Source of the DNA: Enhydrobacter aerosaccus
GTDB taxonomy: Bacteria > Pseudomonadota > Alphaproteobacteria > Reyranellales > Reyranellaceae
NCBI RefSeq assembly: GCF_900167455.1
Contig: NZ_FUWJ01000005.1
Location: 124,001 to 188,000 of the forward strand
Direction: 5' to 3'
Length of the DNA: 64,000 nt
Shown here: positions 1-64,000 of the stretch, in pieces
How the letters are laid out: each line of letters begins with the position of its first letter
Position numbering within the stretch: position 1 is the first letter of the stretch
The notes under the pieces: model-generated
Seen by the model: only the letters and a program-made list of their open reading frames with translations
Database searches by the model: none
What the model was told of the DNA's origin: nothing
Made by a program: the position numbers and the translations under genes

Positions 1-266
1 GCGTCTGGGGATTGACCAAGGCCTTGGCCAAGGAGTTCGGGTCCAAGGGCATCACCGCCAATGCGATCTCGCCCGGCCCGATTGCGCCGGATGTCGAGGA
101 AAAGAACGCATCGGCACAGGCGCGACAGGAAATTCTGTCGCGTGTACCGGCTGGCCGCATGGGAGCGCCCAAGGAAGTCGCAGCCGCCGCCCGCCTGCTG
201 GTTTCGGACGACGGCGCCTATATCAACGGCCAGATGATCCAGGTAAACGGCGGCGCCGAAACCTAG
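1..266 (+). CDS. Short-chain dehydrogenase/reductase, C-terminal part (5' end outside window)
   Basis: Only the last 88 or so codons are present, with the reading frame entering at base 3. The fragment has the typical SDR C-terminal half: a helix reading LTKALAKEFG, then ITANAISPGPI (the N-A-I-x-P-G segment after the catalytic Tyr-Lys helix), then the closing GQMIQVNGG that marks FabG-like family members. SDR enzymes reduce or oxidise carbonyl or hydroxyl groups with NAD(P)H in the cytoplasm. The catalytic Ser, Tyr and Lys and the cofactor site lie outside the window, so the substrate cannot be judged. Its stop codon overlaps the stop of the convergent hydrolase gene by 4 bases. Confidence 0.85.
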   Translation, partial: VWGLTKALAKEFGSKGITANAISPGPIAPDVEEKNASAQARQEILSRVPAGRMGAPKEVAAAARLLVSDDGAYINGQMIQVNGGAET

Positions 267-2089
267 GAGTCGTCCGTCGGCAGCTCCAGCAGGCTCGCCT
301 GATCGCCGCCACTCACGATCGACAAAACGGGCGGTCGCCCATGGGGCGTCTGCACGAAGTGATCGGCATCGGCGCCCGCGATCGACAACCGGATCCGGCT
401 GCCCTTGGCGAACCGCCACGCCACAGGCAGCAGCGCAAACTTCAGAAGCTGCGGTTCTGCGATCGGCATCGGCCTGACATCGGCACGGGCAAAGGTGCGC
501 CAAGGCCAGGTGGTGCGATAATTGGGCGGACAGGACGCTTCGGCACGATGGATGGCACGGAGGACGCCCTCCGTGACGTAGCGTACCCTTCCGTCGCTTT
601 CGACTTCCGACAGATAGACGAACACCGACGCATCCGGTTCGCTCGAGGCCAGCCACAGGGACACGACGGGATGGCCGGCAATCTCCAGCGCCTCGTCGAG
701 CGGCTCCGTGGTGAAGCTCGGCAGCTTGGCTTCGCGCTCGGGCCAGTCCTCGTAATAGTTGGTCGCGTCGATGCCGGCGATCCGCTCGTAACGCGTCTGA
801 GACCCGCTGCCGGCGGTGAAATCCGATTCGTGGGAGTCCCAGACCGCATCCGCAGGTCGAGTCGATAGGAGCCGCCCGGCATGCGCAGTAAAGAAGCGCT
901 TGCTGCCGGTGACGGGCGGCCAGCTCTTGGTCCCACGCCACTCCTCGGCATGGACCGCGAAGTAGTGAATCGGGTCTTCCCGATCGAGCCCCGTCGCGCG
1001 TCGCATGAGATGATGATCGAAGAAGCGCAGGACCTCGCCCAATACTGGAAATTCCGGCTCTTGCTTGCTTCGCCACGGCGATGCGTTGACCCGAGCTCCA
1101 TGATCCCATGGCCCGAGCAGCACGCGCCGCTCGGGGTTGGGCAGAGAGAGAAAGCGCGACAGCACGCCGTTGGCATAGCCCGCCCCGTCCATCCAGCCGG
1201 AAATGGCATAGACGGCGACGTCCCGCGGTATCTGATCGAGATAGTGATAGGGACTGAATGAAGCCGAAGTGAAATCGGGATCGTAGGGCAGCGCATCGTC
1301 CCGGCATTTGAACTCGGTGATGAAGTCGGGCATGCGGAAGTTCGAGAGATGGCCCTTCACGGCGTCGCGCGCCAGCGATCCATCGCGGTCGTCGTCGACC
1401 GGCATCGGGCCCAGCAGGGCCGGATTGGCGAAGTAGGCAAACTGCGCACGGAGATCGCGGCGATCGTGATCGAGCGCCAGCATCAGTTCGTCATAGACCT
1501 GCGCCAGCCGCTTGATGAGCATGCCACCTGGATAATAGTTGTCGGCCCAGGTGTCCCAGACAGCGAAGAGCGGCGCGATAGCCTTCACGGCCTTGTGGCC
1601 GGTGCTGGCCAAGAAATCGCAGGCCGCACCGAGATAGGAGATTCCGGTCGCGCCAATCGCGCCGTCGCTCCAGGGCTGAGCCACGATCCAGTCGGCGATG
1701 ACGCGGTAGTCCTCCCGCTCGCGCGGCGACCGGAAGGAGTCTCGGGTACCGAAGGAGGCACCAGTGCCGCGCGCATCGACCACCACCAGCGCATAGCCGC
1801 GGGGCACGAACATGTCGCGATAGCGGTAGGTATTGGGGGAAGGTTCGACACCGTTCGCACCTCGGGCCAACTCGAACCGTCTGACGTAAGGCGTCAGGAT
1901 CAGGACCGTCGGCCAGCGCCGGGTTCGATCGCCGTTCGGCAGAAGCACGTCGACTGCCAGACGGCAGCCATCCGGCATGGTGACATAGACGGACTGCGGC
2001 GCTCCGATGGAGAATTCCGGCGTGCGTTCCGCCAGATATCGACTGGGCGGAATATGCCAAGCCCGCCCAAAATCGTCGCGATCCGCCAT
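263..2089 (-). CDS. CocE/NonD family hydrolase (X-Pro dipeptidyl-peptidase S15 type)
   Basis: A 608-residue serine hydrolase of the CocE / S15 superfamily, which cleaves esters or amides such as acylated small molecules. An N-terminal alpha/beta-hydrolase domain carries the oxyanion region VVVDARGTGASFG and the nucleophile elbow GISYLGA, with Ser151 as the likely nucleophile. The second half is the usual C-terminal beta-sandwich domain of the family. An open frame extends 31 codons upstream, but I chose the ATG at 2089 because AGGTGAGG lies just before it and the homologous region begins there. No signal peptide is evident. It is divergent from the Bug-type binding protein at 2215 across a region with two inverted repeats. 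A linked catabolic role is plausible, but the substrate is unknown. Confidence 0.88.
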   Translation of the reverse strand: MADRDDFGRAWHIPPSRYLAERTPEFSIGAPQSVYVTMPDGCRLAVDVLLPNGDRTRRWPTVLILTPYVRRFELARGANGVEPSPNTYRYRDMFVPRGYALVVVDARGTGASFGTRDSFRSPREREDYRVIADWIVAQPWSDGAIGATGISYLGAACDFLASTGHKAVKAIAPLFAVWDTWADNYYPGGMLIKRLAQVYDELMLALDHDRRDLRAQFAYFANPALLGPMPVDDDRDGSLARDAVKGHLSNFRMPDFITEFKCRDDALPYDPDFTSASFSPYHYLDQIPRDVAVYAISGWMDGAGYANGVLSRFLSLPNPERRVLLGPWDHGARVNASPWRSKQEPEFPVLGEVLRFFDHHLMRRATGLDREDPIHYFAVHAEEWRGTKSWPPVTGSKRFFTAHAGRLLSTRPADAVWDSHESDFTAGSGSQTRYERIAGIDATNYYEDWPEREAKLPSFTTEPLDEALEIAGHPVVSLWLASSEPDASVFVYLSEVESDGRVRYVTEGVLRAIHRAEASCPPNYRTTWPWRTFARADVRPMPIAEPQLLKFALLPVAWRFAKGSRIRLSIAGADADHFVQTPHGRPPVLSIVSGGDQASLLELPTDDS

Positions 2090-2143
2090 GATTACGCCCT
2101 CACCTGCTCCAAAATCCGCGGCAGTGTTCTCATTCAGTACGTG

Positions 2144-2183
2144 CACTTCGACTGAAGTGTTCGTATGTATACGGTCATACAAA
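2144..2183. promoter_or_regulatory. Two adjacent inverted repeats in a divergent promoter region
   Basis: CACTTC-GACT-GAAGTG (2144-2159) is a perfect 6-bp inverted repeat. It is followed directly by TTCGTATG-N8-CATACAAA (2160-2183), an 8-bp inverted repeat with one mismatch. Both lie between the start codons of the CocE-type hydrolase and the Bug-type binding protein. Their size and symmetry suit a dimeric regulator, for example of the GntR class. No regulator gene adjoins, so which protein binds is unknown. Confidence 0.4.
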
Positions 2184-2214
2184 TACCAATGAAGTTGACG
2201 TCAGGGAGGAAAAT

Positions 2215-3207
2215 GTGAAGTTCGTCTTGCCGCGCCGACGGGCGCTGATCCTGTCGGGTGGCGCACTTGCCGCGCCAATGCTGGCCTCAGGAATTGCCAG
2301 GGCCGCCGACGACTGGCCGAGCAAGCCGGTCAAATACATCAACAGCTTCCCCGCCGGCGGCCCGACCGACGCGCTGTCGCGCATCGTCTGCCAGAAGCTG
2401 TCGGAACTCAGTGGCCAGCAGTTCATCGTTGAGAATCGCGGTGGATCGGGCGGCAATGTCGGCGCCGATGCGATCGCCCACTCGCCGCCGGACGGCTACA
2501 CGATCGGCCTGCTGAGCGTGAGTTCACATGCCATTGCGCCCAGCCTCTACGCCAAGCTGCCGTTCAACGCAGACAAGGACTTCACGCCGGTGACCATGCT
2601 CTGGTCACTGCCGAATCTTCTGGTGGTGCGCAAGAGCCTCGGACCGAAGACGGTACCGGAACTGATCGCGCTCGCGAAGGAAAAGCCAGGCAAGCTCTCC
2701 TATGCCTCGTCCGGCTCGGGGACGACGGTGCACCTGAGCGGCGCCCTCTTCGTCTCGATGGCCAAGATCGACATCCTGCATGTGCCATATCGGGGCAGTG
2801 CGCCGGCTGTGCAGGATCTGCTGGCCGATCAGGTCGACATGATCTTCGACAACATCCCCGGATCGCTGGCCCAGATGGGTGGTGGCAAGGTATGGGGTCT
2901 CGCGGTAACCGGCACCGAACGCAGTCCGATGGCGCCCGATGTACCAGCCATGGCGGAGTTCCTGCCGGGCTACGACATCAACTCCTGGGGCGGTATCTGC
3001 GGGCCAGCCGGCCTGCCGCCGGCGATGGTCGAGAAGCTCAATGCCCTGACCAAGCAGGCCCTCGACAGCGACGACGTGAAGAAGGCCTATCTCAAGAATG
3101 GCGCAACGCCGCTTTGGAAGAGCGTCGCCGACACCGTCGCCTATCGCCGCAGCGAGGAGGCGCGATTCGCCCCCATCGTCAAAGCGTCGGGCGCCAAGGT
3201 CGATTGA
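2215..3207 (+). CDS. Bug/TctC-family tripartite tricarboxylate transporter substrate-binding protein
   Basis: A 330-residue periplasmic binding protein of the Bug family, the extracytoplasmic receptors of TTT transporters for carboxylates and related small molecules. The N-terminus has a twin-arginine-like export signal (PRRRALILSGGALAAP) ending near ARAADDWP. The mature protein starts with the family hallmark WPSKPVKYINSFPAGGPTD, which forms part of the carboxylate-binding loop, and later has GRNVGADAIA-like and PDGYTIGL segments. The start is GTG with GGGAGG five bases upstream. No TctA or TctB membrane partner is next to it, which is common for orphan Bug genes. Divergence from the CocE-type hydrolase suggests uptake of that enzyme's substrate or product; this is inference. 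Confidence 0.92.
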   Translation: MKFVLPRRRALILSGGALAAPMLASGIARAADDWPSKPVKYINSFPAGGPTDALSRIVCQKLSELSGQQFIVENRGGSGGNVGADAIAHSPPDGYTIGLLSVSSHAIAPSLYAKLPFNADKDFTPVTMLWSLPNLLVVRKSLGPKTVPELIALAKEKPGKLSYASSGSGTTVHLSGALFVSMAKIDILHVPYRGSAPAVQDLLADQVDMIFDNIPGSLAQMGGGKVWGLAVTGTERSPMAPDVPAMAEFLPGYDINSWGGICGPAGLPPAMVEKLNALTKQALDSDDVKKAYLKNGATPLWKSVADTVAYRRSEEARFAPIVKASGAKVD

Positions 3208-3279
3208 AGAACTGCGACCGGGCAGGCAACCTTCTGCAAGGGGCGTCATTCCTCCGCTGAACCAGTGAGAGGAATGACC

Positions 3280-3795
3280 ATGTACCGAACCCTGTTGCCT
3301 GTCTTGTTTGTCGCCTTCGGATTGCTGAGCCCGGCCTACGCCCAGCAATGGAAGGACTATCAGCCGCGGGGCGAGGGTTACCGTGTCGAATTTCCAGGCA
3401 CACCGACGGAGGATACACGTCGTACCTCCACCAATGCTGGCGTCATCGAGTCCCACACTTCGGCCTTGAGCATCGGTAACCAGACTTTCATCACCGTGCG
3501 TTCCGAGTATCCGTCGACGATGACCATGGGCGATCCTGAAACCAATCTCGATCGTGCCGGTGCTGGCAGTATCCAGAGGGCCAACGGAACATTACGGCGG
3601 CAAGAGCGGCTGACGGTCGGGGATGCACCCGCACGACATCTCGTGATCGATATTCCTGGCAGCAACCAGGTCGCCGATACCCTCCTGGTGATGCAGGACC
3701 ACCGCCTGATCCAGGCGGTCTATGTCGGTCCTGCCGCCGTGCAGGAAGCGCCAGAGGCCCGGCGCTTCCTGTCGTCGTTCGCGCTCGTGCGCTGA
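3280..3795 (+). CDS. Small secreted protein of unknown function
   Basis: A 171-residue protein with a clear Sec signal peptide (MYRTLLPVLFVAFGLLSPAYA, cleavage before QQWKDY). The mature part begins QQWKDYQPRGEGYRVEFPG, a pattern found in small exported proteins of alphaproteobacteria that have no assigned function. I see no catalytic motif and no cysteine pair. ATG 3280 was preferred over the in-frame GTG 3265 and ATG 3274 because GAGAGG lies seven bases before it and the signal peptide then starts correctly. It follows the Bug gene by about 70 bases and may share its transcript. A hairpin at its 3' end separates it from the convergent aldehyde dehydrogenase gene. Confidence 0.8.
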   Translation: MYRTLLPVLFVAFGLLSPAYAQQWKDYQPRGEGYRVEFPGTPTEDTRRTSTNAGVIESHTSALSIGNQTFITVRSEYPSTMTMGDPETNLDRAGAGSIQRANGTLRRQERLTVGDAPARHLVIDIPGSNQVADTLLVMQDHRLIQAVYVGPAAVQEAPEARRFLSSFALVR

Positions 3796-3819
3796 GCGCT
3801 CGGCTTACATGCCGAGCGC
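3796..3819. terminator. Bidirectional terminator-like hairpin
   Basis: GCGCTCGGC-TTACAT-GCCGAGCGC forms a perfect 9-bp stem with a 6-base loop exactly between two convergent genes. The loop contains the stop codon of the leftward aldehyde dehydrogenase gene. There is no long T run, so termination strength is uncertain. Confidence 0.55.
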
Positions 3820-5244
3820 GGTCACGAATTTGGTGTTGAGGTAAGCCTCGAGCGCCTCGACACCGCCTTCCGAGCCGTAGCCCGAATCCTTGATGCCGCC
3901 GAACGGCACCTCGGGCAGGGCCAGACCGTGATGGTTGATCGACACCATGCCGCTTTCGAAGGCGGCGCCGACCTGAGCCATCGTCCTGCTGTTCCTGGTG
4001 TAGGCATAAGCCGCCAATCCCCAGTCGAGGCGATTGGCCTCCTTCATCACGCCGTCGAAATCCTTGAACGGCGTGATCGGAGCGAGTGGGCCGAACGGCT
4101 CCTCGTTCATGATCTTGGCGTTGAGCGGCACATCGGTCATCACCGTCGGCTCATAGAAGTAGCCCTTGTTGCCCTTGCGCTGCCCGCCGGTCTGGATCTT
4201 CGCTCCCTTCGAGATCGCATCGCTCACGATTGAGTCCATCGCATGCAGGCGGCGCTCCGCCACCAGCGGCCCCATCTTGGTCTCGGCCTCGAGCCCGTTG
4301 CCGACCTTCAGGTTCTTGGCGAAGGTGGTGAAGCGCTCCACGAACTCGGGATAGACCTTCTCGTGCACCAGGAACCGCGTCGGCGCCACGCACACCTGGC
4401 CGGCGTTGCGGAACTTGTTGGCGCCCAGCACATTCACGGCCTGCTCGAGATCGGCATCCTCAAACACGATCGCCGGAGCATGGCCACCCAGTTCCATGGT
4501 GACGCGCTTCATGTGCGCGCCGGCCAGCGACGCCAGCTGCTTGCCGACCGGCGTCGAGCCGGTGAAGGTGATCTTCTTGATGACCGGATGCGGGATCAGA
4601 TACTGGCTGATCTCCGACGGCACGCCGTAGACGAGCTGGATCACGCCCGCCGGCACGCCGGCATCGACGAAGGCCTTGATGAGTTGCGCGCAGGAACCTG
4701 GCGTATCTTCCGGTCCCTTGATGATGATGGAGCAGCCCGTGGCGATGGCGGCGGAGGCCTTGCGCACGACCTGATTGATCGGGAAGTTCCAAGGCGTGAA
4801 GGCCGCGACCGGGCCGACCGGTTCCTTCATCACGAGCTGATGAATGTTCTCGCCCCGCGCCGGAACGATGCGCCCGTACGTGCGCCGGCCCTCCTCGGCC
4901 ATCCAATCGATGATGTCGGCGGCGAGATTGGTCTCGATCTTGGCCTCGTACAGCGGCTTGCCCTGCTCCATCGTCATGATCGCGGCGATATCATCGAGCC
5001 GCTGGCGCATCAGCTCGGCTGCCTTGCGCATGATCTTGTAGCGCTCGAAGGCCGGAACCTTCTTCCATTGCCGGAAGCCCTTGTCGGCCGCCGCCAGGGC
5101 GCGATCGAGATCCGAGGTCTCGGCATGGGCAACCTGGCCGATCACTTCCTCGGTCGCCGGATTGACGATGGGAATCGTCCGCCCGTTCGCGCCCTTGGTC
5201 CAGGCGCCATCGATCATCAGGGAGACATCACTATAGGTGGTCAT
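3805..5244 (-). CDS. gabD: NAD(P)-dependent aldehyde dehydrogenase, succinate-semialdehyde dehydrogenase-like
   Basis: A 479-residue aldehyde dehydrogenase closest in pattern to GabD, which oxidises succinate semialdehyde to succinate. The catalytic glutamate is Glu251 in [12 protein letters not shown] and the nucleophile is Cys285 in [12 protein letters not shown]. The cofactor site [13 protein letters not shown] and the FTGSTPVGK segment are intact, and the C-terminus has [18 protein letters not shown]. The start is ATG 5244, preceded by AAGGAGG. A 20-codon upstream extension of the frame is ignored. It lies 20 bases downstream of the UraD-UraH fusion on the same strand, so the two are probably co-transcribed. 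That context could mean a different semialdehyde substrate, so the gabD name is provisional. Confidence 0.85.
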
Positions 5245-5264
5245 TGGCTTCCTCCTTGTTTTCC

Positions 5265-6146
5265 CTAGCTTCCGCGATAGGTCGAATAGCTCCAGGGCGT
5301 ACACAGCAACGGGACGTGATAATGCCCCTCGGGCTCGGCAATCGAAAAGCGCAAAGGCACGATATCGAGGAATGGCGGATCTCCGCCTTCCACAGCCCTA
5401 TTCCGATAGTGGTCACCGACGGCAAAACGCAGTTCGTAGCGACCGATCGGCAGCGGCTTACCGGCGATCAAGGGAGCGTCGGTGCGCCCGTCGGCATTCG
5501 TCACGGTGCGTGCGATTCGGTAAGCCCCGTCGCCCGCCAGTTCATAGAGCTCGACGCCCATGCCGGCAGCAGGGCGCCCCACATGTGTGTCGAGCACATG
5601 AGTGCTGAGGCGCCCAGTCACCTTGGGCATGCCGTCCCCGATCACGGCATCGGCCAGCCGCAGCCGCGTGATGTAGAAGATCTCCTGCAGGGCTGTCGTG
5701 AATTCGACATCCTGCTCGTGCTTCAGGCGACGCTCGAACTGACGCAGGATCGAGTCGCGCGTATGCCGCCGCACACAGATGATGAACGGAAAGCCGAACT
5801 TGGCCTTGTAGGCATCGTTGAGGCTGTGAAAAAGCCTGAACTCCTCGTCCGACAAGGCATCCAGCCCGGCACTTGCCTGTTCGTGTCGCGACTCGACGGT
5901 AATGTCGCCAGCGCGGGCCGCCTTTCCGGCCAGGTCGGGATGGTTGCGGACGAAGCCGAGCTGCGTCTCATGGGGCGCGGCTCGGACCGCCTCCATCATC
6001 GCCGCGTGCAGCGCGGTCACCGTGGCGAACGGCCCCTTCGCATGGGCCGCCGCCGCAACCCACGGGGCAAGCTCGAACGTCGGGCCCACCACCGCTTCGA
6101 AGGCCGGCAGGGCCATGCCGTTGAGGTCTGAAAGGCTCACAACCAT
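5265..6146 (-). CDS. Fused OHCU decarboxylase and 5-hydroxyisourate hydrolase (UraD-UraH)
   Basis: A 293-residue fusion for the two steps after urate oxidase: hydroxyisourate hydrolysis and decarboxylation of OHCU to allantoin. Residues 1 to about 166 are the all-helical UraD domain, with [21 protein letters not shown] and the substrate-site segment [10 protein letters not shown]. Residues about 179-293 are the transthyretin-like UraH domain, with [14 protein letters not shown] and the diagnostic C-terminal tetrapeptide YRGS. Both domains look complete, so both activities are expected in the cytoplasm. No urate oxidase or allantoinase gene adjoins. It is divergent from the ABC operon that starts at 6241, which raises the possibility that the transporter carries a purine or ureide. 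That link is inference only. Confidence 0.93.
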
Positions 6147-6240
6147 GTCGGTCGACCTAGCATGGCGGCGCGACCGTCTCTATAGTCCGGCCAGCCAAAA
6201 ACAGGGGCCGCAGAGGTCCGCCGAATACAGGGAGGGTCAG

Positions 6241-7494
6241 ATGACCAACCAGATCCGCTTCACCCGTCGTCATTTGGGCCGAGCCGCCTTGGCCGGAGCC
6301 GCCGTCATCGGCGCGCCGTTGCCACTGCGCCATGCCCTCGCCCAGTCTGGTTCCGGTGACCTCAAGGTCGCCGTGCTGCTGCCGACATCGGGTACCCAGG
6401 CGCAGATCGGACAGGCTTGCAAGCGCGGTTCCGACGTGGCCAACGCGGTGTTCGCCGACATGAAGATGCCGGTGAAGCTCGACGTGGTGAATTACGACAC
6501 GGAAACCAAGCCCGACGTCGCCCGGACCCAGGCAGAAAAGGCCATCGAGGCCGGCGCCCATGTCCTGATCGGCGCCTTCGATTCGGGCCAGACGATCGCC
6601 ATTGCCCAGGTCGCCGAACAGCGCGGCATTCCCCTGATCGTCAATATCGCCGCCGCGCCACAGATCACGGAACAGGGCTACAAGTTCGTGGTCCGCAACT
6701 TCCCCACCGCGCCGATGCTGATCTCCGGCGCCTTTGCCCTGCACAAGGAAATCTTCAAGGCCTCGGGCGTCACGCCCAAAACTGCGGTGCTCATGAGCAT
6801 CAACGACACGTTCGGGACCTCGATGGTCGGCGGCATCAAGGCGATGTTCCCCAAGCTCGACATGCCGTACCAGCTCGTCGACATCATCACCTACGATCCC
6901 GCCGCCAAGGATCTCTCGGTCGAAGTCGCCAAGGCCAAGGCGACCAAGGCCGACATGCTCATGCCGGTCAGCCGCCTGAACGACGCCAAGCTGATGATCC
7001 AGGAGATGGTCAAGCAGCGCTGGGAGCCGATGGCCATCATGAACCCAGGTGCGCCCGGCCTGTACGAGCAGGACTTCCTCAAGACCATGGGCAAGTACGG
7101 CGACTTCCATATCTCGAACGTGCCGTGGCTCGATCCCAAATCGGCCATGACGCAGTCACTGGAGAAGCAGCACGCCGCCAAGTTCGCCAGCGACCAGCTC
7201 GACCTCAACGGTGGCTTCACCTTCGAGGCGATGCTGATCGCGGCGCAAGCCTGGCTGGCCGCCAAGTCGACCAAGGCCGACGCCCTGATGGCGGCGCTGC
7301 GCGGCCTGAAGATCGATCAGCACGTCATGGTCGGTGGTCCGATCCAGTTCGATGCCAAGGGCCAGAACGTCAATATCGTGGCGGCGGCGGTGCAGAACCT
7401 GAAGCGCAAGCCGACGGTGGTGATGCCGAAGGCCTCTGCGGCAGCCGATCTGGTCTTCCCGGAGCCGGGCTGGAACGACAAGCGCCGGACGTGA
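6241..7494 (+). CDS. ABC transporter periplasmic substrate-binding protein, branched-chain amino acid (LivK) family
   Basis: A 417-residue type I periplasmic binding protein. It opens with a twin-arginine-type signal (FTRRHLGRAALAGAAVIG, then HALAQSGSG). The mature part begins DLKVAVLLPTSGTQAQIGQ, typical of the LivK/HAAT family that binds amino acids, amides or aromatic acids. The start is ATG 6241 with GGGAGG just upstream; a longer in-frame extension reaches back into the divergent gene and is rejected. It is the first gene of a five-gene operon (binding protein, two permeases, two ATPases). The substrate cannot be read from sequence. Divergence from the UraD-UraH gene makes a nitrogen compound worth testing. 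Confidence 0.93.
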   Translation: MTNQIRFTRRHLGRAALAGAAVIGAPLPLRHALAQSGSGDLKVAVLLPTSGTQAQIGQACKRGSDVANAVFADMKMPVKLDVVNYDTETKPDVARTQAEKAIEAGAHVLIGAFDSGQTIAIAQVAEQRGIPLIVNIAAAPQITEQGYKFVVRNFPTAPMLISGAFALHKEIFKASGVTPKTAVLMSINDTFGTSMVGGIKAMFPKLDMPYQLVDIITYDPAAKDLSVEVAKAKATKADMLMPVSRLNDAKLMIQEMVKQRWEPMAIMNPGAPGLYEQDFLKTMGKYGDFHISNVPWLDPKSAMTQSLEKQHAAKFASDQLDLNGGFTFEAMLIAAQAWLAAKSTKADALMAALRGLKIDQHVMVGGPIQFDAKGQNVNIVAAAVQNLKRKPTVVMPKASAAADLVFPEPGWNDKRRT

Positions 7495-7507
7495 TCACGC
7501 TGTCATC

Positions 7508-8389
7508 TTGACGTCGGACTTCCTCCTCTCACTCGCCCAGGCGATCACCAAGGGCCTGCTCACCGGCATGGTGTACGGGCTGATGGCGCTCGGGCTCTCG
7601 GTCATTTTCGGTGTCATGCGCGTCGTCAACTTTGCGCATGGCGAGATGATGGTCGTGGGCATGTATCTCGCCTGGGCGGGCTTCGAGTATCTGCAGGTGT
7701 CGCCGCTGATCAGCCTGCCGGTGATCGCGGTGGTCTTCTTCGTGGCCGGGTATGCCCTGCAGCGCAGCGTGATATCACCGTTCATCGGGCGGCCCGAGCA
7801 CCAGCAATTCCTGCTGTTGCTCGGCATTGCGCTGGTGCTGGTGAATGTCTGCCTCGCTGTCGTCGGCCCGGATTCCCGCGGCGTGCAGCTCGACTCCCAG
7901 TTCGACTCGTACGAATTCGGCCCGCTGGTGCTGGATGCCGTTCGCCTGCACGCCGCCATCGCCGCGGTGGCCATCGCGGGCCTGCTGTGGCTGTTCTTCA
8001 CCCATACCCGAATCGGCAAGTCGATCCGTGCCGCCGCCGACAACAACATGGGCGCCCTGGTGGTCGGCCTGAACGTGAAGCGCCTCTATGCGATCACGTT
8101 CGGAGTCGGTGCCGCCTGCGTCGGCGCGGCCGGTGCCCTGATGATCACCATCATTCCGGTGACCCCCTTCCTTGCCGCGGAGTACACGCTGCTCGCCTTC
8201 ATTATCGTCATCGTGGGCGGGCTTGGCAGCATGACCGGCGCCCTGCTGGGCGGGTTGCTGATTGGCGTCAGCGAGGCCGTCGCCGGCCTGCTGGTCGACC
8301 CGTCGCTCAAGAGCATGTTCAGCTTCGGTCTTCTCATCCTGGTCCTGCTGTTGCGTCCGCAGGGACTGACGGGCAAGCGCAACCCATGA
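7508..8389 (+). CDS. livH: Branched-chain amino acid-type ABC transporter permease, LivH family
   Basis: A 293-residue inner-membrane permease with about eight hydrophobic segments. It has the LivH signature VYGLMALGLSVIFGVMRVVNFAHGEMMVVG near the N-terminus (residues about 20-50) and the EAA-like cytoplasmic loop IGKSIRAAADNNMGALVVGLNV. The start is TTG 7508, chosen because the first transmembrane segment would be lost from the next ATG. No strong ribosome site precedes it, so translation may depend on the binding-protein gene that ends 13 bases upstream. Its stop overlaps the start of the LivM gene in an ATGA arrangement. Confidence 0.92.
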   Translation: MTSDFLLSLAQAITKGLLTGMVYGLMALGLSVIFGVMRVVNFAHGEMMVVGMYLAWAGFEYLQVSPLISLPVIAVVFFVAGYALQRSVISPFIGRPEHQQFLLLLGIALVLVNVCLAVVGPDSRGVQLDSQFDSYEFGPLVLDAVRLHAAIAAVAIAGLLWLFFTHTRIGKSIRAAADNNMGALVVGLNVKRLYAITFGVGAACVGAAGALMITIIPVTPFLAAEYTLLAFIIVIVGGLGSMTGALLGGLLIGVSEAVAGLLVDPSLKSMFSFGLLILVLLLRPQGLTGKRNP

Positions 8390-9384
8390 TGCTCCTCCGC
8401 CGACTGATCCACGGCGTAGCGCCACGGATTCTCTGGGTGCTGGTCGCGCTGCTGGCGTTGCTGCTGGTGGCACCGGCCGTGCTCGACAAATACGGCCTGT
8501 CGGTCCTGATCCTGGTGCTCTACTTCGCCTATGTCGGCCAAGCCTGGAACATCATGATGGGCTTCGCTGGCCAGTTGTCACTTGGTCACGCGCTCTATGC
8601 CGGTCTCGGAGGCTACGTTGCCGCTGGCCTGTTCACGCATTACGGCATCGGCCCCTGGGCCGGAGCCTTCGCCGCTGCGGCGGCCGCAGCCCTTGCCGGC
8701 GCGATCGTCGGCTATCTCGGCTTCCGCTTCTCGCTCGCCGGCGTCTATTTCGCCCTGCTCACCATCGCCTTCGGCGAGTTCACCCGCATCGCCTTCGACC
8801 ACCTCGATTGGTTCGGCGCCTCGGGCGGGCTGTTCCTCAAGGTCGATGTGGCACCCAATCCATTCGACCTGCGCGGCGGACCGCTGCTGTTCTATTATGT
8901 GATCCTGGCGCTTGCCGCCGGCACCTTCATCCTCTGCCGGCTGCTGCTGGAAAGCCGGCTGGGCCGCTACTGGCTCGCCATCCGCGAGGACGCCGAAGCG
9001 GCGCAGGCCGTCGGCGTGCCGGTGCTGCGCTACAAGATGCTGGCCATCACCATTTCAGCCGCCCTCACCTCCTTGGCCGGAGTCTGGAACGCCTTTTACT
9101 ACAACAACCTGTTTCCGGAGACGGCCTTCGGAATGGGGAGGTCGATCGAGATTACGCTGGCGCCCATCATCGGCGGCCTCGGGACGCTGTTCGGCCCGGT
9201 CGTCGGTGCGGTCGTCCTCACCGGTCTGGGCGAGGTCTTCACCGACCTCGGCGATGCGCTTGGCATCCCGGGCATCAAGCAGATCTTTTACGGCATCGCC
9301 CTGTTGGCGATCGTGATGTATCGCCCGGCTGGCATCTGGCCCTGGCTGGCCGCGCGCCTGGGTATCGGGGAGCATCGCCAATGA
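8386..9384 (+). CDS. livM: Branched-chain amino acid-type ABC transporter permease, LivM family
   Basis: A 332-residue permease that pairs with LivH in the membrane. It has a long hydrophobic N-terminus (ILWVLVALLALLLVAPAVL) and the LivM hallmark AWNIMMGFAGQLSLGHALYAGLGGYVAA, here spanning roughly residues 50-80. The coupling loop reads LAIREDAEAAQAVGVPVLRYK. Start ATG 8386 overlaps the preceding stop by four bases, which points to coupled translation. The stop in turn overlaps the start of the first ATPase gene. Nothing unusual is seen in its length or composition. Confidence 0.92.
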   Translation: MMLLRRLIHGVAPRILWVLVALLALLLVAPAVLDKYGLSVLILVLYFAYVGQAWNIMMGFAGQLSLGHALYAGLGGYVAAGLFTHYGIGPWAGAFAAAAAAALAGAIVGYLGFRFSLAGVYFALLTIAFGEFTRIAFDHLDWFGASGGLFLKVDVAPNPFDLRGGPLLFYYVILALAAGTFILCRLLLESRLGRYWLAIREDAEAAQAVGVPVLRYKMLAITISAALTSLAGVWNAFYYNNLFPETAFGMGRSIEITLAPIIGGLGTLFGPVVGAVVLTGLGEVFTDLGDALGIPGIKQIFYGIALLAIVMYRPAGIWPWLAARLGIGEHRQ

Positions 9385-10108
9385 CCGGCGCGCGACTGGA
9401 GATTGCCGGTGTCGGCAAGAGCTTCCGCGGGTTGCGCGCCGTGCACGACGTGAGCTTTGCCGTTCCCGCCGGCGCCATTCACGCCCTGATCGGCCCCAAC
9501 GGGGCCGGTAAGACGACGATCTTCAACATGATCGCCGGCGTCTACACGCCCGATGCCGGATCGATCAGCCTCGACGGACACGTCATCTCCGGCCTGCGCC
9601 CCGATCGCGTGTGCGCCGCGGGCGTCGGCCGCACGTTCCAGATCGTGAAGCCCTTCAAGGCGCTCAGCGTCCTGGAGAACGTCACCATCGGCGCCCTGCA
9701 TCGGCATGCCGATCTCGTCGAAGCGCGGCACAGCGCCGAGACAATTCTGACCCAGCTCGGACTCCACGATCGGCGCCATCGGCTCGCCGAAAGCCTCACC
9801 CTTCCCGATCGCAAGCGGCTCGAAGTGGCCCGCGCGTTGGCGACGGACCCGAAGCTGCTGTTGCTCGACGAGGTCATGGCCGGCCTGAGGCCGACGGAAG
9901 TCGACGTGATGGTGGCGTTCCTGCGCGACCTCAACCGGACGACCGGCCTCACCATCCTGCTGATCGAGCACGTCATGCGCGCTGTCATGGCACTGGCGGC
10001 CGAAGTGGTGGTCGTGAGCTATGGCGAGAAGATCGCCGAGGGCACCCCGCTCGAGATTTCGCGCAATCAAGCCGTCCTCGACGTGTATCTCGGCGAAGAG
10101 GACGCAGC

Positions 10109-10112
<4 letters not shown>
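9381..10112 (+). CDS. livG: ABC transporter ATP-binding protein, LivG family
   Basis: A 243-residue nucleotide-binding subunit. The Walker A motif is GPNGAGKTT. The LivG-type stretch GVGRTFQIVKPFKALSVLENV follows. The signature region reads SLTLPDRKRLEVARAL in place of LSGGQ, a usual variant in this family. Walker B is LLLLDEVMAGL and the switch histidine is in LLIEHVM. The C-terminal extension (LDVYLGEEDAA) is typical of LivG. It energises import together with LivF. It is translationally coupled at both ends, with four-base overlaps. Confidence 0.93.
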
Positions 10113-10825
<713 letters not shown>

Positions 10826-10984
10826 TCCCATCCCTCGCGGTTGACGCCGGAGCGTACGCGCTGCACGTTGACCCCATCGGATTTCGACTGCTGCCGCGGT
10901 GCGGTGCAGTCCGATCCGGGACAGTTCGGATTATCCGTCGACGGACCATCCGCCTCCCGGCGTCTCAGCTTGGAGGAACGAGGG

Positions 10985-12073
10985 ATGATGAATAGACGCA
11001 GGCTGTTGTCCGCTGGACTTGCTGTCGCAACCGTCGGCATCGCCCCACGCCTGGCAAGGGGCGATGGCAACTTTTCACCCGTTCCGGCTGGATGGCGCAC
11101 GGTCTCGCTGACGACCCGCGTCGAACCGACCTTCGCCAACAAGGCCTGGATCCCGCTGCCGACCTTCGTCGCATCGGAATGGCAGCGGCCGGGCAGTGTC
11201 ACCTGGACCGGCAACGCGACGATGGCGGAGCGCGTGAAGGATGCGAAGTACGGAGCGGAGATGCTGCGCGTCGAATGGGCGACCGATGTCCAGGCGCCCG
11301 CGCTCGAGGTGACGACGACCGTCCAGACGCGCGACCGTGCTGTCGTCCCGGGCAAAGGAACCGCAGCGGCCCTCGACGACAAGGAACGCGCCATCAACCT
11401 AGAGGCCACGGCCCTCCTTCCGGTCGACGGCATCGTCAAGGAAACGGCCGAAGGCATCGTCCGCGGCAAGACGACGGACGTCGACAAGGCCCGCGCGCTG
11501 TACGAATGGGTCGTCGAGAACACCTTCCGCAATCCCAAGACGCGGGGCTGCGGCATCGGCGACGTGAGCTGGATGATCAAGACCGGTAACCTGAACGGCA
11601 AATGCGCTGACCTGAACGCACTTTACGTCGCCATGGCCCGCTCGGTCGGCTTGCCCGCCCGCGATGTCTACGGCATCCGCGTCCTGCCATCGCAGTTCGG
11701 CTACAAATCTCTTGGCACCGCGTCCGACATCGTCACCAAGGCGCAGCACTGCCGGGCCGAGGTCTGGCTTGCTGGTAGCGGTTGGACACCAGTCGATCCC
11801 GCCGACGTACGCAAGGTCGTACTCGAGGAGCCGCCGACCAATCTCGCCTTGCTGGACCCCAAGGTCGCGGCGGCGCGTCGCGCCTTGTTCGGGGCCTGGG
11901 AAGGCAACTGGGTCGCCTTCAACGTCGCCCACGATGTCTCCCTGCCCGGGAGCCAGCAGGCGGCGCTCCCCTTCCTCATGTACCCGCAGGCTGAAGACAA
12001 ATCCGGCCTGGTCGATCCGCTCGACCCGGAGGCCTTCCAATATAAGATTACAGCGCATGAACTGACGACCTGA
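10985..12073 (+). CDS. Exported transglutaminase-like protein
   Basis: A 362-residue protein with an N-terminal export signal of twin-arginine character (MMNRRRLLSAGLAVATVG). The central transglutaminase-like (papain-fold) domain shows the catalytic triad: Cys in NLNGKCADLNALYVAMARSV, His in KAQHCRAEVW and Asp in WTPVDPADV. Bacterial members are mostly peptidases or amidases rather than true cross-linking enzymes. ATG 10985 was chosen because GGAGG lies upstream and the signal peptide starts there. It follows the Liv operon and precedes two cyclase genes by 17 bases, so it could be the first gene of the cyclase transcript. Its substrate is unknown. Confidence 0.88.
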   Translation: MMNRRRLLSAGLAVATVGIAPRLARGDGNFSPVPAGWRTVSLTTRVEPTFANKAWIPLPTFVASEWQRPGSVTWTGNATMAERVKDAKYGAEMLRVEWATDVQAPALEVTTTVQTRDRAVVPGKGTAAALDDKERAINLEATALLPVDGIVKETAEGIVRGKTTDVDKARALYEWVVENTFRNPKTRGCGIGDVSWMIKTGNLNGKCADLNALYVAMARSVGLPARDVYGIRVLPSQFGYKSLGTASDIVTKAQHCRAEVWLAGSGWTPVDPADVRKVVLEEPPTNLALLDPKVAAARRALFGAWEGNWVAFNVAHDVSLPGSQQAALPFLMYPQAEDKSGLVDPLDPEAFQYKITAHELTT

Positions 12074-12090
12074 GCGGCATCCCGAGGCCG

Positions 12091-13641
12091 GTGTCGCAGG
12101 TCGTTCCGTTCCGACGCGATCCGCTCTATACAATCGACATGGTCGCGTCGTCCCGCGCGGTGCCGGCGTTGTCGGCCAACAATATCGTCGCCCGCTATTA
12201 CCTCGCGATGGGCGTGCCTTTCGCCATCGATGTGGCGACATCCGCGGTCTATGTGGCGATCAACGGTCAGCCATTGGCTCTTCCGCCCATGGCAGCCGTG
12301 TCGGCGCTTTTCCTGGTCCTGGGGCTCGGCTCGGCGGCGTGGCTGCTGTTCAGACCGGTACACCGCTACATTGACGGCGAGATCCCTTATTCGGCTGTCG
12401 AGCGCCGGTTGGCAAACCTTCCGCGATCCTGCGCGGCGCTCGTGGCGCTCTTCGACGCGCCGCTGATGGCGTTTCATATGCTCTCGGCCCGAGCTGGTAT
12501 CACCTTCGGTGCGACCTTCGAGATTCAGGCCTGGACCGACACCATAACGTCCTTCGTGGTCGAGACGTCGTTCAACGTCGTCCTGACCTATTTCATCGTC
12601 AGCACCTATCTCGACCGTCTGTGCGAGTTCCTGTTCGAGACCCGGGGCGTGAACATCACGACCTTTCGCGGCACCTTCCGGCGCAAGGTCGGCGTCGCCA
12701 TCCTGTTCGTGTCGTTCGCCGCCATGACGCTGCTGGCCGGCGATATCGCCAGCTACAGCGGCAATCGCCTCCTGCGCGAGGCCGCGGTCGATGTTTCTGC
12801 CTCGGTGATGGGCGTCATCATCATCTACTACTGGATCTCCCAGGCCCTGACCCGGCCGATCACTCGGCTCGACGATGGCATGCGCCATATCGCCGAGGGC
12901 GATCTCGCGGTCCGGCTGCCGGTGACATCGGATGACGAGATCGGACGAGCCACCAGCGGCTTCAACCTGATGGCGGAAGGCCTTACGGAACGCCAATACC
13001 TGCGTGATGTCTTCGGCAAGTACGTGAACGAAAGGGTTGCGTCCGAAATCCTGGCCGACCAGGAGCGCCACGGCCGCGTTGCCGATACGCTGGCCGAAGC
13101 GACATTGATGTTCACGGATATCGAGGGCTTCACCGCCCTGTCCGAGATGCTGTCGCCGCACGAAGTCGCCCGCATTCTCAACACTTATTACGCGACGGTC
13201 GTCCCGGTGATTCAGCACCGCGGCGGCGTGGTCAACAACTGCATCGGCGACGGCCTGTTCGCGAGCTTCAACCTGCCGCTTCCGCAGGAAGATCATGCTG
13301 CGGCTGCCATCCAAGCCGCCCTCGAGGTCCAGCGCGCCCTCGCAACCGTCGCCTTTCCCGCCAACATGCGCATCCGTACCCGTATCGGCATCAACACCGG
13401 TCCGGTAATCGGCGTCACGATCGGGACGGCGGATTGGCTGAGCTACACGTTGCTGGGTGATGCGGTGAACATCGCTTCTCGGGTCGAACAGCTCAACAAG
13501 CACTTCCATACTTCGATCCTGGTGACCGAGAATACCATCCGGGCCGTCGGCAATCGCTTTGCCTATACCTGCCTGGGCGAGACCGACGTGCGCGGACACA
13601 GAGGCAATGTCATCGTGTACAGCATCGACCCACAGGCATGA
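12091..13641 (+). CDS. Membrane-bound class III adenylate/guanylate cyclase with HAMP domain (first of a tandem pair)
   Basis: A 516-residue protein. About six hydrophobic segments span residues 30-250. A HAMP domain follows (about 250-302, including RPITRLDDGMRHIAEGDL), then a class III cyclase domain (about 330-510). The metal-binding aspartates are Asp343 (MFTDIEGFT) and Asp387 (IGDGLFASF), and the transition-state residues are Asn460 and Arg464 (VNIASRVE). The position that normally holds the purine-selecting lysine is Asn383, and its partner is Thr453, as in class IIIb enzymes. It should make cAMP or possibly cGMP, but the missing lysine makes nucleotide choice and rate uncertain. The start GTG 12091 is not secure; ATG 12139 is an alternative. 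It overlaps the second cyclase gene by four bases. Confidence 0.88.
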   Translation: MSQVVPFRRDPLYTIDMVASSRAVPALSANNIVARYYLAMGVPFAIDVATSAVYVAINGQPLALPPMAAVSALFLVLGLGSAAWLLFRPVHRYIDGEIPYSAVERRLANLPRSCAALVALFDAPLMAFHMLSARAGITFGATFEIQAWTDTITSFVVETSFNVVLTYFIVSTYLDRLCEFLFETRGVNITTFRGTFRRKVGVAILFVSFAAMTLLAGDIASYSGNRLLREAAVDVSASVMGVIIIYYWISQALTRPITRLDDGMRHIAEGDLAVRLPVTSDDEIGRATSGFNLMAEGLTERQYLRDVFGKYVNERVASEILADQERHGRVADTLAEATLMFTDIEGFTALSEMLSPHEVARILNTYYATVVPVIQHRGGVVNNCIGDGLFASFNLPLPQEDHAAAAIQAALEVQRALATVAFPANMRIRTRIGINTGPVIGVTIGTADWLSYTLLGDAVNIASRVEQLNKHFHTSILVTENTIRAVGNRFAYTCLGETDVRGHRGNVIVYSIDPQA

Positions 13642-15155
13642 CCGCCTCGGCTGCCCCAGCCACGGCGGCCGAAATTGGCGTCATCCGCCGACGGTATTTC
13701 TGGATGGCGCTCTCGGTCGCCGGGCTCGACATCCTGGTTGCCATCATCTTCATCGTCGTACACGACGCCTGGGTCGCCGCCCCCTCCTCGCTGGCGGCGA
13801 GCTTGTTGGTGATGGGCGGCCTCCAGTATCTGCTCTGCCGGCGGCTGTTTGCACCGATCCAGCGTTACCTGGACGGCGAGCAAAGCTTCGACGAGACGCA
13901 ACGTCGTCTGACGCAGCTCCCTCTGCTGACGGCTCGCAATGTCGCGATCCTCGAGTTCGTTCTCACGGCTTACCGGCAGGCGATCGGCTATCTTCCGAGC
14001 GCGGCTGCGCTCGGCATTCTGCCTCCGACCATCGCTGATCTCATCGTCGTCACGATCGTTCTGCCGATCTTCTACTTCACCTACACTTACTTCGTCGTCA
14101 GCGACTACCTGGCCCAGCTCTGTACCTTCATCTCGCGCCACTATGGGCGGACGCTCGAACTGTTCTTCGGCAGCTATCCGCTCAAGCTCTTGGTCGCGCT
14201 GATGGCGATCTCGCTGGCGCCACTCAGTGCCATCATCGTCGATCTGTTCTCCTATACGGGAGATCGGCTGCAGAGGGAGATCACCAACGATGTCGGCGTC
14301 GCCGTGCTGGGAATCGCGATCACGGCCTACTTCATCATCCGCACCTTGTTGCGGCCGCTCGGCATCCTCTCCAACGCGATGACCAAGGTCGCCGGTGGCG
14401 ATCTCGACATCCGCGTCCCTGTCACCTCGAACGACGAAATCGGCGAGCTGACCCGCCAGTTCAACGCCATGGTCGAGGGGTTGCGTGAGCGGGAACGCAT
14501 CCGCGAAACCTTTGGCCGCTATGTCGACGAAAATGTCGCCGCCACCATTCTGCGCCGCCAAGGCGACGGCCAGCGGTCCGCGGAGATGGCCGAGGCGACG
14601 ATCCTGTTCACCGACATCGCCGGCTTCACGACGATTGCCGAGCATCTGGACCCACCTGATCTCGTCGCCGCGCTCAACGCCTATCTCGAGACTGTTCTGG
14701 CGCCGATTCGCGACCATGGCGGCATCGTCAACACCTTCATCGGCGATGGACTTTTTGCTTCCTTCAACATGCCTCTGGCCTGCCATGACCATCCCGCGGC
14801 CGCGGTGCGCGCGGCCATCGACATCCAGCGGGCCGTCTCCTCTCGCCGTTTCGGCGATCACCAGGTCGCCTTCCCGACCCGGATCGGAATCAGCACCGGC
14901 GCCGTCATCGGTGGCGATGTCGGCGCTGGCAAACGCCTCAGCTTCACGCTGCTGGGCGATACGGTGAATCTCGCTGCCCGCCTCGAGGAGTTGAACAAGG
15001 AATACGGCACGCGCATCCTCGTGTCCGAGCGCACCTGCCAGGCCTGCGGCGAAGGCTTCACCTTCACGCCTCTGGGCACGGTTGCCGTGCGTGGCCGAAG
15101 CGATCCGGCCAACATCTACAGCATTGATCCCTGCCATCAGGAAAGCCTGCCATGA
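13638..15155 (+). CDS. Membrane-bound class III adenylate/guanylate cyclase with HAMP domain (second of a tandem pair)
   Basis: A 505-residue paralogue of the preceding gene with the same layout: about six membrane segments, a HAMP domain (RPLGILSNAMTKVAGGDLDI) and a cyclase domain. Both proteins share a short motif after the second membrane region (RYxDGE followed by a RRL-x-LP segment), which supports a duplication. Metal aspartates are Asp326 (LFTDIAGFT) and Asp370 (FIGDGLFASF); Asn444 and Arg448 are the transition-state residues. The purine-selecting lysine position is Thr366. ATG 13638 overlaps the first cyclase's stop, and its own stop overlaps the acyl-CoA dehydrogenase start. The two cyclases could form a heterodimer; this is inference. 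Confidence 0.88.
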   Translation: MTASAAPATAAEIGVIRRRYFWMALSVAGLDILVAIIFIVVHDAWVAAPSSLAASLLVMGGLQYLLCRRLFAPIQRYLDGEQSFDETQRRLTQLPLLTARNVAILEFVLTAYRQAIGYLPSAAALGILPPTIADLIVVTIVLPIFYFTYTYFVVSDYLAQLCTFISRHYGRTLELFFGSYPLKLLVALMAISLAPLSAIIVDLFSYTGDRLQREITNDVGVAVLGIAITAYFIIRTLLRPLGILSNAMTKVAGGDLDIRVPVTSNDEIGELTRQFNAMVEGLRERERIRETFGRYVDENVAATILRRQGDGQRSAEMAEATILFTDIAGFTTIAEHLDPPDLVAALNAYLETVLAPIRDHGGIVNTFIGDGLFASFNMPLACHDHPAAAVRAAIDIQRAVSSRRFGDHQVAFPTRIGISTGAVIGGDVGAGKRLSFTLLGDTVNLAARLEELNKEYGTRILVSERTCQACGEGFTFTPLGTVAVRGRSDPANIYSIDPCHQESLP

Positions 15156-16357
15156 ACGTTTCTGGATTGTCTGCCGACCAGCTGAAGCTCCAGGCCCGCG
15201 CCCGCGAACTGGCGGCTGGGCCGGTCTCGCAGCGGGCCGCGGAGGTCGACCGCACCGAGCAATATCCCTGGGATAATGTCGAGCTGCTGAAGGATGCCAA
15301 GCTGATCGGCATGACGATCCCCACGCAGTATGGCGGCCAAGGCAAGGGCTGGCTCGAGGCGGTCCTGGCGATCGAAGCGCTGTCGGCGTCCTGCGCCGTT
15401 ACCGGCCGCATCGCCGTCGAGACCAACATGGGCGCCATCAGCGCCGTTATGGCCTACGGCTCGGAAGAGCAGAAGAAGCTCGCCGCCGACATGGTGCTGG
15501 CCGGCGACAAGCCGGCGATCTGCATCACCGAGCCTGGAGCCGGCTCCGATGCCAACGGCATGACCACGCGCGCCGACAAGAAGGGCAACCGCTATGTCCT
15601 CAATGGCCGCAAGCACTGGATCACGGGCGGTGGCGTCTCGCGCCTGCACCTGATCTTCGCCAAGGTCTACGACGAAAAGGGAGAGTTCGAAGGCATCGGC
15701 GGCTTCCTCGCCATCCGCGACGAGACCAAGGGCCTCAAGATCACCAAACGCGAGCCGACCATGGGCCTGCGCGGCATTCCCGAGGCGGTGATCGACTTCG
15801 AGGACATGGACGTGCCGCCCTCCGCGCTCGTGATCCCGCCGCGCGGCCTCAGGAAGGGCTTTGCCGACCTGATGAACGCCTACAACAGCCAGCGCGTCGG
15901 CGCGGCGACGGTGGCGCTCGGCATCGCAGAGGGCGCCTATCAGCTCGCCCTCGACTGGTCGGAGAAGCGGGAGCAGTTCGGCCGGCCCATCAACGAGTTC
16001 CAGGGTCTGCAATGGAAGCTCGCCGACATGTCGATCAAGCTCGCCGCCGCCCAGGCCCTGGTCTACAAGGCCGCCCGCTCTGGCGAAGGCGGCTTCCCGG
16101 ACATGCTGATGGCGGCGCAGGCGAAGGTCTTCACGTCGGAGAACGCCATCCAGGTGGTGAACGACGCGCTGCAGGTTTTCGGAGCGCGCGGCTACAGTCG
16201 CGAACTGCCGCTTGAACGCATGGCCCGCGACGTGCGCATGTTCACCATTGGCGGCGGCACCGCCGAGGTCCTGCGCAACGTCGTGGCCGGCGCCCTGCTC
16301 AAGAAGAAGTTGCCCCAGACGCGCGACGGCTGGAGCAAGGACGGTTCGATCCGATGA
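15152..16357 (+). CDS. Acyl-CoA dehydrogenase family protein
   Basis: A 401-residue flavoenzyme that would introduce a 2,3-double bond into an acyl-CoA and pass electrons to ETF. It has the all-alpha N-terminal domain, the FAD-binding signature ICITEPGAGSDANGM, the mid-region HWITGGG, and the C-terminal bundle with REQFGRPINEFQGLQWKLAD and QVFGARGY. Near the end, IGGGTAEVLRN contains a Glu at the site used as catalytic base in short-chain members. The chain length of the substrate is not evident. It is translationally coupled to the second cyclase by a four-base overlap, an unexpected partner. A strong palindrome follows the stop. Confidence 0.9.
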   Translation: MNVSGLSADQLKLQARARELAAGPVSQRAAEVDRTEQYPWDNVELLKDAKLIGMTIPTQYGGQGKGWLEAVLAIEALSASCAVTGRIAVETNMGAISAVMAYGSEEQKKLAADMVLAGDKPAICITEPGAGSDANGMTTRADKKGNRYVLNGRKHWITGGGVSRLHLIFAKVYDEKGEFEGIGGFLAIRDETKGLKITKREPTMGLRGIPEAVIDFEDMDVPPSALVIPPRGLRKGFADLMNAYNSQRVGAATVALGIAEGAYQLALDWSEKREQFGRPINEFQGLQWKLADMSIKLAAAQALVYKAARSGEGGFPDMLMAAQAKVFTSENAIQVVNDALQVFGARGYSRELPLERMARDVRMFTIGGGTAEVLRNVVAGALLKKKLPQTRDGWSKDGSIR

Positions 16358-16367
16358 TGTCTTATAC

Positions 16368-16402
16368 CCGACCTATGCTGCGATGATCGCAGCATAGGTC
16401 GG
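16368..16402. terminator. Perfect 35-base palindrome between convergent genes
   Basis: Two 17-base arms, beginning CCGACCTATGCTG and ending CAGCATAGGTCGG, are exact reverse complements around a single central base (16385). It lies 10 bases after the acyl-CoA dehydrogenase stop and 26 bases before the katG stop, where a bidirectional terminator is expected. No T run follows on either strand. Confidence 0.6.
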
Positions 16403-16428
16403 TGATCTTCCCTGATCGCTGTGAAGGA

Positions 16429-18642
<2,214 letters not shown>

Positions 18643-18657
18643 TTAGATTAATTCTAA
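18643..18657 (-). promoter_or_regulatory. Fur/PerR/Irr-like palindrome upstream of katG
   Basis: TTAGA-TTAAT-TCTAA is a perfect 5-5-5 inverted repeat 37 bases upstream of the katG start. It sits in an AT-rich patch that stands out in this GC-rich sequence. It resembles binding sites of Fur-superfamily regulators (PerR boxes, or the iron control element of Irr). Control of katG by peroxide or iron is a reasonable inference. The remaining 240 bases up to the next gene (18658-18897) show no gene I can support. Confidence 0.5.
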
Positions 18658-18897
18658 TCAAGGGGCGGCGGACTTTTTCGAGCCTCTCCCGCCTAAGCGC
18701 GCGGCACGGAAAAATGCGCGTTACGGAGCTGCTGAATAAGCCGCCCGACCAGAGAGATTTATCACGATTCCGTGGACTTGTGCTTACGGACTGGCAGAGA
18801 CGCCACGTCGCGGTTGACGTGGCCGCTCAAGAATATGTTGCCCTAGACGCACGGGGGATGGAGCCCGACCGATCACAAAGCAGTATGTTGCCAACCG

Positions 18898-19614
18898 TCA
18901 GTCCCAGGGCCGAAGTTCTTGGCTGCGTTCCTGGAAGTCGACACCGGGCGTCAAGTTGGCCTGAACCTTCTTGAGATCGAAGAACCCCGGCACCGACCGT
19001 AAGACATCATCGATGGCCTTACTGGAGCGCCAGTCCTCGGGATGGTCATAGAATCGGAACAGATGGATGCCGCCCCCCAGATCGACATGTTCGAGCGCGA
19101 TGTTCTCCAACACGCTGATCGGCACCCCATGCTTCTCGAGAAGCTGCTCCGAAACCAGCGTCAACCAGTAGAGCCCCGGGACGTACCGATCGATATTGCG
19201 CCCGTAGTAACCGGACATGACGCCGCTCTTCACTTCCATGCGAAGATAGTGCCGGTGCATTTCCTCTTCGTCGGCGCAGCAGTACCCGAAGATTGGCCCT
19301 GCCGCTGCCATGTGTGTCAGATAATCACGAGCCAAGGCTGAAGGAATGCGACGAGCCGAGCAGTCGATGGGCAAGTGAGCGTTTGGATTGAAATTGTAAG
19401 TCCCCTGTGGCGCAACAAGGTAGAAGCTACGCCCGCCCAGCATCGTGTTCTGGAATTCAGACGGATCCCCAATGGGTTTACGACGATCTCTTTCGCCCAC
19501 ACGGTGATGAGTGGGTCCCATGTCGCCAGGAAGAGACAAGAATGCAGCAAGAACCTCAGCTCGCGCAGCCGCCGGGAAAACGAGTCTGGATACAATGGTC
19601 GATTTCTTCGTCAT
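18898..19614 (-). CDS. Probable immunity protein paired with the upstream nuclease toxin
   Basis: A 238-residue protein that I do not recognise as a named family. It is soluble (no signal peptide or membrane segment), fairly acidic and rich in aromatic residues, with a central segment YVPGLYWLTLVSEQLLEKHG and a later HVDLGGGIHLFRFYDHPED. Its ATG overlaps the stop of the 629-residue toxin-like gene in an ATGA arrangement, the usual order and spacing of toxin then immunity genes in polymorphic toxin loci. Its size also suits an immunity protein. The function rests on this context; nothing in the sequence itself proves toxin binding. Confidence 0.6.
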   Translation of the reverse strand: MTKKSTIVSRLVFPAAARAEVLAAFLSLPGDMGPTHHRVGERDRRKPIGDPSEFQNTMLGGRSFYLVAPQGTYNFNPNAHLPIDCSARRIPSALARDYLTHMAAAGPIFGYCCADEEEMHRHYLRMEVKSGVMSGYYGRNIDRYVPGLYWLTLVSEQLLEKHGVPISVLENIALEHVDLGGGIHLFRFYDHPEDWRSSKAIDDVLRSVPGFFDLKKVQANLTPGVDFQERSQELRPWD

Positions 19615-21500
19615 AAGGGCAGCTCCGCTTCACTTACCTCACGCACTATGAAATTCGCTCGCACTTCCGCGCTAACCCGTGCGCCTTTCCTTACGTACAA
19701 CACAGCCGTCAATCCCAACCTCTTCGCGGCTTTAGCCTGTATACACAATTGCCGGGTCATGGTGACATAGGCACGATCCTTGATCTCGATGAGTTCTGTG
19801 TCCGTTAGGGCATCCGGGATCGAGCTTCCCTCATCTGTAGTCACCTTTATGGTATTCTTATTAAGTCCAAGCATCTTCAGAACACGAGCCTCAAAATTTC
19901 GCCCTCGATGTCCGTAGATACGCAAGATTGCCGACTTCAGCGCGTTCCTTACTTTGACCAGGGCTTCCTCTATCAGCGACGGCTCCTTGATTTCCGGACT
20001 GCCCGATACCTCTGGATGGGAGGGGTCGAGTTGTTTCAGTTTCCCCCGGCTGGCGGACAACTTTTCTGCAGGAGTCTGAGGTTTCGAGACTGGAGGCTTG
20101 GCCCCCTCGGACAGGATTGGAGGAATAGTCTTGGGCGCCGGCGTGGGCGTCTCAGATGGCTTCACCGCGGAAGAAGGCGGGCGATACGGCGCGAGAGGTT
20201 GGGGGATCTCGTGCGGCCGGATGTGTGTCTCATCGAGATCATGAAGCACCCGCCGCCCGAACTTCCCGGTCTCTTTGTCTATTTCCTTCTTTACCTCTTC
20301 CGTCTCATCTTCCTCATGCTTGTCCGAGACCGGGATGATCCGAGGCCGGGTCCTCCCGAGGACATTCGCTCCACCTTCGGCATTCCGCTTCAGGATGTCC
20401 CTGACCGCCTGTTGTCGCTCGGGATCGAGTTCCGCCCATATGGCCGGCGGAGGAAGCGCGGTTTGCGGAAGCCCGTCTTCGCCCCGCTTGCTGAGCCAAT
20501 CGTCCAGCGCCGAACCGCGTTTGCCTTCGGCTTCCGCTCCGCCAACTCTGAGCTTGCCGAACAGCACATCGAGGAGATGCTGGATCGTCGCACGCAGTTC
20601 CGGGTCGTGGCCCCAATCCGCGTCGCTACGGGCGCTCGCTTCCTCGTGCGCATCGTCGATGTCCGCCGGCGTTTGGGGTGCATAGGCGATCGGCGCAATT
20701 GCCTCGACATACTCACGGGCAATCTCGTGCTCGTGCGCAACGCCAATCAACGTCGACAGGGCGGACCGATCGGCCGCTGCCAACCTGTCCTTGCCGCGCT
20801 CGTACAAAGCAATCGCGGGCTTAAGCTCCATCTTACCGAGCGCGGCCTCGATCGCTTGGCGCCAGATCGAGGAACGCGCGCGCCCTACCGTCGAAATCGC
20901 TTCGTCGGAGCTTTCGAGCCATCCCGAGGCCCGCACCTTCTCCTGGGCAGCGCTCTGGCTTGCACGGTCATAGGCTTCAACGGCACCAGGATCGCCATAG
21001 TCAAGAGCGGCCTGCCGGCCAAGCTGGTCGAGACGCGCGGCAGCGGTCGCCGCCCTCCACTCGCGCGTCTGCTGTCCAACATGATCGGAGACAGTCGCAT
21101 GCTCGACGAGCCGGTGATCGGCCAACGCCTGCGAGAGCAGTTCTCGTTGTGTGGCATTCGCGGCCTGACTGAGAACGTCCTCTCTTGCCGCGTCCAACCT
21201 GGCGATCGTTGCATCGGCACCCAGAAGAGCATCCCTGCCCCTCGTGCTCAGGTATGCGTCAGGCCCGGTGGCAAGTATCTCGCGCTGGCGTTCGAGGAAC
21301 TGGTTCTGCAGTTCCGAGGCGCGTGTCGCATTTGCGATTGCGATCTCTCGCTGAAAGTCTGGGCCGAGTCCTTCTCCCGGTTGTAGCCGATCGAAGGCTT
21401 TTCTGGCGCCGTAGGCCTCGTCGGGAATATTGAAGTCCTGTGGCCTGGACGGTGGCGCAGTATCCTCAGGAGGAAGCGGGGAAATGAGATAGCGTGACAT
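19611..21500 (-). CDS. Polymorphic toxin-like protein with C-terminal restriction-endonuclease-fold nuclease domain
   Basis: A 629-residue three-part protein. Residues about 1-270 are long charged helices resembling phage internal-virion or tail-associated proteins. Residues about 280-500 are a disordered Pro/Lys/Glu-rich linker (for example PSETPTPAPKTIPPI). Residues about 510-629 are a compact domain whose core IPDALTDTELIEIK fits a PD-(D/E)xK nuclease: Asp563, Glu572 and Lys574, with an upstream Glu537 in NFEARVLKMLG. The TMTRQL and AVLYVRKG segments match the Tox-REase-7 class as I know it. No signal peptide or known secretion marker is visible. The ATG at 21500 lacks a clear ribosome site. 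An overlapping downstream gene is the likely immunity partner. Confidence 0.7.
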   Translation of the reverse strand: MSRYLISPLPPEDTAPPSRPQDFNIPDEAYGARKAFDRLQPGEGLGPDFQREIAIANATRASELQNQFLERQREILATGPDAYLSTRGRDALLGADATIARLDAAREDVLSQAANATQRELLSQALADHRLVEHATVSDHVGQQTREWRAATAAARLDQLGRQAALDYGDPGAVEAYDRASQSAAQEKVRASGWLESSDEAISTVGRARSSIWRQAIEAALGKMELKPAIALYERGKDRLAAADRSALSTLIGVAHEHEIAREYVEAIAPIAYAPQTPADIDDAHEEASARSDADWGHDPELRATIQHLLDVLFGKLRVGGAEAEGKRGSALDDWLSKRGEDGLPQTALPPPAIWAELDPERQQAVRDILKRNAEGGANVLGRTRPRIIPVSDKHEEDETEEVKKEIDKETGKFGRRVLHDLDETHIRPHEIPQPLAPYRPPSSAVKPSETPTPAPKTIPPILSEGAKPPVSKPQTPAEKLSASRGKLKQLDPSHPEVSGSPEIKEPSLIEEALVKVRNALKSAILRIYGHRGRNFEARVLKMLGLNKNTIKVTTDEGSSIPDALTDTELIEIKDRAYVTMTRQLCIQAKAAKRLGLTAVLYVRKGARVSAEVRANFIVREVSEAELPL

Positions 21501-21535
21501 GCGGACAAGTTACGACCGCAGACTCTCAATCACCG

Positions 21536-21564
21536 ATTATGGTCCTTACCGAACCGATCGGTTC
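21536..21564 (-). promoter_or_regulatory. Possible promoter with palindromic operator upstream of the toxin gene
   Basis: GAACCGATCGGTTC (21551-21564) is a perfect 14-base palindrome. Read leftward, a -10-like CATAAT (21541 to 21536) follows at a distance that would place the palindrome over the -35 region of a promoter for the toxin gene. It also lies just after the Rrf2 gene's stop, so a termination role is possible. No binding protein can be named. Confidence 0.3.
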
Positions 21565-21572
21565 ACCGGCCC

Positions 21573-21986
21573 CTACAGTCCGCGCAGGAACGAAGCGTTG
21601 CTCTTGAGCAGCGTCTCGAGGCTGATGGAGCGCAATGTCGCTTCGGCGATCTCGTCGATCTCGATCAGCACACGCTGCAGGGCGGCGCCGATATCGGTGT
21701 CTTCGCCGGGTTCCTTGGCGCGCTGGCCGGGCGCCGGCTCGAACAGGGCGACGACATCCATCAAGGTGGTGCGGCGACGATTGCCGGTGAAGCGATAGCC
21801 GCCCGCGGCGCCGCGGTCGCCACGCACGAGGCCGGCGACGCTCAAGGTCCGCAGCACCTTGGCGAGGTGATGGCTGGAGACGCCGAAGCGGTCGGCAAGC
21901 TCCATGACCGACAAAGTGCGCTCGGGATCGCGTGCCAGTTCAAGCACCGCATAGAGGCCGAGGCGCGTCGCCGTCTGCAGCTTCAC
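21573..21986 (-). CDS. Rrf2 family transcriptional regulator without iron-sulfur cysteines
   Basis: A 137-residue winged-helix regulator. The N-terminal helix-turn-helix region reads TATRLGLYAVLELARDPERT and VMELADRFGVSSHHLAKVLR, followed by the wing GAAGGYRFTG typical of Rrf2 proteins. The protein has no cysteine at all, so it cannot hold the Fe-S cluster used by IscR and NsrR; it would have to sense something else or act constitutively. It lies 22 bases downstream of a GNAT gene on the same strand, and that pair is divergent from the benzoyl-CoA box operon. Regulation of the box genes is a testable inference. Confidence 0.88.
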   Translation of the reverse strand: MKLQTATRLGLYAVLELARDPERTLSVMELADRFGVSSHHLAKVLRTLSVAGLVRGDRGAAGGYRFTGNRRRTTLMDVVALFEPAPGQRAKEPGEDTDIGAALQRVLIEIDEIAEATLRSISLETLLKSNASFLRGL

Positions 21987-22008
21987 GCGGCGCTCCAGAA
22001 GACGCGCC

Positions 22009-22428
22009 TCACGACACGTCCATGTCGAGCTGCAGCGACGGACCGGCCACCATGCCCTGAGCGCGGAAGAAGGAGAGGATCAGATGGTCCTTCCGATCCA
22101 CCAGCGTGCGCACGCGGGTCACCCCCTTCTCCTTGAAACGCGCCACCAGCGCCTCGAACAGCCGGCTCCCGACGCCGTGCAGGCGCAGGCCGGGTGCGAT
22201 CTGGATGGCGAACACCCAGCCGGCCGCCGGCTGGCCGAATTCCCACGCGCGGATCTCGCCGGCGATGAAGCCGGCCAGCGCGCCCCGCTCCGTCTCGGCG
22301 ACAAGGAAATGGCGGTCAGGGGCCAGCATATCCCGCCAGTAGTCCGGCTTGGTCGAGCCCGTGATGCGGCTGTCCAGCGCCGAAATGGCCGGAAGATCAA
22401 GAGCTTGCGCGGGACGGATCGAAATCAT
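22009..22428 (-). CDS. GNAT family N-acetyltransferase
   Basis: A 139-residue acetyltransferase of the GCN5-related family. It starts MISIRPAQALDLPAISALDS, the usual first strand and helix. The acetyl-CoA pyrophosphate-binding region is APGLRLHGVGSRLFEALVAR, and the C-terminal part contains RKDHLILSFFRAQGM. The acceptor may be a small molecule or a protein. It is the first gene of a leftward two-gene unit with the Rrf2 regulator and is divergent from boxC across 82 bases. Its relation to benzoate metabolism is not known. Confidence 0.88.
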   Translation of the reverse strand: MISIRPAQALDLPAISALDSRITGSTKPDYWRDMLAPDRHFLVAETERGALAGFIAGEIRAWEFGQPAAGWVFAIQIAPGLRLHGVGSRLFEALVARFKEKGVTRVRTLVDRKDHLILSFFRAQGMVAGPSLQLDMDVS

Positions 22429-22465
22429 CTGAACGTGAATAAGATGCGCTTGCGGCCGGCAAAGT

Positions 22466-22498
22466 AAATAAGTATTTCAGTACCGAATTACGCAATTC
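22466..22498. promoter_or_regulatory. AT-rich divergent promoter region with two inverted repeats (GNAT-Rrf2 / box operon)
   Basis: Two inverted repeats lie in the short divergent gap: AAATA-AG-TATTT (22466-22477) and GAATT-ACGC-AATTC (22485-22498). The second is 12 bases before the boxC start codon, where a bound repressor would block transcription or initiation. The adjoining Rrf2 protein is the natural candidate ligand. Confidence 0.45.
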
Positions 22499-22510
22499 AC
22501 GGGAAACGCC

Positions 22511-24187
22511 ATGGCCGCAGAGTCCGCATCCGCCGCGCCGATCGATTTCAGGACGTCCCCCGACCGCTACCGGCACTGGAAGCTCGCCCTCGAGAACGGC
22601 GTCGCCTACCTGACGATGGACGTGAACGAAGAAGCGGGACTCAAGCCCGGCTACAAGCTCAAGCTCAATTCGTACGATCTGGGCGTCGACATCGAACTGG
22701 CCGACGCCGTGCAGCGCCTGCGCTTCGAGCATCCGGAAATCGGCGCGGTCGTGATCCGCAGCCAGCGCGACCGCATCTTCTGCTCGGGCGCCAACATCAA
22801 CATGCTTGGCCTCTCGACCCACGACCACAAGGTGAACTTCTGCAAGTTCACCAACGAGACGCGGCTGGCAATCGAGGATGCGACCGAGCATTCGCGCCAG
22901 AGCTACATCTGCTCCATCAACGGTATCGCCGCCGGCGGCGGTTACGAGCTGGCGCTGGCCTGCGACAAGATCCTGCTCGCCGACGACGGCTCCAGCGCCG
23001 TCTCGCTACCAGAACTTCCGCTGCTGGCCGTGCTGCCGGGTACCGGCGGCCTTACCCGTTTGGTCGACAAGCGCCTGGTGCGCCGCGACCATGCCGACTT
23101 CTTCTGCACCACCGCGGAAGGCGTCCGCGGCAAGCGCGCCCAGCAGTGGCGCTTGGTCGACAGGCTGATCGCACCCAGCAAGCTTGCGGAGGAGACGAAG
23201 AAGATCGCCGAAGAGATCGCCGCCGGGTCGGATCGCCCCAAGAACGCCAAGGGCATCGCGCTGCCGATGATCGAGCGCACGATCGAGGGCGATACGATCC
23301 GCTATCCGCATCTCAGCGTGGAGATCGACCGCGAGCGGCGCGCCGCTCATTTCCGGATCGGTGGACCGACCTCTCCTGCTCCCGCCGACGCGGCGGCCAT
23401 CCACGCCGAAGGCGCCGCCTTCTGGCCGCTGGCGCTCGCCCGCGCGTTGGACGATGCGATGATGCATCTGCGCCTCAACGAGACCGAGATCGGCACCTGG
23501 GTCCTGCACAGCCAGGGCGATCCCGCCGCCGTCGAGGCCTATGATGCGCTGCTTGCCCGCGAGGGCTCAAACTGGCTGGTGCGCGAGATCGTGCTCTACT
23601 GGAAGCGCACCCTGAAGCGCCTCGATGTCAGCTCGCGCAGCCTGATCGCGCTGGTCGAACCGGGCTCGTGCTTCGCCGGGACACTGTTCGAACTCGTGCT
23701 GGCGGCCGACCGTTCCTACATGCTCGATGGCGTGTTCGAAGGCTCGAACCTGCCCGAAGCCGAGGTCAAGCTCACTGCGATGAACTTCGGGCCCTATCCC
23801 ATGGGCAATGGCCTGACGCGTCTGGCGACGCGCTTCCTGGCCGAGCCGGAGCATGTCGAGGTTCTGAAGAAGGACATCGGCCAGTCGATCGATGCCGGCA
23901 AGGCGGACGATCTCGGTCTCGTCACCTTTACGCCCGACGACATCGATTGGGACGACGAGGTGCGCCTTGCTGTCGAGGAACGCGCAGGCTTCTCGCCCGA
24001 CGGTCTGATCGGCATGGAGGCCAACCTGCGCTTTGCCGGCCCCGAGACGATGGAGACCAAGATCTTCGCCCGTCTCTCGGCGTGGCAGAACTGGATCTTC
24101 CAGAGACCCAACGCGACCGGCCCGGAGGGCGCGTTGAAGCTTTACGGCACGGGCAAGCAGAGCAAGTACGACCGCAAGCGCGCCTGA
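22511..24187 (+). CDS. boxC: 2,3-epoxybenzoyl-CoA dihydrolase (benzoyl-CoA-dihydrodiol lyase) BoxC
   Basis: A 558-residue enzyme of the aerobic benzoyl-CoA (box) pathway. It opens and cleaves the epoxide ring to 3,4-dehydroadipyl-CoA semialdehyde and formate. It is a double crotonase-type protein of the length expected for BoxC. The first half has DRIFCSGANINMLG and INGIAAGGGYELALACDKI, the oxyanion-hole segments of the enoyl-CoA hydratase fold; the second half repeats the fold less clearly (LVEPGSCFAGTLFELVLAAD). It starts the rightward array boxC-boxB-ligase-transporter. Translation starts at ATG 22511 after a weak GGGA. Confidence 0.95.
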   Translation: MAAESASAAPIDFRTSPDRYRHWKLALENGVAYLTMDVNEEAGLKPGYKLKLNSYDLGVDIELADAVQRLRFEHPEIGAVVIRSQRDRIFCSGANINMLGLSTHDHKVNFCKFTNETRLAIEDATEHSRQSYICSINGIAAGGGYELALACDKILLADDGSSAVSLPELPLLAVLPGTGGLTRLVDKRLVRRDHADFFCTTAEGVRGKRAQQWRLVDRLIAPSKLAEETKKIAEEIAAGSDRPKNAKGIALPMIERTIEGDTIRYPHLSVEIDRERRAAHFRIGGPTSPAPADAAAIHAEGAAFWPLALARALDDAMMHLRLNETEIGTWVLHSQGDPAAVEAYDALLAREGSNWLVREIVLYWKRTLKRLDVSSRSLIALVEPGSCFAGTLFELVLAADRSYMLDGVFEGSNLPEAEVKLTAMNFGPYPMGNGLTRLATRFLAEPEHVEVLKKDIGQSIDAGKADDLGLVTFTPDDIDWDDEVRLAVEERAGFSPDGLIGMEANLRFAGPETMETKIFARLSAWQNWIFQRPNATGPEGALKLYGTGKQSKYDRKRA

Positions 24188-24225
24188 AACGGCACACGGC
24201 AAGCGCCAGGCACAAGGAGGAAATC

Positions 24226-25644
24226 ATGGCCATCGACTACAGCCAGCGCATTCCCAACAACGTCGACCTCGCCAGCGACCGCCGCCTGCAGCGCGCGCTC
24301 GAGAACTGGCAGCCGGGCTTCCTCGACTGGTGGAAGGAACTGGGGCCCGACGGATCCACTGACTTCGACGTCTATCTGCGCACCGCCATCTCGACCGACG
24401 CCAACGGCTGGGCCAACTTCGGCTATGTGAAGATGCCGGAGTATCGTTGGGGCATCTTTCTCGCCGAGCGCGATCCCGAGCGGCAGATCGCCTTCGGCGA
24501 CAACAAAGGGCAACCCGCCTGGCAGGAGGTCCCCGGCGAGTTGCGCTCCACACTGCGCCGCCTGATCGTGACGCAGGGCGACACCGAGCCGGCCAGTGTC
24601 GAGCAGCAGCGCCTGCTCGGCAAGACGGCGCCGTCGCTGTACGACCTGCGCAACCTGTTCCAGGTCAATGTCGAGGAAGGCCGGCACCTGTGGGCGATGG
24701 TCTATCTGCTGCACGCATACTTCGGCCGCGACGGCCGCGAGGAAGCCGAGGCGATGCTGGAGCGCCACTCCGGCGATCCCGACAAGCCGCGCATCCTTGG
24801 CGCCTTCAACGAGAAGACGCCGGACTGGCTGTCCTTCTTCATGTTCACCTACTTCACCGACCGCGATGGCAAATATCAGCTCGCCTCGTTGGCCGAGTCC
24901 GGCTTCGATCCGCTGGCGCGCTCCTGCCGCTTCATGCTGACCGAAGAAGCGCACCACATGTTCGTGGGCGAGACTGGCGTCGGCCGCATCATCCAGCGCA
25001 CCTGCGAGTTGATGAAGGAACACAAGACCGACGATGTCCGCTCGCTCGGTGCCATCGATCTGCGCACGATCCAGAAGTATCTCAACTTCCACTTCTCGGT
25101 GTCGCTGGACCTGTTCGGGCAGGAAACCTCGACCAACGCTGCTAACTACTACAGCCAGGGGCTGAAGGGTCGCTTCCTCGAGACGCGCATCGAGGACGAT
25201 CACGTCCTGACCGATGCAGCCTACGAGATCGAGACCGCCGAGGGTGGCGGCATCGTGCGCAAGCCCGTACCGGCCCTGTCGGCCCTCAACGAACGGCTGC
25301 GCCAGGACTATATCGAAGATTGCGGCCGCGGCGTGCTGCGCTGGAACAAGATCCTCGAGAAGGCCGGCATCGATTTCGAGATGAAGCTGCCCCATCGCGG
25401 CTTCCATCGGCGCATCGGCGCCTTCGCCGGCCTCAACGTCTCGCCCGACGGCAAGGTGCTGAGCGAGGCCGAGTGGAAGGCCAACGAGAGCAAGTGGCTG
25501 CCCACCGACGCGGACCGCGCCTTCGTGACCTCGCTGATGGGCGCACCCGTGACAGAGCCGGGCAAGTACGCGCACTGGATTGCGCCGCCAGCCCGCGGCA
25601 TCAACGGTCAGCCGGTCGACTTCGAGTACGTACGGTTCAACTGA
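24226..25644 (+). CDS. boxB: Benzoyl-CoA 2,3-epoxidase oxygenase subunit BoxB
   Basis: A 472-residue class I diiron oxygenase that epoxidises benzoyl-CoA with O2. Recognisable segments are YVKMPEYRWGIFLAERDPER, the diiron-ligand helices LFQVNVEEGRHLWAMVYLL and MLTEEAHHMFVGETGV, and the region NTYYSQG-like NYYSQGLKGRF. The start is ATG 24226, with AAGGAGG five bases upstream; the frame remains open much farther upstream inside boxC but without homology. The reductase subunit BoxA, which supplies electrons from NADPH, is not encoded in the window. Confidence 0.96.
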   Translation: MAIDYSQRIPNNVDLASDRRLQRALENWQPGFLDWWKELGPDGSTDFDVYLRTAISTDANGWANFGYVKMPEYRWGIFLAERDPERQIAFGDNKGQPAWQEVPGELRSTLRRLIVTQGDTEPASVEQQRLLGKTAPSLYDLRNLFQVNVEEGRHLWAMVYLLHAYFGRDGREEAEAMLERHSGDPDKPRILGAFNEKTPDWLSFFMFTYFTDRDGKYQLASLAESGFDPLARSCRFMLTEEAHHMFVGETGVGRIIQRTCELMKEHKTDDVRSLGAIDLRTIQKYLNFHFSVSLDLFGQETSTNAANYYSQGLKGRFLETRIEDDHVLTDAAYEIETAEGGGIVRKPVPALSALNERLRQDYIEDCGRGVLRWNKILEKAGIDFEMKLPHRGFHRRIGAFAGLNVSPDGKVLSEAEWKANESKWLPTDADRAFVTSLMGAPVTEPGKYAHWIAPPARGINGQPVDFEYVRFN

Positions 25645-25733
25645 GCGACATCTGCATGCTCAGAGAGCCACGATGGGCGTAGCGCCCACCGTCGGTCGCC
25701 ATATAGAGTCGCCTGGGGAGGACGACGCAAAGG

Positions 25734-27287
25734 ATGATTCCGGGAATCGAATTCGGACCGGACCACAAGGTTCGCTTGCCCGAGGCGTTCAACGTGGCGG
25801 TGCCGTTCATCGACCGCCACATCGATCAAGGTCGTGGCTCGAAGCCGGCGATCCGTACGGCCCACGAGACGGTTACCTACGCCGAGCTTGCCGAGCGCGT
25901 GAACCGCGCCGGCAACGCACTGCTCGCCCTCGGAATGGCGCCCGGCGACCGCCTGCTCATGGTCGTCAAGGACTGCCCGGCCTTCTTCTATCTGTTCTGG
26001 GGCGCCATCAAGGCCGGCATCGTCCCGATCCCGCCCAACACACTCCTGCGCGCGCCCGACTACGCCTACATGATCGACGATTCGGGTTGTCGGCTCGTCG
26101 TCTATTCCCGCGAATATGCGGGAGAAATCGAGCCGGCACTGAGGCAGCTCGGAGCAAAGGCGCCGCCCGCCCTGACGGTCGACGCATTCCTGGCCGAGGT
26201 GAACAAGGCTTCTCCCAGTCTCGTGCCGCGGCTTGCGGCACCGGATGACGACTGCTTCTGGCTCTACTCCTCCGGGTCGACCGGACGCCCCAAGGGCGCC
26301 GTCCACGCTCAGCGCGATATGGTCGTCACCAGTGAGCTTTACGGTGTTCGCGTGCTGGGCGTGACGGAAGAGGATATCTGCTTCTCTGCCGCCAAGCTGT
26401 TCTTCGCCTATGGTCTCGGCAACGGCATGACCTTTCCGCTCTGGACCGGCGCGACCGCCGTGCTCGACGAACGGCGTCCGACTCCCGATTCGACTTTCGA
26501 GACGATCGAGACATTCAGCCCCACGATCTTTTACGGCGTGCCCACGCTCTATGCGGCGCAGTTGGCGGCGCTGGACGCAAAGCCGCGGCGACTGGAGAGC
26601 CTGCGCGCCTGCGTCTCGGCGGGCGAGGCCCTCCCAGCCGATATGTTCCGGCGCTGGAAGGAAAAGACAGGTACCGTCATCCTCGACGGGATCGGTTCGA
26701 CCGAGGCTCTGCACATTTTCATCGGCAACCGCCTCGACGACCATCGCGCTGGCACCAGCGGTCGCCCCGTACCGGGTTACGAGGTCCGCATCCTCGACGA
26801 GAATGGCGATCCCGTGCCCAAGGGCGAAAGCGGCCGTCTGTGGATTCGCGCCGAGTCCGCTGCCAAGTATTACTGGAACAAGCCCGACAAGACGGCCGAG
26901 ACCATGGTCGAGGGCTGGCTCAACACGGGCGACACCTACCGCCAAGACGACGATGGCTATTTCATCTACGAGGGCCGCAGCGACGACATGCTGAAGGTCG
27001 GCGGCATCTGGTGCTCGCCGGTGGAGATCGAGAACTGCCTCGTCGGGCACCCCGCCGTCCTCGAAGCCGCCGTCATCGGCTATGCCGACGCCGACAGCTT
27101 GATCAAGCCCAAGGCGGTCGTCGTCCTGAAGCAGTCCGGCGATGCCGGCGCGTCCCTCACCGACGAGTTGATGACCCTCTGCAAGAAGAGCCTCGCGCCG
27201 TACAAGTATCCGCGCTGGATCGAGTACGTGCCCGAATTGCCGAAGACCGCCACGGGCAAGATACAGCGCTTCAAATTGCGCGATTGA
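25734..27287 (+). CDS. bclA: Benzoate-CoA ligase
   Basis: A 517-residue AMP-forming acyl-CoA synthetase that activates benzoate, the entry step of the box pathway. Motifs are the P-loop-like YSSGSTGRPKGAVH, the aromatic-ligase region FFAYGLGNGMTFPLW, the A5-type DGIGSTEALHIF, the hinge segment YEGRSDDMLKVGGIW and the catalytic lysine segment PKTATGKIQRF near the C-terminus. It resembles BclA/BadA-type ligases rather than fatty-acid ligases. It follows boxB by 89 bases; a small hairpin, TGGGCG-TAG-CGCCCA (25674-25688), lies in that gap. Substituted benzoates may also be accepted. Confidence 0.93.
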   Translation: MIPGIEFGPDHKVRLPEAFNVAVPFIDRHIDQGRGSKPAIRTAHETVTYAELAERVNRAGNALLALGMAPGDRLLMVVKDCPAFFYLFWGAIKAGIVPIPPNTLLRAPDYAYMIDDSGCRLVVYSREYAGEIEPALRQLGAKAPPALTVDAFLAEVNKASPSLVPRLAAPDDDCFWLYSSGSTGRPKGAVHAQRDMVVTSELYGVRVLGVTEEDICFSAAKLFFAYGLGNGMTFPLWTGATAVLDERRPTPDSTFETIETFSPTIFYGVPTLYAAQLAALDAKPRRLESLRACVSAGEALPADMFRRWKEKTGTVILDGIGSTEALHIFIGNRLDDHRAGTSGRPVPGYEVRILDENGDPVPKGESGRLWIRAESAAKYYWNKPDKTAETMVEGWLNTGDTYRQDDDGYFIYEGRSDDMLKVGGIWCSPVEIENCLVGHPAVLEAAVIGYADADSLIKPKAVVVLKQSGDAGASLTDELMTLCKKSLAPYKYPRWIEYVPELPKTATGKIQRFKLRD

Positions 27288-27359
27288 GACACGTTCCCCG
27301 TTGTTGCCGGGAGGTTTTTCCGCTTCTATGTCGCAAACAGAAACAGGGAGCGGGGCTGG

Positions 27360-28541
27360 ATGACGGGTAAATTATTTGGGGGCGCAACTGTCGCAGCGAT
27401 GCTGGCGCTCGGACTGCAGCCGGCGTTCGCACAGCAGGCTGTAAAAATCGGATTCGTCAGCACCTTCTCCGGCCCGCAGGCGGCGATTGGAGAGGATATG
27501 CGCCGTTCCGTCGATCTCGCGGTCGAGCATCTCGGCGGCAAGATGGGTGGCAAGCCGATCCAGATCATCTACGAGGATGATCAATTCAAGCCGGATGTCG
27601 GCAAGCAGCGCTCCGAGAAGCTCGTCGAGCAGGACAAGGCGAACTTCATCGCCGGCTACATCTGGTCGAACGTGCTGCTGGCCTCGCTCAAGACCGTGGC
27701 CGACGAAGGCGACACGATCATGATCTCCGCCAATGCCGGCCCGTCTCAGATCGCCGGAGAGCTCTGCAACAAGAACTTCTTCTCGACATCGTGGCAGAAC
27801 GACCAAACGCCGATGGCGATGGGCGAGTACCTGAACCAGAAGGGCGTGAAGAACCTCTACCTGGTCGGGCCGAATTATGCGGCGGGCAAGGACATGCTGG
27901 CCGGCCTCAAGCGCACCTACAAAGGCAAGATCGTCGGCGAGGACTACACCAAGTGGCCTGACCAGCTCGACTTCTCGGCCGAGCTCACCAAGATCGGCGC
28001 CGCCAAGCCCGACGGCATTTTCATCTTCTATCCCGGCGCCCACGGCGTGCAGTTCGTGAAGCAATGGGCCCAGGCCGGCCTCAACAAGACCGTGCCGCTG
28101 TATCAGGTGTTCTCCATCGATGCGATCACCCTGCCGCAGCAGGGCGACCTCGCCCTGGGCACGCTGGGTGCGCAGGAGTGGGTAAACGATCTGCCCAACG
28201 ACCAGAACAAGCGCTACGTCGAGGACTTCAAGAAGAAATACAACGTCTACCCGTCCTATTACGGCGCTCAGAGCTACGATGCGATCATGCTGATCGCCTC
28301 GGCGGTCGAGGCCCTCAAGGGCGACCTGTCGAACAAGGACAAGGTGCGGGCCGAAATGAAGAAGGCCAACTTCAAGTCGCTGCGCGGCGACTTCAAGTTC
28401 GGCAACAACAACTTCCCGGTCGAGAATTTCTACATCCAGGAGACGGTGAAGGATCCGCAGGGGCTGATGACGGTGAAGACCATTGCCACGGCGGTCACCG
28501 CGGCGAAGGATCCCTTTGCCGACAAGTGTCCGATGAAGTGA
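27360..28541 (+). CDS. ABC transporter substrate-binding protein, probably for aromatic acids (box-linked)
   Basis: A 393-residue type I periplasmic binding protein with a Sec signal peptide (LFGGATVAAMLALGLQPAFA, then QQAVKIGFV). The mature part has VSTFSGPQAAIGEDM and YEDDQFKPDVGKQ, typical of the Liv/HbaE group that includes benzoate and hydroxybenzoate receptors. It lies directly downstream of the benzoate-CoA ligase gene and ahead of two permease and two ATPase genes. Benzoate uptake is therefore the best guess; the fold alone would also fit amino acids. A hairpin after its stop probably lowers expression of the membrane genes relative to this receptor. Confidence 0.9.
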   Translation: MTGKLFGGATVAAMLALGLQPAFAQQAVKIGFVSTFSGPQAAIGEDMRRSVDLAVEHLGGKMGGKPIQIIYEDDQFKPDVGKQRSEKLVEQDKANFIAGYIWSNVLLASLKTVADEGDTIMISANAGPSQIAGELCNKNFFSTSWQNDQTPMAMGEYLNQKGVKNLYLVGPNYAAGKDMLAGLKRTYKGKIVGEDYTKWPDQLDFSAELTKIGAAKPDGIFIFYPGAHGVQFVKQWAQAGLNKTVPLYQVFSIDAITLPQQGDLALGTLGAQEWVNDLPNDQNKRYVEDFKKKYNVYPSYYGAQSYDAIMLIASAVEALKGDLSNKDKVRAEMKKANFKSLRGDFKFGNNNFPVENFYIQETVKDPQGLMTVKTIATAVTAAKDPFADKCPMK

Positions 28542-28564
28542 CCGGCGACGCGAGCGATCACCGG

Positions 28565-28588
28565 CGGGAGCGCGGCAGGGCGCTCCCG
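28565..28588 (+). terminator. Hairpin with T-rich tail between binding-protein and permease genes
   Basis: CGGGAGCGC-GGCAGG-GCGCTCCCG is a perfect 9-bp stem with a 6-base loop, followed by TTTCGTTT. This is a good intrinsic-terminator shape inside an operon. A partial terminator at this point commonly gives an excess of the periplasmic receptor over its membrane partners. Confidence 0.65.
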
Positions 28589-28654
28589 TTTCGTTTGATG
28601 GCGTGAAAGTTGCGAATGACTGTGTCGTCTCGACAGGGCTGAAAGACCGAGGGA

Positions 28655-29566
28655 ATGGAATATCTGATCCAGGTTCTGAACGGGCTGCAGCTCGGCCTGC
28701 TGATGTTCCTGCTTGCCGCTGGGCTGACATTGACCTTCGGCATCATGGACCTCGTCAATCTGGCGCACGGTTCGCTCTACATGATGGGTGCCTACTTCGC
28801 CTGGACCCTGATCGGTTGGACCGATTCCTTCGTGCTTGGCGCCCTGCTGGCCATACCCGCCACCTTCCTGCTGGGCGTCGTCGTCGAGGTCGTCGTCGCG
28901 CGGCGGCTCTATGCGCGGGACCATCTCGCCCAGGTGCTGGCGACCTTCGGCCTGATCCTGTTCTTCAACGAGCTGGTGCGCGCGATCTGGGGACCGGACG
29001 GCAAGAGCATCGCCGTGCCGGCCTTCCTCGACCATACGGTGGAGATCCTGCCGGGCATCCCCTACCCGGCCTACCGCTTCGCGCTGATCGTGGTCGGCAC
29101 GGCGGTGGCCTTGCTGCTCGCCTGGCTGGTGGCGCGTACGCGGCTTGGCATGCTGATCCGCGCCGGCGCCTCGAACCGGCGCATGATCGGCGCGCTGGGC
29201 GTCAACATCGAGCTGCTGTTCACGCTGGTGTTCGGTCTCGGCGCGGCCTTCGCTGGCCTTGCCGGCCTGATGGCCGCACCGATCGCCTCGGTGAAGATCG
29301 GCATGGGCGACGATATCCTGATCGTCGCCTTCGTCATCATCGTGATCGGCGGCATCGGCTCGATAAAGGGTGCCTTTGTCGCTGCCCTGATGGTGGGCCA
29401 GATCGATATCGTCGGCCGCGCCTTCCTGCCCGACTTTCTCAAGACCTTTCTGGACCCCGCCAGTGCATCAGCGGCAGCGCCCGCGATCTCGCAGGTGCTG
29501 ATCTATGTCGTCATGGCCGCTGTGCTGGTGTGGCGTCCGACTGGTCTGTTCGGGCAGCGGAGCTAG
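28655..29566 (+). CDS. livH: ABC transporter permease, LivH family (box-linked transporter)
   Basis: A 303-residue inner-membrane permease. The family signature LTLTFGIMDLVNLAHGSLYM lies near residues 25-45, and the cytoplasmic loop reads TRLGMLIRAGASNRRMIGALGVNI. About eight hydrophobic segments are visible. It is one half of the transmembrane channel that pairs with the LivM-type protein five bases downstream. It differs clearly in sequence from the LivH at 7508, so this is a separate system and not a recent duplicate. Confidence 0.92.
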   Translation: MEYLIQVLNGLQLGLLMFLLAAGLTLTFGIMDLVNLAHGSLYMMGAYFAWTLIGWTDSFVLGALLAIPATFLLGVVVEVVVARRLYARDHLAQVLATFGLILFFNELVRAIWGPDGKSIAVPAFLDHTVEILPGIPYPAYRFALIVVGTAVALLLAWLVARTRLGMLIRAGASNRRMIGALGVNIELLFTLVFGLGAAFAGLAGLMAAPIASVKIGMGDDILIVAFVIIVIGGIGSIKGAFVAALMVGQIDIVGRAFLPDFLKTFLDPASASAAAPAISQVLIYVVMAAVLVWRPTGLFGQRS

Positions 29567-29571
29567 CTGCT

Positions 29572-30552
29572 TTGCAGACCTCCCTGATCGCCTCGCTGCG
29601 CACGCCGCGCGGCCTCGTCACGACGGCGCTGCTGCTCGTGCTGGCCCTGCTGCCGCTGCTCACACAGGCCCTGGACCAGCGCTATCTGCTGTTGGTCGGC
29701 ACGCGCATCGTGATCTGGTCGATTGCCGCCGCGAGCCTCAACATGATCCTGGGCTATGGCGGCCTGGTGAGCTTCGGTCATGCCGCCTTTTTCGGCATCG
29801 GCGGCTATACGGTCGGCATCCTGTCGGCCAACGGCATCAACAGCGGCTGGATCCAGTGGCCGGCCGCGGTTGCGATTGCCGGCGTGTGGGCGGCACTGAT
29901 CGGCGCCTTGTCGCTTCGGACACGCGGCGTCTATTTCATCATGATCACGCTCGCCTTCGCGCAGCTCGTCTACTATCTCGGCTCCGGTCTCGAAGCCTAC
30001 GGCGGAGACGACGGCCTCAATATCGGTCGCAGCCGCTTCAGCGGCCTGATCGATCTGCGCGACAAGGCTTCCTTCTACTGGCTCTGCTTCGCCCTGCTAC
30101 TGGCGACGCTCTGGTTCAGCAGCCGGCTGGTCAATTCACGCTTCGGCTATGTCCTGCGCGGCGCCAAGTCGAACGAGTTGCGGATGACGGCGCTGGGCTT
30201 CCCGATTTTCCGCTACCGGCTCGCCGCTTTCGCCATCGCCGGCGCCTTCGGTGCACTCGCTGGCATCCTGCTGGCCAACGAGGGCGCTTATATCTCGCCC
30301 GCCATGATGTCGTGGGTGAAGTCGGGCGACCTCATCGTCATCGTCGTGCTGGGGGGCATGGGCGCCCTGTTCGGGCCGCTCTACGGCGCCATCGGCTTCT
30401 TTGCCGTCGAGGAATTCCTCAAGCCGCTGCTCGACCTCCTGCACAAGGGATGGGGCGAATATTGGCAGATCGTGTTCGGTCCGCTCCTGGTGATGGTCGC
30501 CCTCTATGCGCAGGGCGGCATCGATTCGCTGCTGGGGCGGCGCCATGGCTGA
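29572..30552 (+). CDS. livM: ABC transporter permease, LivM family (box-linked transporter)
   Basis: A 326-residue permease. The LivM hallmark SLNMILGYGGLVSFGHAAFF is present, followed by GVYFIMITLAFAQLVYYLG and the coupling loop FGYVLRGAKSNELRMTALGF. No ATG fits; TTG 29572 is the best start, about ten bases after GCGGAG and just beyond the LivH stop, and it keeps the first membrane segment intact. GTG 29530 inside livH is an alternative. The end overlaps the start of the next ATPase gene by eight bases. Confidence 0.9.
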   Translation: MQTSLIASLRTPRGLVTTALLLVLALLPLLTQALDQRYLLLVGTRIVIWSIAAASLNMILGYGGLVSFGHAAFFGIGGYTVGILSANGINSGWIQWPAAVAIAGVWAALIGALSLRTRGVYFIMITLAFAQLVYYLGSGLEAYGGDDGLNIGRSRFSGLIDLRDKASFYWLCFALLLATLWFSSRLVNSRFGYVLRGAKSNELRMTALGFPIFRYRLAAFAIAGAFGALAGILLANEGAYISPAMMSWVKSGDLIVIVVLGGMGALFGPLYGAIGFFAVEEFLKPLLDLLHKGWGEYWQIVFGPLLVMVALYAQGGIDSLLGRRHG

Positions 30553-31297
30553 GCCATTGCTGTCGGCGCAGGGCTTGGTGAAGCGGTTCGGCGGCCTGCT
30601 GGCCACCGACAATGTCTCGATCGAGGTCATGCCGGGCGAGATCCATGCCCTGATCGGTCCCAACGGTGCCGGCAAGACCACGTTGGTCAGCCAGCTCACG
30701 GGCAACCTGCGCCCGGACAGCGGCTCCATCCGCTTTGCCGGTCGCGACGTCACGCGCCTGCCGCTCCATGCCCGCGTCCGGCTGGGACTGGCGCGCTCGT
30801 TCCAGATCACGGCCGTGCTGCGCGACTTCACCGCGCTCGACAATGTGGCGCTCGCCGTCCAGGCCCATGATGGGCATTCGTTTCGCTTTCTGGCCGACGT
30901 GCGCGCCGACCGAAGGCTGCGCGATTCCGCCCGACGCGGTCTGGAAGCCGTCGGACTGCAGGCCCGCGCCGAGACCCTGGCCTCGGCGCTCAGCCACGGC
31001 GAACAACGGCAGCTCGAGATCGCCATGGCGCTGGCCGGGGAGCCCAGGCTTCTGCTGCTCGACGAGCCGATGGCCGGCATGGGTCCGGAGGAGTCCCAGC
31101 GTCTGGTCGGGATGCTGCGCAACCTCAAGAGCCGCTGCGGCATGCTGCTGATCGAGCACGACATGGATGCGGTCTTCGCGCTGGCCGACCGCATCACCGT
31201 CCTGGTCTATGGCCGCGCCATCGCCTCCGGGACGCCCGACCAGATCCGCGGCAACGCCCAGGTCCGCCAGGCCTATCTCGGCGAGGAAGTGGCGTGA
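30545..31297 (+). CDS. livG: ABC transporter ATP-binding protein, LivG family (box-linked transporter)
   Basis: A 250-residue ATPase subunit. It has Walker A GPNGAGKTTL, the LivG-type GLARSFQITAVLRDFTALDN, a signature region ALSHGEQRQLEIAMAL (SHGEQ in place of SGGQ, usual here), Walker B LLLLDEPMAGMG and switch His in LLIEHDM. It overlaps the LivM gene by eight bases and the LivF gene by four, which indicates coupled translation. Confidence 0.93.
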   Translation: MAEPLLSAQGLVKRFGGLLATDNVSIEVMPGEIHALIGPNGAGKTTLVSQLTGNLRPDSGSIRFAGRDVTRLPLHARVRLGLARSFQITAVLRDFTALDNVALAVQAHDGHSFRFLADVRADRRLRDSARRGLEAVGLQARAETLASALSHGEQRQLEIAMALAGEPRLLLLDEPMAGMGPEESQRLVGMLRNLKSRCGMLLIEHDMDAVFALADRITVLVYGRAIASGTPDQIRGNAQVRQAYLGEEVA

Positions 31298-31998
31298 TGC
31301 TGAAGGTTCGCGATCTCACGGCTTTCTACGGCGCCAGCCAGGCCCTGTTCGGCATGGAGCTGTCCATCGAGGCCGGCGAAGTCGTAACCCTGATGGGGCG
31401 CAACGGCATGGGGAAGACCACGACCGTGCACGCGATCATGGGCCTGCTTCCCGGCCGTTCAGGCGCCATCGAGTTCGATGGCCATCGGCTCGACCTGCTG
31501 TCGTCCTTCCGCATCGCGCGGCTCGGGCTTGGCCTGGTGCCGGAGGGCCGCCAGATCTTCCCCAATCTTTCCGTCCGCGAGAACCTGGTCGCGGCCGCAG
31601 CCAATCGCGGCCGCCGCCCGCAACCCTGGACGCTCGAGCGCGTGTTCGAATTCTTCCCACGACTTGCCGAACGGCAGAGAAACGGCGGCAACCAGCTCTC
31701 CGGCGGCGAGCAGCAGATGCTGGCGATCGGCCGGGCCCTGATGACCAACCCCAAGCTCCTCATCCTGGACGAGGCCACGGAAGGCCTGGCCCCACTGATC
31801 CGTGAGGAGATCTGGTCCTGTCTGCGCCGGCTGAAGCGCGAGGGACAGTCGATCCTGGTGATCGACAAGAATGTCGGCGCCCTGCTTGGCCTGGCCGATC
31901 GCCACTACATCGTCGAAAAGGGCCGGGTTGTCTGGAGCGGACCGTCGCAGACGCTGGCGCAGGACACGACGTTGCAGCATAGATATCTTGGCGTCTGA
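31294..31998 (+). CDS. livF: ABC transporter ATP-binding protein, LivF family (box-linked transporter)
   Basis: A 234-residue ATPase. It has Walker A GRNGMGKTT (Met in place of the usual Ala), RLGLGLVPEGRQIFPNLSVREN, signature LSGGEQQMLAIGR, Walker B LLILDEATEGLAP and a switch region LVIDKNV. In that last segment Lys replaces the histidine or glutamine usually found at the switch (compare LLVEQNV in the other LivF of the window). The start is GTG 31294 overlapping the LivG stop, or ATG 31297. The polyamine-type transporter genes follow only 16 bases later and may be on the same transcript. Confidence 0.9.
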   Translation: MMLKVRDLTAFYGASQALFGMELSIEAGEVVTLMGRNGMGKTTTVHAIMGLLPGRSGAIEFDGHRLDLLSSFRIARLGLGLVPEGRQIFPNLSVRENLVAAAANRGRRPQPWTLERVFEFFPRLAERQRNGGNQLSGGEQQMLAIGRALMTNPKLLILDEATEGLAPLIREEIWSCLRRLKREGQSILVIDKNVGALLGLADRHYIVEKGRVVWSGPSQTLAQDTTLQHRYLGV

Positions 31999-32014
31999 CG
32001 TTCCGGAGTTGCTG

Positions 32015-33097
32015 ATGCGTCTCGGCTTCCTCGCCTGTCTGCTGGCCTGCCTCGCCGGCCCTGCCTTCGCCCAGGGCCAGGTGAACGTCTACAACTGGTC
32101 GGATTATATCGCCGAGGACCAGCTCAAGGTCTTCACCAAGGACACCGGCATCAAGGTCAATTACACGACCTACGATTCCAACGAGATCCTGGATGCCAAG
32201 CTGAAGACCGGCCGCTCCGGCTATGACGTCGTGGTGCCGACCGCATCGCCGTTCTTCGTGCGCCAGCTTGCGGCCAACCTTTACCTGACGCTCGACAGGG
32301 CCAAGCTCAAGAACTGGGGCAATCTCGATCCCGGTATCATGGCGCAGCTTGCCAAGTACGATCCCGGCAATGCCCACGCCATTCCCTGGATGTGGGGCAC
32401 GGTCGGGATCGGTTACAACGTCGCCGAGGTCCGCCGCCGGATGCCCAACGCGCCCGTGGATTCGCTCGCCATGATCTTCGATCCGGCTGTGGTATCGCGC
32501 TTCGTCGATTGTGGGGTGATGGTGCTGGACAGCCCGACCGACGTGCTGCCGGCGGCGCTCAAGTATCTCGGCCTCGACCCCGATTCAAAGAGCTCGGAGG
32601 ACCTCAAGAAAGCGGCGGAGGTCCTGAAGGCCGTGCGGCCCTATATCCGCAAGTTTCACTCCTCCGAGTACATCAATGCGCTGGCCGGCGGCGATATCTG
32701 CCTCGCCTTCGGCTTCTCGGGAGACATCCTGCAGGCCCGTGACCGCGCGGCAAAGGCCGTCGAGAAGCGCGAGATCGCCTACGCCATCCCGAGCCAGGGC
32801 GCGATGCTGTGGATCGATGTCGCCGCCATTCCCAAGGATGCGCCGCATCCCGAGGCTGCCTACCGCTTCCTCGATTTCATGCTCGATCCCAAGGTGGCGG
32901 CGGCTTCCAGCACCCTGACCGGCTATGCCAACGGCAATGCGGCGGCAACCGCCCTGCTCCCCAAGGCGATAGCGGAGAATCCCTGGATCTATCCGCCACC
33001 CGACATCCGCGCCAAGCTCTATACCGTTACCGCCGCCAATGCCGAGCAGGTGCGCGAGCGCACCCGGCTCTGGACCACCATCAAGACCGGTCGGTGA
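32015..33097 (+). CDS. potF: Polyamine-type ABC transporter substrate-binding protein (PotF/PotD family)
   Basis: A 360-residue periplasmic receptor with signal peptide LGFLACLLACLAGPAFA. The mature N-terminus GQVNVYNWSDYIAEDQLKVF is the classic PotD/PotF opening. YDVVVPTASPFFVRQL, IPWMWGTVGIGYNV and SPTDVLPAALKYLGLDP also match. PotF binds putrescine and PotD prefers spermidine; the choice cannot be made by eye. CCGGAG lies upstream of ATG 32015. It heads a four-gene set with one ATPase and two permeases. A gene for an acetylpolyamine amidohydrolase-like enzyme lies about 7 kb downstream. Confidence 0.92.
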   Translation: MRLGFLACLLACLAGPAFAQGQVNVYNWSDYIAEDQLKVFTKDTGIKVNYTTYDSNEILDAKLKTGRSGYDVVVPTASPFFVRQLAANLYLTLDRAKLKNWGNLDPGIMAQLAKYDPGNAHAIPWMWGTVGIGYNVAEVRRRMPNAPVDSLAMIFDPAVVSRFVDCGVMVLDSPTDVLPAALKYLGLDPDSKSSEDLKKAAEVLKAVRPYIRKFHSSEYINALAGGDICLAFGFSGDILQARDRAAKAVEKREIAYAIPSQGAMLWIDVAAIPKDAPHPEAAYRFLDFMLDPKVAAASSTLTGYANGNAAATALLPKAIAENPWIYPPPDIRAKLYTVTAANAEQVRERTRLWTTIKTGR

Positions 33098-33101
33098 GCC
33101 G

Positions 33102-34103
33102 GTGTCGCCGAGCGGACCGATCGTCAAGGTAGAGGGCCTCGTCAAACGCTTCGGCGACGTGGCCGCAGTCGACGGCGTCGATCTGGAGATCGCTCGCGGC
33201 GAGCTGTTCGGGCTGCTGGGCGGGTCTGGATGCGGCAAGACGACGTTGCTGCGATTGCTGGCGGGCTTCGAAACGCCGGATGCCGGCCGCGTGCTGATCG
33301 ATGGTCACGACATGACGGGCGTGCCGCCGCATGTGCGGCCCGTGAACATGATGTTCCAGTCCTACGCCCTCTTCCCGCACATGACCGTCGCCGACAATGT
33401 CGCCTACGGACTGCGCCGCGAAGGCCTGGCCCGCGCCAAGATCGCCGAGCGGGTCGCCGAGCTGCTGGCGCTGGTGAAGCTCGAGGGGCTGGACGGTCGC
33501 AGGCCGGCCCAGCTTTCCGGCGGCCAGCGGCAGCGCGTGGCACTGGCGCGCGCCCTGGTGAAGCGGCCGAAGCTGCTGCTGCTCGACGAACCGCTGGCGG
33601 CACTCGATCGCAAGCTGCGCGAGGGCACCCGCTTCGAGCTGGTGCGCCTGCAGGAGCAACTCGGCCTCACCTTCGTGATGGTGACGCACGACCAGGAAGA
33701 GGCCATGTCGATGGCGACGCGGCTGGCGGTCATGAATGCCGGCCGCATCGTGCAAACGGGAACACCACACCAGCTGTACGAGCGGCCGGTGTCGCGCTTC
33801 GTGGCCGATTTCGTCGGCGTCGCCAATATCCTCGACTTGGGAAACGGCCGGTGGCTGGCGATCCGGCCCGAGAAGATCGCGCTCTCTGTCGATCGCCCCG
33901 ATCTCGCCCACGCGGTCCCAGGCGACGTGGTCGATGTCGCCTACGAAGGCGATCGCTCGCTTTACCGCGTCGCGGTCAAGGGTGGGCCGGTCATGCTGGT
34001 CTGGCGGGCAAACGTCCGCCGCGTCGAGGAGCCGTCGTTCCGTCGCGGCCAGCCCGTTTGGCTCGGCTGGGGCAACGATGCCGGGCAGGTGCTGGATGAA
34101 TAG
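33102..34103 (+). CDS. potG: Polyamine-type ABC transporter ATP-binding protein (PotG/PotA family)
   Basis: A 333-residue ATPase. The ABC domain (about 1-240) has Walker A GGSGCGKTT, the Q-loop MMFQSYALFPHMTVADNVAY, signature LSGGQRQRVALARAL, Walker B LLLLDEPLAALD and switch His in VMVTHDQEEAM. The C-terminal TOBE-type domain (about 260-333) contains AIRPEKIALS and is typical of polyamine and ferric importers. The start is GTG 33102, four bases after the PotF stop. It would power uptake through the two permeases that follow. Confidence 0.93.
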   Translation: MSPSGPIVKVEGLVKRFGDVAAVDGVDLEIARGELFGLLGGSGCGKTTLLRLLAGFETPDAGRVLIDGHDMTGVPPHVRPVNMMFQSYALFPHMTVADNVAYGLRREGLARAKIAERVAELLALVKLEGLDGRRPAQLSGGQRQRVALARALVKRPKLLLLDEPLAALDRKLREGTRFELVRLQEQLGLTFVMVTHDQEEAMSMATRLAVMNAGRIVQTGTPHQLYERPVSRFVADFVGVANILDLGNGRWLAIRPEKIALSVDRPDLAHAVPGDVVDVAYEGDRSLYRVAVKGGPVMLVWRANVRRVEEPSFRRGQPVWLGWGNDAGQVLDE

Positions 34104-34147
34104 GCCGATGCCGGCGATCGACGCCGTTTGCCTTTCCAGGCCCTGAC

Positions 34148-34987
34148 ATGCGCGCGGTCATCGCCCTGCCCTTCACCTGGCTGATCGTATTCTTCCTGCT
34201 GCCGTTCGCGCTGGTGCTGGCCATCTCGTTCGGCACCAACGCGCCCGATGCCGCGCCGCCGGTCGCGCTCACCTGGAGCCTCGACAATTTCAAGCTGCTG
34301 TTCACGGACGATCTTTACGTTGCCGCCTGGCTGAGCTCGCTGCGCATCGCCGCGACCTCGACCATCGCGACCTTGTTGCTCGGCTATCCCATGGCCTACG
34401 CCATCGCGCGCGCTCGACCGGAACGGCGCTCGCTCCCGCTGATGCTGGTGGTGTTGCCCTTCTGGACCTCGTTCCTCATCCGCGTCTATGCCTGGATGGG
34501 TCTGCTGGCCGAGAACGGCATCCTCAACCAGTTCCTGCGCTGGACGGGACTGGTCCCGGATCCCGGCACGATCCTCGGCACCGAATGGGCCGTCCATATC
34601 GGCATCGTCTATGCCTATCTACCCTTCATGGTGCTGCCGCTCTACGCGACGCTGGAGAAGCTCGACTGGAGCCTGCTCGAGGCCGCGGCGGATCTGGGCG
34701 CCAGACCGGTGGCGGCATTCCTCACCGTCACGCTGCCTCTGTCACTGCCGGGTGTCGTCGCCGGCTGCCTGCTGGTCTTCATCCCGGCCGTCGGCGAGTT
34801 CGTGATCCCGGATCTGCTGGGCGGCACCGGCACGCTGATGATCGGCAAGGTTCTGTGGGACGAATTCTTCACCAATGCCGACTGGCCGCTGGCCTCGGCG
34901 GTCGCGGTCTGCCTGCTTGTCCTGCTGGTCGGACCGATGGCCCTGTTCCAGCGCCAGCAGGCGCGCAGCCTGGAGCGACACCGATGA
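34148..34987 (+). CDS. potH: Polyamine-type ABC transporter permease (PotH/PotB family)
   Basis: A 279-residue inner-membrane protein with six predicted segments. It begins with the hydrophobic helix FTWLIVFFLLPFALVLAISF. The EAA loop reads EAAADLGARPVAAFLTVTLP, where it contacts the ATPase. RVYAWMGLLAENGILNQFL is characteristic of PotB/PotH. Its end overlaps the PotI start in an ATGA arrangement. About 44 bases separate it from the ATPase gene. Confidence 0.93.
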   Translation: MRAVIALPFTWLIVFFLLPFALVLAISFGTNAPDAAPPVALTWSLDNFKLLFTDDLYVAAWLSSLRIAATSTIATLLLGYPMAYAIARARPERRSLPLMLVVLPFWTSFLIRVYAWMGLLAENGILNQFLRWTGLVPDPGTILGTEWAVHIGIVYAYLPFMVLPLYATLEKLDWSLLEAAADLGARPVAAFLTVTLPLSLPGVVAGCLLVFIPAVGEFVIPDLLGGTGTLMIGKVLWDEFFTNADWPLASAVAVCLLVLLVGPMALFQRQQARSLERHR

Positions 34988-35772
34988 TGCCGCGAGCGCG
35001 CTTCGCCTTCACGGTGCTCTGCTTCGGCTACGCCTTTCTTTATGTGCCCATCGGCCTGGTGATGATCTATTCCTTCAACGCCTCGCGGCTGGTGACGGTG
35101 TGGGCTGGCTTCTCGCTGCATTGGTGGCGGACCCTGTTCCAGAACGAGGCCATGCTGTCCGCCGCGTGGCTGTCGCTGCGCATTGCCCTCGTGAGTGCGA
35201 CGCTGTCGGCGATCCTCGGTCTTGCCGCCGGTTATGTGCTGGCACGCGCACCGGCCTTTCTCGGCCGCACCCTTTTCGGCAGCCTGGTCATCGCGCCGAT
35301 GGTGATGCCCGAAGTGGTGATGGGCATTTCCATGCTTCTGCTTTTCGTGGGCGCCGAACGTTTTCTCGGCGGACCGGATCGCGGCTTCCTCACCATCGTG
35401 ATCGCGCACACGACTTTCTCGCTCTCCTTCGTCGCCATCGTCGTGCAGGCGCGCCTGGCCGATTTCGATCGCTCGCTCGAGGAGGCGGCGATGGATCTTG
35501 GCGCAACGCCGTGGACGACCTTTCGCACCATCACCCTGCCGCTGATTGCACCAGCGCTGGGCTCGGGCTGGTTACTGGCCTTCACCCTGTCGCTCGACGA
35601 TCTGATCATGACCCAGTTCGTCGCCGGCGCAGAGACGCAGACCTTGCCCATGCGAGTCTATTCCAGCGTGCGCCTCGGCGTCGATCCGCAGATCAACGTT
35701 CTCGCCACGCTTGTCGTCGTCATCGCGGCGACGACGCTGGCGATCTCGGGTCGACTGACGCGGCGGCGCTAA
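34984..35772 (+). CDS. potI: Polyamine-type ABC transporter permease (PotI/PotC family)
   Basis: A 262-residue partner permease. It has YVPIGLVMIYSFNASRLV near the N-terminus, VIAPMVMPEVVMGISMLLLF in the middle and the EAA loop EAAMDLGATPWTTFRTITLP. SLDDLIMTQFVAGAETQTLP near the C-terminus is a strong PotC/PotI mark. It is the last gene of the rightward array that begins at boxC. A GC-rich hairpin follows five bases after the stop. Confidence 0.93.
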   Translation: MMPRARFAFTVLCFGYAFLYVPIGLVMIYSFNASRLVTVWAGFSLHWWRTLFQNEAMLSAAWLSLRIALVSATLSAILGLAAGYVLARAPAFLGRTLFGSLVIAPMVMPEVVMGISMLLLFVGAERFLGGPDRGFLTIVIAHTTFSLSFVAIVVQARLADFDRSLEEAAMDLGATPWTTFRTITLPLIAPALGSGWLLAFTLSLDDLIMTQFVAGAETQTLPMRVYSSVRLGVDPQINVLATLVVVIAATTLAISGRLTRRR

Positions 35773-35777
35773 AGGAA

Positions 35778-35805
35778 AACGCGCCGGAGTTGCCCCCGGC
35801 GCGTT
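35778..35805. terminator. Terminator hairpin between potI and the convergent OmpA-like gene
   Basis: AACGCGCCGG-AGTTGCCC-CCGGCGCGTT is a perfect 10-bp stem with an 8-base loop just after the potI stop. The stem ends in TT on the rightward side and has an AA partner on the left, so it can serve both convergent genes. Confidence 0.65.
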
Positions 35806-35847
35806 CCTGCATGGCCAGTCCAGCTGGCCAAAGCGTTTGTGGTGCGA

Positions 35848-36477
35848 TCAGGTGCGCGGCGGCAGCGGCACCTTGCCGTCGATGAGGATCTTCTCCAGCA
35901 CCGGAATGCCGGCGGCATAGTCGCCCTGGGCGCACTTGTTCATGGCATCCGCAGCGGCCGCCTGCACCTCGTTGGCGCGGTCGATCGTGCGATACTTGGC
36001 GCTCAGCGCGGCGCAATAGGCGGCGTCGTTGGGCGACGCGGCAGGCTGCGGGATCACGATCTCGGCCCGGCGATTCTGCGGCTCGCGCACCCCATCACCG
36101 GTCGGGACCAGAAGCCCCTGCTCGCCACGGCCCACCGTCGTAATGGCCGTCGCGGGAACACCCTGGCGGACCAGCACGTCCTTAACCGCATTGGCGCGGC
36201 GCAGCGACAGTGCCATGTTGTATTGCGGCGAGCCCGAGGTGTCGGTGTGGCCGGTCACGGTGACCTGCACGTTGCCGCTCGTCTTGTAGGCGTCGCCCGC
36301 CTGCGTGAGTGTCCTCAGCGCCTGGTCGCTCAGCTTGATGCTGTCCCAATCGAAGAAGACCATGAAGGTCTTCGGAGCGGGCGGCGGCGGCGGCGGTTGC
36401 ATCGATGCTTGAGGTGTCTCGTCACAGGCCGCCATCAGGAATGCAGCGGCACACACGGCAATCAACTTCTTGAACAT
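35848..36477 (-). CDS. OmpA-family peptidoglycan-associated lipoprotein
   Basis: A 209-residue outer-membrane lipoprotein. The signal peptide ends with a lipobox, LMAAC, so Cys18 should be lipidated. A proline-rich spacer (QPPPPPPAPK) follows. An OmpA-C/Pal-like domain comes next (about 37-145): FMVFFDWDSIKLSDQA, VTVTGHTDTSGSPQYN and the NRRAEIVIP end that binds diaminopimelate in the wall. The last 60 residues, with two cysteines (AAYCAALSAKYR and MNKCAQGDYAAG), are an extra helical tail. GAGGGGGAG precedes the ATG. An FNR/FixK-type box lies 84 bases upstream. Confidence 0.9.
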   Translation of the reverse strand: MFKKLIAVCAAAFLMAACDETPQASMQPPPPPPAPKTFMVFFDWDSIKLSDQALRTLTQAGDAYKTSGNVQVTVTGHTDTSGSPQYNMALSLRRANAVKDVLVRQGVPATAITTVGRGEQGLLVPTGDGVREPQNRRAEIVIPQPAASPNDAAYCAALSAKYRTIDRANEVQAAAADAMNKCAQGDYAAGIPVLEKILIDGKVPLPPRT

Positions 36478-36894
36478 GTATTCTCCCCCTCAGTTAGGCC
36501 GCGATCACCGCGAACCCAAAACGAACTAGATCACAATGACGACCTCCGCGTCATGCGCCTTTGATCTACGTCAAAGCAGTTTTCTGGAACTGAGCGAACC
36601 TATGGCAATCAGACACGCATTTGTAACGATGATATTGACAACGTTGCCGGTGCGTGACTGGATTATGTCAGTCATATCCGACACGGAGGTTTAGATGCTT
36701 CCACCGGGTAAGCGGGCCGCGATGATTGGCGATGCAAGCATTCGGGCATCGGCATAGCGGCACTTCACGAATGACGCGCCGGGAGCGGCCATCCGAGGGC
36801 CGCATCAGTCAGGCGAGGCCCCAATTTGGCCGTTCCCGATGTGCGGTTCTCATTGAGCTGTCTTTATGACAACAGCAGGCGCCGCTTGACCAGG
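36478..36894. other. 417-base intergenic region with one short candidate reading frame
   Basis: Apart from the FNR/FixK-type box at 36561-36574, no established gene is seen here. One 20-codon frame at 36695-36757 (begins MLPPGKRAAMIGDA) is preceded by GGAGG at good spacing, which alone does not prove translation. The composition is less GC-rich around 36590-36680 than in the surroundings. Confidence 0.5.
36561..36574. promoter_or_regulatory. FNR/FixK-type binding site
   Basis: TTGAT-CTAC-GTCAA fits the FNR/FixK consensus TTGAY-N4-RTCAA and is extended to TTTGA..TCAAA on both sides. It lies 84 bases upstream of the OmpA-like lipoprotein start codon, a distance that suits activation under low oxygen. 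The rightward neighbour is too far away to be the obvious target. Confidence 0.6.
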
Positions 36895-37227
36895 TTACTT
36901 GGGCAGGTGACGAGCCCATTTCTCGGACCAGACGTGAAGCGGCAGCAGGAGAGTCACGAGCTCGCCGCCTAGCGAGGTAAGGCAATAGCCGCTGGTATCG
37001 TCCAGCACCACGAGCTTGGCGTCCCGCAATTCTCTCAGCCGTTCGTTCACGATCGCCGGGCTGGCCCCGATCGCGTCCTGAAGCGCCCGGAACCGCCTGG
37101 GCTTCTCGCGCAACTCCCAAAGCAGCCGCAGCGTCCACCGCCGACCCAGGAGGTCGAGCAGGACCATGATCGGGCGCCCGCTCGCGGAACCGCGGGCCGG
37201 CTTCCCAGGTCGGAGGGGTTTCGTCAT
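36895..37227 (-). CDS. HxlR family transcriptional regulator
   Basis: A 110-residue winged-helix protein of the HxlR group. Family segments are LLDLLGRRWTLRLLWELREK, PRRFRALQDAIGASPAIVNE and the wing GYCLTSLGGELVTLLLPL. It has one cysteine (in GYCLT), so redox or electrophile sensing is possible but unproven. It is divergent from the carboxymuconolactone decarboxylase-family gene across about 100 bases that carry repeated GCTACA/TAGC elements. HxlR members often control the gene that faces them. Confidence 0.9.
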   Translation of the reverse strand: MTKPLRPGKPARGSASGRPIMVLLDLLGRRWTLRLLWELREKPRRFRALQDAIGASPAIVNERLRELRDAKLVVLDDTSGYCLTSLGGELVTLLLPLHVWSEKWARHLPK

Positions 37228-37239
37228 TCGCGTATCCTA

Positions 37240-37311
37240 TTGCTACAATTTCCATAGCGCCATGCGATTCGATGCGCTACAGCATCCGGTATGCTACAGA
37301 AAATATAGCAA
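37240..37311. promoter_or_regulatory. Repeated GCTACA / TAGCAA elements in the HxlR divergent promoter
   Basis: GCTACA occurs at 37242-37247, 37276-37281 and 37293-37298. TTGCTA (37240-37245) is mirrored by TAGCAA (37306-37311), and TGCTA-N9-TAGCA (37292-37310) is an inverted repeat. The clustering in one short divergent gap suggests binding sites for the HxlR protein. Confidence 0.45.
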
Positions 37312-37329
37312 CTTGCCTGGGAGTTTCGC

Positions 37330-37893
37330 TTGCCGCGTATCGAACCCGTACGAGCGCCTTATGCCCCTGCCATCGCCGACGCGTTGCAACAGATCATGCC
37401 GCCCGGCCTGGAACCGTTGCTGCTGTTCCGCAGCATGGCCGCAAGCCCGAGGATCTTCGCGAAGATGTTCGCGGGCGGGCTGCTCGACAGGGGGCCACTA
37501 AGTCTGCGCCACCGCGAACTGGTCATCGACCGCACCACCGCGCGGCTGGGCTGTGAATACGAATGGGGCGTGCATATCGCCCTGTTCGCCGAGCGCGTGG
37601 GCTTCACCGAGCAGGAGATCGCCGCCATCGTCCATGGCCCCGCGACGGCGGCCTGCTGGACGGCGGCCGAAAGCGCCTTGATCGGGCTCGTCGACGAATT
37701 GGTCGATCGCCGCACGATCGGCGACAGCGCCTGGGACGCTCTGCGCGCCCATTTCGACGATGCGCAGAGCCTCGAGGCGATCGCGCTCGTCGGCTACTAT
37801 CACACCATCAGTTTCCTCTGCCGCGGCCTCGACTTGCCGCTCGAAAGCTATGGCGCCCGCTTCCCGCCCAAGGAACTGCCGCATTCGTCCTGA
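37330..37893 (+). CDS. Carboxymuconolactone decarboxylase (CMD) family protein
   Basis: A 187-residue all-helical protein of the CMD/AhpD superfamily. The conserved patch LSLRHRELVIDRTTARLGCE followed by YEWGVHIALFAERVG lies at residues about 60-90. The patch holds a single cysteine and no CxxC, so an AhpD-like peroxidase role is unlikely and a lyase-like or unknown role fits better. The start is TTG 37330; no ATG is available near the conserved N-terminus. Its likely regulator is the divergent HxlR protein. Confidence 0.85.
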   Translation: MPRIEPVRAPYAPAIADALQQIMPPGLEPLLLFRSMAASPRIFAKMFAGGLLDRGPLSLRHRELVIDRTTARLGCEYEWGVHIALFAERVGFTEQEIAAIVHGPATAACWTAAESALIGLVDELVDRRTIGDSAWDALRAHFDDAQSLEAIALVGYYHTISFLCRGLDLPLESYGARFPPKELPHSS

Positions 37894-38000
37894 TACGGGC
37901 GACAAGTCGGAGAACAGGAGGATCGGTGGCGCTCATGCGCCCGCTTCATTGCCACCGAACCGTTAACGGACTAAATTCAGACCGTGACCTGGAGTTCCGC

Positions 38001-38285
38001 ATGACCCGTGCCGCTCGTATCAAGCCCATCAGCTATTTCAAGGCCAATGCCGCCGAGGTCATCCGCGACCTGAACGAAGGCGGAGAGCCGTTGATCATAA
38101 CGCAGAACGGCGAGGCGAAGGCGATCGTCCAGGATATTGCGTCCTATGAGCAGACCCAGGAGACCCTGGCACTCCTTAAAATCCTTGCGCTCGGAGAGCA
38201 GCAGGTAAAGGAAGGCAAGACCGTAACGGCTGCCAAGGCGATGCAGCGCTTTCGGGAGCGGACGAAGCGCAGCCCCAGAAAATGA
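38001..38285 (+). CDS. Type II antitoxin, Phd/YefM family
   Basis: A 94-residue antitoxin. The N-terminal DNA-binding part shows ISYFKANAAEVIRDL and PLIITQNGEAKAIVQDIASY, the standard YefM/Phd fold. The basic C-terminal tail (MQRFRERTKRSPRK) would wrap the toxin. GGAG lies eight bases before ATG 38001. The stop overlaps the toxin start in an ATGA arrangement. Antitoxins of this type repress their own promoter, and the region upstream (37894-38000) would hold the operator. Confidence 0.9.
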   Translation: MTRAARIKPISYFKANAAEVIRDLNEGGEPLIITQNGEAKAIVQDIASYEQTQETLALLKILALGEQQVKEGKTVTAAKAMQRFRERTKRSPRK

Positions 38286-38611
38286 AGCGTTACGCCGTCC
38301 GGCTGACCGAGCAGGCGCTTCTCGATCTCGACGACATCGCTCTCTACATCGCGCATCACGACACGCCTCAAAGGGCCGAGTACGTTGCGCAGCAAATCGA
38401 GCGAGCCTTCTCGTCGCTGTCCACGCTCCCAAGTCGGGGGGCCCATCCACGCGAACTGCTGGAGATGGGAAACCGGATGTTCCGGGAAATCCACTTCAAG
38501 CCCTACCGCGTCATCTACCGGGTATACGAGCGCGAGGTCGTGATCTTCCTGATCGCCGACGGACGGCGCGACATGCGGTCCCTGCTCGCCAGACGATTGC
38601 TGGGAGCCTAG
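38282..38611 (+). CDS. Type II toxin, RelE/ParE superfamily
   Basis: A 109-residue toxin. It begins MKRYAVRLTEQALLDLDDIA and contains YIAHHDTPQRAEYVAQQIER and PYRVIYRVYEREVVIFLIAD, the beta-sheet core of the RelE/ParE fold. Whether it cuts mRNA on the ribosome (RelE) or poisons gyrase (ParE) cannot be settled by sight; the DLDDIALYIA helix leans towards ParE/YafQ-like members. It is coupled to the YefM-type antitoxin by a four-base overlap. The module looks intact. Confidence 0.9.
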   Translation: MKRYAVRLTEQALLDLDDIALYIAHHDTPQRAEYVAQQIERAFSSLSTLPSRGAHPRELLEMGNRMFREIHFKPYRVIYRVYEREVVIFLIADGRRDMRSLLARRLLGA

Positions 38612-38672
38612 CGCGCTGGCCCGTCCGGAAGAGCGAGGCTAATGATCCAGCCTCACTTCCAAGGGTCACGCA

Positions 38673-39845
38673 ATGCTGCCGCTCAGCGATACGCTCGTTC
38701 TCGATCTCACGCAGGTTATCGCCGGTCCGACCGCCGGCCAGATCCTGGGCGACATGGGCGCCGACGTGATCAAGGTCGAACCGCTTCATGGCGAACACTT
38801 CCGGCCGCATTTCGGCGGCGCCTGGGTGCCGTCGATGAACCGCAACAAGCGCGGCCTGGCGCTCGATCTGCGCACCGCGGGCGGCCGCGAGGTGCTGATG
38901 CGGCTTGTGCGCAAGGCCGATGTCTTCATGGAAGCCTTCACCCCCGGCGTGATCGACAAGCTGGGCTTCGGCTGGGAGGTGGTGGCGAAGGAGAATCCGC
39001 GGCTGATCTATGCCTCGATCTCCGGCTACGGCCAGACCGGCCCCTATTCGCACCGCGCGGGCTACGATCCCTGCATCCAGGCGGAGATCGGCCTGATGGA
39101 CGCCACCGGCCCGTACCAGGGCGAGATGTGCCGGGTCGGCACGGCGCCGATCGACTATGCCACCGGCCTCGCCTGCGCCAGCGGCATCGCCTTCGCCCTG
39201 CTGGGGCGCCACAAGACCGGGAAGGGCCAACGGCTCGACCTGTCCCTGTTCGATGTCGGCATGCACCTGATGAGCCACTGGATCACCAATCACGGGCTGA
39301 CCGGGGAAAATCCCGAGCGCATGGGCACGTCGAATTCGTTGATCTGCCCCCTGCGCGTCTTTCCGACCCGCACGCAGCCGATCTTCATCGCCGGCACCAA
39401 CGATGCCTTCTGGCGCATTCTCTGCACCGCGCTCGGCCGCAAGGACTGGCTGGACGACAAGCGCTTCACGACCAATGCCGACCGGGTCGCCAACCGCGCC
39501 ATCCTCGAGCCGATGATCGAGGCCTATTTCCTGGAGCACACGGCGGACGAACTCCTCGACAAGCTGATCCCGGCCGGCATGGCCTGTTCGGCGGCCTACA
39601 AGGTGAGCGACGTGGTGAAGAACCCGCACACCGCGGCGCGTGGCAGCGTGCTGGGGATCGATTATCCCGGCATCGGCACGGTGAAATCGGCCAACAACCC
39701 GATCAAGCTGTCGGACGCGCCGGTCGAGACTCGGCGCAAGTCGCCGATGGTCGGCGAACACACCGTCGAGATCATGCGCGAAGTGGGCTATAGCGATGCC
39801 GAGATCGCCGCCCTTCGGGAGGCGAAAGCCGTCGCCACAACCTGA
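38673..39845 (+). CDS. CaiB/BaiF family (class III) CoA transferase
   Basis: A 390-residue family III CoA transferase that moves CoA between carboxylic acids. It opens LPLSDTLVLDLTQVIAGPTA, has the Rossmann-like start GDMGADVIKVEPLHGEHFR and NRNKRGLALDLRT, and carries the catalytic aspartate, Asp161, in APIDYATGLACASG. TGKGQRLDLSLFDV follows. Donor and acceptor are unknown. ATG 38673 is used. It is followed nine bases later by the amidohydrolase gene, so the two are probably co-transcribed. Confidence 0.93.
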   Translation: MLPLSDTLVLDLTQVIAGPTAGQILGDMGADVIKVEPLHGEHFRPHFGGAWVPSMNRNKRGLALDLRTAGGREVLMRLVRKADVFMEAFTPGVIDKLGFGWEVVAKENPRLIYASISGYGQTGPYSHRAGYDPCIQAEIGLMDATGPYQGEMCRVGTAPIDYATGLACASGIAFALLGRHKTGKGQRLDLSLFDVGMHLMSHWITNHGLTGENPERMGTSNSLICPLRVFPTRTQPIFIAGTNDAFWRILCTALGRKDWLDDKRFTTNADRVANRAILEPMIEAYFLEHTADELLDKLIPAGMACSAAYKVSDVVKNPHTAARGSVLGIDYPGIGTVKSANNPIKLSDAPVETRRKSPMVGEHTVEIMREVGYSDAEIAALREAKAVATT

Positions 39846-39854
39846 GTCCGCTCG

Positions 39855-40880
39855 ATGAAGATCGTCTATTCCGACAAGCATGCCGTTCACGATCCGCAGA
39901 CCTTCGTCGTGCGCGGCGTGAAGCAGAGGAGCACCGAGCAGCCCGAGCGGGCAACACGTCTTCTGGGCGCCGCCACCGAGGCCGGCCACGAGATCGTCGG
40001 ACCGCGCGCCTACGGCACCGCCCCGGCCGCCACCATCCATACGCCTGACTATCTCGACTTCCTGCATATCGCTTCGCGCGAATGGGCCAAGCTGCCCAAC
40101 GCCTCGGCCGAGGTCGTGCCGAACATGCATCCCTCGCGCTACGCCGCGACCTATCCGCGGGCACTGGCCGGCCGCGCCGGCTGGCATCAGGCCGATCTTG
40201 CCTGCCCGATCGGACCCGGTACCTGGGAGGCCGCCCTCGCCTCGAGCGAGGTAGCGGCGACAGCCGCCGACCTCGTGCTGGAAGGCGCCCGCGAGGCCTA
40301 TGCGCTGTGCCGACCGCCCGGCCATCACGCCTATGCCGACATGGCAGGCGGCTTCTGCTTTCTGAACAACACCGCCATCGCGGCCCAGCGGCTGCTCGCC
40401 AAACACCAGCGCGTGGCGGTCCTCGATATCGACGTGCATCACGGCAACGGCACGCAGGGCATCTTCTACGAGCGTGCCGATGTGCTCACCATCTCGATCC
40501 ATGCCGATCCGGCCGACTACTATCCCTACTTCTGGGGCCATGCGCACGAGACGGGAGCTGGCGCGGGCCAGGGCTTCAACCTCAACCTGCCGCAACCGCT
40601 TGGCTCATCCGATGCCGTTTGGCTTGCGGCCGGCGACAAGGCGATCGCCCGGATCCGCGCCTTCAATCCCACCGCCCTCGTGATCGCCCTCGGTCTCGAT
40701 GCCAGCGAGAGCGATCCGCTACAGGGGCTGAAGGTCACCGGTGCCGGCTTCCATGCCATGGGGCAGAAGATCGCCAGCCTGGGGCTGCCCACCGTGCTGG
40801 TCCAGGAAGGCGGCTATCTCAGCGACGATCTCGGCCGCAACCTGGTGCAGGTCCTGTCGGGCTTCGAGAAGGGTCGCTAG
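39855..40880 (+). CDS. Histone deacetylase-family amidohydrolase, acetylpolyamine amidohydrolase-like
   Basis: A 341-residue zinc-dependent deacetylase of the class II HDAC / acetylpolyamine amidohydrolase type. The active site is seen in CRPPGHHAYADMAGGFCFLN (catalytic His pair) and the zinc ligands in LDIDVHHGNGTQG (Asp and His) and LGLDASESDP (Asp). The N-terminal VYSDKHAVHDPQTFVVRG and STEQPERATRL are typical of bacterial APAH, which deacetylates N-acetylputrescine, spermidine or cadaverine. A polyamine-type importer ending at 35772 gives some support. The stop overlaps the convergent TetR gene by four bases. Confidence 0.9.
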   Translation: MKIVYSDKHAVHDPQTFVVRGVKQRSTEQPERATRLLGAATEAGHEIVGPRAYGTAPAATIHTPDYLDFLHIASREWAKLPNASAEVVPNMHPSRYAATYPRALAGRAGWHQADLACPIGPGTWEAALASSEVAATAADLVLEGAREAYALCRPPGHHAYADMAGGFCFLNNTAIAAQRLLAKHQRVAVLDIDVHHGNGTQGIFYERADVLTISIHADPADYYPYFWGHAHETGAGAGQGFNLNLPQPLGSSDAVWLAAGDKAIARIRAFNPTALVIALGLDASESDPLQGLKVTGAGFHAMGQKIASLGLPTVLVQEGGYLSDDLGRNLVQVLSGFEKGR

Positions 40881-41527
40881 TTCGATCGCGATCGCGACGC
40901 ACGATGCCGGGCGGAAACCGCTGCCGCCGGACGGGTGGCCAAGCCGGCCACGACCTCGTCGACGATCTCACGCAACTCCACCGACGAAGCGCCATCACGG
41001 GCCTGGATGGAAATGCCCTGCATCACTGCCGCCAGATGTCGGGCGATGCGCTGCGCCTCCTTCTCGTCAACCCAGGGACGCAGCGCCGCGCCGATCGCCT
41101 TGCGCATGGCATCGCGGCGCCGACCGAGATCATCGGCCAGTGCCTGATGGTCGGGATGGCAGGCGATCAACCCGCTTGAAATCATGCAGCCACGCTCCCG
41201 CTTGGGACTGGTGACGGCATCGATGCTGGCCTCCAGCAACAGCCGCACCGCCTGCGACAACGACTTCGCGCCCCGCAGCTTCGAGAGATCGAACGCCGCG
41301 GAATCCTGCTCATAGCGGGCAAGCGCCGCAGCGAACAGTTCCTCCTTGCTGCCGAAGGCGGCGTACAGACTCGGCGCGGCAATGCCGATCGCCTTCGTTA
41401 GCTCCGCGATCGACACGCCCTCATAGCCGTGTCGCCAGAACAGGCGCATGGCGATGTCGACGGCCTTGTCGCGATCGAAGCCGCGCGGCCGCCCGCCCTT
41501 TGATTTCTCTTTCTCCTCCACTTCCAT
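40877..41527 (-). CDS. TetR family transcriptional regulator
   Basis: A 216-residue regulator. The helix-turn-helix domain (about 15-65) contains DIAMRLFWRHGYEGVSIAEL and GIAAPSLYAAFGSKEELF. The ligand domain includes KRERGCMISSGLIACHPDHQ, a segment common in the TetR group that controls short-chain dehydrogenase and hydrolase genes. I chose ATG 41527; a longer open frame upstream overlaps the divergent gene. A possible promoter (TTGACC-N17-TTTAGT on this strand) ends only seven bases before that ATG, so the mRNA may have almost no leader. The operator-like repeat at 41545 overlaps this promoter. Confidence 0.9.
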   Translation of the reverse strand: MEVEEKEKSKGGRPRGFDRDKAVDIAMRLFWRHGYEGVSIAELTKAIGIAAPSLYAAFGSKEELFAAALARYEQDSAAFDLSKLRGAKSLSQAVRLLLEASIDAVTSPKRERGCMISSGLIACHPDHQALADDLGRRRDAMRKAIGAALRPWVDEKEAQRIARHLAAVMQGISIQARDGASSVELREIVDEVVAGLATRPAAAVSARHRASRSRSN

Positions 41528-41544
41528 AACGACCACTAAACAAC

Positions 41545-41565
41545 CCTTGACACGAGAGGTCAAGG
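41545..41565. promoter_or_regulatory. Probable TetR operator
   Basis: CCTTGAC-ACGAGAG-GTCAAGG is a perfect 7-bp inverted repeat in the 79-base gap between the TetR gene and the divergent alpha/beta hydrolase gene. It covers the putative -35 element of the TetR promoter, so autoregulation and control of the hydrolase are both likely. Confidence 0.6.
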
Positions 41566-41606
41566 ACAGTTCTTTATCGATCACTACATAACATATGAGG
41601 TTCGCC

Positions 41607-42518
41607 ATGGAATTCTCGCGACGCGTCCTTTTCGGCACAGCTCTTGGACTCGGCTTGGCCGCCACGCAGCTGCGCGCGCAGCAGCAGCTTTCAGGATCGG
41701 TCGAGCCGGGCCAGCCTCTCGCGGTCCGCACACCCGACGGATTGCGGCTGTCGGCGCGCGCCTATGGCGATCCCGGCCATCCGGAAATCGTCCTGGTCCA
41801 TGGCCTGGGCCAGAGCCGGTTGTCGTGGGAACTGCAGACCGACAGCGCCCTCGTGCAACGCTTCCGCATCGTGACGTTCGACCTGCGCGGCCACGGCGAT
41901 TCCGACAAGCCGGACGAGGCGCCCGCCTATGCCGACGGAGCCCGTTGGGCGGACGATCTGGGCGCCGTGATCGCGGCCGCCAAGCTGCGGCGGCCGACTC
42001 TCGTCGGCTGGTCGTTGGGCGGACTCGTGATCGGCCACTATGTGGCGCGCCGCGGCATCGACGGGATCGGCGGGATCAACCTGGTCAATGCCGTGACGAA
42101 GCTGTCGCCCGACCTGCTGACGCAGACATCGCTCGACTATGCCGGCCGGCTCGCCTCGCCGGACCTGTCGGCGCGGACCGAAGCGATCGCACGCTTCCTC
42201 GCCGCCTGCTTCGCCGAGATGCCGTCGGCAGAGGCGTTCGCACGCATGCTCGTGTTCAACGGCATGGTGCCCCGCGCCGTGCAGCAGGGCGTGGTGCGAA
42301 TCGGCAACGACGGTCTGGACGAGGCCTTCGCTCGGGCTCCCCGCCTGCTCGTGACATTCGGCGCGAAGGATGCGCTGACGCGACCGGAGATGTCCCGTCG
42401 CCTCCTGACCCTCAATCCCCGAGCCACGCTGTCGATCTACGAACAAGCCGGTCACACGCCTTTCTACGAAGACGCCGAACGGTTCAATCGCGAACTCGGT
42501 GATTTCGCCTCGAGCTGA
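41607..42518 (+). CDS. Exported alpha/beta hydrolase
   Basis: A 303-residue hydrolase with a twin-arginine-like signal (FSRRVLFGTALGLGLAAT, then LRAQQQ). The fold is complete: oxyanion segment LVHGLGQSRLSW, FDLRGHGDSDKP, nucleophile elbow LVGWSLGGLVIG (Ser), acid in VTFGAKDALT (Asp) and His in YEQAGHTPFYED. Such proteins include esterases, lactonases and haloperoxidase-like enzymes, and the substrate is not evident. ATG 41607 with TGAGG six bases upstream was chosen over ATG 41595. It is divergent from, and probably repressed by, the TetR protein. Confidence 0.9.
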   Translation: MEFSRRVLFGTALGLGLAATQLRAQQQLSGSVEPGQPLAVRTPDGLRLSARAYGDPGHPEIVLVHGLGQSRLSWELQTDSALVQRFRIVTFDLRGHGDSDKPDEAPAYADGARWADDLGAVIAAAKLRRPTLVGWSLGGLVIGHYVARRGIDGIGGINLVNAVTKLSPDLLTQTSLDYAGRLASPDLSARTEAIARFLAACFAEMPSAEAFARMLVFNGMVPRAVQQGVVRIGNDGLDEAFARAPRLLVTFGAKDALTRPEMSRRLLTLNPRATLSIYEQAGHTPFYEDAERFNRELGDFASS

Positions 42519-42595
42519 TCGCGGCCTGCAGCCGGCGCTTGTGGCACACGGCCTCCGTGGGGTAGTGCGATGGCTCTCACTCGCACCCTCCCCTA

Positions 42596-42705
42596 GGGCA
42601 ATCGCCTATGCAAAGATTTCCCGTCATCCCGAGCGAAGCCGAGCGGAGCGAGCCCTGCAGGCGGCTTCGCTCGGGATGACGAAATGACTTCATAGGCGAT
42701 TGCCC
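42596..42705. repeat. 110-base nested inverted-repeat element (dispersed repeat, copy A)
   Basis: Outer arms beginning GGGCAATCGCCTATG (42596-42610) and ending CATAGGCGATTGCCC (42691-42705) are a perfect 15-bp inverted repeat. Inside are 19-bp perfect arms, CGTCATCCCGAGCGAAGCC (42622-42640) and its complement (42663-42681). A related element lies at 60091-60273, and a shorter relative at 56032-56122. It has no coding capacity and fills most of the gap before poxB. It looks like a non-autonomous dispersed element of the REP/MITE kind. Confidence 0.8.
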
Positions 42706-42727
42706 GACCAGCAACACGGAGTTCTGC

Positions 42728-44449
42728 ATGGCACGGACGATTGCCGACCTGATGGCCGAGACGCTTCAAGCCGCCGGCGTGAAGCGGGTCTACGGCGTGG
42801 CCGGGGACTCGCTCAACGGCTTCACCGACTCGCTGCGCCGCATGAAGGGACTCGACTGGGTGCATGTGCGGAACGAAGAAGCCGGCGCCTTCGCGGCCGG
42901 CGCCGAAGCCCATATCACCGGAGAACTCGCGGTGTGCGCCGGAAGCTGCGGCCCCGGCAACATGCATCTCGTCAACGGTCTGTTCGATTGCTACCGCAGC
43001 CGCGTGCCCGTGCTGGCCATCGCAGCGCAGATCCCCAGTGCCGAGATCGGCGGTCACTATTTCCAGGAGACGCGCCCGGAACAGCTCTTCACCGAATGCT
43101 CGCACTATGTCGGAACGATCTCCAGCGTCGAGCAGATGCCGCGGGTGCTCGACAAGGCGATCCGCGTCGCTGTGGCCGAACGTGGCGTGGCCGTGATCGT
43201 CATTCCGGGCGACATCGCGCTGCAGGCCACCGCAGCTCAGGCCGGGACATGGATCGCGCCCAGGGCACCGATCGTGCGGCCGGCCGATTCAGAGCTCGAC
43301 GCGCTGGCGGCCCTGCTGAACGACAGCCGCAGGATCACGATGATGTGCGGCGCGGGCTGTGCCGGTGCGCATGACGCAGTGGTCGAGCTGGCGCGCACCC
43401 TCAATGCCCCGATCGTGCATTCGCTGCGCGGCAAGGAGCATATCGAGTACGAGAATCCTTTCGATGTGGGCATGACCGGCCTGATCGGCTTCGCCTCCGG
43501 CTATGCCGCCATGAAGGAGTGCGACACGCTCCTCCTGCTCGGCACCGACTTTCCCTACCGGCAGTTCTATCCCGAGAAGGCCAAGGTGGCGCAGATCGAT
43601 CTGCGGGCGGAGAGCCTGGGCAATCGCTGCCGGCTCGATCTCGGCGTCGTCGGCACCGTTGCCGACACGGTCGCGGCCCTGCTGCCCCGTCTGAAGCCCA
43701 GGACCGACCGCTCCTTCCTCGACATGGCCCTCGCACACTATCGCAAGGCGCGCGCCGATCTCGACGCGCTGGCCGAGAGCCGGCCCGACGGCAAGCAAAT
43801 CCATCCGCAATATGTCGCTCGGCTGCTGAGCGAGCTGGCAGACGACGATGCCATCTTCACTTGCGATGTCGGCACGCAGACGGTGTGGGCCGCACGCTAT
43901 CTCAAGATGAACGGCAAGCGACGCCTGATCGGCTCGTTCAATCACGGCTCGATGGCCAACGCCATGCCGCAGGCGATCGGCGCCCAGGCAACCTTCCGCG
44001 ATCGCCAGGTGATATCGATGTCCGGTGATGGCGGCTTCGCGATGCTGATGGGTGATTTCCTCAGCCTGTCGCAGCTTGGCCTGCCGGTGAAGGTCGTGGT
44101 TCTGAACAACGGCACGTTGGGCTTCGTCGAGATGGAGATGAAGGCGAGCGGATTCCTCGATACCGCCGTCGACCTCAAGAATCCCGACTTCGCGGCGATG
44201 GCCACCGCCATGGGGATCAAGGGCATCCGCGTCGAGAATCCGCGAGATCTCGAAGGCGCGATGCGCGAGGTGCTGGCGCACGAGGGGCCGGCCCTGCTCG
44301 ATGTGGTGAGCGCCCGGCAGGAACTCGCCATGCCGCCCAAGGCAACGATCGAACAGGCCTACGGCTTCAGCCTGTTCCTGATGAAGGCGGTGATGGATGG
44401 GCGCGCCACGCAGGTGATCGACCTCGCGCGCACCAACCTGCGGATCTGA
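42728..44449 (+). CDS. poxB: Thiamine diphosphate-dependent pyruvate dehydrogenase (quinone)-like enzyme, PoxB
   Basis: A 573-residue ThDP enzyme most like PoxB, which converts pyruvate to acetate and CO2 and passes electrons to ubiquinone. The catalytic Glu is in VHVRNEEAGAFAAGAEA. SCGPGNMHLVNGLFDCYRS and GGHYFQETRPEQLF are typical of the oxidase group. The ThDP/Mg site is SGDGGFAMLMGDFLSLSQLG with LNNGTLGF. The C-terminal helix (FLMKAVMDGRATQVIDLART) matches the lipid-binding tail of PoxB. It uses ATG 42728 directly after the dispersed repeat. Related acetolactate synthase-like enzymes are less likely because of that tail. Confidence 0.9.
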   Translation: MARTIADLMAETLQAAGVKRVYGVAGDSLNGFTDSLRRMKGLDWVHVRNEEAGAFAAGAEAHITGELAVCAGSCGPGNMHLVNGLFDCYRSRVPVLAIAAQIPSAEIGGHYFQETRPEQLFTECSHYVGTISSVEQMPRVLDKAIRVAVAERGVAVIVIPGDIALQATAAQAGTWIAPRAPIVRPADSELDALAALLNDSRRITMMCGAGCAGAHDAVVELARTLNAPIVHSLRGKEHIEYENPFDVGMTGLIGFASGYAAMKECDTLLLLGTDFPYRQFYPEKAKVAQIDLRAESLGNRCRLDLGVVGTVADTVAALLPRLKPRTDRSFLDMALAHYRKARADLDALAESRPDGKQIHPQYVARLLSELADDDAIFTCDVGTQTVWAARYLKMNGKRRLIGSFNHGSMANAMPQAIGAQATFRDRQVISMSGDGGFAMLMGDFLSLSQLGLPVKVVVLNNGTLGFVEMEMKASGFLDTAVDLKNPDFAAMATAMGIKGIRVENPRDLEGAMREVLAHEGPALLDVVSARQELAMPPKATIEQAYGFSLFLMKAVMDGRATQVIDLARTNLRI

Positions 44450-44479
44450 CTCCGCCCCGATCGTTCATCGACGGCGCCG

Positions 44480-44497
44480 TTGACGACCGGAATCGTC
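44480..44497 (+). repeat. 18-base repeat TTGACGACCGGAATCGTC (copy 1)
   Basis: This 18-mer is identical to 58774-58791. In both places GGGCTTA follows at the same distance (ending 21 bases downstream), although the bases between differ. It includes the inverted repeat GACGA-CCGGAA-TCGTC and starts with a -35-like TTGACG. Here it precedes the DUF5681-type gene by about 65 bases, so a shared promoter or operator is plausible. Confidence 0.5.
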
Positions 44498-44561
44498 GTT
44501 TGCGGCCCGTAGGGCTTAAGGAGGTCGGATCGCCCAATCCGGGCCTCCAGGAGCAACGACG

Positions 44562-45068
44562 ATGTTCGAGACTCTTCTTTCCACCTCCTCCCCGTCGGCT
44601 GGTCCGTCGACCGATGCGTCGACGGCCTCCTCGGCGGACCCGGCGCCAGAACGCACCGCCGACGGTCGTTTCGCCAAGGGCAATGCCGGCGGCCCCGGCC
44701 GCCCGCGCGGTCCGGTGACCAGCGGCGTCACCGTCCTCGACAGGCTTGGAGCCGACGCCGGTCCGGAGCTGATCCGGATCGCGATCGACGAGGCGCGCGG
44801 CGGCAACATGAAGGCGCTCGAGATGGTGCTGGAGCGAATCTGGCCGAAGCGTCGCGGCCGCGCCGTGCAGTTCGAGCTGCCGTCGATCGAGAACTTCGGC
44901 GATGTCGTTGCGGTTCACACGGCCGTGACGCAGGGCGTGCTGGCGGGAGAGCTGACGGCCCAGGAAGGCACTGCCCTGTCCGACCTGATCGAACGCCAGC
45001 GGTGCCTGATCGAGAACATCCAGATGGCGAAGGTCATCGGAACAATGCTCAGCGACGACGGGGCCTGA
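44562..45068 (+). CDS. DUF5681-type protein of unknown function
   Basis: A 168-residue protein. A low-complexity N-terminus rich in Ser, Thr, Ala and Pro (about 1-30) is followed by GRFAKGNAGGPGRPRG, the hallmark of DUF5681 proteins, which are often found near phage and mobile DNA genes. The rest is helical (ALEMVLERIWPKRRGRAVQF, then TAQEGTALSDLIERQRCLI) and resembles small terminase-like or DNA-associated proteins; this is only a resemblance. No other phage gene adjoins. A shared 18-base element precedes it and a terminator-like hairpin follows. Confidence 0.75.
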   Translation: MFETLLSTSSPSAGPSTDASTASSADPAPERTADGRFAKGNAGGPGRPRGPVTSGVTVLDRLGADAGPELIRIAIDEARGGNMKALEMVLERIWPKRRGRAVQFELPSIENFGDVVAVHTAVTQGVLAGELTAQEGTALSDLIERQRCLIENIQMAKVIGTMLSDDGA

Positions 45069-45115
45069 CACGCGGCACGATCTTGCGGGGCCGGCGCACG
45101 GCAGGCGGAGGACAA

Positions 45116-45152
45116 ACCGTTTTTCCAACCGTTTGTAAACGGTGGAAACGGT
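45116..45152. terminator. Terminator-like imperfect palindrome between convergent genes
   Basis: ACCGTTT (45116-45122) pairs with AAACGGT (45146-45152), and CCGTTT pairs with AAACGG around a GT loop, separated by CCA/TGG, forming one long interrupted stem. It lies between the DUF5681-type gene and the convergent MBL-fold gene. The T and A runs inside the arms suit termination in both directions. Confidence 0.55.
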
Positions 45153-45156
45153 AATC

Positions 45157-45984
45157 TCAGCCGCCGCCGTCGCCGGCCACGGCGATGACGGTGAGCTTGT
45201 CCGGCAGGTCCTCCTTCGCGATCTCGACGGTATGGCGCTCCGGCCAGATGAAGGCGGGTTCCAGCGGCGCCAGCAGGCCCATGAAGCGGTCGAGCTGCGA
45301 GCGGCCCCAATAGTGCATGGGCAGCACGACCTTGGGCTCGATCTGATGGATGACGTCGACCATCAGCGGTACACCCATGGTGTAGGAGCCGTCGATCGGC
45401 ACCATCAGCACGTCGATGCGGCCCAGCGCCTCGAGATGCTCGGGCGTCAGGCGCTGATGCAAATGGCCGAGATGGGCGATGCAGAGATCGCCGACGGCGA
45501 AGATGAAGATCGAGTTGCCGTTGATACGGACGCCGCCGGCCCAGTCGCGCGCATTGGTCGGCACGTTCCAGACCCGCATGTCCTTCAGGGTGACGTCGAC
45601 CTTCGACTCTGTCTCGCCCTCGCGCGGCCAGCCGCGCAGGACGTAGGTGATGCCCTCCTCCGGCTCGTCCGTGTAATGCGTGCTGTGGGCGTTGTTCATG
45701 GTGACGATGTCGGGATGGCGGCCGAAGCCGTTGACGCCGTTGTAGTCGGTGATGGCGCGCACCCCCTGCGGCGTGTCGATCTGGTAGCTGGCATGTCCCA
45801 GGAAGGTGATGACGGCCCGGTTGGCCGATGGATCGCCGGCCAGGCGCAGGCCGTCGAAGGAAGCCAGATGCAGGGGCGACCCGAAATTCTCGACCAGATT
45901 CTTGGAGCAGCGGGCCAGGGCCGGCCCGCTCAGCAGGGCCAGGGCCGTGGCGATCAGGGCAGCACAGGAAAATCGCAGGGACAT
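45157..45984 (-). CDS. Exported MBL-fold (UlaG/beta-lactamase-like) hydrolase
   Basis: A 275-residue protein with signal peptide FSCAALIATALALLSGPALA. The mature region has the start of a metallo-beta-lactamase fold (AVITFLGHASYQIDTPQGVR), a metal-site segment NNAHSTHYTDEPEEG, then GDLCIAHLGHLHQRL and VVLPMHYWG. The usual HxHxDH motif is degenerate (HSTHYTDE), so the metal site may differ or activity be reduced. The best matches by pattern are UlaG-like and MBL proteins that act on phosphodiesters or lactones. It is divergent from the SOS-controlled imuA operon. Confidence 0.85.
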   Translation of the reverse strand: MSLRFSCAALIATALALLSGPALARCSKNLVENFGSPLHLASFDGLRLAGDPSANRAVITFLGHASYQIDTPQGVRAITDYNGVNGFGRHPDIVTMNNAHSTHYTDEPEEGITYVLRGWPREGETESKVDVTLKDMRVWNVPTNARDWAGGVRINGNSIFIFAVGDLCIAHLGHLHQRLTPEHLEALGRIDVLMVPIDGSYTMGVPLMVDVIHQIEPKVVLPMHYWGRSQLDRFMGLLAPLEPAFIWPERHTVEIAKEDLPDKLTVIAVAGDGGG

Positions 45985-46095
45985 GCAGAGCCTCCGTGGG
46001 TCCCGGAAGGAGGGTGACTTCAGGCCAAAAGCAGGGGCTGTGCCAGTGCGAACAGGCCCGCCGACGGGCGTTGACTCTTCAAGGTTCGGTGATTA

Positions 46096-46110
46096 GAACA
46101 AAACAAGAAC
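46096..46110. promoter_or_regulatory. LexA (SOS) box of the mutasome operon
   Basis: GAAC-AAAACAA-GAAC (46096-46110) is, on the other strand, GTTC-N7-GTTC, the direct-repeat LexA site of alphaproteobacteria. It lies 35 bases before the imuA start codon. DNA-damage induction of imuA-imuB-dnaE2 follows from established knowledge of this operon type. Confidence 0.85.
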
Positions 46111-46145
46111 AATTATCCAGCCACAGGAAGAAACCCGAGGGGGCA

Positions 46146-47009
46146 ATGCCTGTCATTTCCCCAACCGCCTTTGCTCCCCCTACCGCCACTATCGAGCAGG
46201 GGCACGTTCCGCCAAAACTGCGCGAGCAGGTCCGGCGGCTGGAACGTGCGCATAGCGCCCAACGAGCAGGCCGAACGGCCGTCCCGACGGGTCTCGTCGC
46301 CATCGATGCTTTGCTGCCCGAAGGCGGGCTGCTGACCGGGGCACTGCACGAGATCGAGGCCGGTCAGGCGCCGTCGGGCCGAGTCGCTCCTCACGATGGC
46401 CCCGCCCTGGGATTTGCCGCTTATCTGCTGGGCCGCTTCGGCCAGGATCGACCGGGCACGATCCTCTGGTGCCGTCAGCCGCTCGGCGTCTTCGATGCCC
46501 CGCCCTACGCGCCCGCCCTGTCCGGCTGGTTCGATCCGGCGCGCCTGCTGATGGTCACGGCGCGGCGCGAGGAGGATCTGTTCTGGGCGATGGAGGAAGG
46601 GCTGCGCACACCGGGTATCGCCGCCGTTCTGGGCGAGACCCGCGCCGCCGATCCGACCCCCGGCCGTCGCCTGTCGCTGGCGACGGAAAAGAACGGCGTG
46701 CCGGCTCTCCTGCTCCGATCCCAGCCGGCGCCGCCGCAAAGCGTCTGCACCACCCGCTGGCGCGTCGCTTCGACGCCGTCGCCCGCCGCGGCAGGTTCCG
46801 AAGATCCCGTCACCGTGCAGTGGCGCATCGAACTCAGGCGCAACCGCTTCGGCACGCCCTCGACCGAGGAGATGCCGGGTTGGCTCGTGGAGTGGAACGA
46901 TGAAACGCATCATCTCGCTGTGGTTCCCCAAGCTCGCCACCGATCGACTGGCCCGGCCGCGGCCGGACTCGGCTGGGGAGGTCCAAGCCGCCAAAGACTG
47001 GTCGGCTAG
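46146..47009 (+). CDS. imuA: SOS mutasome protein ImuA
   Basis: A 287-residue RecA-like protein of the SOS mutasome. PTGLVAIDALLPEGGLLTGALHEIEA corresponds to the RecA/SulA-like core start; the nucleotide-binding loop is not canonical, as usual for ImuA. WCRQPLGVFDAPPYAPAL and LMVTARREEDLFWAMEEGLR match alphaproteobacterial ImuA. It works with ImuB and DnaE2 in translesion synthesis and mutagenesis. ATG 46146 follows the LexA box. The 3' end overlaps imuB by 110 bases in another frame, a larger overlap than usual, but both reading frames look intact. Confidence 0.9.
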   Translation: MPVISPTAFAPPTATIEQGHVPPKLREQVRRLERAHSAQRAGRTAVPTGLVAIDALLPEGGLLTGALHEIEAGQAPSGRVAPHDGPALGFAAYLLGRFGQDRPGTILWCRQPLGVFDAPPYAPALSGWFDPARLLMVTARREEDLFWAMEEGLRTPGIAAVLGETRAADPTPGRRLSLATEKNGVPALLLRSQPAPPQSVCTTRWRVASTPSPAAAGSEDPVTVQWRIELRRNRFGTPSTEEMPGWLVEWNDETHHLAVVPQARHRSTGPAAAGLGWGGPSRQRLVG

Positions 47010-48588
47010 AGCCGCCGCCACCGTCCTCTGGCTCGATGGCTGTCCCCGTCTGGCGGCCGTCAATGCTCATGCCCGCGCCGCCGGTCTGCGACCGCACCTG
47101 CGGCTGGCCGATGCGCGCGCCCTGGTGCCCGACCTGGTTACGACCGGTGCCGAGCCGGAAGCCGATCGTCGGCTGCTGGAGGCCCTTGCCGGCTGGTGCG
47201 ATCGCTACACGCCCTGGGTCGCGATTGATCCGCTGGGCGCGGCCCTTGCCGAGCCCGATGCCGAGGGCCGTCTCGAAGCCTGCAGCGCCGGTGGCTTTGG
47301 CGGTGATGCCGGATTGCTGCTCGACGTCACCGGCTGCGGCCATTTGTTCGGTGAGGGCGAGGCCGGCGAACGCGCGCTGCTGGCCGATCTCGTCGAACGG
47401 CTGGCGCGGCACGACTTCACCTGTCGTGCCGCCCTGGCCGATACGGCCGGCGCGGCCTGGGCGCTGGCCCGCTATGCCGACCGACAGGCCGATCTCTTCT
47501 GCCCGCCCCGCGGCCAGCGCGAGGCGCTCGCTGCCCTGCCCGTCGACGGGCTGCGGCTCCGAACGCCGATCCTCGAAACCTTCCTCAAGCTTGGCCTGCG
47601 CCGCATCGGCGATCTCTATTCCCTGCCACGCGGACCGCTGGCGCGCCGCTTCGGCGATCAGCCGCTCACGCGTCTCGACCAGGCGTTGGGGAGAGTCGAC
47701 GAGCCGATCGAGCCGCGCCGCGCCCCGCCCGCCTTTCGCAGCCGCCTCGCCTTTGCCGAACCGATCGGCCGGCCCGAGGACATTGCCGCCGCCACCAGCC
47801 GCCTGCTGGCCGCGCTCTGCAAGCAATTCGAGCAGGCGGGCGTGGGCGCGCGCAAGCTCGAGATCGCACTCTATCGTGTCGATGGTTCGGTGGACCGCAC
47901 TGGCATCGGCACCAGCCGTCCCAACCGCGACAACCCGAAACTGATGAAGCTGTTCGAGGAAAGGCTGGGCGAGCTCGATCCCGGCTTCGGCGTCGAGCTG
48001 ATGATCCTGAGCGCGCCCGAGGTCGAGGACTGGACCGGCGCTCAGGACTCGCTGCCCAACGCCGGCACAGCCGGTACGTCCTTTGCCGGCAGCGACGGCA
48101 CGATCGATCTCGCCGACCGGCTGGCCTTGCGTCTGGGCGCCGAGAATGTCGTGCGCCTCGCGCCGCGCGACAGCCATCTGCCCGAACGCGTACAGACGGC
48201 GATACCGGTCTCCGCCAAACCGGCGGCAGCGGGCGCCTGGGCGCGGCTCGCCTCGATGAAGGGCACGCGACCGACGCGGCTGCTGCAGCGGCCCGAGCCG
48301 ATCGATGTCACCGCCTTGCTGCCCGACGATCCGCCGCGCCAGTTCCTGTGGCGCCGCCATGCCCATCGCATCGTGCGCGTCGAGGGGCCGGAACGGATCG
48401 CCGACGAATGGTGGCGGCCGCGCACCAACGGCCGTCATGCGCCACCCCAGACAACTCCGCCGGTGCGCGACTACTATCGCGTCGAGGACGACGATGGCGG
48501 CCGCTTCTGGCTGTTCCGAGACGGCAGCCACAACGCCTCCGCAACCGGCGGCGCGACCAAGTGGTTCCTGCATGGCTTTTGCGCCTGA
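46900..48588 (+). CDS. imuB: Y-family polymerase-like mutasome subunit ImuB
   Basis: A 562-residue Y-family polymerase homologue. It begins KRIISLWFPKLATDRLARP and has the little-finger/helix-hairpin-like segment LETFLKLGLRRIGDLYSLPR. Like other ImuB proteins it appears to lack the full acidic catalytic triad and acts as a bridge to the beta clamp and DnaE2 rather than as a polymerase. The C-terminus (GRFWLFRDG, then KWFLHGFCA) is the family end. GGAG lies seven bases before ATG 46900. A 25-bp inverted repeat separates it from dnaE2. Confidence 0.92.
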   Translation: MKRIISLWFPKLATDRLARPRPDSAGEVQAAKDWSARAAATVLWLDGCPRLAAVNAHARAAGLRPHLRLADARALVPDLVTTGAEPEADRRLLEALAGWCDRYTPWVAIDPLGAALAEPDAEGRLEACSAGGFGGDAGLLLDVTGCGHLFGEGEAGERALLADLVERLARHDFTCRAALADTAGAAWALARYADRQADLFCPPRGQREALAALPVDGLRLRTPILETFLKLGLRRIGDLYSLPRGPLARRFGDQPLTRLDQALGRVDEPIEPRRAPPAFRSRLAFAEPIGRPEDIAAATSRLLAALCKQFEQAGVGARKLEIALYRVDGSVDRTGIGTSRPNRDNPKLMKLFEERLGELDPGFGVELMILSAPEVEDWTGAQDSLPNAGTAGTSFAGSDGTIDLADRLALRLGAENVVRLAPRDSHLPERVQTAIPVSAKPAAAGAWARLASMKGTRPTRLLQRPEPIDVTALLPDDPPRQFLWRRHAHRIVRVEGPERIADEWWRPRTNGRHAPPQTTPPVRDYYRVEDDDGGRFWLFRDGSHNASATGGATKWFLHGFCA

Positions 48589-48598
48589 TCTTTTTGCT

Positions 48599-48671
48599 GG
48601 GGGCGCGCCACTCCAGTGGCGCGTCTTTGTCCATGCCTGCGCAGATCGCGCCACTGGAGTGGCGCGCCCCC
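48599..48671. repeat. Large hairpin: 25-bp perfect inverted repeat between imuB and dnaE2
   Basis: Arms at 48599-48623 and 48647-48671 are exact reverse complements over 25 bases, with a 23-base loop. Each arm is itself nearly palindromic (CGCGCCACT-CC-AGTGGCGCG). The right arm ends four bases before the dnaE2 ATG, where a ribosome site would be expected but is not seen. The sequence looks like a dispersed palindromic unit, and its position invites a role in controlling dnaE2 translation or mRNA stability. Confidence 0.85.
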
Positions 48672-48675
48672 GGCC

Positions 48676-51600
48676 ATGAGCATCGTCGATCCCATGCGCT
48701 ACGCCGAGCTGCAGGTCACAACCAACTACAGCTTCCTGCGCGGCGGGTCGCATCCGGGCGAACTCGTCTATCGGGCGGCCGCGCTCGGCCACAACGCCAT
48801 CGGCATCGCCGACCGCAACACGCTGGCCGGCGTCGTGCGCGCCTTCACCGCGATCAAGGACTATTACGAAGACGAGGACGTGCCGGAGGACAAACGCCTC
48901 AAACTCCTGGTCGGCGCCCGGCTGGAGACGCGTGACGGCTATTCGCTGCTCGCCTATCCGATGAACGTCGAGGGCTACAAGCGCCTGTCGCGCCTGCTGA
49001 CGGAGGGCAATCGTCGCGCCGCCAAGGGCGAATGCGATCTCACCTTCGCCGACCTCGAGCAATTCTCCGACAACCTCCTCGCCATCGTCCTGCCACCGCG
49101 CCATCTCGACGATCCGGCCTTCCACGAGAGATTGCGCAAGCTGGCGCATCTCTATGAAGGGCGCTGCTACCTCGCCGCCAGCGTGCTGTTCCGCGGCGAC
49201 GATGCCCGCCGGCTGGCGAAGCTCGATGCCTTGGCCGAACGGATGAAGACGCCGCTGGTCGCCACCAACGACGTGCACTATCACGTGCCCGAGCGGCGGG
49301 CGCTGCAGGACGTGCTGACCGCCATCCGCCTCAACCGCACGGTCGAGGAGCTGGGCTTCCATCGCTTCGCCTCGGCCGAGCGGCATCTCAAGACACCGCA
49401 GGAGATGCACCGCCTCTTCCGCCGGTATCCGCACGCGATCGAGCGCATCCAGGAGATCGTCGAGCTCTGCAAGTTCGAACTGACCCATCTACGTTACCAG
49501 TACCCGGTCGAATACGAGGGCGGCGAGACGCCGATGCAGAAGCTCGAGCGGCTGACCTGGCAGGGCGCGGCCTGGCGCTATCCCGGCGAGATCCCCGACA
49601 GGGTGAGCGCCACCATCAAGCGCGAGTTCGCCCTGATCGCCGAGAAGAAGATCGCGCCCTACTTCCTGACCGTCCACGAGATCGTGAAGCAGGCGCGCGA
49701 GATGGGCATCCTGTGCCAGGGCCGCGGCTCGGCGGCCAACTCGGCGGTCTGCTATTGCCTCGGCATCACCTCGGTCAATCCCGACGAGACCGAGGTCCTG
49801 TTCGAGCGCTTCCTGTCCAACGAACGCAACGAGCCACCCGACATCGACGTCGATTTCGAACACGAGCGCCGCGAGGAGCTGATCCAGTGGATCTACAAGA
49901 AGTGGAGCCGAGATCGTGCCGCGCTGGCCGCCACCGTGATCGCCTACCGGAGCCGCAGCGCCATCCGCGATGTCGGCAAGGCGCTCGGCCTCTCGCCCGA
50001 CACGCTGGGCGCGATGGCCAACACGGTGTGGGGCAGCGGCTCGGGCGGGATCAACATCAGGCATGTGCGCGAGGCCGGCCTCGATCCCAACGATCCGCGG
50101 CTGGCGATGGCGCTCGACCTGTCGGCGACGCTGTGCGGCTTCCCGCGCCACCTCTCGCAGCATGTCGGCGGTTTCGTCCTCACCGACGGCCGGCTCGACG
50201 AGCTGATCCCGATCCAGAACGCGGCGATGGAGGACCGCACCGTCGTCGAATGGGACAAGGACGATCTCGACGCGCTCGGCATCTACAAGATCGACGTGCT
50301 GGCGCTCGGCATGCTGACGGCGCTGCGCAAGAGCTTCGAGCTGATCAAGCAGCATTACGGCGAGGATCACACCCTCGCCATGAAGCCGGACGATTCCAAG
50401 GTCTACGACATGCTGTGCAAGGCCGACTCGATCGGCGTGTTCCAGGTCGAGAGCCGGGCGCAGATGTCGATGCTGCCGCGGCTCAAGCCACGTCAGTACT
50501 ACGATCTCGTCGTCGAGGTGGCGATCGTGCGGCCGGGGCCGATCCAGGGCGGCATGGTACACCCCTACCTGAAGAGCCGAGCCAATCCGGACGACGTGAC
50601 CTATCCCAAGCCGGAACTCAGGAAAGTCCTGGAAAGGACCCTGGGCGTACCGCTGTTCCAGGAACAGGCCATGCAGATGGCCATCGTCGCGGCAGGCTTC
50701 AGCCCGGCCAAGGCCGACAAGCTGCGGCGCGCCATGGCCACCTTCCGCCGCACGGGCACGATCCACAAGCTCAAGGACGATTTCATCAACGGCATGCTCG
50801 GCAATGACTACGAGCGCGAATTCGCCGAGCGCTGCTTCAAGCAGATCGAGGGCTTCGGCGAATACGGCTTCCCCGAGAGCCATGCCGCGAGCTTCGCGAT
50901 CCTGGTCTATGTCTCGTCGTGGGTGAAATGGTACTTCCCTGAAGTCTTCGCCGCCGCGCTCCTCAATGCCCAGCCGATGGGCTTCTATGCCCCCGCGCAG
51001 CTCGTGCGCGACGCGCGCGAGCACGACGTCGAGGTGCGGCCGCCCGACATCAACGCCAGCGACTGGGACTGCACGCTGGAGAAGACCTCGGGACCGAAAC
51101 GCGCCCTGCGTCTGGGCTTTCGTCAGGTCACCGGCCTCCGGGAAGCCGACATGAAACGCCTGGTCGAGTGCCGTGGCGAGCGCCCTTATCGCGATCCGGC
51201 CGATGTCTGGCGCCGCGGCGGACTCGACAAGCGCCAGATCCTGGCGCTGGCGCGTGCCGACGCCTTTGCCTCGATGGGGCTGTCACGCCGGGACGTGCTG
51301 TGGGCCGTGCGGGCTTTCTCGGAAGCGTCCCTGCCGCTTCTGGAGCAACAGCCCCATCCGCAACAGTCTCGCCCCCAACACCTCCGCCCACGCGATCTCG
51401 AGCCCAAGGTCACGTTGCCCAGGCTCACGCTCGGCGAGCAGGTCGTCGACGACTACTCGACCCTTTCGATGTCATTGCGGGCCCATCCCTTGCAGTTGCT
51501 GCGGCCGAGCCTGTCGGAGCGGCGCATGGCGCATTCGCAAAAGCTGCGGGAGGCCTGCAGCGGTGATTTCCTGCAGCTCGCCGGGCTGGTGCTGGTCCGC

Positions 51601-52020
51601 CAGCGCCCAGGCACCGCCTCAGGCGTCGTTTTCGTCACCCTCGAGGACGAGTTCGGGATCGCCAATCTCGTGGTCTGGCCCAAGGTCTTCGAAGCCTATC
51701 GTCGGGTCGTCATGGGATCGCGGCTGCTGGGCGTCGCCGGCAAGGTCCAGCGCGACATCCAGCACGACGGCACGGAGGGAATCGTGATCCATCTCGTCGC
51801 CGAGCGACTGTGGGATTGGTCGGCCGATCTCGACCGCATCGCCGATCTCGACGGTCATTTCGAATTGCGCATGGGCCGCGGCGACCAGGCCCGCTCCTCG
51901 ACGCCCGACCCGCGCGACGACTCGGCCAAGCGCGAGCCGCGCAAGAAGCAGCCCTACGACCGCAGCCGCATCGTCCTCGACCGCCCGACCATCAAGATCG
52001 CCTCCCGCGATTTCCACTGA
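48676..52020 (+). CDS. dnaE2: Error-prone DNA polymerase DnaE2
   Basis: A 1114-residue C-family polymerase of the mutasome. The PHP domain starts at ELQVTTNYSFLRGGSHPGEL. The polymerase catalytic aspartates are Asp391 and Asp393 in PDIDVDFEHERRE and Asp540 in YKIDVLALGML. The finger and beta-binding regions have QAMQMAIVAAGFSPAKADKL and GFPESHAASFAILVYVSSWV. A C-terminal OB-type domain shows VVFVTLEDEFGIANLVVWP. It carries out lesion bypass with ImuA and ImuB. ATG 48676 or ATG 48694 may be the start; neither has a clear ribosome site, and the first directly follows the 25-bp inverted repeat. Confidence 0.95.
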   Translation: MSIVDPMRYAELQVTTNYSFLRGGSHPGELVYRAAALGHNAIGIADRNTLAGVVRAFTAIKDYYEDEDVPEDKRLKLLVGARLETRDGYSLLAYPMNVEGYKRLSRLLTEGNRRAAKGECDLTFADLEQFSDNLLAIVLPPRHLDDPAFHERLRKLAHLYEGRCYLAASVLFRGDDARRLAKLDALAERMKTPLVATNDVHYHVPERRALQDVLTAIRLNRTVEELGFHRFASAERHLKTPQEMHRLFRRYPHAIERIQEIVELCKFELTHLRYQYPVEYEGGETPMQKLERLTWQGAAWRYPGEIPDRVSATIKREFALIAEKKIAPYFLTVHEIVKQAREMGILCQGRGSAANSAVCYCLGITSVNPDETEVLFERFLSNERNEPPDIDVDFEHERREELIQWIYKKWSRDRAALAATVIAYRSRSAIRDVGKALGLSPDTLGAMANTVWGSGSGGINIRHVREAGLDPNDPRLAMALDLSATLCGFPRHLSQHVGGFVLTDGRLDELIPIQNAAMEDRTVVEWDKDDLDALGIYKIDVLALGMLTALRKSFELIKQHYGEDHTLAMKPDDSKVYDMLCKADSIGVFQVESRAQMSMLPRLKPRQYYDLVVEVAIVRPGPIQGGMVHPYLKSRANPDDVTYPKPELRKVLERTLGVPLFQEQAMQMAIVAAGFSPAKADKLRRAMATFRRTGTIHKLKDDFINGMLGNDYEREFAERCFKQIEGFGEYGFPESHAASFAILVYVSSWVKWYFPEVFAAALLNAQPMGFYAPAQLVRDAREHDVEVRPPDINASDWDCTLEKTSGPKRALRLGFRQVTGLREADMKRLVECRGERPYRDPADVWRRGGLDKRQILALARADAFASMGLSRRDVLWAVRAFSEASLPLLEQQPHPQQSRPQHLRPRDLEPKVTLPRLTLGEQVVDDYSTLSMSLRAHPLQLLRPSLSERRMAHSQKLREACSGDFLQLAGLVLVRQRPGTASGVVFVTLEDEFGIANLVVWPKVFEAYRRVVMGSRLLGVAGKVQRDIQHDGTEGIVIHLVAERLWDWSADLDRIADLDGHFELRMGRGDQARSSTPDPRDDSAKREPRKKQPYDRSRIVLDRPTIKIASRDFH

Positions 52021-52151
52021 GCGTGCGCACTTCAGACCGCGGGCTTCCAGCCCGCCTCATGAGCGAATAGAGATCGTTACCGACAATCGACACGTGATCG
52101 ACTATGTGCTTTCGCCAATACAGCGGCACCGCATACGGCGAGAGAGGGACG

Positions 52152-53048
52152 ATGATCCAGATGCGGCATTTTCTTCGCCTGCGGCCCCGCACTAGCCCAC
52201 TGTGGGCTGCTGCTCTGCCTCTGCTTGGGTTGTTTCCGCTGCTTTTGGAAATACCAGCGTCGCAGGCTCAGATGCCTTCGCCGACAGATGAAGAAATCGC
52301 CTACATGGTCCCAGCCCCTGGAGAGAGCGGATACAAAGCGCCCTATTCACGCTGGAAGGAAGGCGTGCAGATTTCAGTCATCGTCGTCACCAGCCATCAG
52401 TCGGCACCGTGCCTCTCGAAGGCAATCAACGACATCCGCATACAGGTTGAGGCGGTGCGCCAGGAGATTCCGGCGCTCGCTGGGCTTGCCGACCCGACCG
52501 TCGTGGAAGCAGTCCCAGCGCACGTGCCTCCATCGACAATAGTACTCGCCTTGCCGACCAACGACGCGAAGATCGGGGGTGATCTGACGCGCTTTGCCGA
52601 GCATCAGCGTGATGATGCCAAGCTGTTCGAGATCGATAACAGCGTTACCTCGTCACATGGATTTACCCCCAAGCCCGGCTCGCCGTTTCTACCCGTCGTG
52701 AGGACGCTGGAGCATGTCAGTCTGGTCGCGATCGAGACCGACCATATTGTTTCTGTTTACGACTGGCATATGAACGCGCGCGGTATCGACTTGTACAGCG
52801 ATGACGAATGTCAGAGACGGCCATGGGGACAAGACCTGATTTATGCGTTAGGCGCATATAACTTCGACATACCCATGGGATCCCGGGGCCTTCGGCTTTA
52901 TATCGGTGATGAGAAACGCTACCCCGTGTCTCGCCACTATTATGATCGGCTATTTCTCCGCACGCTGTACTCCTTGAATGCTGATATCGGGATCGATGAA
53001 TTCCGGCGAGCCTTCAGGAAGGCCCTTAAGTCAGCCAATCCTCCTTAG
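52152..53048 (+). CDS. Secreted protein of unknown function, possibly DUF2927-like
   Basis: A 298-residue protein with a long signal peptide (PLWAAALPLLGLFPLLLEIP, then ASQAQMPSP). The mature protein starts with a proline-rich stretch, then RWKEGVQISVIVVTSHQS. The C-terminal half, with DDECQRRPWGQDLIYALGAY and YYDRLFLRTLYSLNADIGID, recalls DUF2927 proteins, but I am not certain. AGAGGG precedes ATG 52152. Base composition is clearly less GC-rich than in the flanking genes, consistent with acquired DNA. It lies 131 bases after dnaE2 and is probably separate from the SOS operon. Confidence 0.75.
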   Translation: MIQMRHFLRLRPRTSPLWAAALPLLGLFPLLLEIPASQAQMPSPTDEEIAYMVPAPGESGYKAPYSRWKEGVQISVIVVTSHQSAPCLSKAINDIRIQVEAVRQEIPALAGLADPTVVEAVPAHVPPSTIVLALPTNDAKIGGDLTRFAEHQRDDAKLFEIDNSVTSSHGFTPKPGSPFLPVVRTLEHVSLVAIETDHIVSVYDWHMNARGIDLYSDDECQRRPWGQDLIYALGAYNFDIPMGSRGLRLYIGDEKRYPVSRHYYDRLFLRTLYSLNADIGIDEFRRAFRKALKSANPP

Positions 53049-53116
53049 TGCGGAACACAGACATCCCAACCATTCGTATGCCAATTGAAGGCTGTTCCGG
53101 TCTGTCATCAATATGA

Positions 53117-53147
53117 CTTCCGGTCCGCCTCGTGAGCGGGCCGGAAG
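53117..53147. terminator. Terminator hairpin between convergent genes
   Basis: CTTCCGGTCCGC-CTCGTGA-GCGGGCCGGAAG has 12-base arms with one G-U-type mismatch and a 7-base loop. It lies between the secreted-protein gene and the convergent ankyrin gene. CTT follows the stem on the right and no long T run is present. Confidence 0.6.
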
Positions 53148-53166
53148 CTTGATTGGCGCCTTCGTT

Positions 53167-54633
53167 CTATTCCACACCACCTCGTTCGCGGATCAGCGCG
53201 GCGATCTCGGGGCGGCCGAAATAGGTCGCCCAGCCCAGCGCCGTCGCCTTGAACTTGTCGTCGCGGACATTGGGGTCGGCACCGGCGTCGAGCAGAAGAC
53301 GCGCCAGATCGATCGCACCGCTCTCGACGGTCATGTGCAAGGCCGTGTGGTTGCAGCCCCACATCGGCCGCTTGGCGCTCACGGCAACACCGTGGGCGAT
53401 CAGCCATCGAATGGCGGTCAGGTTCCTCTTGTTGACCGCAAGATGCAGCGCGATCGTATCGCGCCCCTCCGGCCCGATGCGCGCGGGGTCGTCGCGCAGC
53501 ATGGCTTCCGCCGCCGCGTAACGTCCCAGGTTCACCGCGGTCAGGAAATCGAGCTTCGCGCCGGCATTCAGCAGAAGATCGATCACCGCCGCATCGGCAT
53601 TCTCCAGCGAGGCGGTCGTCACCGGCGTGGCACCCGCCGCATCGATGGCATTCGGATCGGCACCGAGTTCGAGCAGGAGGCGCACCATCCTCACCCTGTT
53701 CTTGGCGGCGGCATGGTGCAGGACCGTCCGGCGATGCTGGTTGCGCGTCATGCGCGCCACCAGCAGGTCCGGCCGGCGGGCGATCATCACCCGGACGTCG
53801 TCGACGCGATCGAGGGCAATCGCGCTCCAGAGGGTCAAGGTCGCGCCATGGGCCAGCAGATACTCGGCCACATCCTCGCGCACCCGCGCAAAGCAGGTCG
53901 CCCAGCCCAGCACGCCAATCCCGTAATCGTCGCCCTTGCCCTCGACATCGGCGCCCGCCTCGACCAGCAGCCGAATGGTCTCCAGGTCGCCATGGACCAC
54001 GGCGAAATGCAGCGGCGTCGCATTGTCCGGGAAATCCCGAGGATCGAGATCGGCGCCGCGCTCGATCAACAGCCGGATTGCCTCATGCCGGTTGCGCAGG
54101 GCGGCCAGATGCAGCGCCGTGGCCTTCTTGAGGCCGCCGCCCATCGCGTCAATCAGCTCGGGATGGGCATCGAGATGGGCGCGGAGTTCGGCGACATTGC
54201 CGTCCTGCGCCGCGCTGAGGATGGCACGCACCTCCCGCCCCTCCGATTCCGGGCGGCCCACCCTCTCCCAGAGCGTCCGGGTCAATATCTCGATCGCGTC
54301 GTGGCCATGCTCCTTGGCGATCTGCATCACCGTACGGCCATCGCTGTCCGGCGTCGCCGGATCGAAGCCGGCGGCGAAAGCGCGCCGCACAGCCTCGACA
54401 TCGCCTGCTTGCGCGGCATCGAACACGCGCCGGCTTTCCCGATCGGTGGCGGCAATGCCGTCGACATGCGCCTTCAGGGCGCGCCAGCTCGCGAAGCCAT
54501 AGGCACGTGCGAGGGCAAGCTGGGCCTCGTGGAGGCGTGCAGTCGGACTTTTGACCCGCAGCTCGGCAAGCTGTTGCTTGGCGGTTTTCTTGAGCCAAAG
54601 GATGTTGGCTTTGGCAGGCAGGACCTGCGGCAT
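53167..54633 (-). CDS. Ankyrin-repeat protein
   Basis: A 488-residue protein built mainly of ankyrin repeats. An N-terminal basic helical part (about 1-60, LPAKANILWLKKTAKQQLAE) is followed by repeated units such as KATALHLAALRNRHEAIRLL, ATPLHFAVVHGDLETIRLLV, RTVLHHAAAKNRVRMVRLLL and HTALHMTVESGAIDLARLLL. At least eight repeats can be counted, some degenerate. It has no signal peptide, so protein-protein binding in the cytoplasm is expected, with unknown partners. The start ATG 54633 has AAGAAGG upstream, but that site lies within a hairpin arm (54640-54688), so translation may be controlled. Confidence 0.9.
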   Translation of the reverse strand: MPQVLPAKANILWLKKTAKQQLAELRVKSPTARLHEAQLALARAYGFASWRALKAHVDGIAATDRESRRVFDAAQAGDVEAVRRAFAAGFDPATPDSDGRTVMQIAKEHGHDAIEILTRTLWERVGRPESEGREVRAILSAAQDGNVAELRAHLDAHPELIDAMGGGLKKATALHLAALRNRHEAIRLLIERGADLDPRDFPDNATPLHFAVVHGDLETIRLLVEAGADVEGKGDDYGIGVLGWATCFARVREDVAEYLLAHGATLTLWSAIALDRVDDVRVMIARRPDLLVARMTRNQHRRTVLHHAAAKNRVRMVRLLLELGADPNAIDAAGATPVTTASLENADAAVIDLLLNAGAKLDFLTAVNLGRYAAAEAMLRDDPARIGPEGRDTIALHLAVNKRNLTAIRWLIAHGVAVSAKRPMWGCNHTALHMTVESGAIDLARLLLDAGADPNVRDDKFKATALGWATYFGRPEIAALIRERGGVE

Positions 54634-54639
54634 GGCAAA

Positions 54640-54688
54640 CCTTCTTTCTTCGCGCCCGGCGACCGCAACTCTCGGGCAAGAAAGAAGG
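54640..54688 (-). promoter_or_regulatory. 5' leader hairpin masking the ribosome binding site of the ankyrin gene
   Basis: On the transcript, CCTTCTTTCTT (from 54688 leftward to 54678, read as its complement) can pair fully with AAGAAAGAAGG (54650 to 54640), and GCCCG pairs with CGGGC just inside. The second arm contains the purine-rich ribosome site and ends seven bases before the ATG. The stem of 11 plus about 5 pairs would hide the site. It could act as an RNA thermometer or as the off state of a regulator. Confidence 0.6.
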
Positions 54689-54723
54689 AGGATGTCAGCG
54701 TGACGCTGGAGGCGGGTTCAACC

Positions 54724-54771
54724 CTTTACGCGGTCCGTCGGTCGCCTTCTCGACCGGCGGCAAGTGTAAAG
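54724..54771 (-). terminator. Stem-loop after the serine hydrolase gene
   Basis: CTTTAC (54724-54729) pairs with GTAAAG (54766-54771), and CGGTCG (54739-54744) pairs with CGACCG (54751-54756), in the gap downstream of the leftward serine hydrolase gene. The interrupted stem could end that transcript before the ankyrin gene. There is no clear T run. Confidence 0.35.
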
Positions 54772-54822
54772 GCGGCTCGCGGCGGCCGTCAACGGACGAA
54801 CGGCAGCGTGGACGTGAATGCT

Positions 54823-55941
54823 CTACAGGGAAGCGTAGACGGCGCGCTCGAAGGTCTCGAAGGCGGCAACGGCCCGAGCATCGTAGAACGGCAGCAGCTG
54901 CGTCGCCCACACGCCCGTCACCTTCTTCACCGGATCGATCCAGTAGTAGGAATTGGCGAGGCCGGCCCAGGCGAGGCTGCCGGCCGAACGGCGCCCCGGG
55001 AAGGGTTCGGGGTTGATCATGAAGGTGAGCCCCCATTCCATGCCGTCGACGAAATCCATGTCGGCACTGCGGCCGGGGATCTGGGTCTTGAGCGGCCGGC
55101 AGCGCACCTCGCCCATGGCGTTCTTCGACATCGACGCCACCGTCTCCGGCTTCAGCACCTGCACGCCGTCGAGCGCGCCCTGCCCCAGGATCATGCGCAC
55201 GAACCGGAGATAATCGCCGACAGTCGAGTAGAGCGCGCCACCGCCCATGAAGACTTCCGGCTCCTGATTCAGTTCGTGGTCGGTGGCCACGAAGCCGTCG
55301 GTTTCGGCCCGCACATGCACCGCCGCCTTGCGTGGCCGCTGCGTGGCACCGATCCTGAAGCCGGTATCGACCATGCCGAGCGGCTCGAACAGGTTCTCCC
55401 GCAGGTACTGGTCGAGCCGGACACCACTTGCCGCCTCGACCATAAGACCGGCCCAGTCGATGCCGGTGCTGTATTCCCACTGCTCGCCGGGATCGAACAG
55501 CAGCGGTGTTTCCAGGACCGCCCGCGTTCCCGGTTTGGGGACGCCCTTGAGCTGGACATAGCGATAGATGTCGGCGTTCCAGGTGTCGTAGCCCAGTCCC
55601 GCCGTATGCGTCAGCAGATGCCGTAGCGTGATCGGCCGCTTCGGCAGGCGCGTGTGCACCGTGCCATCGGCATCGATGCCCACCAGCACCTCCTTGGCGC
55701 CGATCTCCGGCACCAGATCCGCCGCCTGCGCATCGAGCGAGAGCTTGCCGCGCTCGACGAGCTGCAGGGCGGCCGCTCCCGTCACCGCCTTGGTCATCGA
55801 CGCGATCCAGATCACGCTGTCGGGCTTCAGGACCCCTTCGGCACCCTGGAAGATCACGCCGCCATCCGTTGCCGCCGCCGCGACCACGCCGGGTACATCG
55901 CCCGCGCGTACGGCGTCCTTCAGGGTATTGCCGATGTCCAT
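54823..55941 (-). CDS. Serine hydrolase of the class C beta-lactamase family
   Basis: A 372-residue member of the beta-lactamase/penicillin-binding-protein-like esterases. The active-site motif is Ser48-Met-Thr-Lys51 (WIASMTKAVTGAAAL), the second motif is Tyr-Ser in EQWEYSTGIDWAG, and LRHLLTHTAGLGYD is the family landmark. The expected third motif near the C-terminus is replaced by the SLAWAGLANSYYWIDP region. No signal peptide is seen, so an esterase-like role in the cytoplasm is more likely than antibiotic resistance. ATG 55941 follows GAGGGG; an ATG four codons earlier is possible. Confidence 0.88.
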   Translation of the reverse strand: MDIGNTLKDAVRAGDVPGVVAAAATDGGVIFQGAEGVLKPDSVIWIASMTKAVTGAAALQLVERGKLSLDAQAADLVPEIGAKEVLVGIDADGTVHTRLPKRPITLRHLLTHTAGLGYDTWNADIYRYVQLKGVPKPGTRAVLETPLLFDPGEQWEYSTGIDWAGLMVEAASGVRLDQYLRENLFEPLGMVDTGFRIGATQRPRKAAVHVRAETDGFVATDHELNQEPEVFMGGGALYSTVGDYLRFVRMILGQGALDGVQVLKPETVASMSKNAMGEVRCRPLKTQIPGRSADMDFVDGMEWGLTFMINPEPFPGRRSAGSLAWAGLANSYYWIDPVKKVTGVWATQLLPFYDARAVAAFETFERAVYASL

Positions 55942-56031
55942 GGTGCCCCTCAATTCATGGCCCTGAATATGGCGACATTTCCGGACCCAGCGCGAGCGAA
56001 GACTTTTCTCTCTGCGGCGCGATCGACCGAA

Positions 56032-56122
56032 GATCCCTCGGCCTGCGGCCTCGGGATGACACCATCGTCGATCCGCACGATGCGCTCCCTGATCGGTGTC
56101 ATCCCGAGCACCGCGAGGGATC
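56032..56122. repeat. Inverted-repeat element related to the dispersed hairpin family (copy C)
   Basis: GATCCCTCG (56032-56040) pairs with CGAGGGATC (56114-56122), and CTCGGGATGACACC (56050-56063) pairs with GGTGTCATCCCGAG (56095-56108). The GTCATCCCGAG core is shared with the elements at 42.6 and 60.1 kb. It lies between the serine hydrolase start and the helicase gene's end. Confidence 0.7.
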
Positions 56123-56150
56123 CCTTGCCGTGTCGATCATGGAGACCGGT

Positions 56151-58640
56151 CTATGTCAGCCGCGTCGCCTCATCGATCAGTTCCTGCGCCGCGATATCCA
56201 GCAGTTCGTCCTCGGCGGTGCCGTCCAGTACACGCTCCTTGCCGATCTCCAGCAGCACCGGCACGGCGAGCGGCGAGATGCGGTCGAGGCGACGGTAGTC
56301 GATGCGGCCCTTGGCGCGCCGCAGGAGATCACCCAGCCGCTTCAGGTCGGCGAGCTGCCAAGCGGCATCCTGCCGCGTCGCCCGCAGCAGGATGTGATCG
56401 GGTTCGTGCTTGCGCAGGGCGTCATAGATCAGGTCCGAACTGAACGTGACCTGCCGGCGCGACTTCTCCTCGCCGGGAAAACGCCGCTCGATCAGGCCGG
56501 CGATCACCGCCACGTTGCGGAACGAGCGCCGCAGCATGGTCGATTCGTCCATCCACGCCTCGAGATCGTCGCCCAGCATGTCCTCATCGAAAAGCTGGTC
56601 GATCTGCGCCTTGGTCGACGGCCGCAATCCCCACAGGCCGAGCACGTAGTCGGTGGCGACGAAGCCCAGCGGCTTCAGTCCCAGGCGCTCCATGCGCCGC
56701 GTCAGCAGCATGCCGAGCGTCTGGTGCGCGTTGCGGCCCTCGAAGCAGTAGGCGACGATGAACTGCTTGGAGCCGCGCGGGAAACCTTCGACGAGAAGGC
56801 TGTGGCTGTTGGGCAGGGTCGAGCGCCAGCGCTGGATATCGAGCCATTGCCGCACCTCCGGCGGCAACTTGGGATGCCGCGACGGATCCTGCAGGATGCC
56901 ACGCACCCGATCGGCCAGGAAGGTCGAGAGCGGCAGCCGGCCACCCCCATAGGCGGGCACCTTGGGGTCGCCCATCGTCGCGAGCGAACACAGCGCCACC
57001 AGTTCCTTGACGCCTTCGAAGCGCAGCAGGCGGCCCGCGAAGACGAAGGTGTCGCCCGGCACCAGGGCCTGGATGAAGGATTCCTCCACCTCACCCAGCA
57101 TCGGTCCGCGCCGCAGCTTCACCTTGAGCAAGGGCAGCTCGACGATGGTGCCGACATTCATGCGGAACTGCCGCGCGATCAGGGGCGAGGACAGCATCCA
57201 GCGCCCGTCCGGCAGCTGCTTCAGACGATGCCAGCGGTCGTAGGCCGCCAGCGCGTAGCCGCCGGTAGCCACGAAATCGAAGGTATCGTCGAAGTCCTTG
57301 CGCGGCAGGTCGCGATAGGGCTGCGCGCGGCGGACCTCGTGGAAGAAGGCCTCGCGATCGATCGGCTGAGCGCAGGCGGTGCCGACGATGTGCTGGGCCA
57401 GCACGTCGAGGCAGGCCGGCCGCGGCGGGTCGCCGTCGAGCTCGCGCGCCTCGATCGCCTCCAGCGCCGCCAGCGATTCCAGCACCTCGAAGCGATTGGC
57501 GGGTGCGATCATGGCGCGGCTGGGTTCGTCCAGGCGGTGGTTGGCGCGCCCAATCCGCTGCATCAGGCGACTCACGCCCTTGGGCGCGCCCATCTGGATG
57601 ACGAGATCGACATCGCCCCAGTCGATGCCGAGATCGAGCGAGGATGTCGCCACGACCGCGCGCAGCTTGCCAGCGGCCATCGCCGCCTCGACCTTGCGCC
57701 GTTGCTCGACCGCCAGCGAACCGTGATGCAGGCCGATCGCGAGATTGTCGTCGTTGAGGCGCCATAGCCGGTCGAAGGTAAGTTCGGCCTGCGCCCGGGT
57801 GTTGACGAAGATGATCGAGGTCTTGTGCTGGCGGATGATGTTGTAGACCTCGGGCACCGCATGCTGGCCCATGTGGCCGCCCCACGGCAGGCGCTCGTGG
57901 GCATCGATGATCGAGACATTGGGCGGCGCGCCGGGATCGCCGAGGACGATCTCGACCATATCAGCCTCACGCAGCCGCAGGTAATCGCTGAGCTGCGGCG
58001 GATCGGCCACCGTCGCCGACAGGCCGACGAACCGCGTCTTCGGTGCCAGGGCCGCCAGCCGCGCCAGGCACAGCGCCAGGTGGTGACCGCGCTTCGAGGT
58101 CGCGAAAGTGTGCAGCTCGTCGATGATGACGCAGCGCAGGCTGGCGAAGAACTTCTCGGTATCCGGATAGGACAGCAGCAGCGCCAGCGACTCCGGTGTC
58201 GTCATCAACAGGTCCGGCGGCCGTTCGCGCTGGCGCAGGCGCCGGCTCTGCGGCGTGTCGCCGGTGCGGCTTTCGGCCCGCACGGGAAGCTGCATTTCGC
58301 TGATCGGCGCCTCGAGATTGCGCCGGATGTCGGTGGCCAGGGCCTTGAGCGGCGAGATGTAGAGCGTATGCAGCTCGCCCTTGCCCTTGGCATGGGCGAG
58401 ATCCTTTCCAGCTCGTCGCCGCTCGCTCAGCTCGATCAGGGACGGCAGGAATCCGGCCAGCGTCTTGCCGCCACCGGTGGGGGCGATCAGCAGCGCGCTC
58501 TTTCCTGCCTCCGCCAGCGCGATGAGTTCGAGCTGATGCCGGCGCGGCGTCCAGCCCCGGCTTTCGAACCAGCGCGCGAACAGGTCGGGAAGGACGCGAT
58601 CCGCCGTATCGGGCCTGCTCAAGGGGGAGATAAGCGTCAT
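56151..58640 (-). CDS. Ligase-associated DNA damage response DEXH-box helicase
   Basis: An 829-residue superfamily 2 helicase of the Lhr-like group that accompanies an ATP-dependent DNA ligase in many proteobacteria. Walker A is IAPTGGGKTLAGFLPSL (residues about 52-68). The DEXH motif is VIIDELHTFATSKRGHH, motif III is FVGLSATVADP, and motifs V and VI lie in LDLGIDWGDVDLVIQMGAP and RLMQRIGRANHR. A winged-helix and an extended C-terminal region follow. It would unwind damaged DNA. The gene is divergent from the MBL exonuclease across 357 bases. A PdeM-type endonuclease gene, often next to it, is not present here. Confidence 0.93.
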   Translation of the reverse strand: MTLISPLSRPDTADRVLPDLFARWFESRGWTPRRHQLELIALAEAGKSALLIAPTGGGKTLAGFLPSLIELSERRRAGKDLAHAKGKGELHTLYISPLKALATDIRRNLEAPISEMQLPVRAESRTGDTPQSRRLRQRERPPDLLMTTPESLALLLSYPDTEKFFASLRCVIIDELHTFATSKRGHHLALCLARLAALAPKTRFVGLSATVADPPQLSDYLRLREADMVEIVLGDPGAPPNVSIIDAHERLPWGGHMGQHAVPEVYNIIRQHKTSIIFVNTRAQAELTFDRLWRLNDDNLAIGLHHGSLAVEQRRKVEAAMAAGKLRAVVATSSLDLGIDWGDVDLVIQMGAPKGVSRLMQRIGRANHRLDEPSRAMIAPANRFEVLESLAALEAIEARELDGDPPRPACLDVLAQHIVGTACAQPIDREAFFHEVRRAQPYRDLPRKDFDDTFDFVATGGYALAAYDRWHRLKQLPDGRWMLSSPLIARQFRMNVGTIVELPLLKVKLRRGPMLGEVEESFIQALVPGDTFVFAGRLLRFEGVKELVALCSLATMGDPKVPAYGGGRLPLSTFLADRVRGILQDPSRHPKLPPEVRQWLDIQRWRSTLPNSHSLLVEGFPRGSKQFIVAYCFEGRNAHQTLGMLLTRRMERLGLKPLGFVATDYVLGLWGLRPSTKAQIDQLFDEDMLGDDLEAWMDESTMLRRSFRNVAVIAGLIERRFPGEEKSRRQVTFSSDLIYDALRKHEPDHILLRATRQDAAWQLADLKRLGDLLRRAKGRIDYRRLDRISPLAVPVLLEIGKERVLDGTAEDELLDIAAQELIDEATRLT

Positions 58641-58997
58641 GCCTTGTTCGTCGCCGCTCCGGCGCTACGTACTTCCTCGGCGACGGCGAAGGCCGTGCCC
58701 GTAATGATGACAATACCTATATGAGGTTGGCACGGGTCCAATCCTACCGCGACCGACGCGACCGCCGGCGCATTTGACGACCGGAATCGTCAGTTGGGTA
58801 CGGTCGGGCTTACGCTGGCGGCGGTTCTGCCTGGAGACATCTGTGACCAACGGCGGCTCAAATAGGAATTCTCATGCAAACGCGCCAGTTACCCGGGTGT
58901 AACGCTTAAATTTTCCATTTTTTAATGGGATCGAAGACAAAAGCCGAATGTCACTCCCCAAAATTCCTCATGTCCGGACGGGTCGGACGGAGCTGTG
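58641..58997. other. 357-base divergent region between helicase and exonuclease genes
   Basis: No established gene is seen. It contains the second copy of the 18-base repeat (58774-58791) and, about 60 bases later, a short frame beginning with GTG (58842) after GGAG that encodes 19 residues only. An AT-rich stretch, TTTTCCATTTTTTAATGG (about 58912-58929), lies between these and the exonuclease start and may hold its promoter. I find no LexA-type GTTC-N7-GTTC in this gap. Confidence 0.5.
58774..58791 (+). repeat. 18-base repeat TTGACGACCGGAATCGTC (copy 2)
   Basis: This copy is identical to 44480-44497, and both copies are followed at the same spacing by GGGCTTA. It lies 224 bases ahead of the exonuclease gene, with no long gene directly after it, only a 19-codon frame. 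The shared inverted repeat GACGA-CCGGAA-TCGTC supports an operator or a promoter element. Confidence 0.5.
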
Positions 58998-60008
58998 ATG
59001 AATCCCCGGTCCTGGCTCTATCCGACGCCGCGCGGGCTCTATTGCGCGCCGGGCGATTTCTATGTCGACCCCGCCGTCGCGGTCCCACGCGGCGTGATCA
59101 CGCATGGTCATGGCGACCATGCGCGGCCCGGCCATCGCTCGGTCCTGGCCACGCCCGAGACGTTGGCCATCATGCGGGCGCGCTTTCAGGACATGCCGGA
59201 TACCCAGCAGCAGGCGCTGAAATACGGCGATGGCGTGAAGATCGGCGATGTCGACGTGAGCCTCGTGCCGGCCGGCCACATTCTCGGCTCGGCCCAGGTC
59301 GTGCTCGAATACAAGGGCCAGCGCATCGTCATATCGGGCGATTTCAAGCGCCGGCCCGACCCGACATGCGCGCCGTTCGAGCCCGTCCCCTGTGACGTCT
59401 TCATCACGGAAGCGACCTTCGCGCTGCCGGTGTTCCATCACCCTTCGGATGCTGGCGAGATTGGCAAGCTGCTGCGCTCTCTGCAGACCTTTCCCGAGCG
59501 CACGCATCTGGTGGGCGTCTATGCCTTGGGCAAATGCCAGCGGGTCATCAAGCTGCTGCGCGCCGCCGGGTACGACAAGCGGATCTGGCTGCATGGTGGC
59601 CTCGCCAACCTGTGCACGCTCTATCAGCAGCACGGCATCGAGTTCGGTGACATCGCCCTGGTGTCGGACGCCATCCTCGAAACCTTCAAAGGCGCCATCG
59701 TCCTTTGCCCACCCTCGGCGATCGCCGACCGCTGGTCGCGCCGCTTCTTCGATCCCATGCCGGCCATGGCCTCGGGCTGGATGAGCGTGCGCGCACGCGC
59801 CCGCCAGCGTGGCGCGGAACTGCCGCTGATCATCTCCGACCACGCCGACTGGAGCGAACTCAAGCAGACGCTGTCCGATGTCGGGGCGCCAAAGGTCTGG
59901 GTGACCCACGGTCGCGAGGAGGCTCTTGTCCATTACGCGCGCTCGATCGGCATCGACGCCGAGGCCCTCCACGTGGCCGGTCGGGACGAGGAAGAGGGCG
60001 AAGGCTGA
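58998..60008 (+). CDS. Ligase-associated DNA damage response exonuclease (MBL fold, SNM1/Pso2-like)
   Basis: A 336-residue metallo-beta-lactamase/beta-CASP-type nuclease. The metal motif is VITHGHGDHARPGH (HxHxDH). Further metal-site segments are SLVPAGHILGSAQVVL and IVISGDFKRRPDP, and a late LIISDHADWSEL contains another ligand pair. This protein class pairs with an ATP-dependent ligase and helicase in DNA repair, probably of crosslinks. GGAG lies five bases before ATG 58998; the GTG three bases earlier is less well placed. The ligase gene follows after a repeat-filled gap of 339 bases. Confidence 0.93.
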   Translation: MNPRSWLYPTPRGLYCAPGDFYVDPAVAVPRGVITHGHGDHARPGHRSVLATPETLAIMRARFQDMPDTQQQALKYGDGVKIGDVDVSLVPAGHILGSAQVVLEYKGQRIVISGDFKRRPDPTCAPFEPVPCDVFITEATFALPVFHHPSDAGEIGKLLRSLQTFPERTHLVGVYALGKCQRVIKLLRAAGYDKRIWLHGGLANLCTLYQQHGIEFGDIALVSDAILETFKGAIVLCPPSAIADRWSRRFFDPMPAMASGWMSVRARARQRGAELPLIISDHADWSELKQTLSDVGAPKVWVTHGREEALVHYARSIGIDAEALHVAGRDEEEGEG

Positions 60009-60062
60009 GATGATGATCGGTCCATCGACGGTAGATTGGCTCGCGAGCGGACGCCCGTCGTT

Positions 60063-60306
60063 GCCCCCTCACCTCTCCCCCTTGCGGGTAGGGCAATTGC
60101 ATATGAAGTCGTTTCGTCATCCCGAGCGAAGCCGCCTGCAGGGCGGCGCAGTCGAGGGACCCCTTTTCCCGCTTCCATCCAGAAGTGACGGCAGAGAAAA
60201 GGTCCCTCGACTGCGCCTCGCTGCGTTCGGCTTCGCTCGGGATGACGGCAAATCTTTGTATAGGCGATTACCCTCCCCCGGTCGGGGGAGAGGTCGGGTG
60301 AGGGGG
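60063..60306. repeat. Composite repeat: hairpin element (copy B) inside an outer CT-rich inverted repeat
   Basis: The inner part (60091-60273) has ends GGGCAATTGC and GCGATTACCC resembling the 42.6-kb element, plus CGTCATCCCGAGCGAAGCC (60115-60133) and its near complement ending at 60246. An extra pair of GTCGAGGGACC-type arms lies further inside. The outer parts CCCCCTCACCTCTCCCCC (60064-60081) and GGGGGAGAGGTCGGGTGAGG (60284-60303) form another imperfect inverted repeat. It fills most of the gap between the exonuclease and ligase genes. I see no coding capacity. Confidence 0.8.
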
Positions 60307-60347
60307 TTGCGGATGCCGTACGCATCCCACGCTCCTCGCGTGCCCTG

Positions 60348-61928
60348 ATGCAGGCCTTTGCCGCACTCCTCGACTCGCTCTCCTTCCAGCCGGCGCGCAA
60401 TGCCAAGCTGCGGCTGATCGAGACCTATCTGCGGGAGACGCCCGATCCCGACCGAGGCTGGGCCCTAGCCGCGCTGACGGGTGAACTCGATTTCCCGGCC
60501 GCCAAGCCCGCCCTGCTCCGCGGTTTCGGCGAAGACAAGATCGGCCCCGAGCTGTTCCATCTCTCCTACGATTATGTCGGCGATCTGGCCGAGACGCTGG
60601 CGCTGATCTGGGAAGGCAATCCCGATGCCGGGCCGCCGCCGAGCCTGGGCGAGGTCGTGGAGACATTGCAGCGGGCCACCAAGATGCAGACGCCCGCCAT
60701 CCTCAAGCGCTGGCTCGATTCGCTCGATGCCACCGGACGCTGGGCGTTGTTGAAGCTGCTGACTGGAGCGCTGCGCGTCGGCGTATCGGCGCGGCTCGCC
60801 AAACAGGCGGTCGCGAACATCGGCAGCCAGCCGGTGTCGGAGGTCGAGGAGGTCTGGCACGGGCTAAGCGCGCCCTATCGTCCCCTGTTCGACTGGCTGC
60901 TGGCAGAAGGACCGAAGCCTCGCAGCAACATGGGCGGTGCCTTCCTCTCGCCGATGCTCGCCAATCCGATCGACCGCACCGAGCTCGACACGCTCGATCC
61001 GGGCCATTTCCGTGCCGAGTGGAAGTGGGACGGCATCCGTGTCCAGGTCGCGTCGTCCGGCGGCGTAAAGCGACTCTACAGCCGCGCCGGCGAGGACGTT
61101 TCGGGTGCCTTTCCGGACATCATCGAGGCGATCGATTTCGACGGCGTGTTCGACGGCGAGTTGCTGGTGCGTCGCGACGAAGCCATCGCGCCGTTCAACG
61201 ACCTGCAGCAGCGGCTCAACCGCAAGACGGTGACGCCCAGGATGCTCAAGGAACATCCTGCCCATGTCCGTCTCTATGACGTGCTGTGGCTGGAGGGAGA
61301 GGATCTGCGGGCCCTGCCCTTCGATGCCCGCCGTGCCCGGCTCGAAGCCTGGATGGCGGAGCGGCCGCGCGCCCGCTTCGACATCTCGCCGCTGGTCGTC
61401 TTCACCGACTGGGCGCATCTGACAGAGCTGCGCGAGGCCATGCGCCAGGACGGCATCGAAGGATTGATGCTGAAACGCGGCGACAGTCCCTATCTCGCTG
61501 GCCGCCCCAAGGGTCCGTGGTTCAAGTGGAAGCGCGATCCGATGCTGGCCGATTGCGTGATGATGTATGCGCAGCGCGGCCACGGGAAGCGTAGTTCCTT
61601 CTATTCCGACTACACGTTCGGCTGCTGGCGCGAGACCGACGAGGGCAAGCGCGAGCTTGCGCCCGTCGGCAAGGCCTATTTCGGCTTCACCGACGAGGAG
61701 CTGCGCTGGCTCGATAAATGGGTGCGCGACCACACCACGAACCGCTTCGGTCCCGTGCGCGAAGTCGAGCCGTCGCTGGTCCTGGAAGTGGCATTCGATG
61801 GCGTCGCCCGTTCCACACGCCACAAATCGGGCGTATCGCTGCGCTTTCCGCGCATAAACCGGATCCGCACCGACAAGCCGGCCGCGGAGGCCGACACCGT
61901 CGACAACCTGCTGCGCCTCGTGCCATGA
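60348..61928 (+). CDS. ATP-dependent DNA ligase, cisplatin-damage-response type
   Basis: A 526-residue ATP-dependent ligase. A helical N-terminal domain (about 1-200) precedes the adenylation domain. The lysine that becomes adenylated is Lys226 in EWKWDGIRVQ. Later nucleotidyltransferase motifs include FDGVFDGELLVR, DGIEGLMLKRGDSPY and KGPWFKWKRDP, and the OB domain ends with VSLRFPRINRIRTDK. It seals nicks in a repair set with the helicase and MBL exonuclease. Proteobacteria also have the NAD-dependent ligase for replication, so this one is accessory. Its stop overlaps the next gene's start by four bases. Confidence 0.94.
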   Translation: MQAFAALLDSLSFQPARNAKLRLIETYLRETPDPDRGWALAALTGELDFPAAKPALLRGFGEDKIGPELFHLSYDYVGDLAETLALIWEGNPDAGPPPSLGEVVETLQRATKMQTPAILKRWLDSLDATGRWALLKLLTGALRVGVSARLAKQAVANIGSQPVSEVEEVWHGLSAPYRPLFDWLLAEGPKPRSNMGGAFLSPMLANPIDRTELDTLDPGHFRAEWKWDGIRVQVASSGGVKRLYSRAGEDVSGAFPDIIEAIDFDGVFDGELLVRRDEAIAPFNDLQQRLNRKTVTPRMLKEHPAHVRLYDVLWLEGEDLRALPFDARRARLEAWMAERPRARFDISPLVVFTDWAHLTELREAMRQDGIEGLMLKRGDSPYLAGRPKGPWFKWKRDPMLADCVMMYAQRGHGKRSSFYSDYTFGCWRETDEGKRELAPVGKAYFGFTDEELRWLDKWVRDHTTNRFGPVREVEPSLVLEVAFDGVARSTRHKSGVSLRFPRINRIRTDKPAAEADTVDNLLRLVP

Positions 61929-63316
61929 CCGCTACGATGGAGACATTGATCGACGGCCTGCCGCCGCAGACCCATACCTTGCCGCTGCAGGAGCGTATCG
62001 CGCGTGGCCATGCCTTGCGGGACAACTGCCCGCGCAAGAGTCATGGCGAATGGACAGCCCCGACCGACCGCCGCGATCCGATTGCGATCCTGATCGAGCA
62101 GGGCCAGACGCGCCTGCAGGATCTGCTGCCCTTGCGCTACGCGCGCATGACTGCGTCACCCTTTGCCTTCCTGCGCGGCGCCGCCGCCGTGATGGCCGCC
62201 GATCTGGCGGCCACACCGGCGACGGGTCTGCCAGTCCAGGCGGCGGGAGATTGCCACTGCCTGAACTTCGGTGGCTTCGCCACGCCCGAGCGTCGACTCG
62301 CCTTCGACATCAACGACTTCGACGAAACGGCGGTGGCCCCCTGGGAGTGGGATGTGAAGCGCCTTGCCGCCAGCTTTGCCGTTGCCGGCCACGGACTGCT
62401 CGACAAGGACGGACGGCGCGACCTTGCCGTCGCCTGCGCCCAGGCCTATCGCGAGACGATGACGGCGGTCGCCGCGATGCCGGTGCTCGACGCCTGGTAT
62501 CTGGCGACCACGATGGACGACAAGGAAGTGGCCGCCTCGATCGGCGTCAATGCCCACACGCTCGAGAAGGCTGGCAATGCGCTGAAGCATGCCGTGGCGA
62601 TGATCTCGCTCAAGCATAGCGGCGGCCCCACTCCCCGCATCGACGATCAGCCGCCGCTCGTCTACCACGCACCGCCCGCCGAGGCAGACGCGTTCAAGGC
62701 CGCCATCGAAACCAAGCTCGAGGACTACATCGCCTCCCTGATTCCCGAGCGGCGCACGCTACTGCGGCGCTATCGCCTGGCGGACGTCGCCTACAAGGTC
62801 GTGGGCGTGGGCTCGGTCGGCACGTTCTGCGGCGTCATGTTGATGGTGTCAGGCGACGGCGAGGGACTCTATCTCCAGTTCAAGGAGGCGACGCAGTCGG
62901 TGCTCGAGCCGTATGCGGGCCCTTGCCCGCATGCGCATCATGGCGAGCGTGTGGTGCGCGGCCAGCACCTGCTGCAGGCCGCCTCGGACATCTTCCTCGG
63001 CTTCACGACCGGTCCGACCGGACGCCACCTCTATATCCGCCAGCTGCGGGACGCCAAGGTCAAGCCCCAGGTCGAGGCCATGCCGCCGGGCCAGCTTCGC
63101 CGCTATGCCGCGATCTGCGGCGAGGTCCTGGCGCGCGCCCATGCCCGCACCGGCGACGCCGTGGTCCTCTCCGCCTATCTCGGCAAAAGCCCTGCCTTCG
63201 ACGAGGCCATTGGCGCCTTCGCCATGGCCTATGCCAAGCAGACGGAACTGGACCATGCGGCGCTGCTGGCGGCCGTCAAGGACGGCCGGGTGCCGGTGGC
63301 GGGACCGGAAACATGA
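61925..63316 (+). CDS. DUF2252 family protein
   Basis: A 463-residue protein of the DUF2252 family, whose fold recalls protein kinases and aminoglycoside phosphotransferases. Segments in order are [60 protein letters not shown] and a late [20 protein letters not shown]. The biochemical role is unknown. ATG 61925 overlaps the ligase stop in an ATGA arrangement, so it is translated with the ligase. That coupling hints at a function linked to repair; this is inference. Confidence 0.9.
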
Positions 63317-63368
63317 GGTCCGCGTAGCCCTTGCAGCGCATAACGGTCATCCCCATTATCCGGCCGTC

Positions 63369-64000
63369 ATGATCGATCCTTTTGGCCGCCATATCACCTA
63401 TCTGCGCGTCTCCGTGACGGATCGTTGCGACTTCCGCTGCGTCTATTGCATGGCCGAGGACATGACGTTCCTGCCCAAGGCCGAGGTGCTGTCGCTGGAG
63501 GAACTCGAACGGCTGTGCACCGCCTTCGTCCGCCGGGGCGTCAGGAAGCTGCGCATGACCGGCGGCGAGCCGCTGGTGCGCAAGAACGTGATGTCCCTGT
63601 TCCGGGGACTCGGCCGGCATCTGGAGAGCGGCGCGCTCGAAGAGCTGACGCTGACCACCAACGGCAGCCAGCTGGCCAAATACGCCCGCGAACTCGCCGA
63701 TATCGGCGTGCGCCGCGTCAATGTCTCGATGGACACGCTCGATGCGACCAAGTTCCGCCAGATCACGCGCTGGGGCGATCTCGACCAGGTGATGCGCGGC
63801 CTCGACGCGGCCCAGCAGGCCGGCCTGCACATCAAGATCAACGCCGTCGCCCTGCGCGGCGTCAACGACATGGAGTTCGAGGAGCTGATCCGCTTCAGCC
63901 ACGGTCGCGGCATAGACCTCGTCCTGATCGAGGTCATGCCGATGGGCGAGATCGGCGGCGAGAACCGCCTCGATCAGTACCTGCCGCTGTCGCTGGCCCG
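63369..64000 (+). CDS. moaA: GTP 3',8-cyclase MoaA (3' end outside window)
   Basis: The first 210 or so codons of MoaA, a radical-SAM enzyme that starts molybdenum cofactor synthesis by converting GTP to 3',8-cyclo-7,8-dihydro-GTP. The N-terminal cluster motif is Cys-x3-Cys-x2-Cys in [17 protein letters not shown]. The SAM-binding segment is [15 protein letters not shown], followed by [31 protein letters not shown] and [14 protein letters not shown] 63369 is the start; no strong ribosome site is seen. The second cluster site near the C-terminus lies beyond the window. Only 52 bases separate it from the DUF2252 gene. Confidence 0.96.

What the first reader, a model, noticed from the sequence alone, without database searches (positions are those of the whole stretch)
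54640..54688. Leader hairpin that would hide the ankyrin gene's ribosome binding site
An 11-bp perfect stem extended by GCCCG/CGGGC includes the purine-rich ribosome site and ends seven bases before the start codon. Such an arrangement can act as a thermometer or as a ligand- or protein-controlled switch. The arms are not explained by any repeat family seen in the window.
Basis: partly seen in the sequence, partly recalled or inferred. Interest (0 to 1): 0.6.

Follow-up and report, generated by a model that had tools for sequence, protein, structure and literature searches.

The report
Double-pseudoknot leader RNA hiding ribosome site
The hairpin is the last third of a previously undescribed structured RNA, conserved across Proteobacteria and beyond, that covers the whole mRNA leader, hides the ribosome-binding site, and always precedes proteins starting with the same small uncharacterised domain.

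Summary
The hairpin is real, and it is one part of something larger. The minus-strand leader of the ankyrin gene (54759-54631) is a conserved RNA of about 129 nt: P1, P2, the reported hairpin (P3, with the Shine-Dalgarno in its 3' arm) and two pseudoknots. PK1 joins the P1-P2 linker to the P3 loop; PK2 joins the P1 loop to bases after P2.

In 65 aligned copies, 28 of 33 pairs show two-sided compensatory changes (382 cells against 95 in shuffles). Both pseudoknots covary although neither was built into the search models. A -35 box sits at a fixed distance upstream, so the RNA is probably the entire 5' UTR. I found it in alpha-, beta- and gammaproteobacteria and in Gemmatirosa. No Rfam family matches.

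The downstream genes share only a basic N-terminal domain of about 60 aa. The rest is ankyrin, glyoxalase, TPR, DUF1835 or methyltransferase. DUF1835 proteins without that domain lack the RNA.

Best explanation: a translational off-element bound by the N-terminal domain of its own product (autoregulation, about 0.5 and inferred). The main rival is a riboswitch for an unknown ligand. A thermometer is unlikely: the ribosome site stays paired past 50 C in folding predictions.

The parts
54631..54759 (-). whole conserved leader RNA (type I), from just 5' of P1 to the start codon
   Evidence: covariance models R1/R2 match it at 117 and 102 bits; covariation in 65 copies
54763..54792 (-). predicted sigma-70-type promoter, TTGACG - 18 nt - TACACT; start of transcription expected near 54756
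   Evidence: TTGAC at 30-35 nt upstream in 31 of 65 copies against 4.7% of control 86-mers
54740..54755 (-). P1 hairpin GGUCG-AGAAGG-CGACC
   Evidence: four of five pairs with two-sided changes
54729..54735 (-). PK1 5' strand GACCGCG
   Evidence: pairs with 54661-54667; 6 or more contiguous bp in 63 of 65 copies
54661..54667 (-). PK1 3' strand UGCGGUC in the loop of P3
54745..54747 (-). PK2 5' strand AGG in the P1 loop
   Evidence: P1 loop against post-P2 complementarity: mean score 10.98 vs 7.79 +/- 0.41 shuffled
54710..54712 (-). PK2 3' strand CCU just after P2
54714..54724 (-). P2 hairpin GGGU-UGA-ACCC, flanked by conserved AAA and (A/G)CC
   Evidence: all four pairs with two-sided changes, 100% paired
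54640..54688 (-). P3, the reported hairpin: P3a 11 bp and P3b 5 bp; the 3' arm contains the Shine-Dalgarno
   Evidence: P3a 11 of 12 and P3b 5 of 5 pairs with two-sided changes; SD inside P3a
53167..54633 (-). regulated gene: 488 aa, basic N-terminal domain (about residues 1-60) followed by ankyrin repeats
   Evidence: N-domain homology to other RNA-linked genes
54454..54633 (-). coding region of the shared N-terminal domain
   Evidence: (three helices, pLDDT 81)

Best explanation
The leader from about +1 to the start codon is one compact cis-regulatory RNA. P1, P2 and P3 are held together by two pseudoknots, and in the folded form the Shine-Dalgarno is locked in P3a, so translation is off or low. 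The most likely effector is the basic N-terminal domain of the encoded protein itself, which would bind the folded leader and keep it shut (negative feedback, as with ribosomal-protein leaders). The RNA and the N-domain would then be a portable regulatory cassette placed in front of different C-terminal modules. Shown here: conserved structure, both pseudoknots, SD inside P3a, promoter at fixed spacing, association with the N-domain. Inferred: that the fold represses, that something modulates it, and that the N-domain is what binds.
For: Covariation: 28 of 33 pairs, 382 two-sided cells against 95 shuffled. PK1 and PK2 covary although neither is modelled in the CMs. SD fully in P3a in 57 of 62 leaders, 4 unpaired nt before the start codon in 55 of 62. 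Fixed -35 spacing. An N-domain HMM built from 13 proteins (12 found by protein homology plus the window gene) hits 46 of 49 downstream proteins found through the RNA; two of the 49 are near-copies of seed proteins, and the three misses show a divergent version by eye. C-terminal parts differ: ankyrin, ankyrin+glyoxalase, glyoxalase, TPR, DUF1835, methyltransferase. Reverse test: 38 of 40 strong N-domain genes in the window's family carry this leader or a shortened relative (one of the 38 only a weak model match), and the other two have cut or rearranged upstream sequence. DUF1835 proteins lacking the N-domain (Nonomuraea, Paenibacillus) lack the RNA. N-domain net charge +9.0 per 100 residues against -3.4 for the rest, higher in 60 of 60.
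Against: No binding, probing or expression data. Promoter, leader and N-terminus could travel together by 5'-end gene fusion without the domain binding the RNA. No solved structure resembles the N-domain and no known RNA-binding family matches above cut-off. The shortened (type II) leaders of N-domain+glyoxalase genes have no P3, so P3-based SD masking is not universal. The RNA's highly conserved junction nucleotides are equally typical of ligand aptamers.
Confidence: 0.5

Rival explanations
1. A riboswitch: the double-pseudoknot core (RAAGGG-P2-CCCACC and the junctions) binds a small molecule or ion, which stabilises or releases the SD-masking P3. The N-domain merely travels with the leader.
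For: Compact tertiary-looking fold with strongly conserved non-paired nucleotides; one RNA controls several enzyme-like products, as if they answer one signal.
Against: Known riboswitches usually sit before diverse genes of a pathway, not before one shared protein domain; no transporter or biosynthetic gene was found downstream in about 70 copies.
Confidence: 0.33
2. A masked ribosome site opened by another trans-acting factor (small RNA, helicase or other protein), with no contact to its own product.
For: The SD is predicted fully paired, so something must open it; P3a's arms covary.
Against: Would not explain two conserved pseudoknots far from the SD or the exclusive N-domain association.
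Confidence: 0.1
3. RNA thermometer.
For: SD inside a hairpin next to the start codon.
Against: Predicted SD unpairing is at most 4% at 50 C and 8% at 60 C (no pseudoknot modelled); pseudoknots and conserved unpaired bases are not needed for melting.
Confidence: 0.03
4. Alternative-pairing switch in which the SD-like J1/2-P2 segment (AAAGGG) captures the 5' arm of P3a and frees the SD.
For: Average complementarity of 6.3 bp between the segment and the 5' arm.
Against: No covariation: score 13.9 observed against 13.7 +/- 0.24 with arms shuffled among sequences, whereas the real SD arm scores 21.9 against 15.2. The likeness follows from both being SD-like.
Confidence: 0.04

Closest known systems
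Ribosomal-protein-type autoregulatory leaders (general knowledge)
   Same: Structured 5' leader that masks the start region and precedes one protein family, with a basic, possibly RNA-binding product
   Different: Product is not a ribosomal protein; the shared part is a small N-terminal domain fused to unrelated C-terminal modules; binding not shown
Pseudoknotted translational riboswitches such as SAM-II and preQ1-II (general knowledge)
   Same: Compact pseudoknotted fold directly upstream of the start codon that controls SD access
   Different: No Rfam match for any such family; two pseudoknots joining P1 loop-post-P2 and J1/2-P3 loop; ligand unknown
odc1 (speF-like) alphaproteobacterial leader element, PMC8632094
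   Same: Hairpin loop pairs with nucleotides near the 5' end of the leader
   Different: odc1 works with a short upstream ORF and one downstream enzyme gene; here the RNA ends at the gene's own SD, with P1, P2 and a second pseudoknot
RNA thermometers
   Same: SD in a stem near the start codon
   Different: Stem far too stable, and conserved tertiary elements

Membership tests
any Rfam 15 RNA family | covariance-model match in the leader | tested here: not met
   no match over the leaders of 23 loci/window even at E up to 1 (5 for the window)
structured cis-regulatory leader RNA | conserved secondary structure with compensatory changes | tested here: met
structured cis-regulatory leader RNA | lies between promoter and start codon, SD in the structure | tested here: met
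riboswitch | direct binding of a small ligand | not testable with these tools
   needs in-line or SHAPE probing
riboswitch | found before diverse genes linked by metabolism | tested here: not met
   all genuine hits precede N-domain genes
autoregulatory protein leader | RNA always precedes the gene of one protein or domain family | tested here: met
autoregulatory protein leader | product binds its own leader | not testable with these tools
   only charge is suggestive
RNA thermometer | SD opens in the physiological temperature range | tested here: not met
   predicted P(unpaired) at most 0.04 at 50 C

The most novel reading that the evidence does not exclude
The N-terminal domain is a new RNA-binding domain, and with the double-pseudoknot leader it forms a mobile self-regulating cassette that bacteria in at least two phyla have placed in front of unrelated effector modules.
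Probability: 0.45. Interest if true: 0.9.

Novelty: new variant of a known kind. Interest (0 to 1): 0.8.

Why it matters
It appears to be a new class of translational leader RNA, absent from Rfam 15 and from the discovery papers I could read, with a fold supported by strong covariation. It comes with its own testable partner. If the N-domain binds the RNA, a nameless domain family shared by ankyrin, glyoxalase, TPR, DUF1835 and methyltransferase proteins gets a molecular function. If instead a metabolite binds, the RNA is an orphan riboswitch whose ligand would reveal what those proteins respond to.

Tried and rejected
Thermometer: rejected on predicted stability. Alternative pairing by an SD decoy: complementarity exists but does not covary. 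Link to ankyrin repeats: rejected, since copies precede proteins with other C-terminal parts. Upstream ORF control: the TTG after AAAGGG in the window is not conserved in other subgroups (by eye). Single-sequence folding was uninformative. PDB sequence and fold searches of the N-domain gave nothing significant. Plasmid search with the full protein gave no match; other queries did. Hits set aside as false: L080 (tsf gene behind a terminator-like hairpin), L084, and an internal hit L101:1145-1251. Type II helix GGGCGCA/UGCGCCC was dropped because the divergent copy L173 does not keep it. A profile scan of viral contigs could not be run. The 224-candidate paper (PMC5737381) is not held, so its supplement was not checked; the 'GUCCY-hairpin' of PMC2864571 could not be compared because only its name is given there.

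Full report
OBSERVATION. The stem is present as described: CCTTCTTTCTT 54640-54650 and AAGAAAGAAGG 54678-54688, extended by GCCCG/CGGGC. The gene is on the minus strand (ATG 54633-54631, 488 aa, ankyrin repeats), and six unpaired bases separate the stem from the ATG. Taken alone the hairpin is not decisive: the window has 8 perfect stems of this size against 1.9 expected, and the leader folds no better than many shuffles.

HOMOLOGUES. A protein search of one genome per species gave 12 homologues, from Bradyrhizobium (65% identity) to Rhodobacteraceae. All 12 carry the same leader. That alignment already supported a structure with P1, P2, P3 and a pseudoknot in which the P3 loop pairs with the P1-P2 linker. 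The window and its Bradyrhizobium relative have GACCGC/GCGGUC where the others have GUCCGC/GCGGAC, a compensatory swap.

FAMILY SEARCH. Covariance model R1 and then R2 were run on genomes: 8 of 385 drawn from the class with R1; 16 of 75 in the window's family; 18 of 329 drawn from the phylum, two of which I judge false; 8 of 274 in a second class; 7 of 199 in a third group. Named plasmid records extend it to Variovorax, Methylosinus, two Burkholderia, Azospirillum, Pseudomonas and Gemmatirosa kalamazoonensis (Gemmatimonadota), so at least two phyla. Vibrio campbellii has a copy too divergent for the model, but with the linker and loop complement CACUCGC/GCGAGUG (by eye).

STRUCTURE. On 65 aligned copies, 94.7% of pair cells are standard pairs; 28 of 33 pairs show two-sided changes; 382 two-sided cells against 95 in shuffles; sliding the partners by 1-3 columns leaves at most 61 such cells. 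This alignment was fitted to P1-P3, which favours those helices. The pseudoknots were not in the model. PK1 has 6 or more contiguous pairs in 63 of 65 copies; mean 6.6 bp against 5.4 +/- 0.12 when partners are shuffled. PK2, P1 loop with bases after P2, scores 10.98 against 7.79 +/- 0.41, with variants such as CAAG/CUUG, CUGG/CCAG, GUUUG/CAAAC, CCGAG/CUCGG and CGAU/AUCG. PK2 is weak or absent in a few copies (L074, L075, L082, L083).

TRANSCRIPT AND RIBOSOME SITE. TTGAC occurs 30-35 nt upstream of the model start in 31 of 65 copies; the chance of TTGAC anywhere in a control 86-mer is 4.7%. In the window the predicted promoter is 54792-54763. The RNA is thus probably the whole 5' UTR. The bases best able to pair with the anti-SD lie entirely in P3a in 57 of 62 copies, and P3a ends 4 nt before the start codon in 55 of 62. 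Predicted SD opening is at most 4% at 50 C (pseudoknots not modelled).

WHAT IT CONTROLS. Every genuine hit with an intact downstream gene precedes a protein that starts with the same domain (LxxLKKxAKxLL...LxDAQxxxAREYGFxSWxxLK). A domain HMM from the 13 starting proteins detects 46 of 49 downstream proteins found through the RNA; the other three have a recognisable divergent form by eye. The C-terminal parts are unrelated: ankyrin, ankyrin plus glyoxalase, glyoxalase alone (197 aa), TPR, DUF1835, methyltransferase. Conversely, of 40 strong N-domain genes in the window's family, 16 have this leader and 22 a shorter relative (one of these by a weak model match only), and the two others have cut or rearranged upstream sequence. 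DUF1835 proteins of Nonomuraea and Paenibacillus lack the domain and lack the RNA. The domain is basic (+9.0 per 100 residues against -3.4 for the rest, 60 of 60), is predicted as three helices (pLDDT 81), and has only a weak, below-cut-off likeness to the N-terminus of Pfam Glyoxalase_8.

TYPE II LEADERS. Twenty-one N-domain+glyoxalase genes in the family have a leader of about 80 nt with a P1-like stem, a PK2-like pairing (GUAGG/CCUAC, once GCAGG/CCUGC) and the same AAGGG-P2-CCCACC core, but no P3 or PK1. Within the genus the covariation is slight; one distant copy has CGGG/CCCG instead. It may be the minimal core of the same RNA; this is suggestive, not established.

MECHANISM. Shown: a conserved double-pseudoknot leader that buries the ribosome site and is tied to one protein domain. 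Inferred: it lowers translation and is regulated. I favour binding by the N-domain (autoregulation), because the domain is the only shared feature of the products and is basic. A caveat: promoter, leader and N-terminus can be inherited together by gene fusion, so association alone does not prove contact. A riboswitch remains a serious rival.

NOVELTY. No Rfam 15 family matches any leader tested. Discovery papers that could be read do not mention these genes, and text searches found nothing. Supplements and the 2017 set of 224 candidates could not be read, so an earlier listing cannot be excluded.

Noticed in passing
L129-L147, L150, L152 (about 80 nt before the start codon): A second, shorter leader type before N-domain+glyoxalase genes shares the AAGGG-P2-CCCACC core but lacks P3 and PK1; several copies have an AUG inside P2 that is in frame with the gene in some species and closed by a stop in others.
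   Followed up: partly
L163: Gemmatirosa kalamazoonensis protein behind the RNA has two N-domain-like stretches, ankyrin-like repeats and a C-terminal stretch resembling a Clp N-domain (by eye).
   Followed up: no
L092, L120, L091: RNA-linked gammaproteobacterial proteins with a further N-terminal repeat before DUF1835 (L092, L120) or another, unidentified C-terminal part (L091).
   Followed up: no
L088:1629-2717: The RNA-linked methyltransferase protein gives a PADLOC hit to mad2 (methylation-associated defence), E 1.8e-27, probably through the general methyltransferase domain.
   Followed up: no
42622-42681 and 56050-56108: Two inverted repeats sharing the GTCATCCCGA / CTCGGGATGAC sequence, probably an intergenic repeat family unrelated to the leader.
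   Followed up: no
54823-55953 (-): Upstream neighbour is a beta-lactamase-fold hydrolase, NCBIfam best hit methyl acetate hydrolase AcmB but below cut-off.
   Followed up: no
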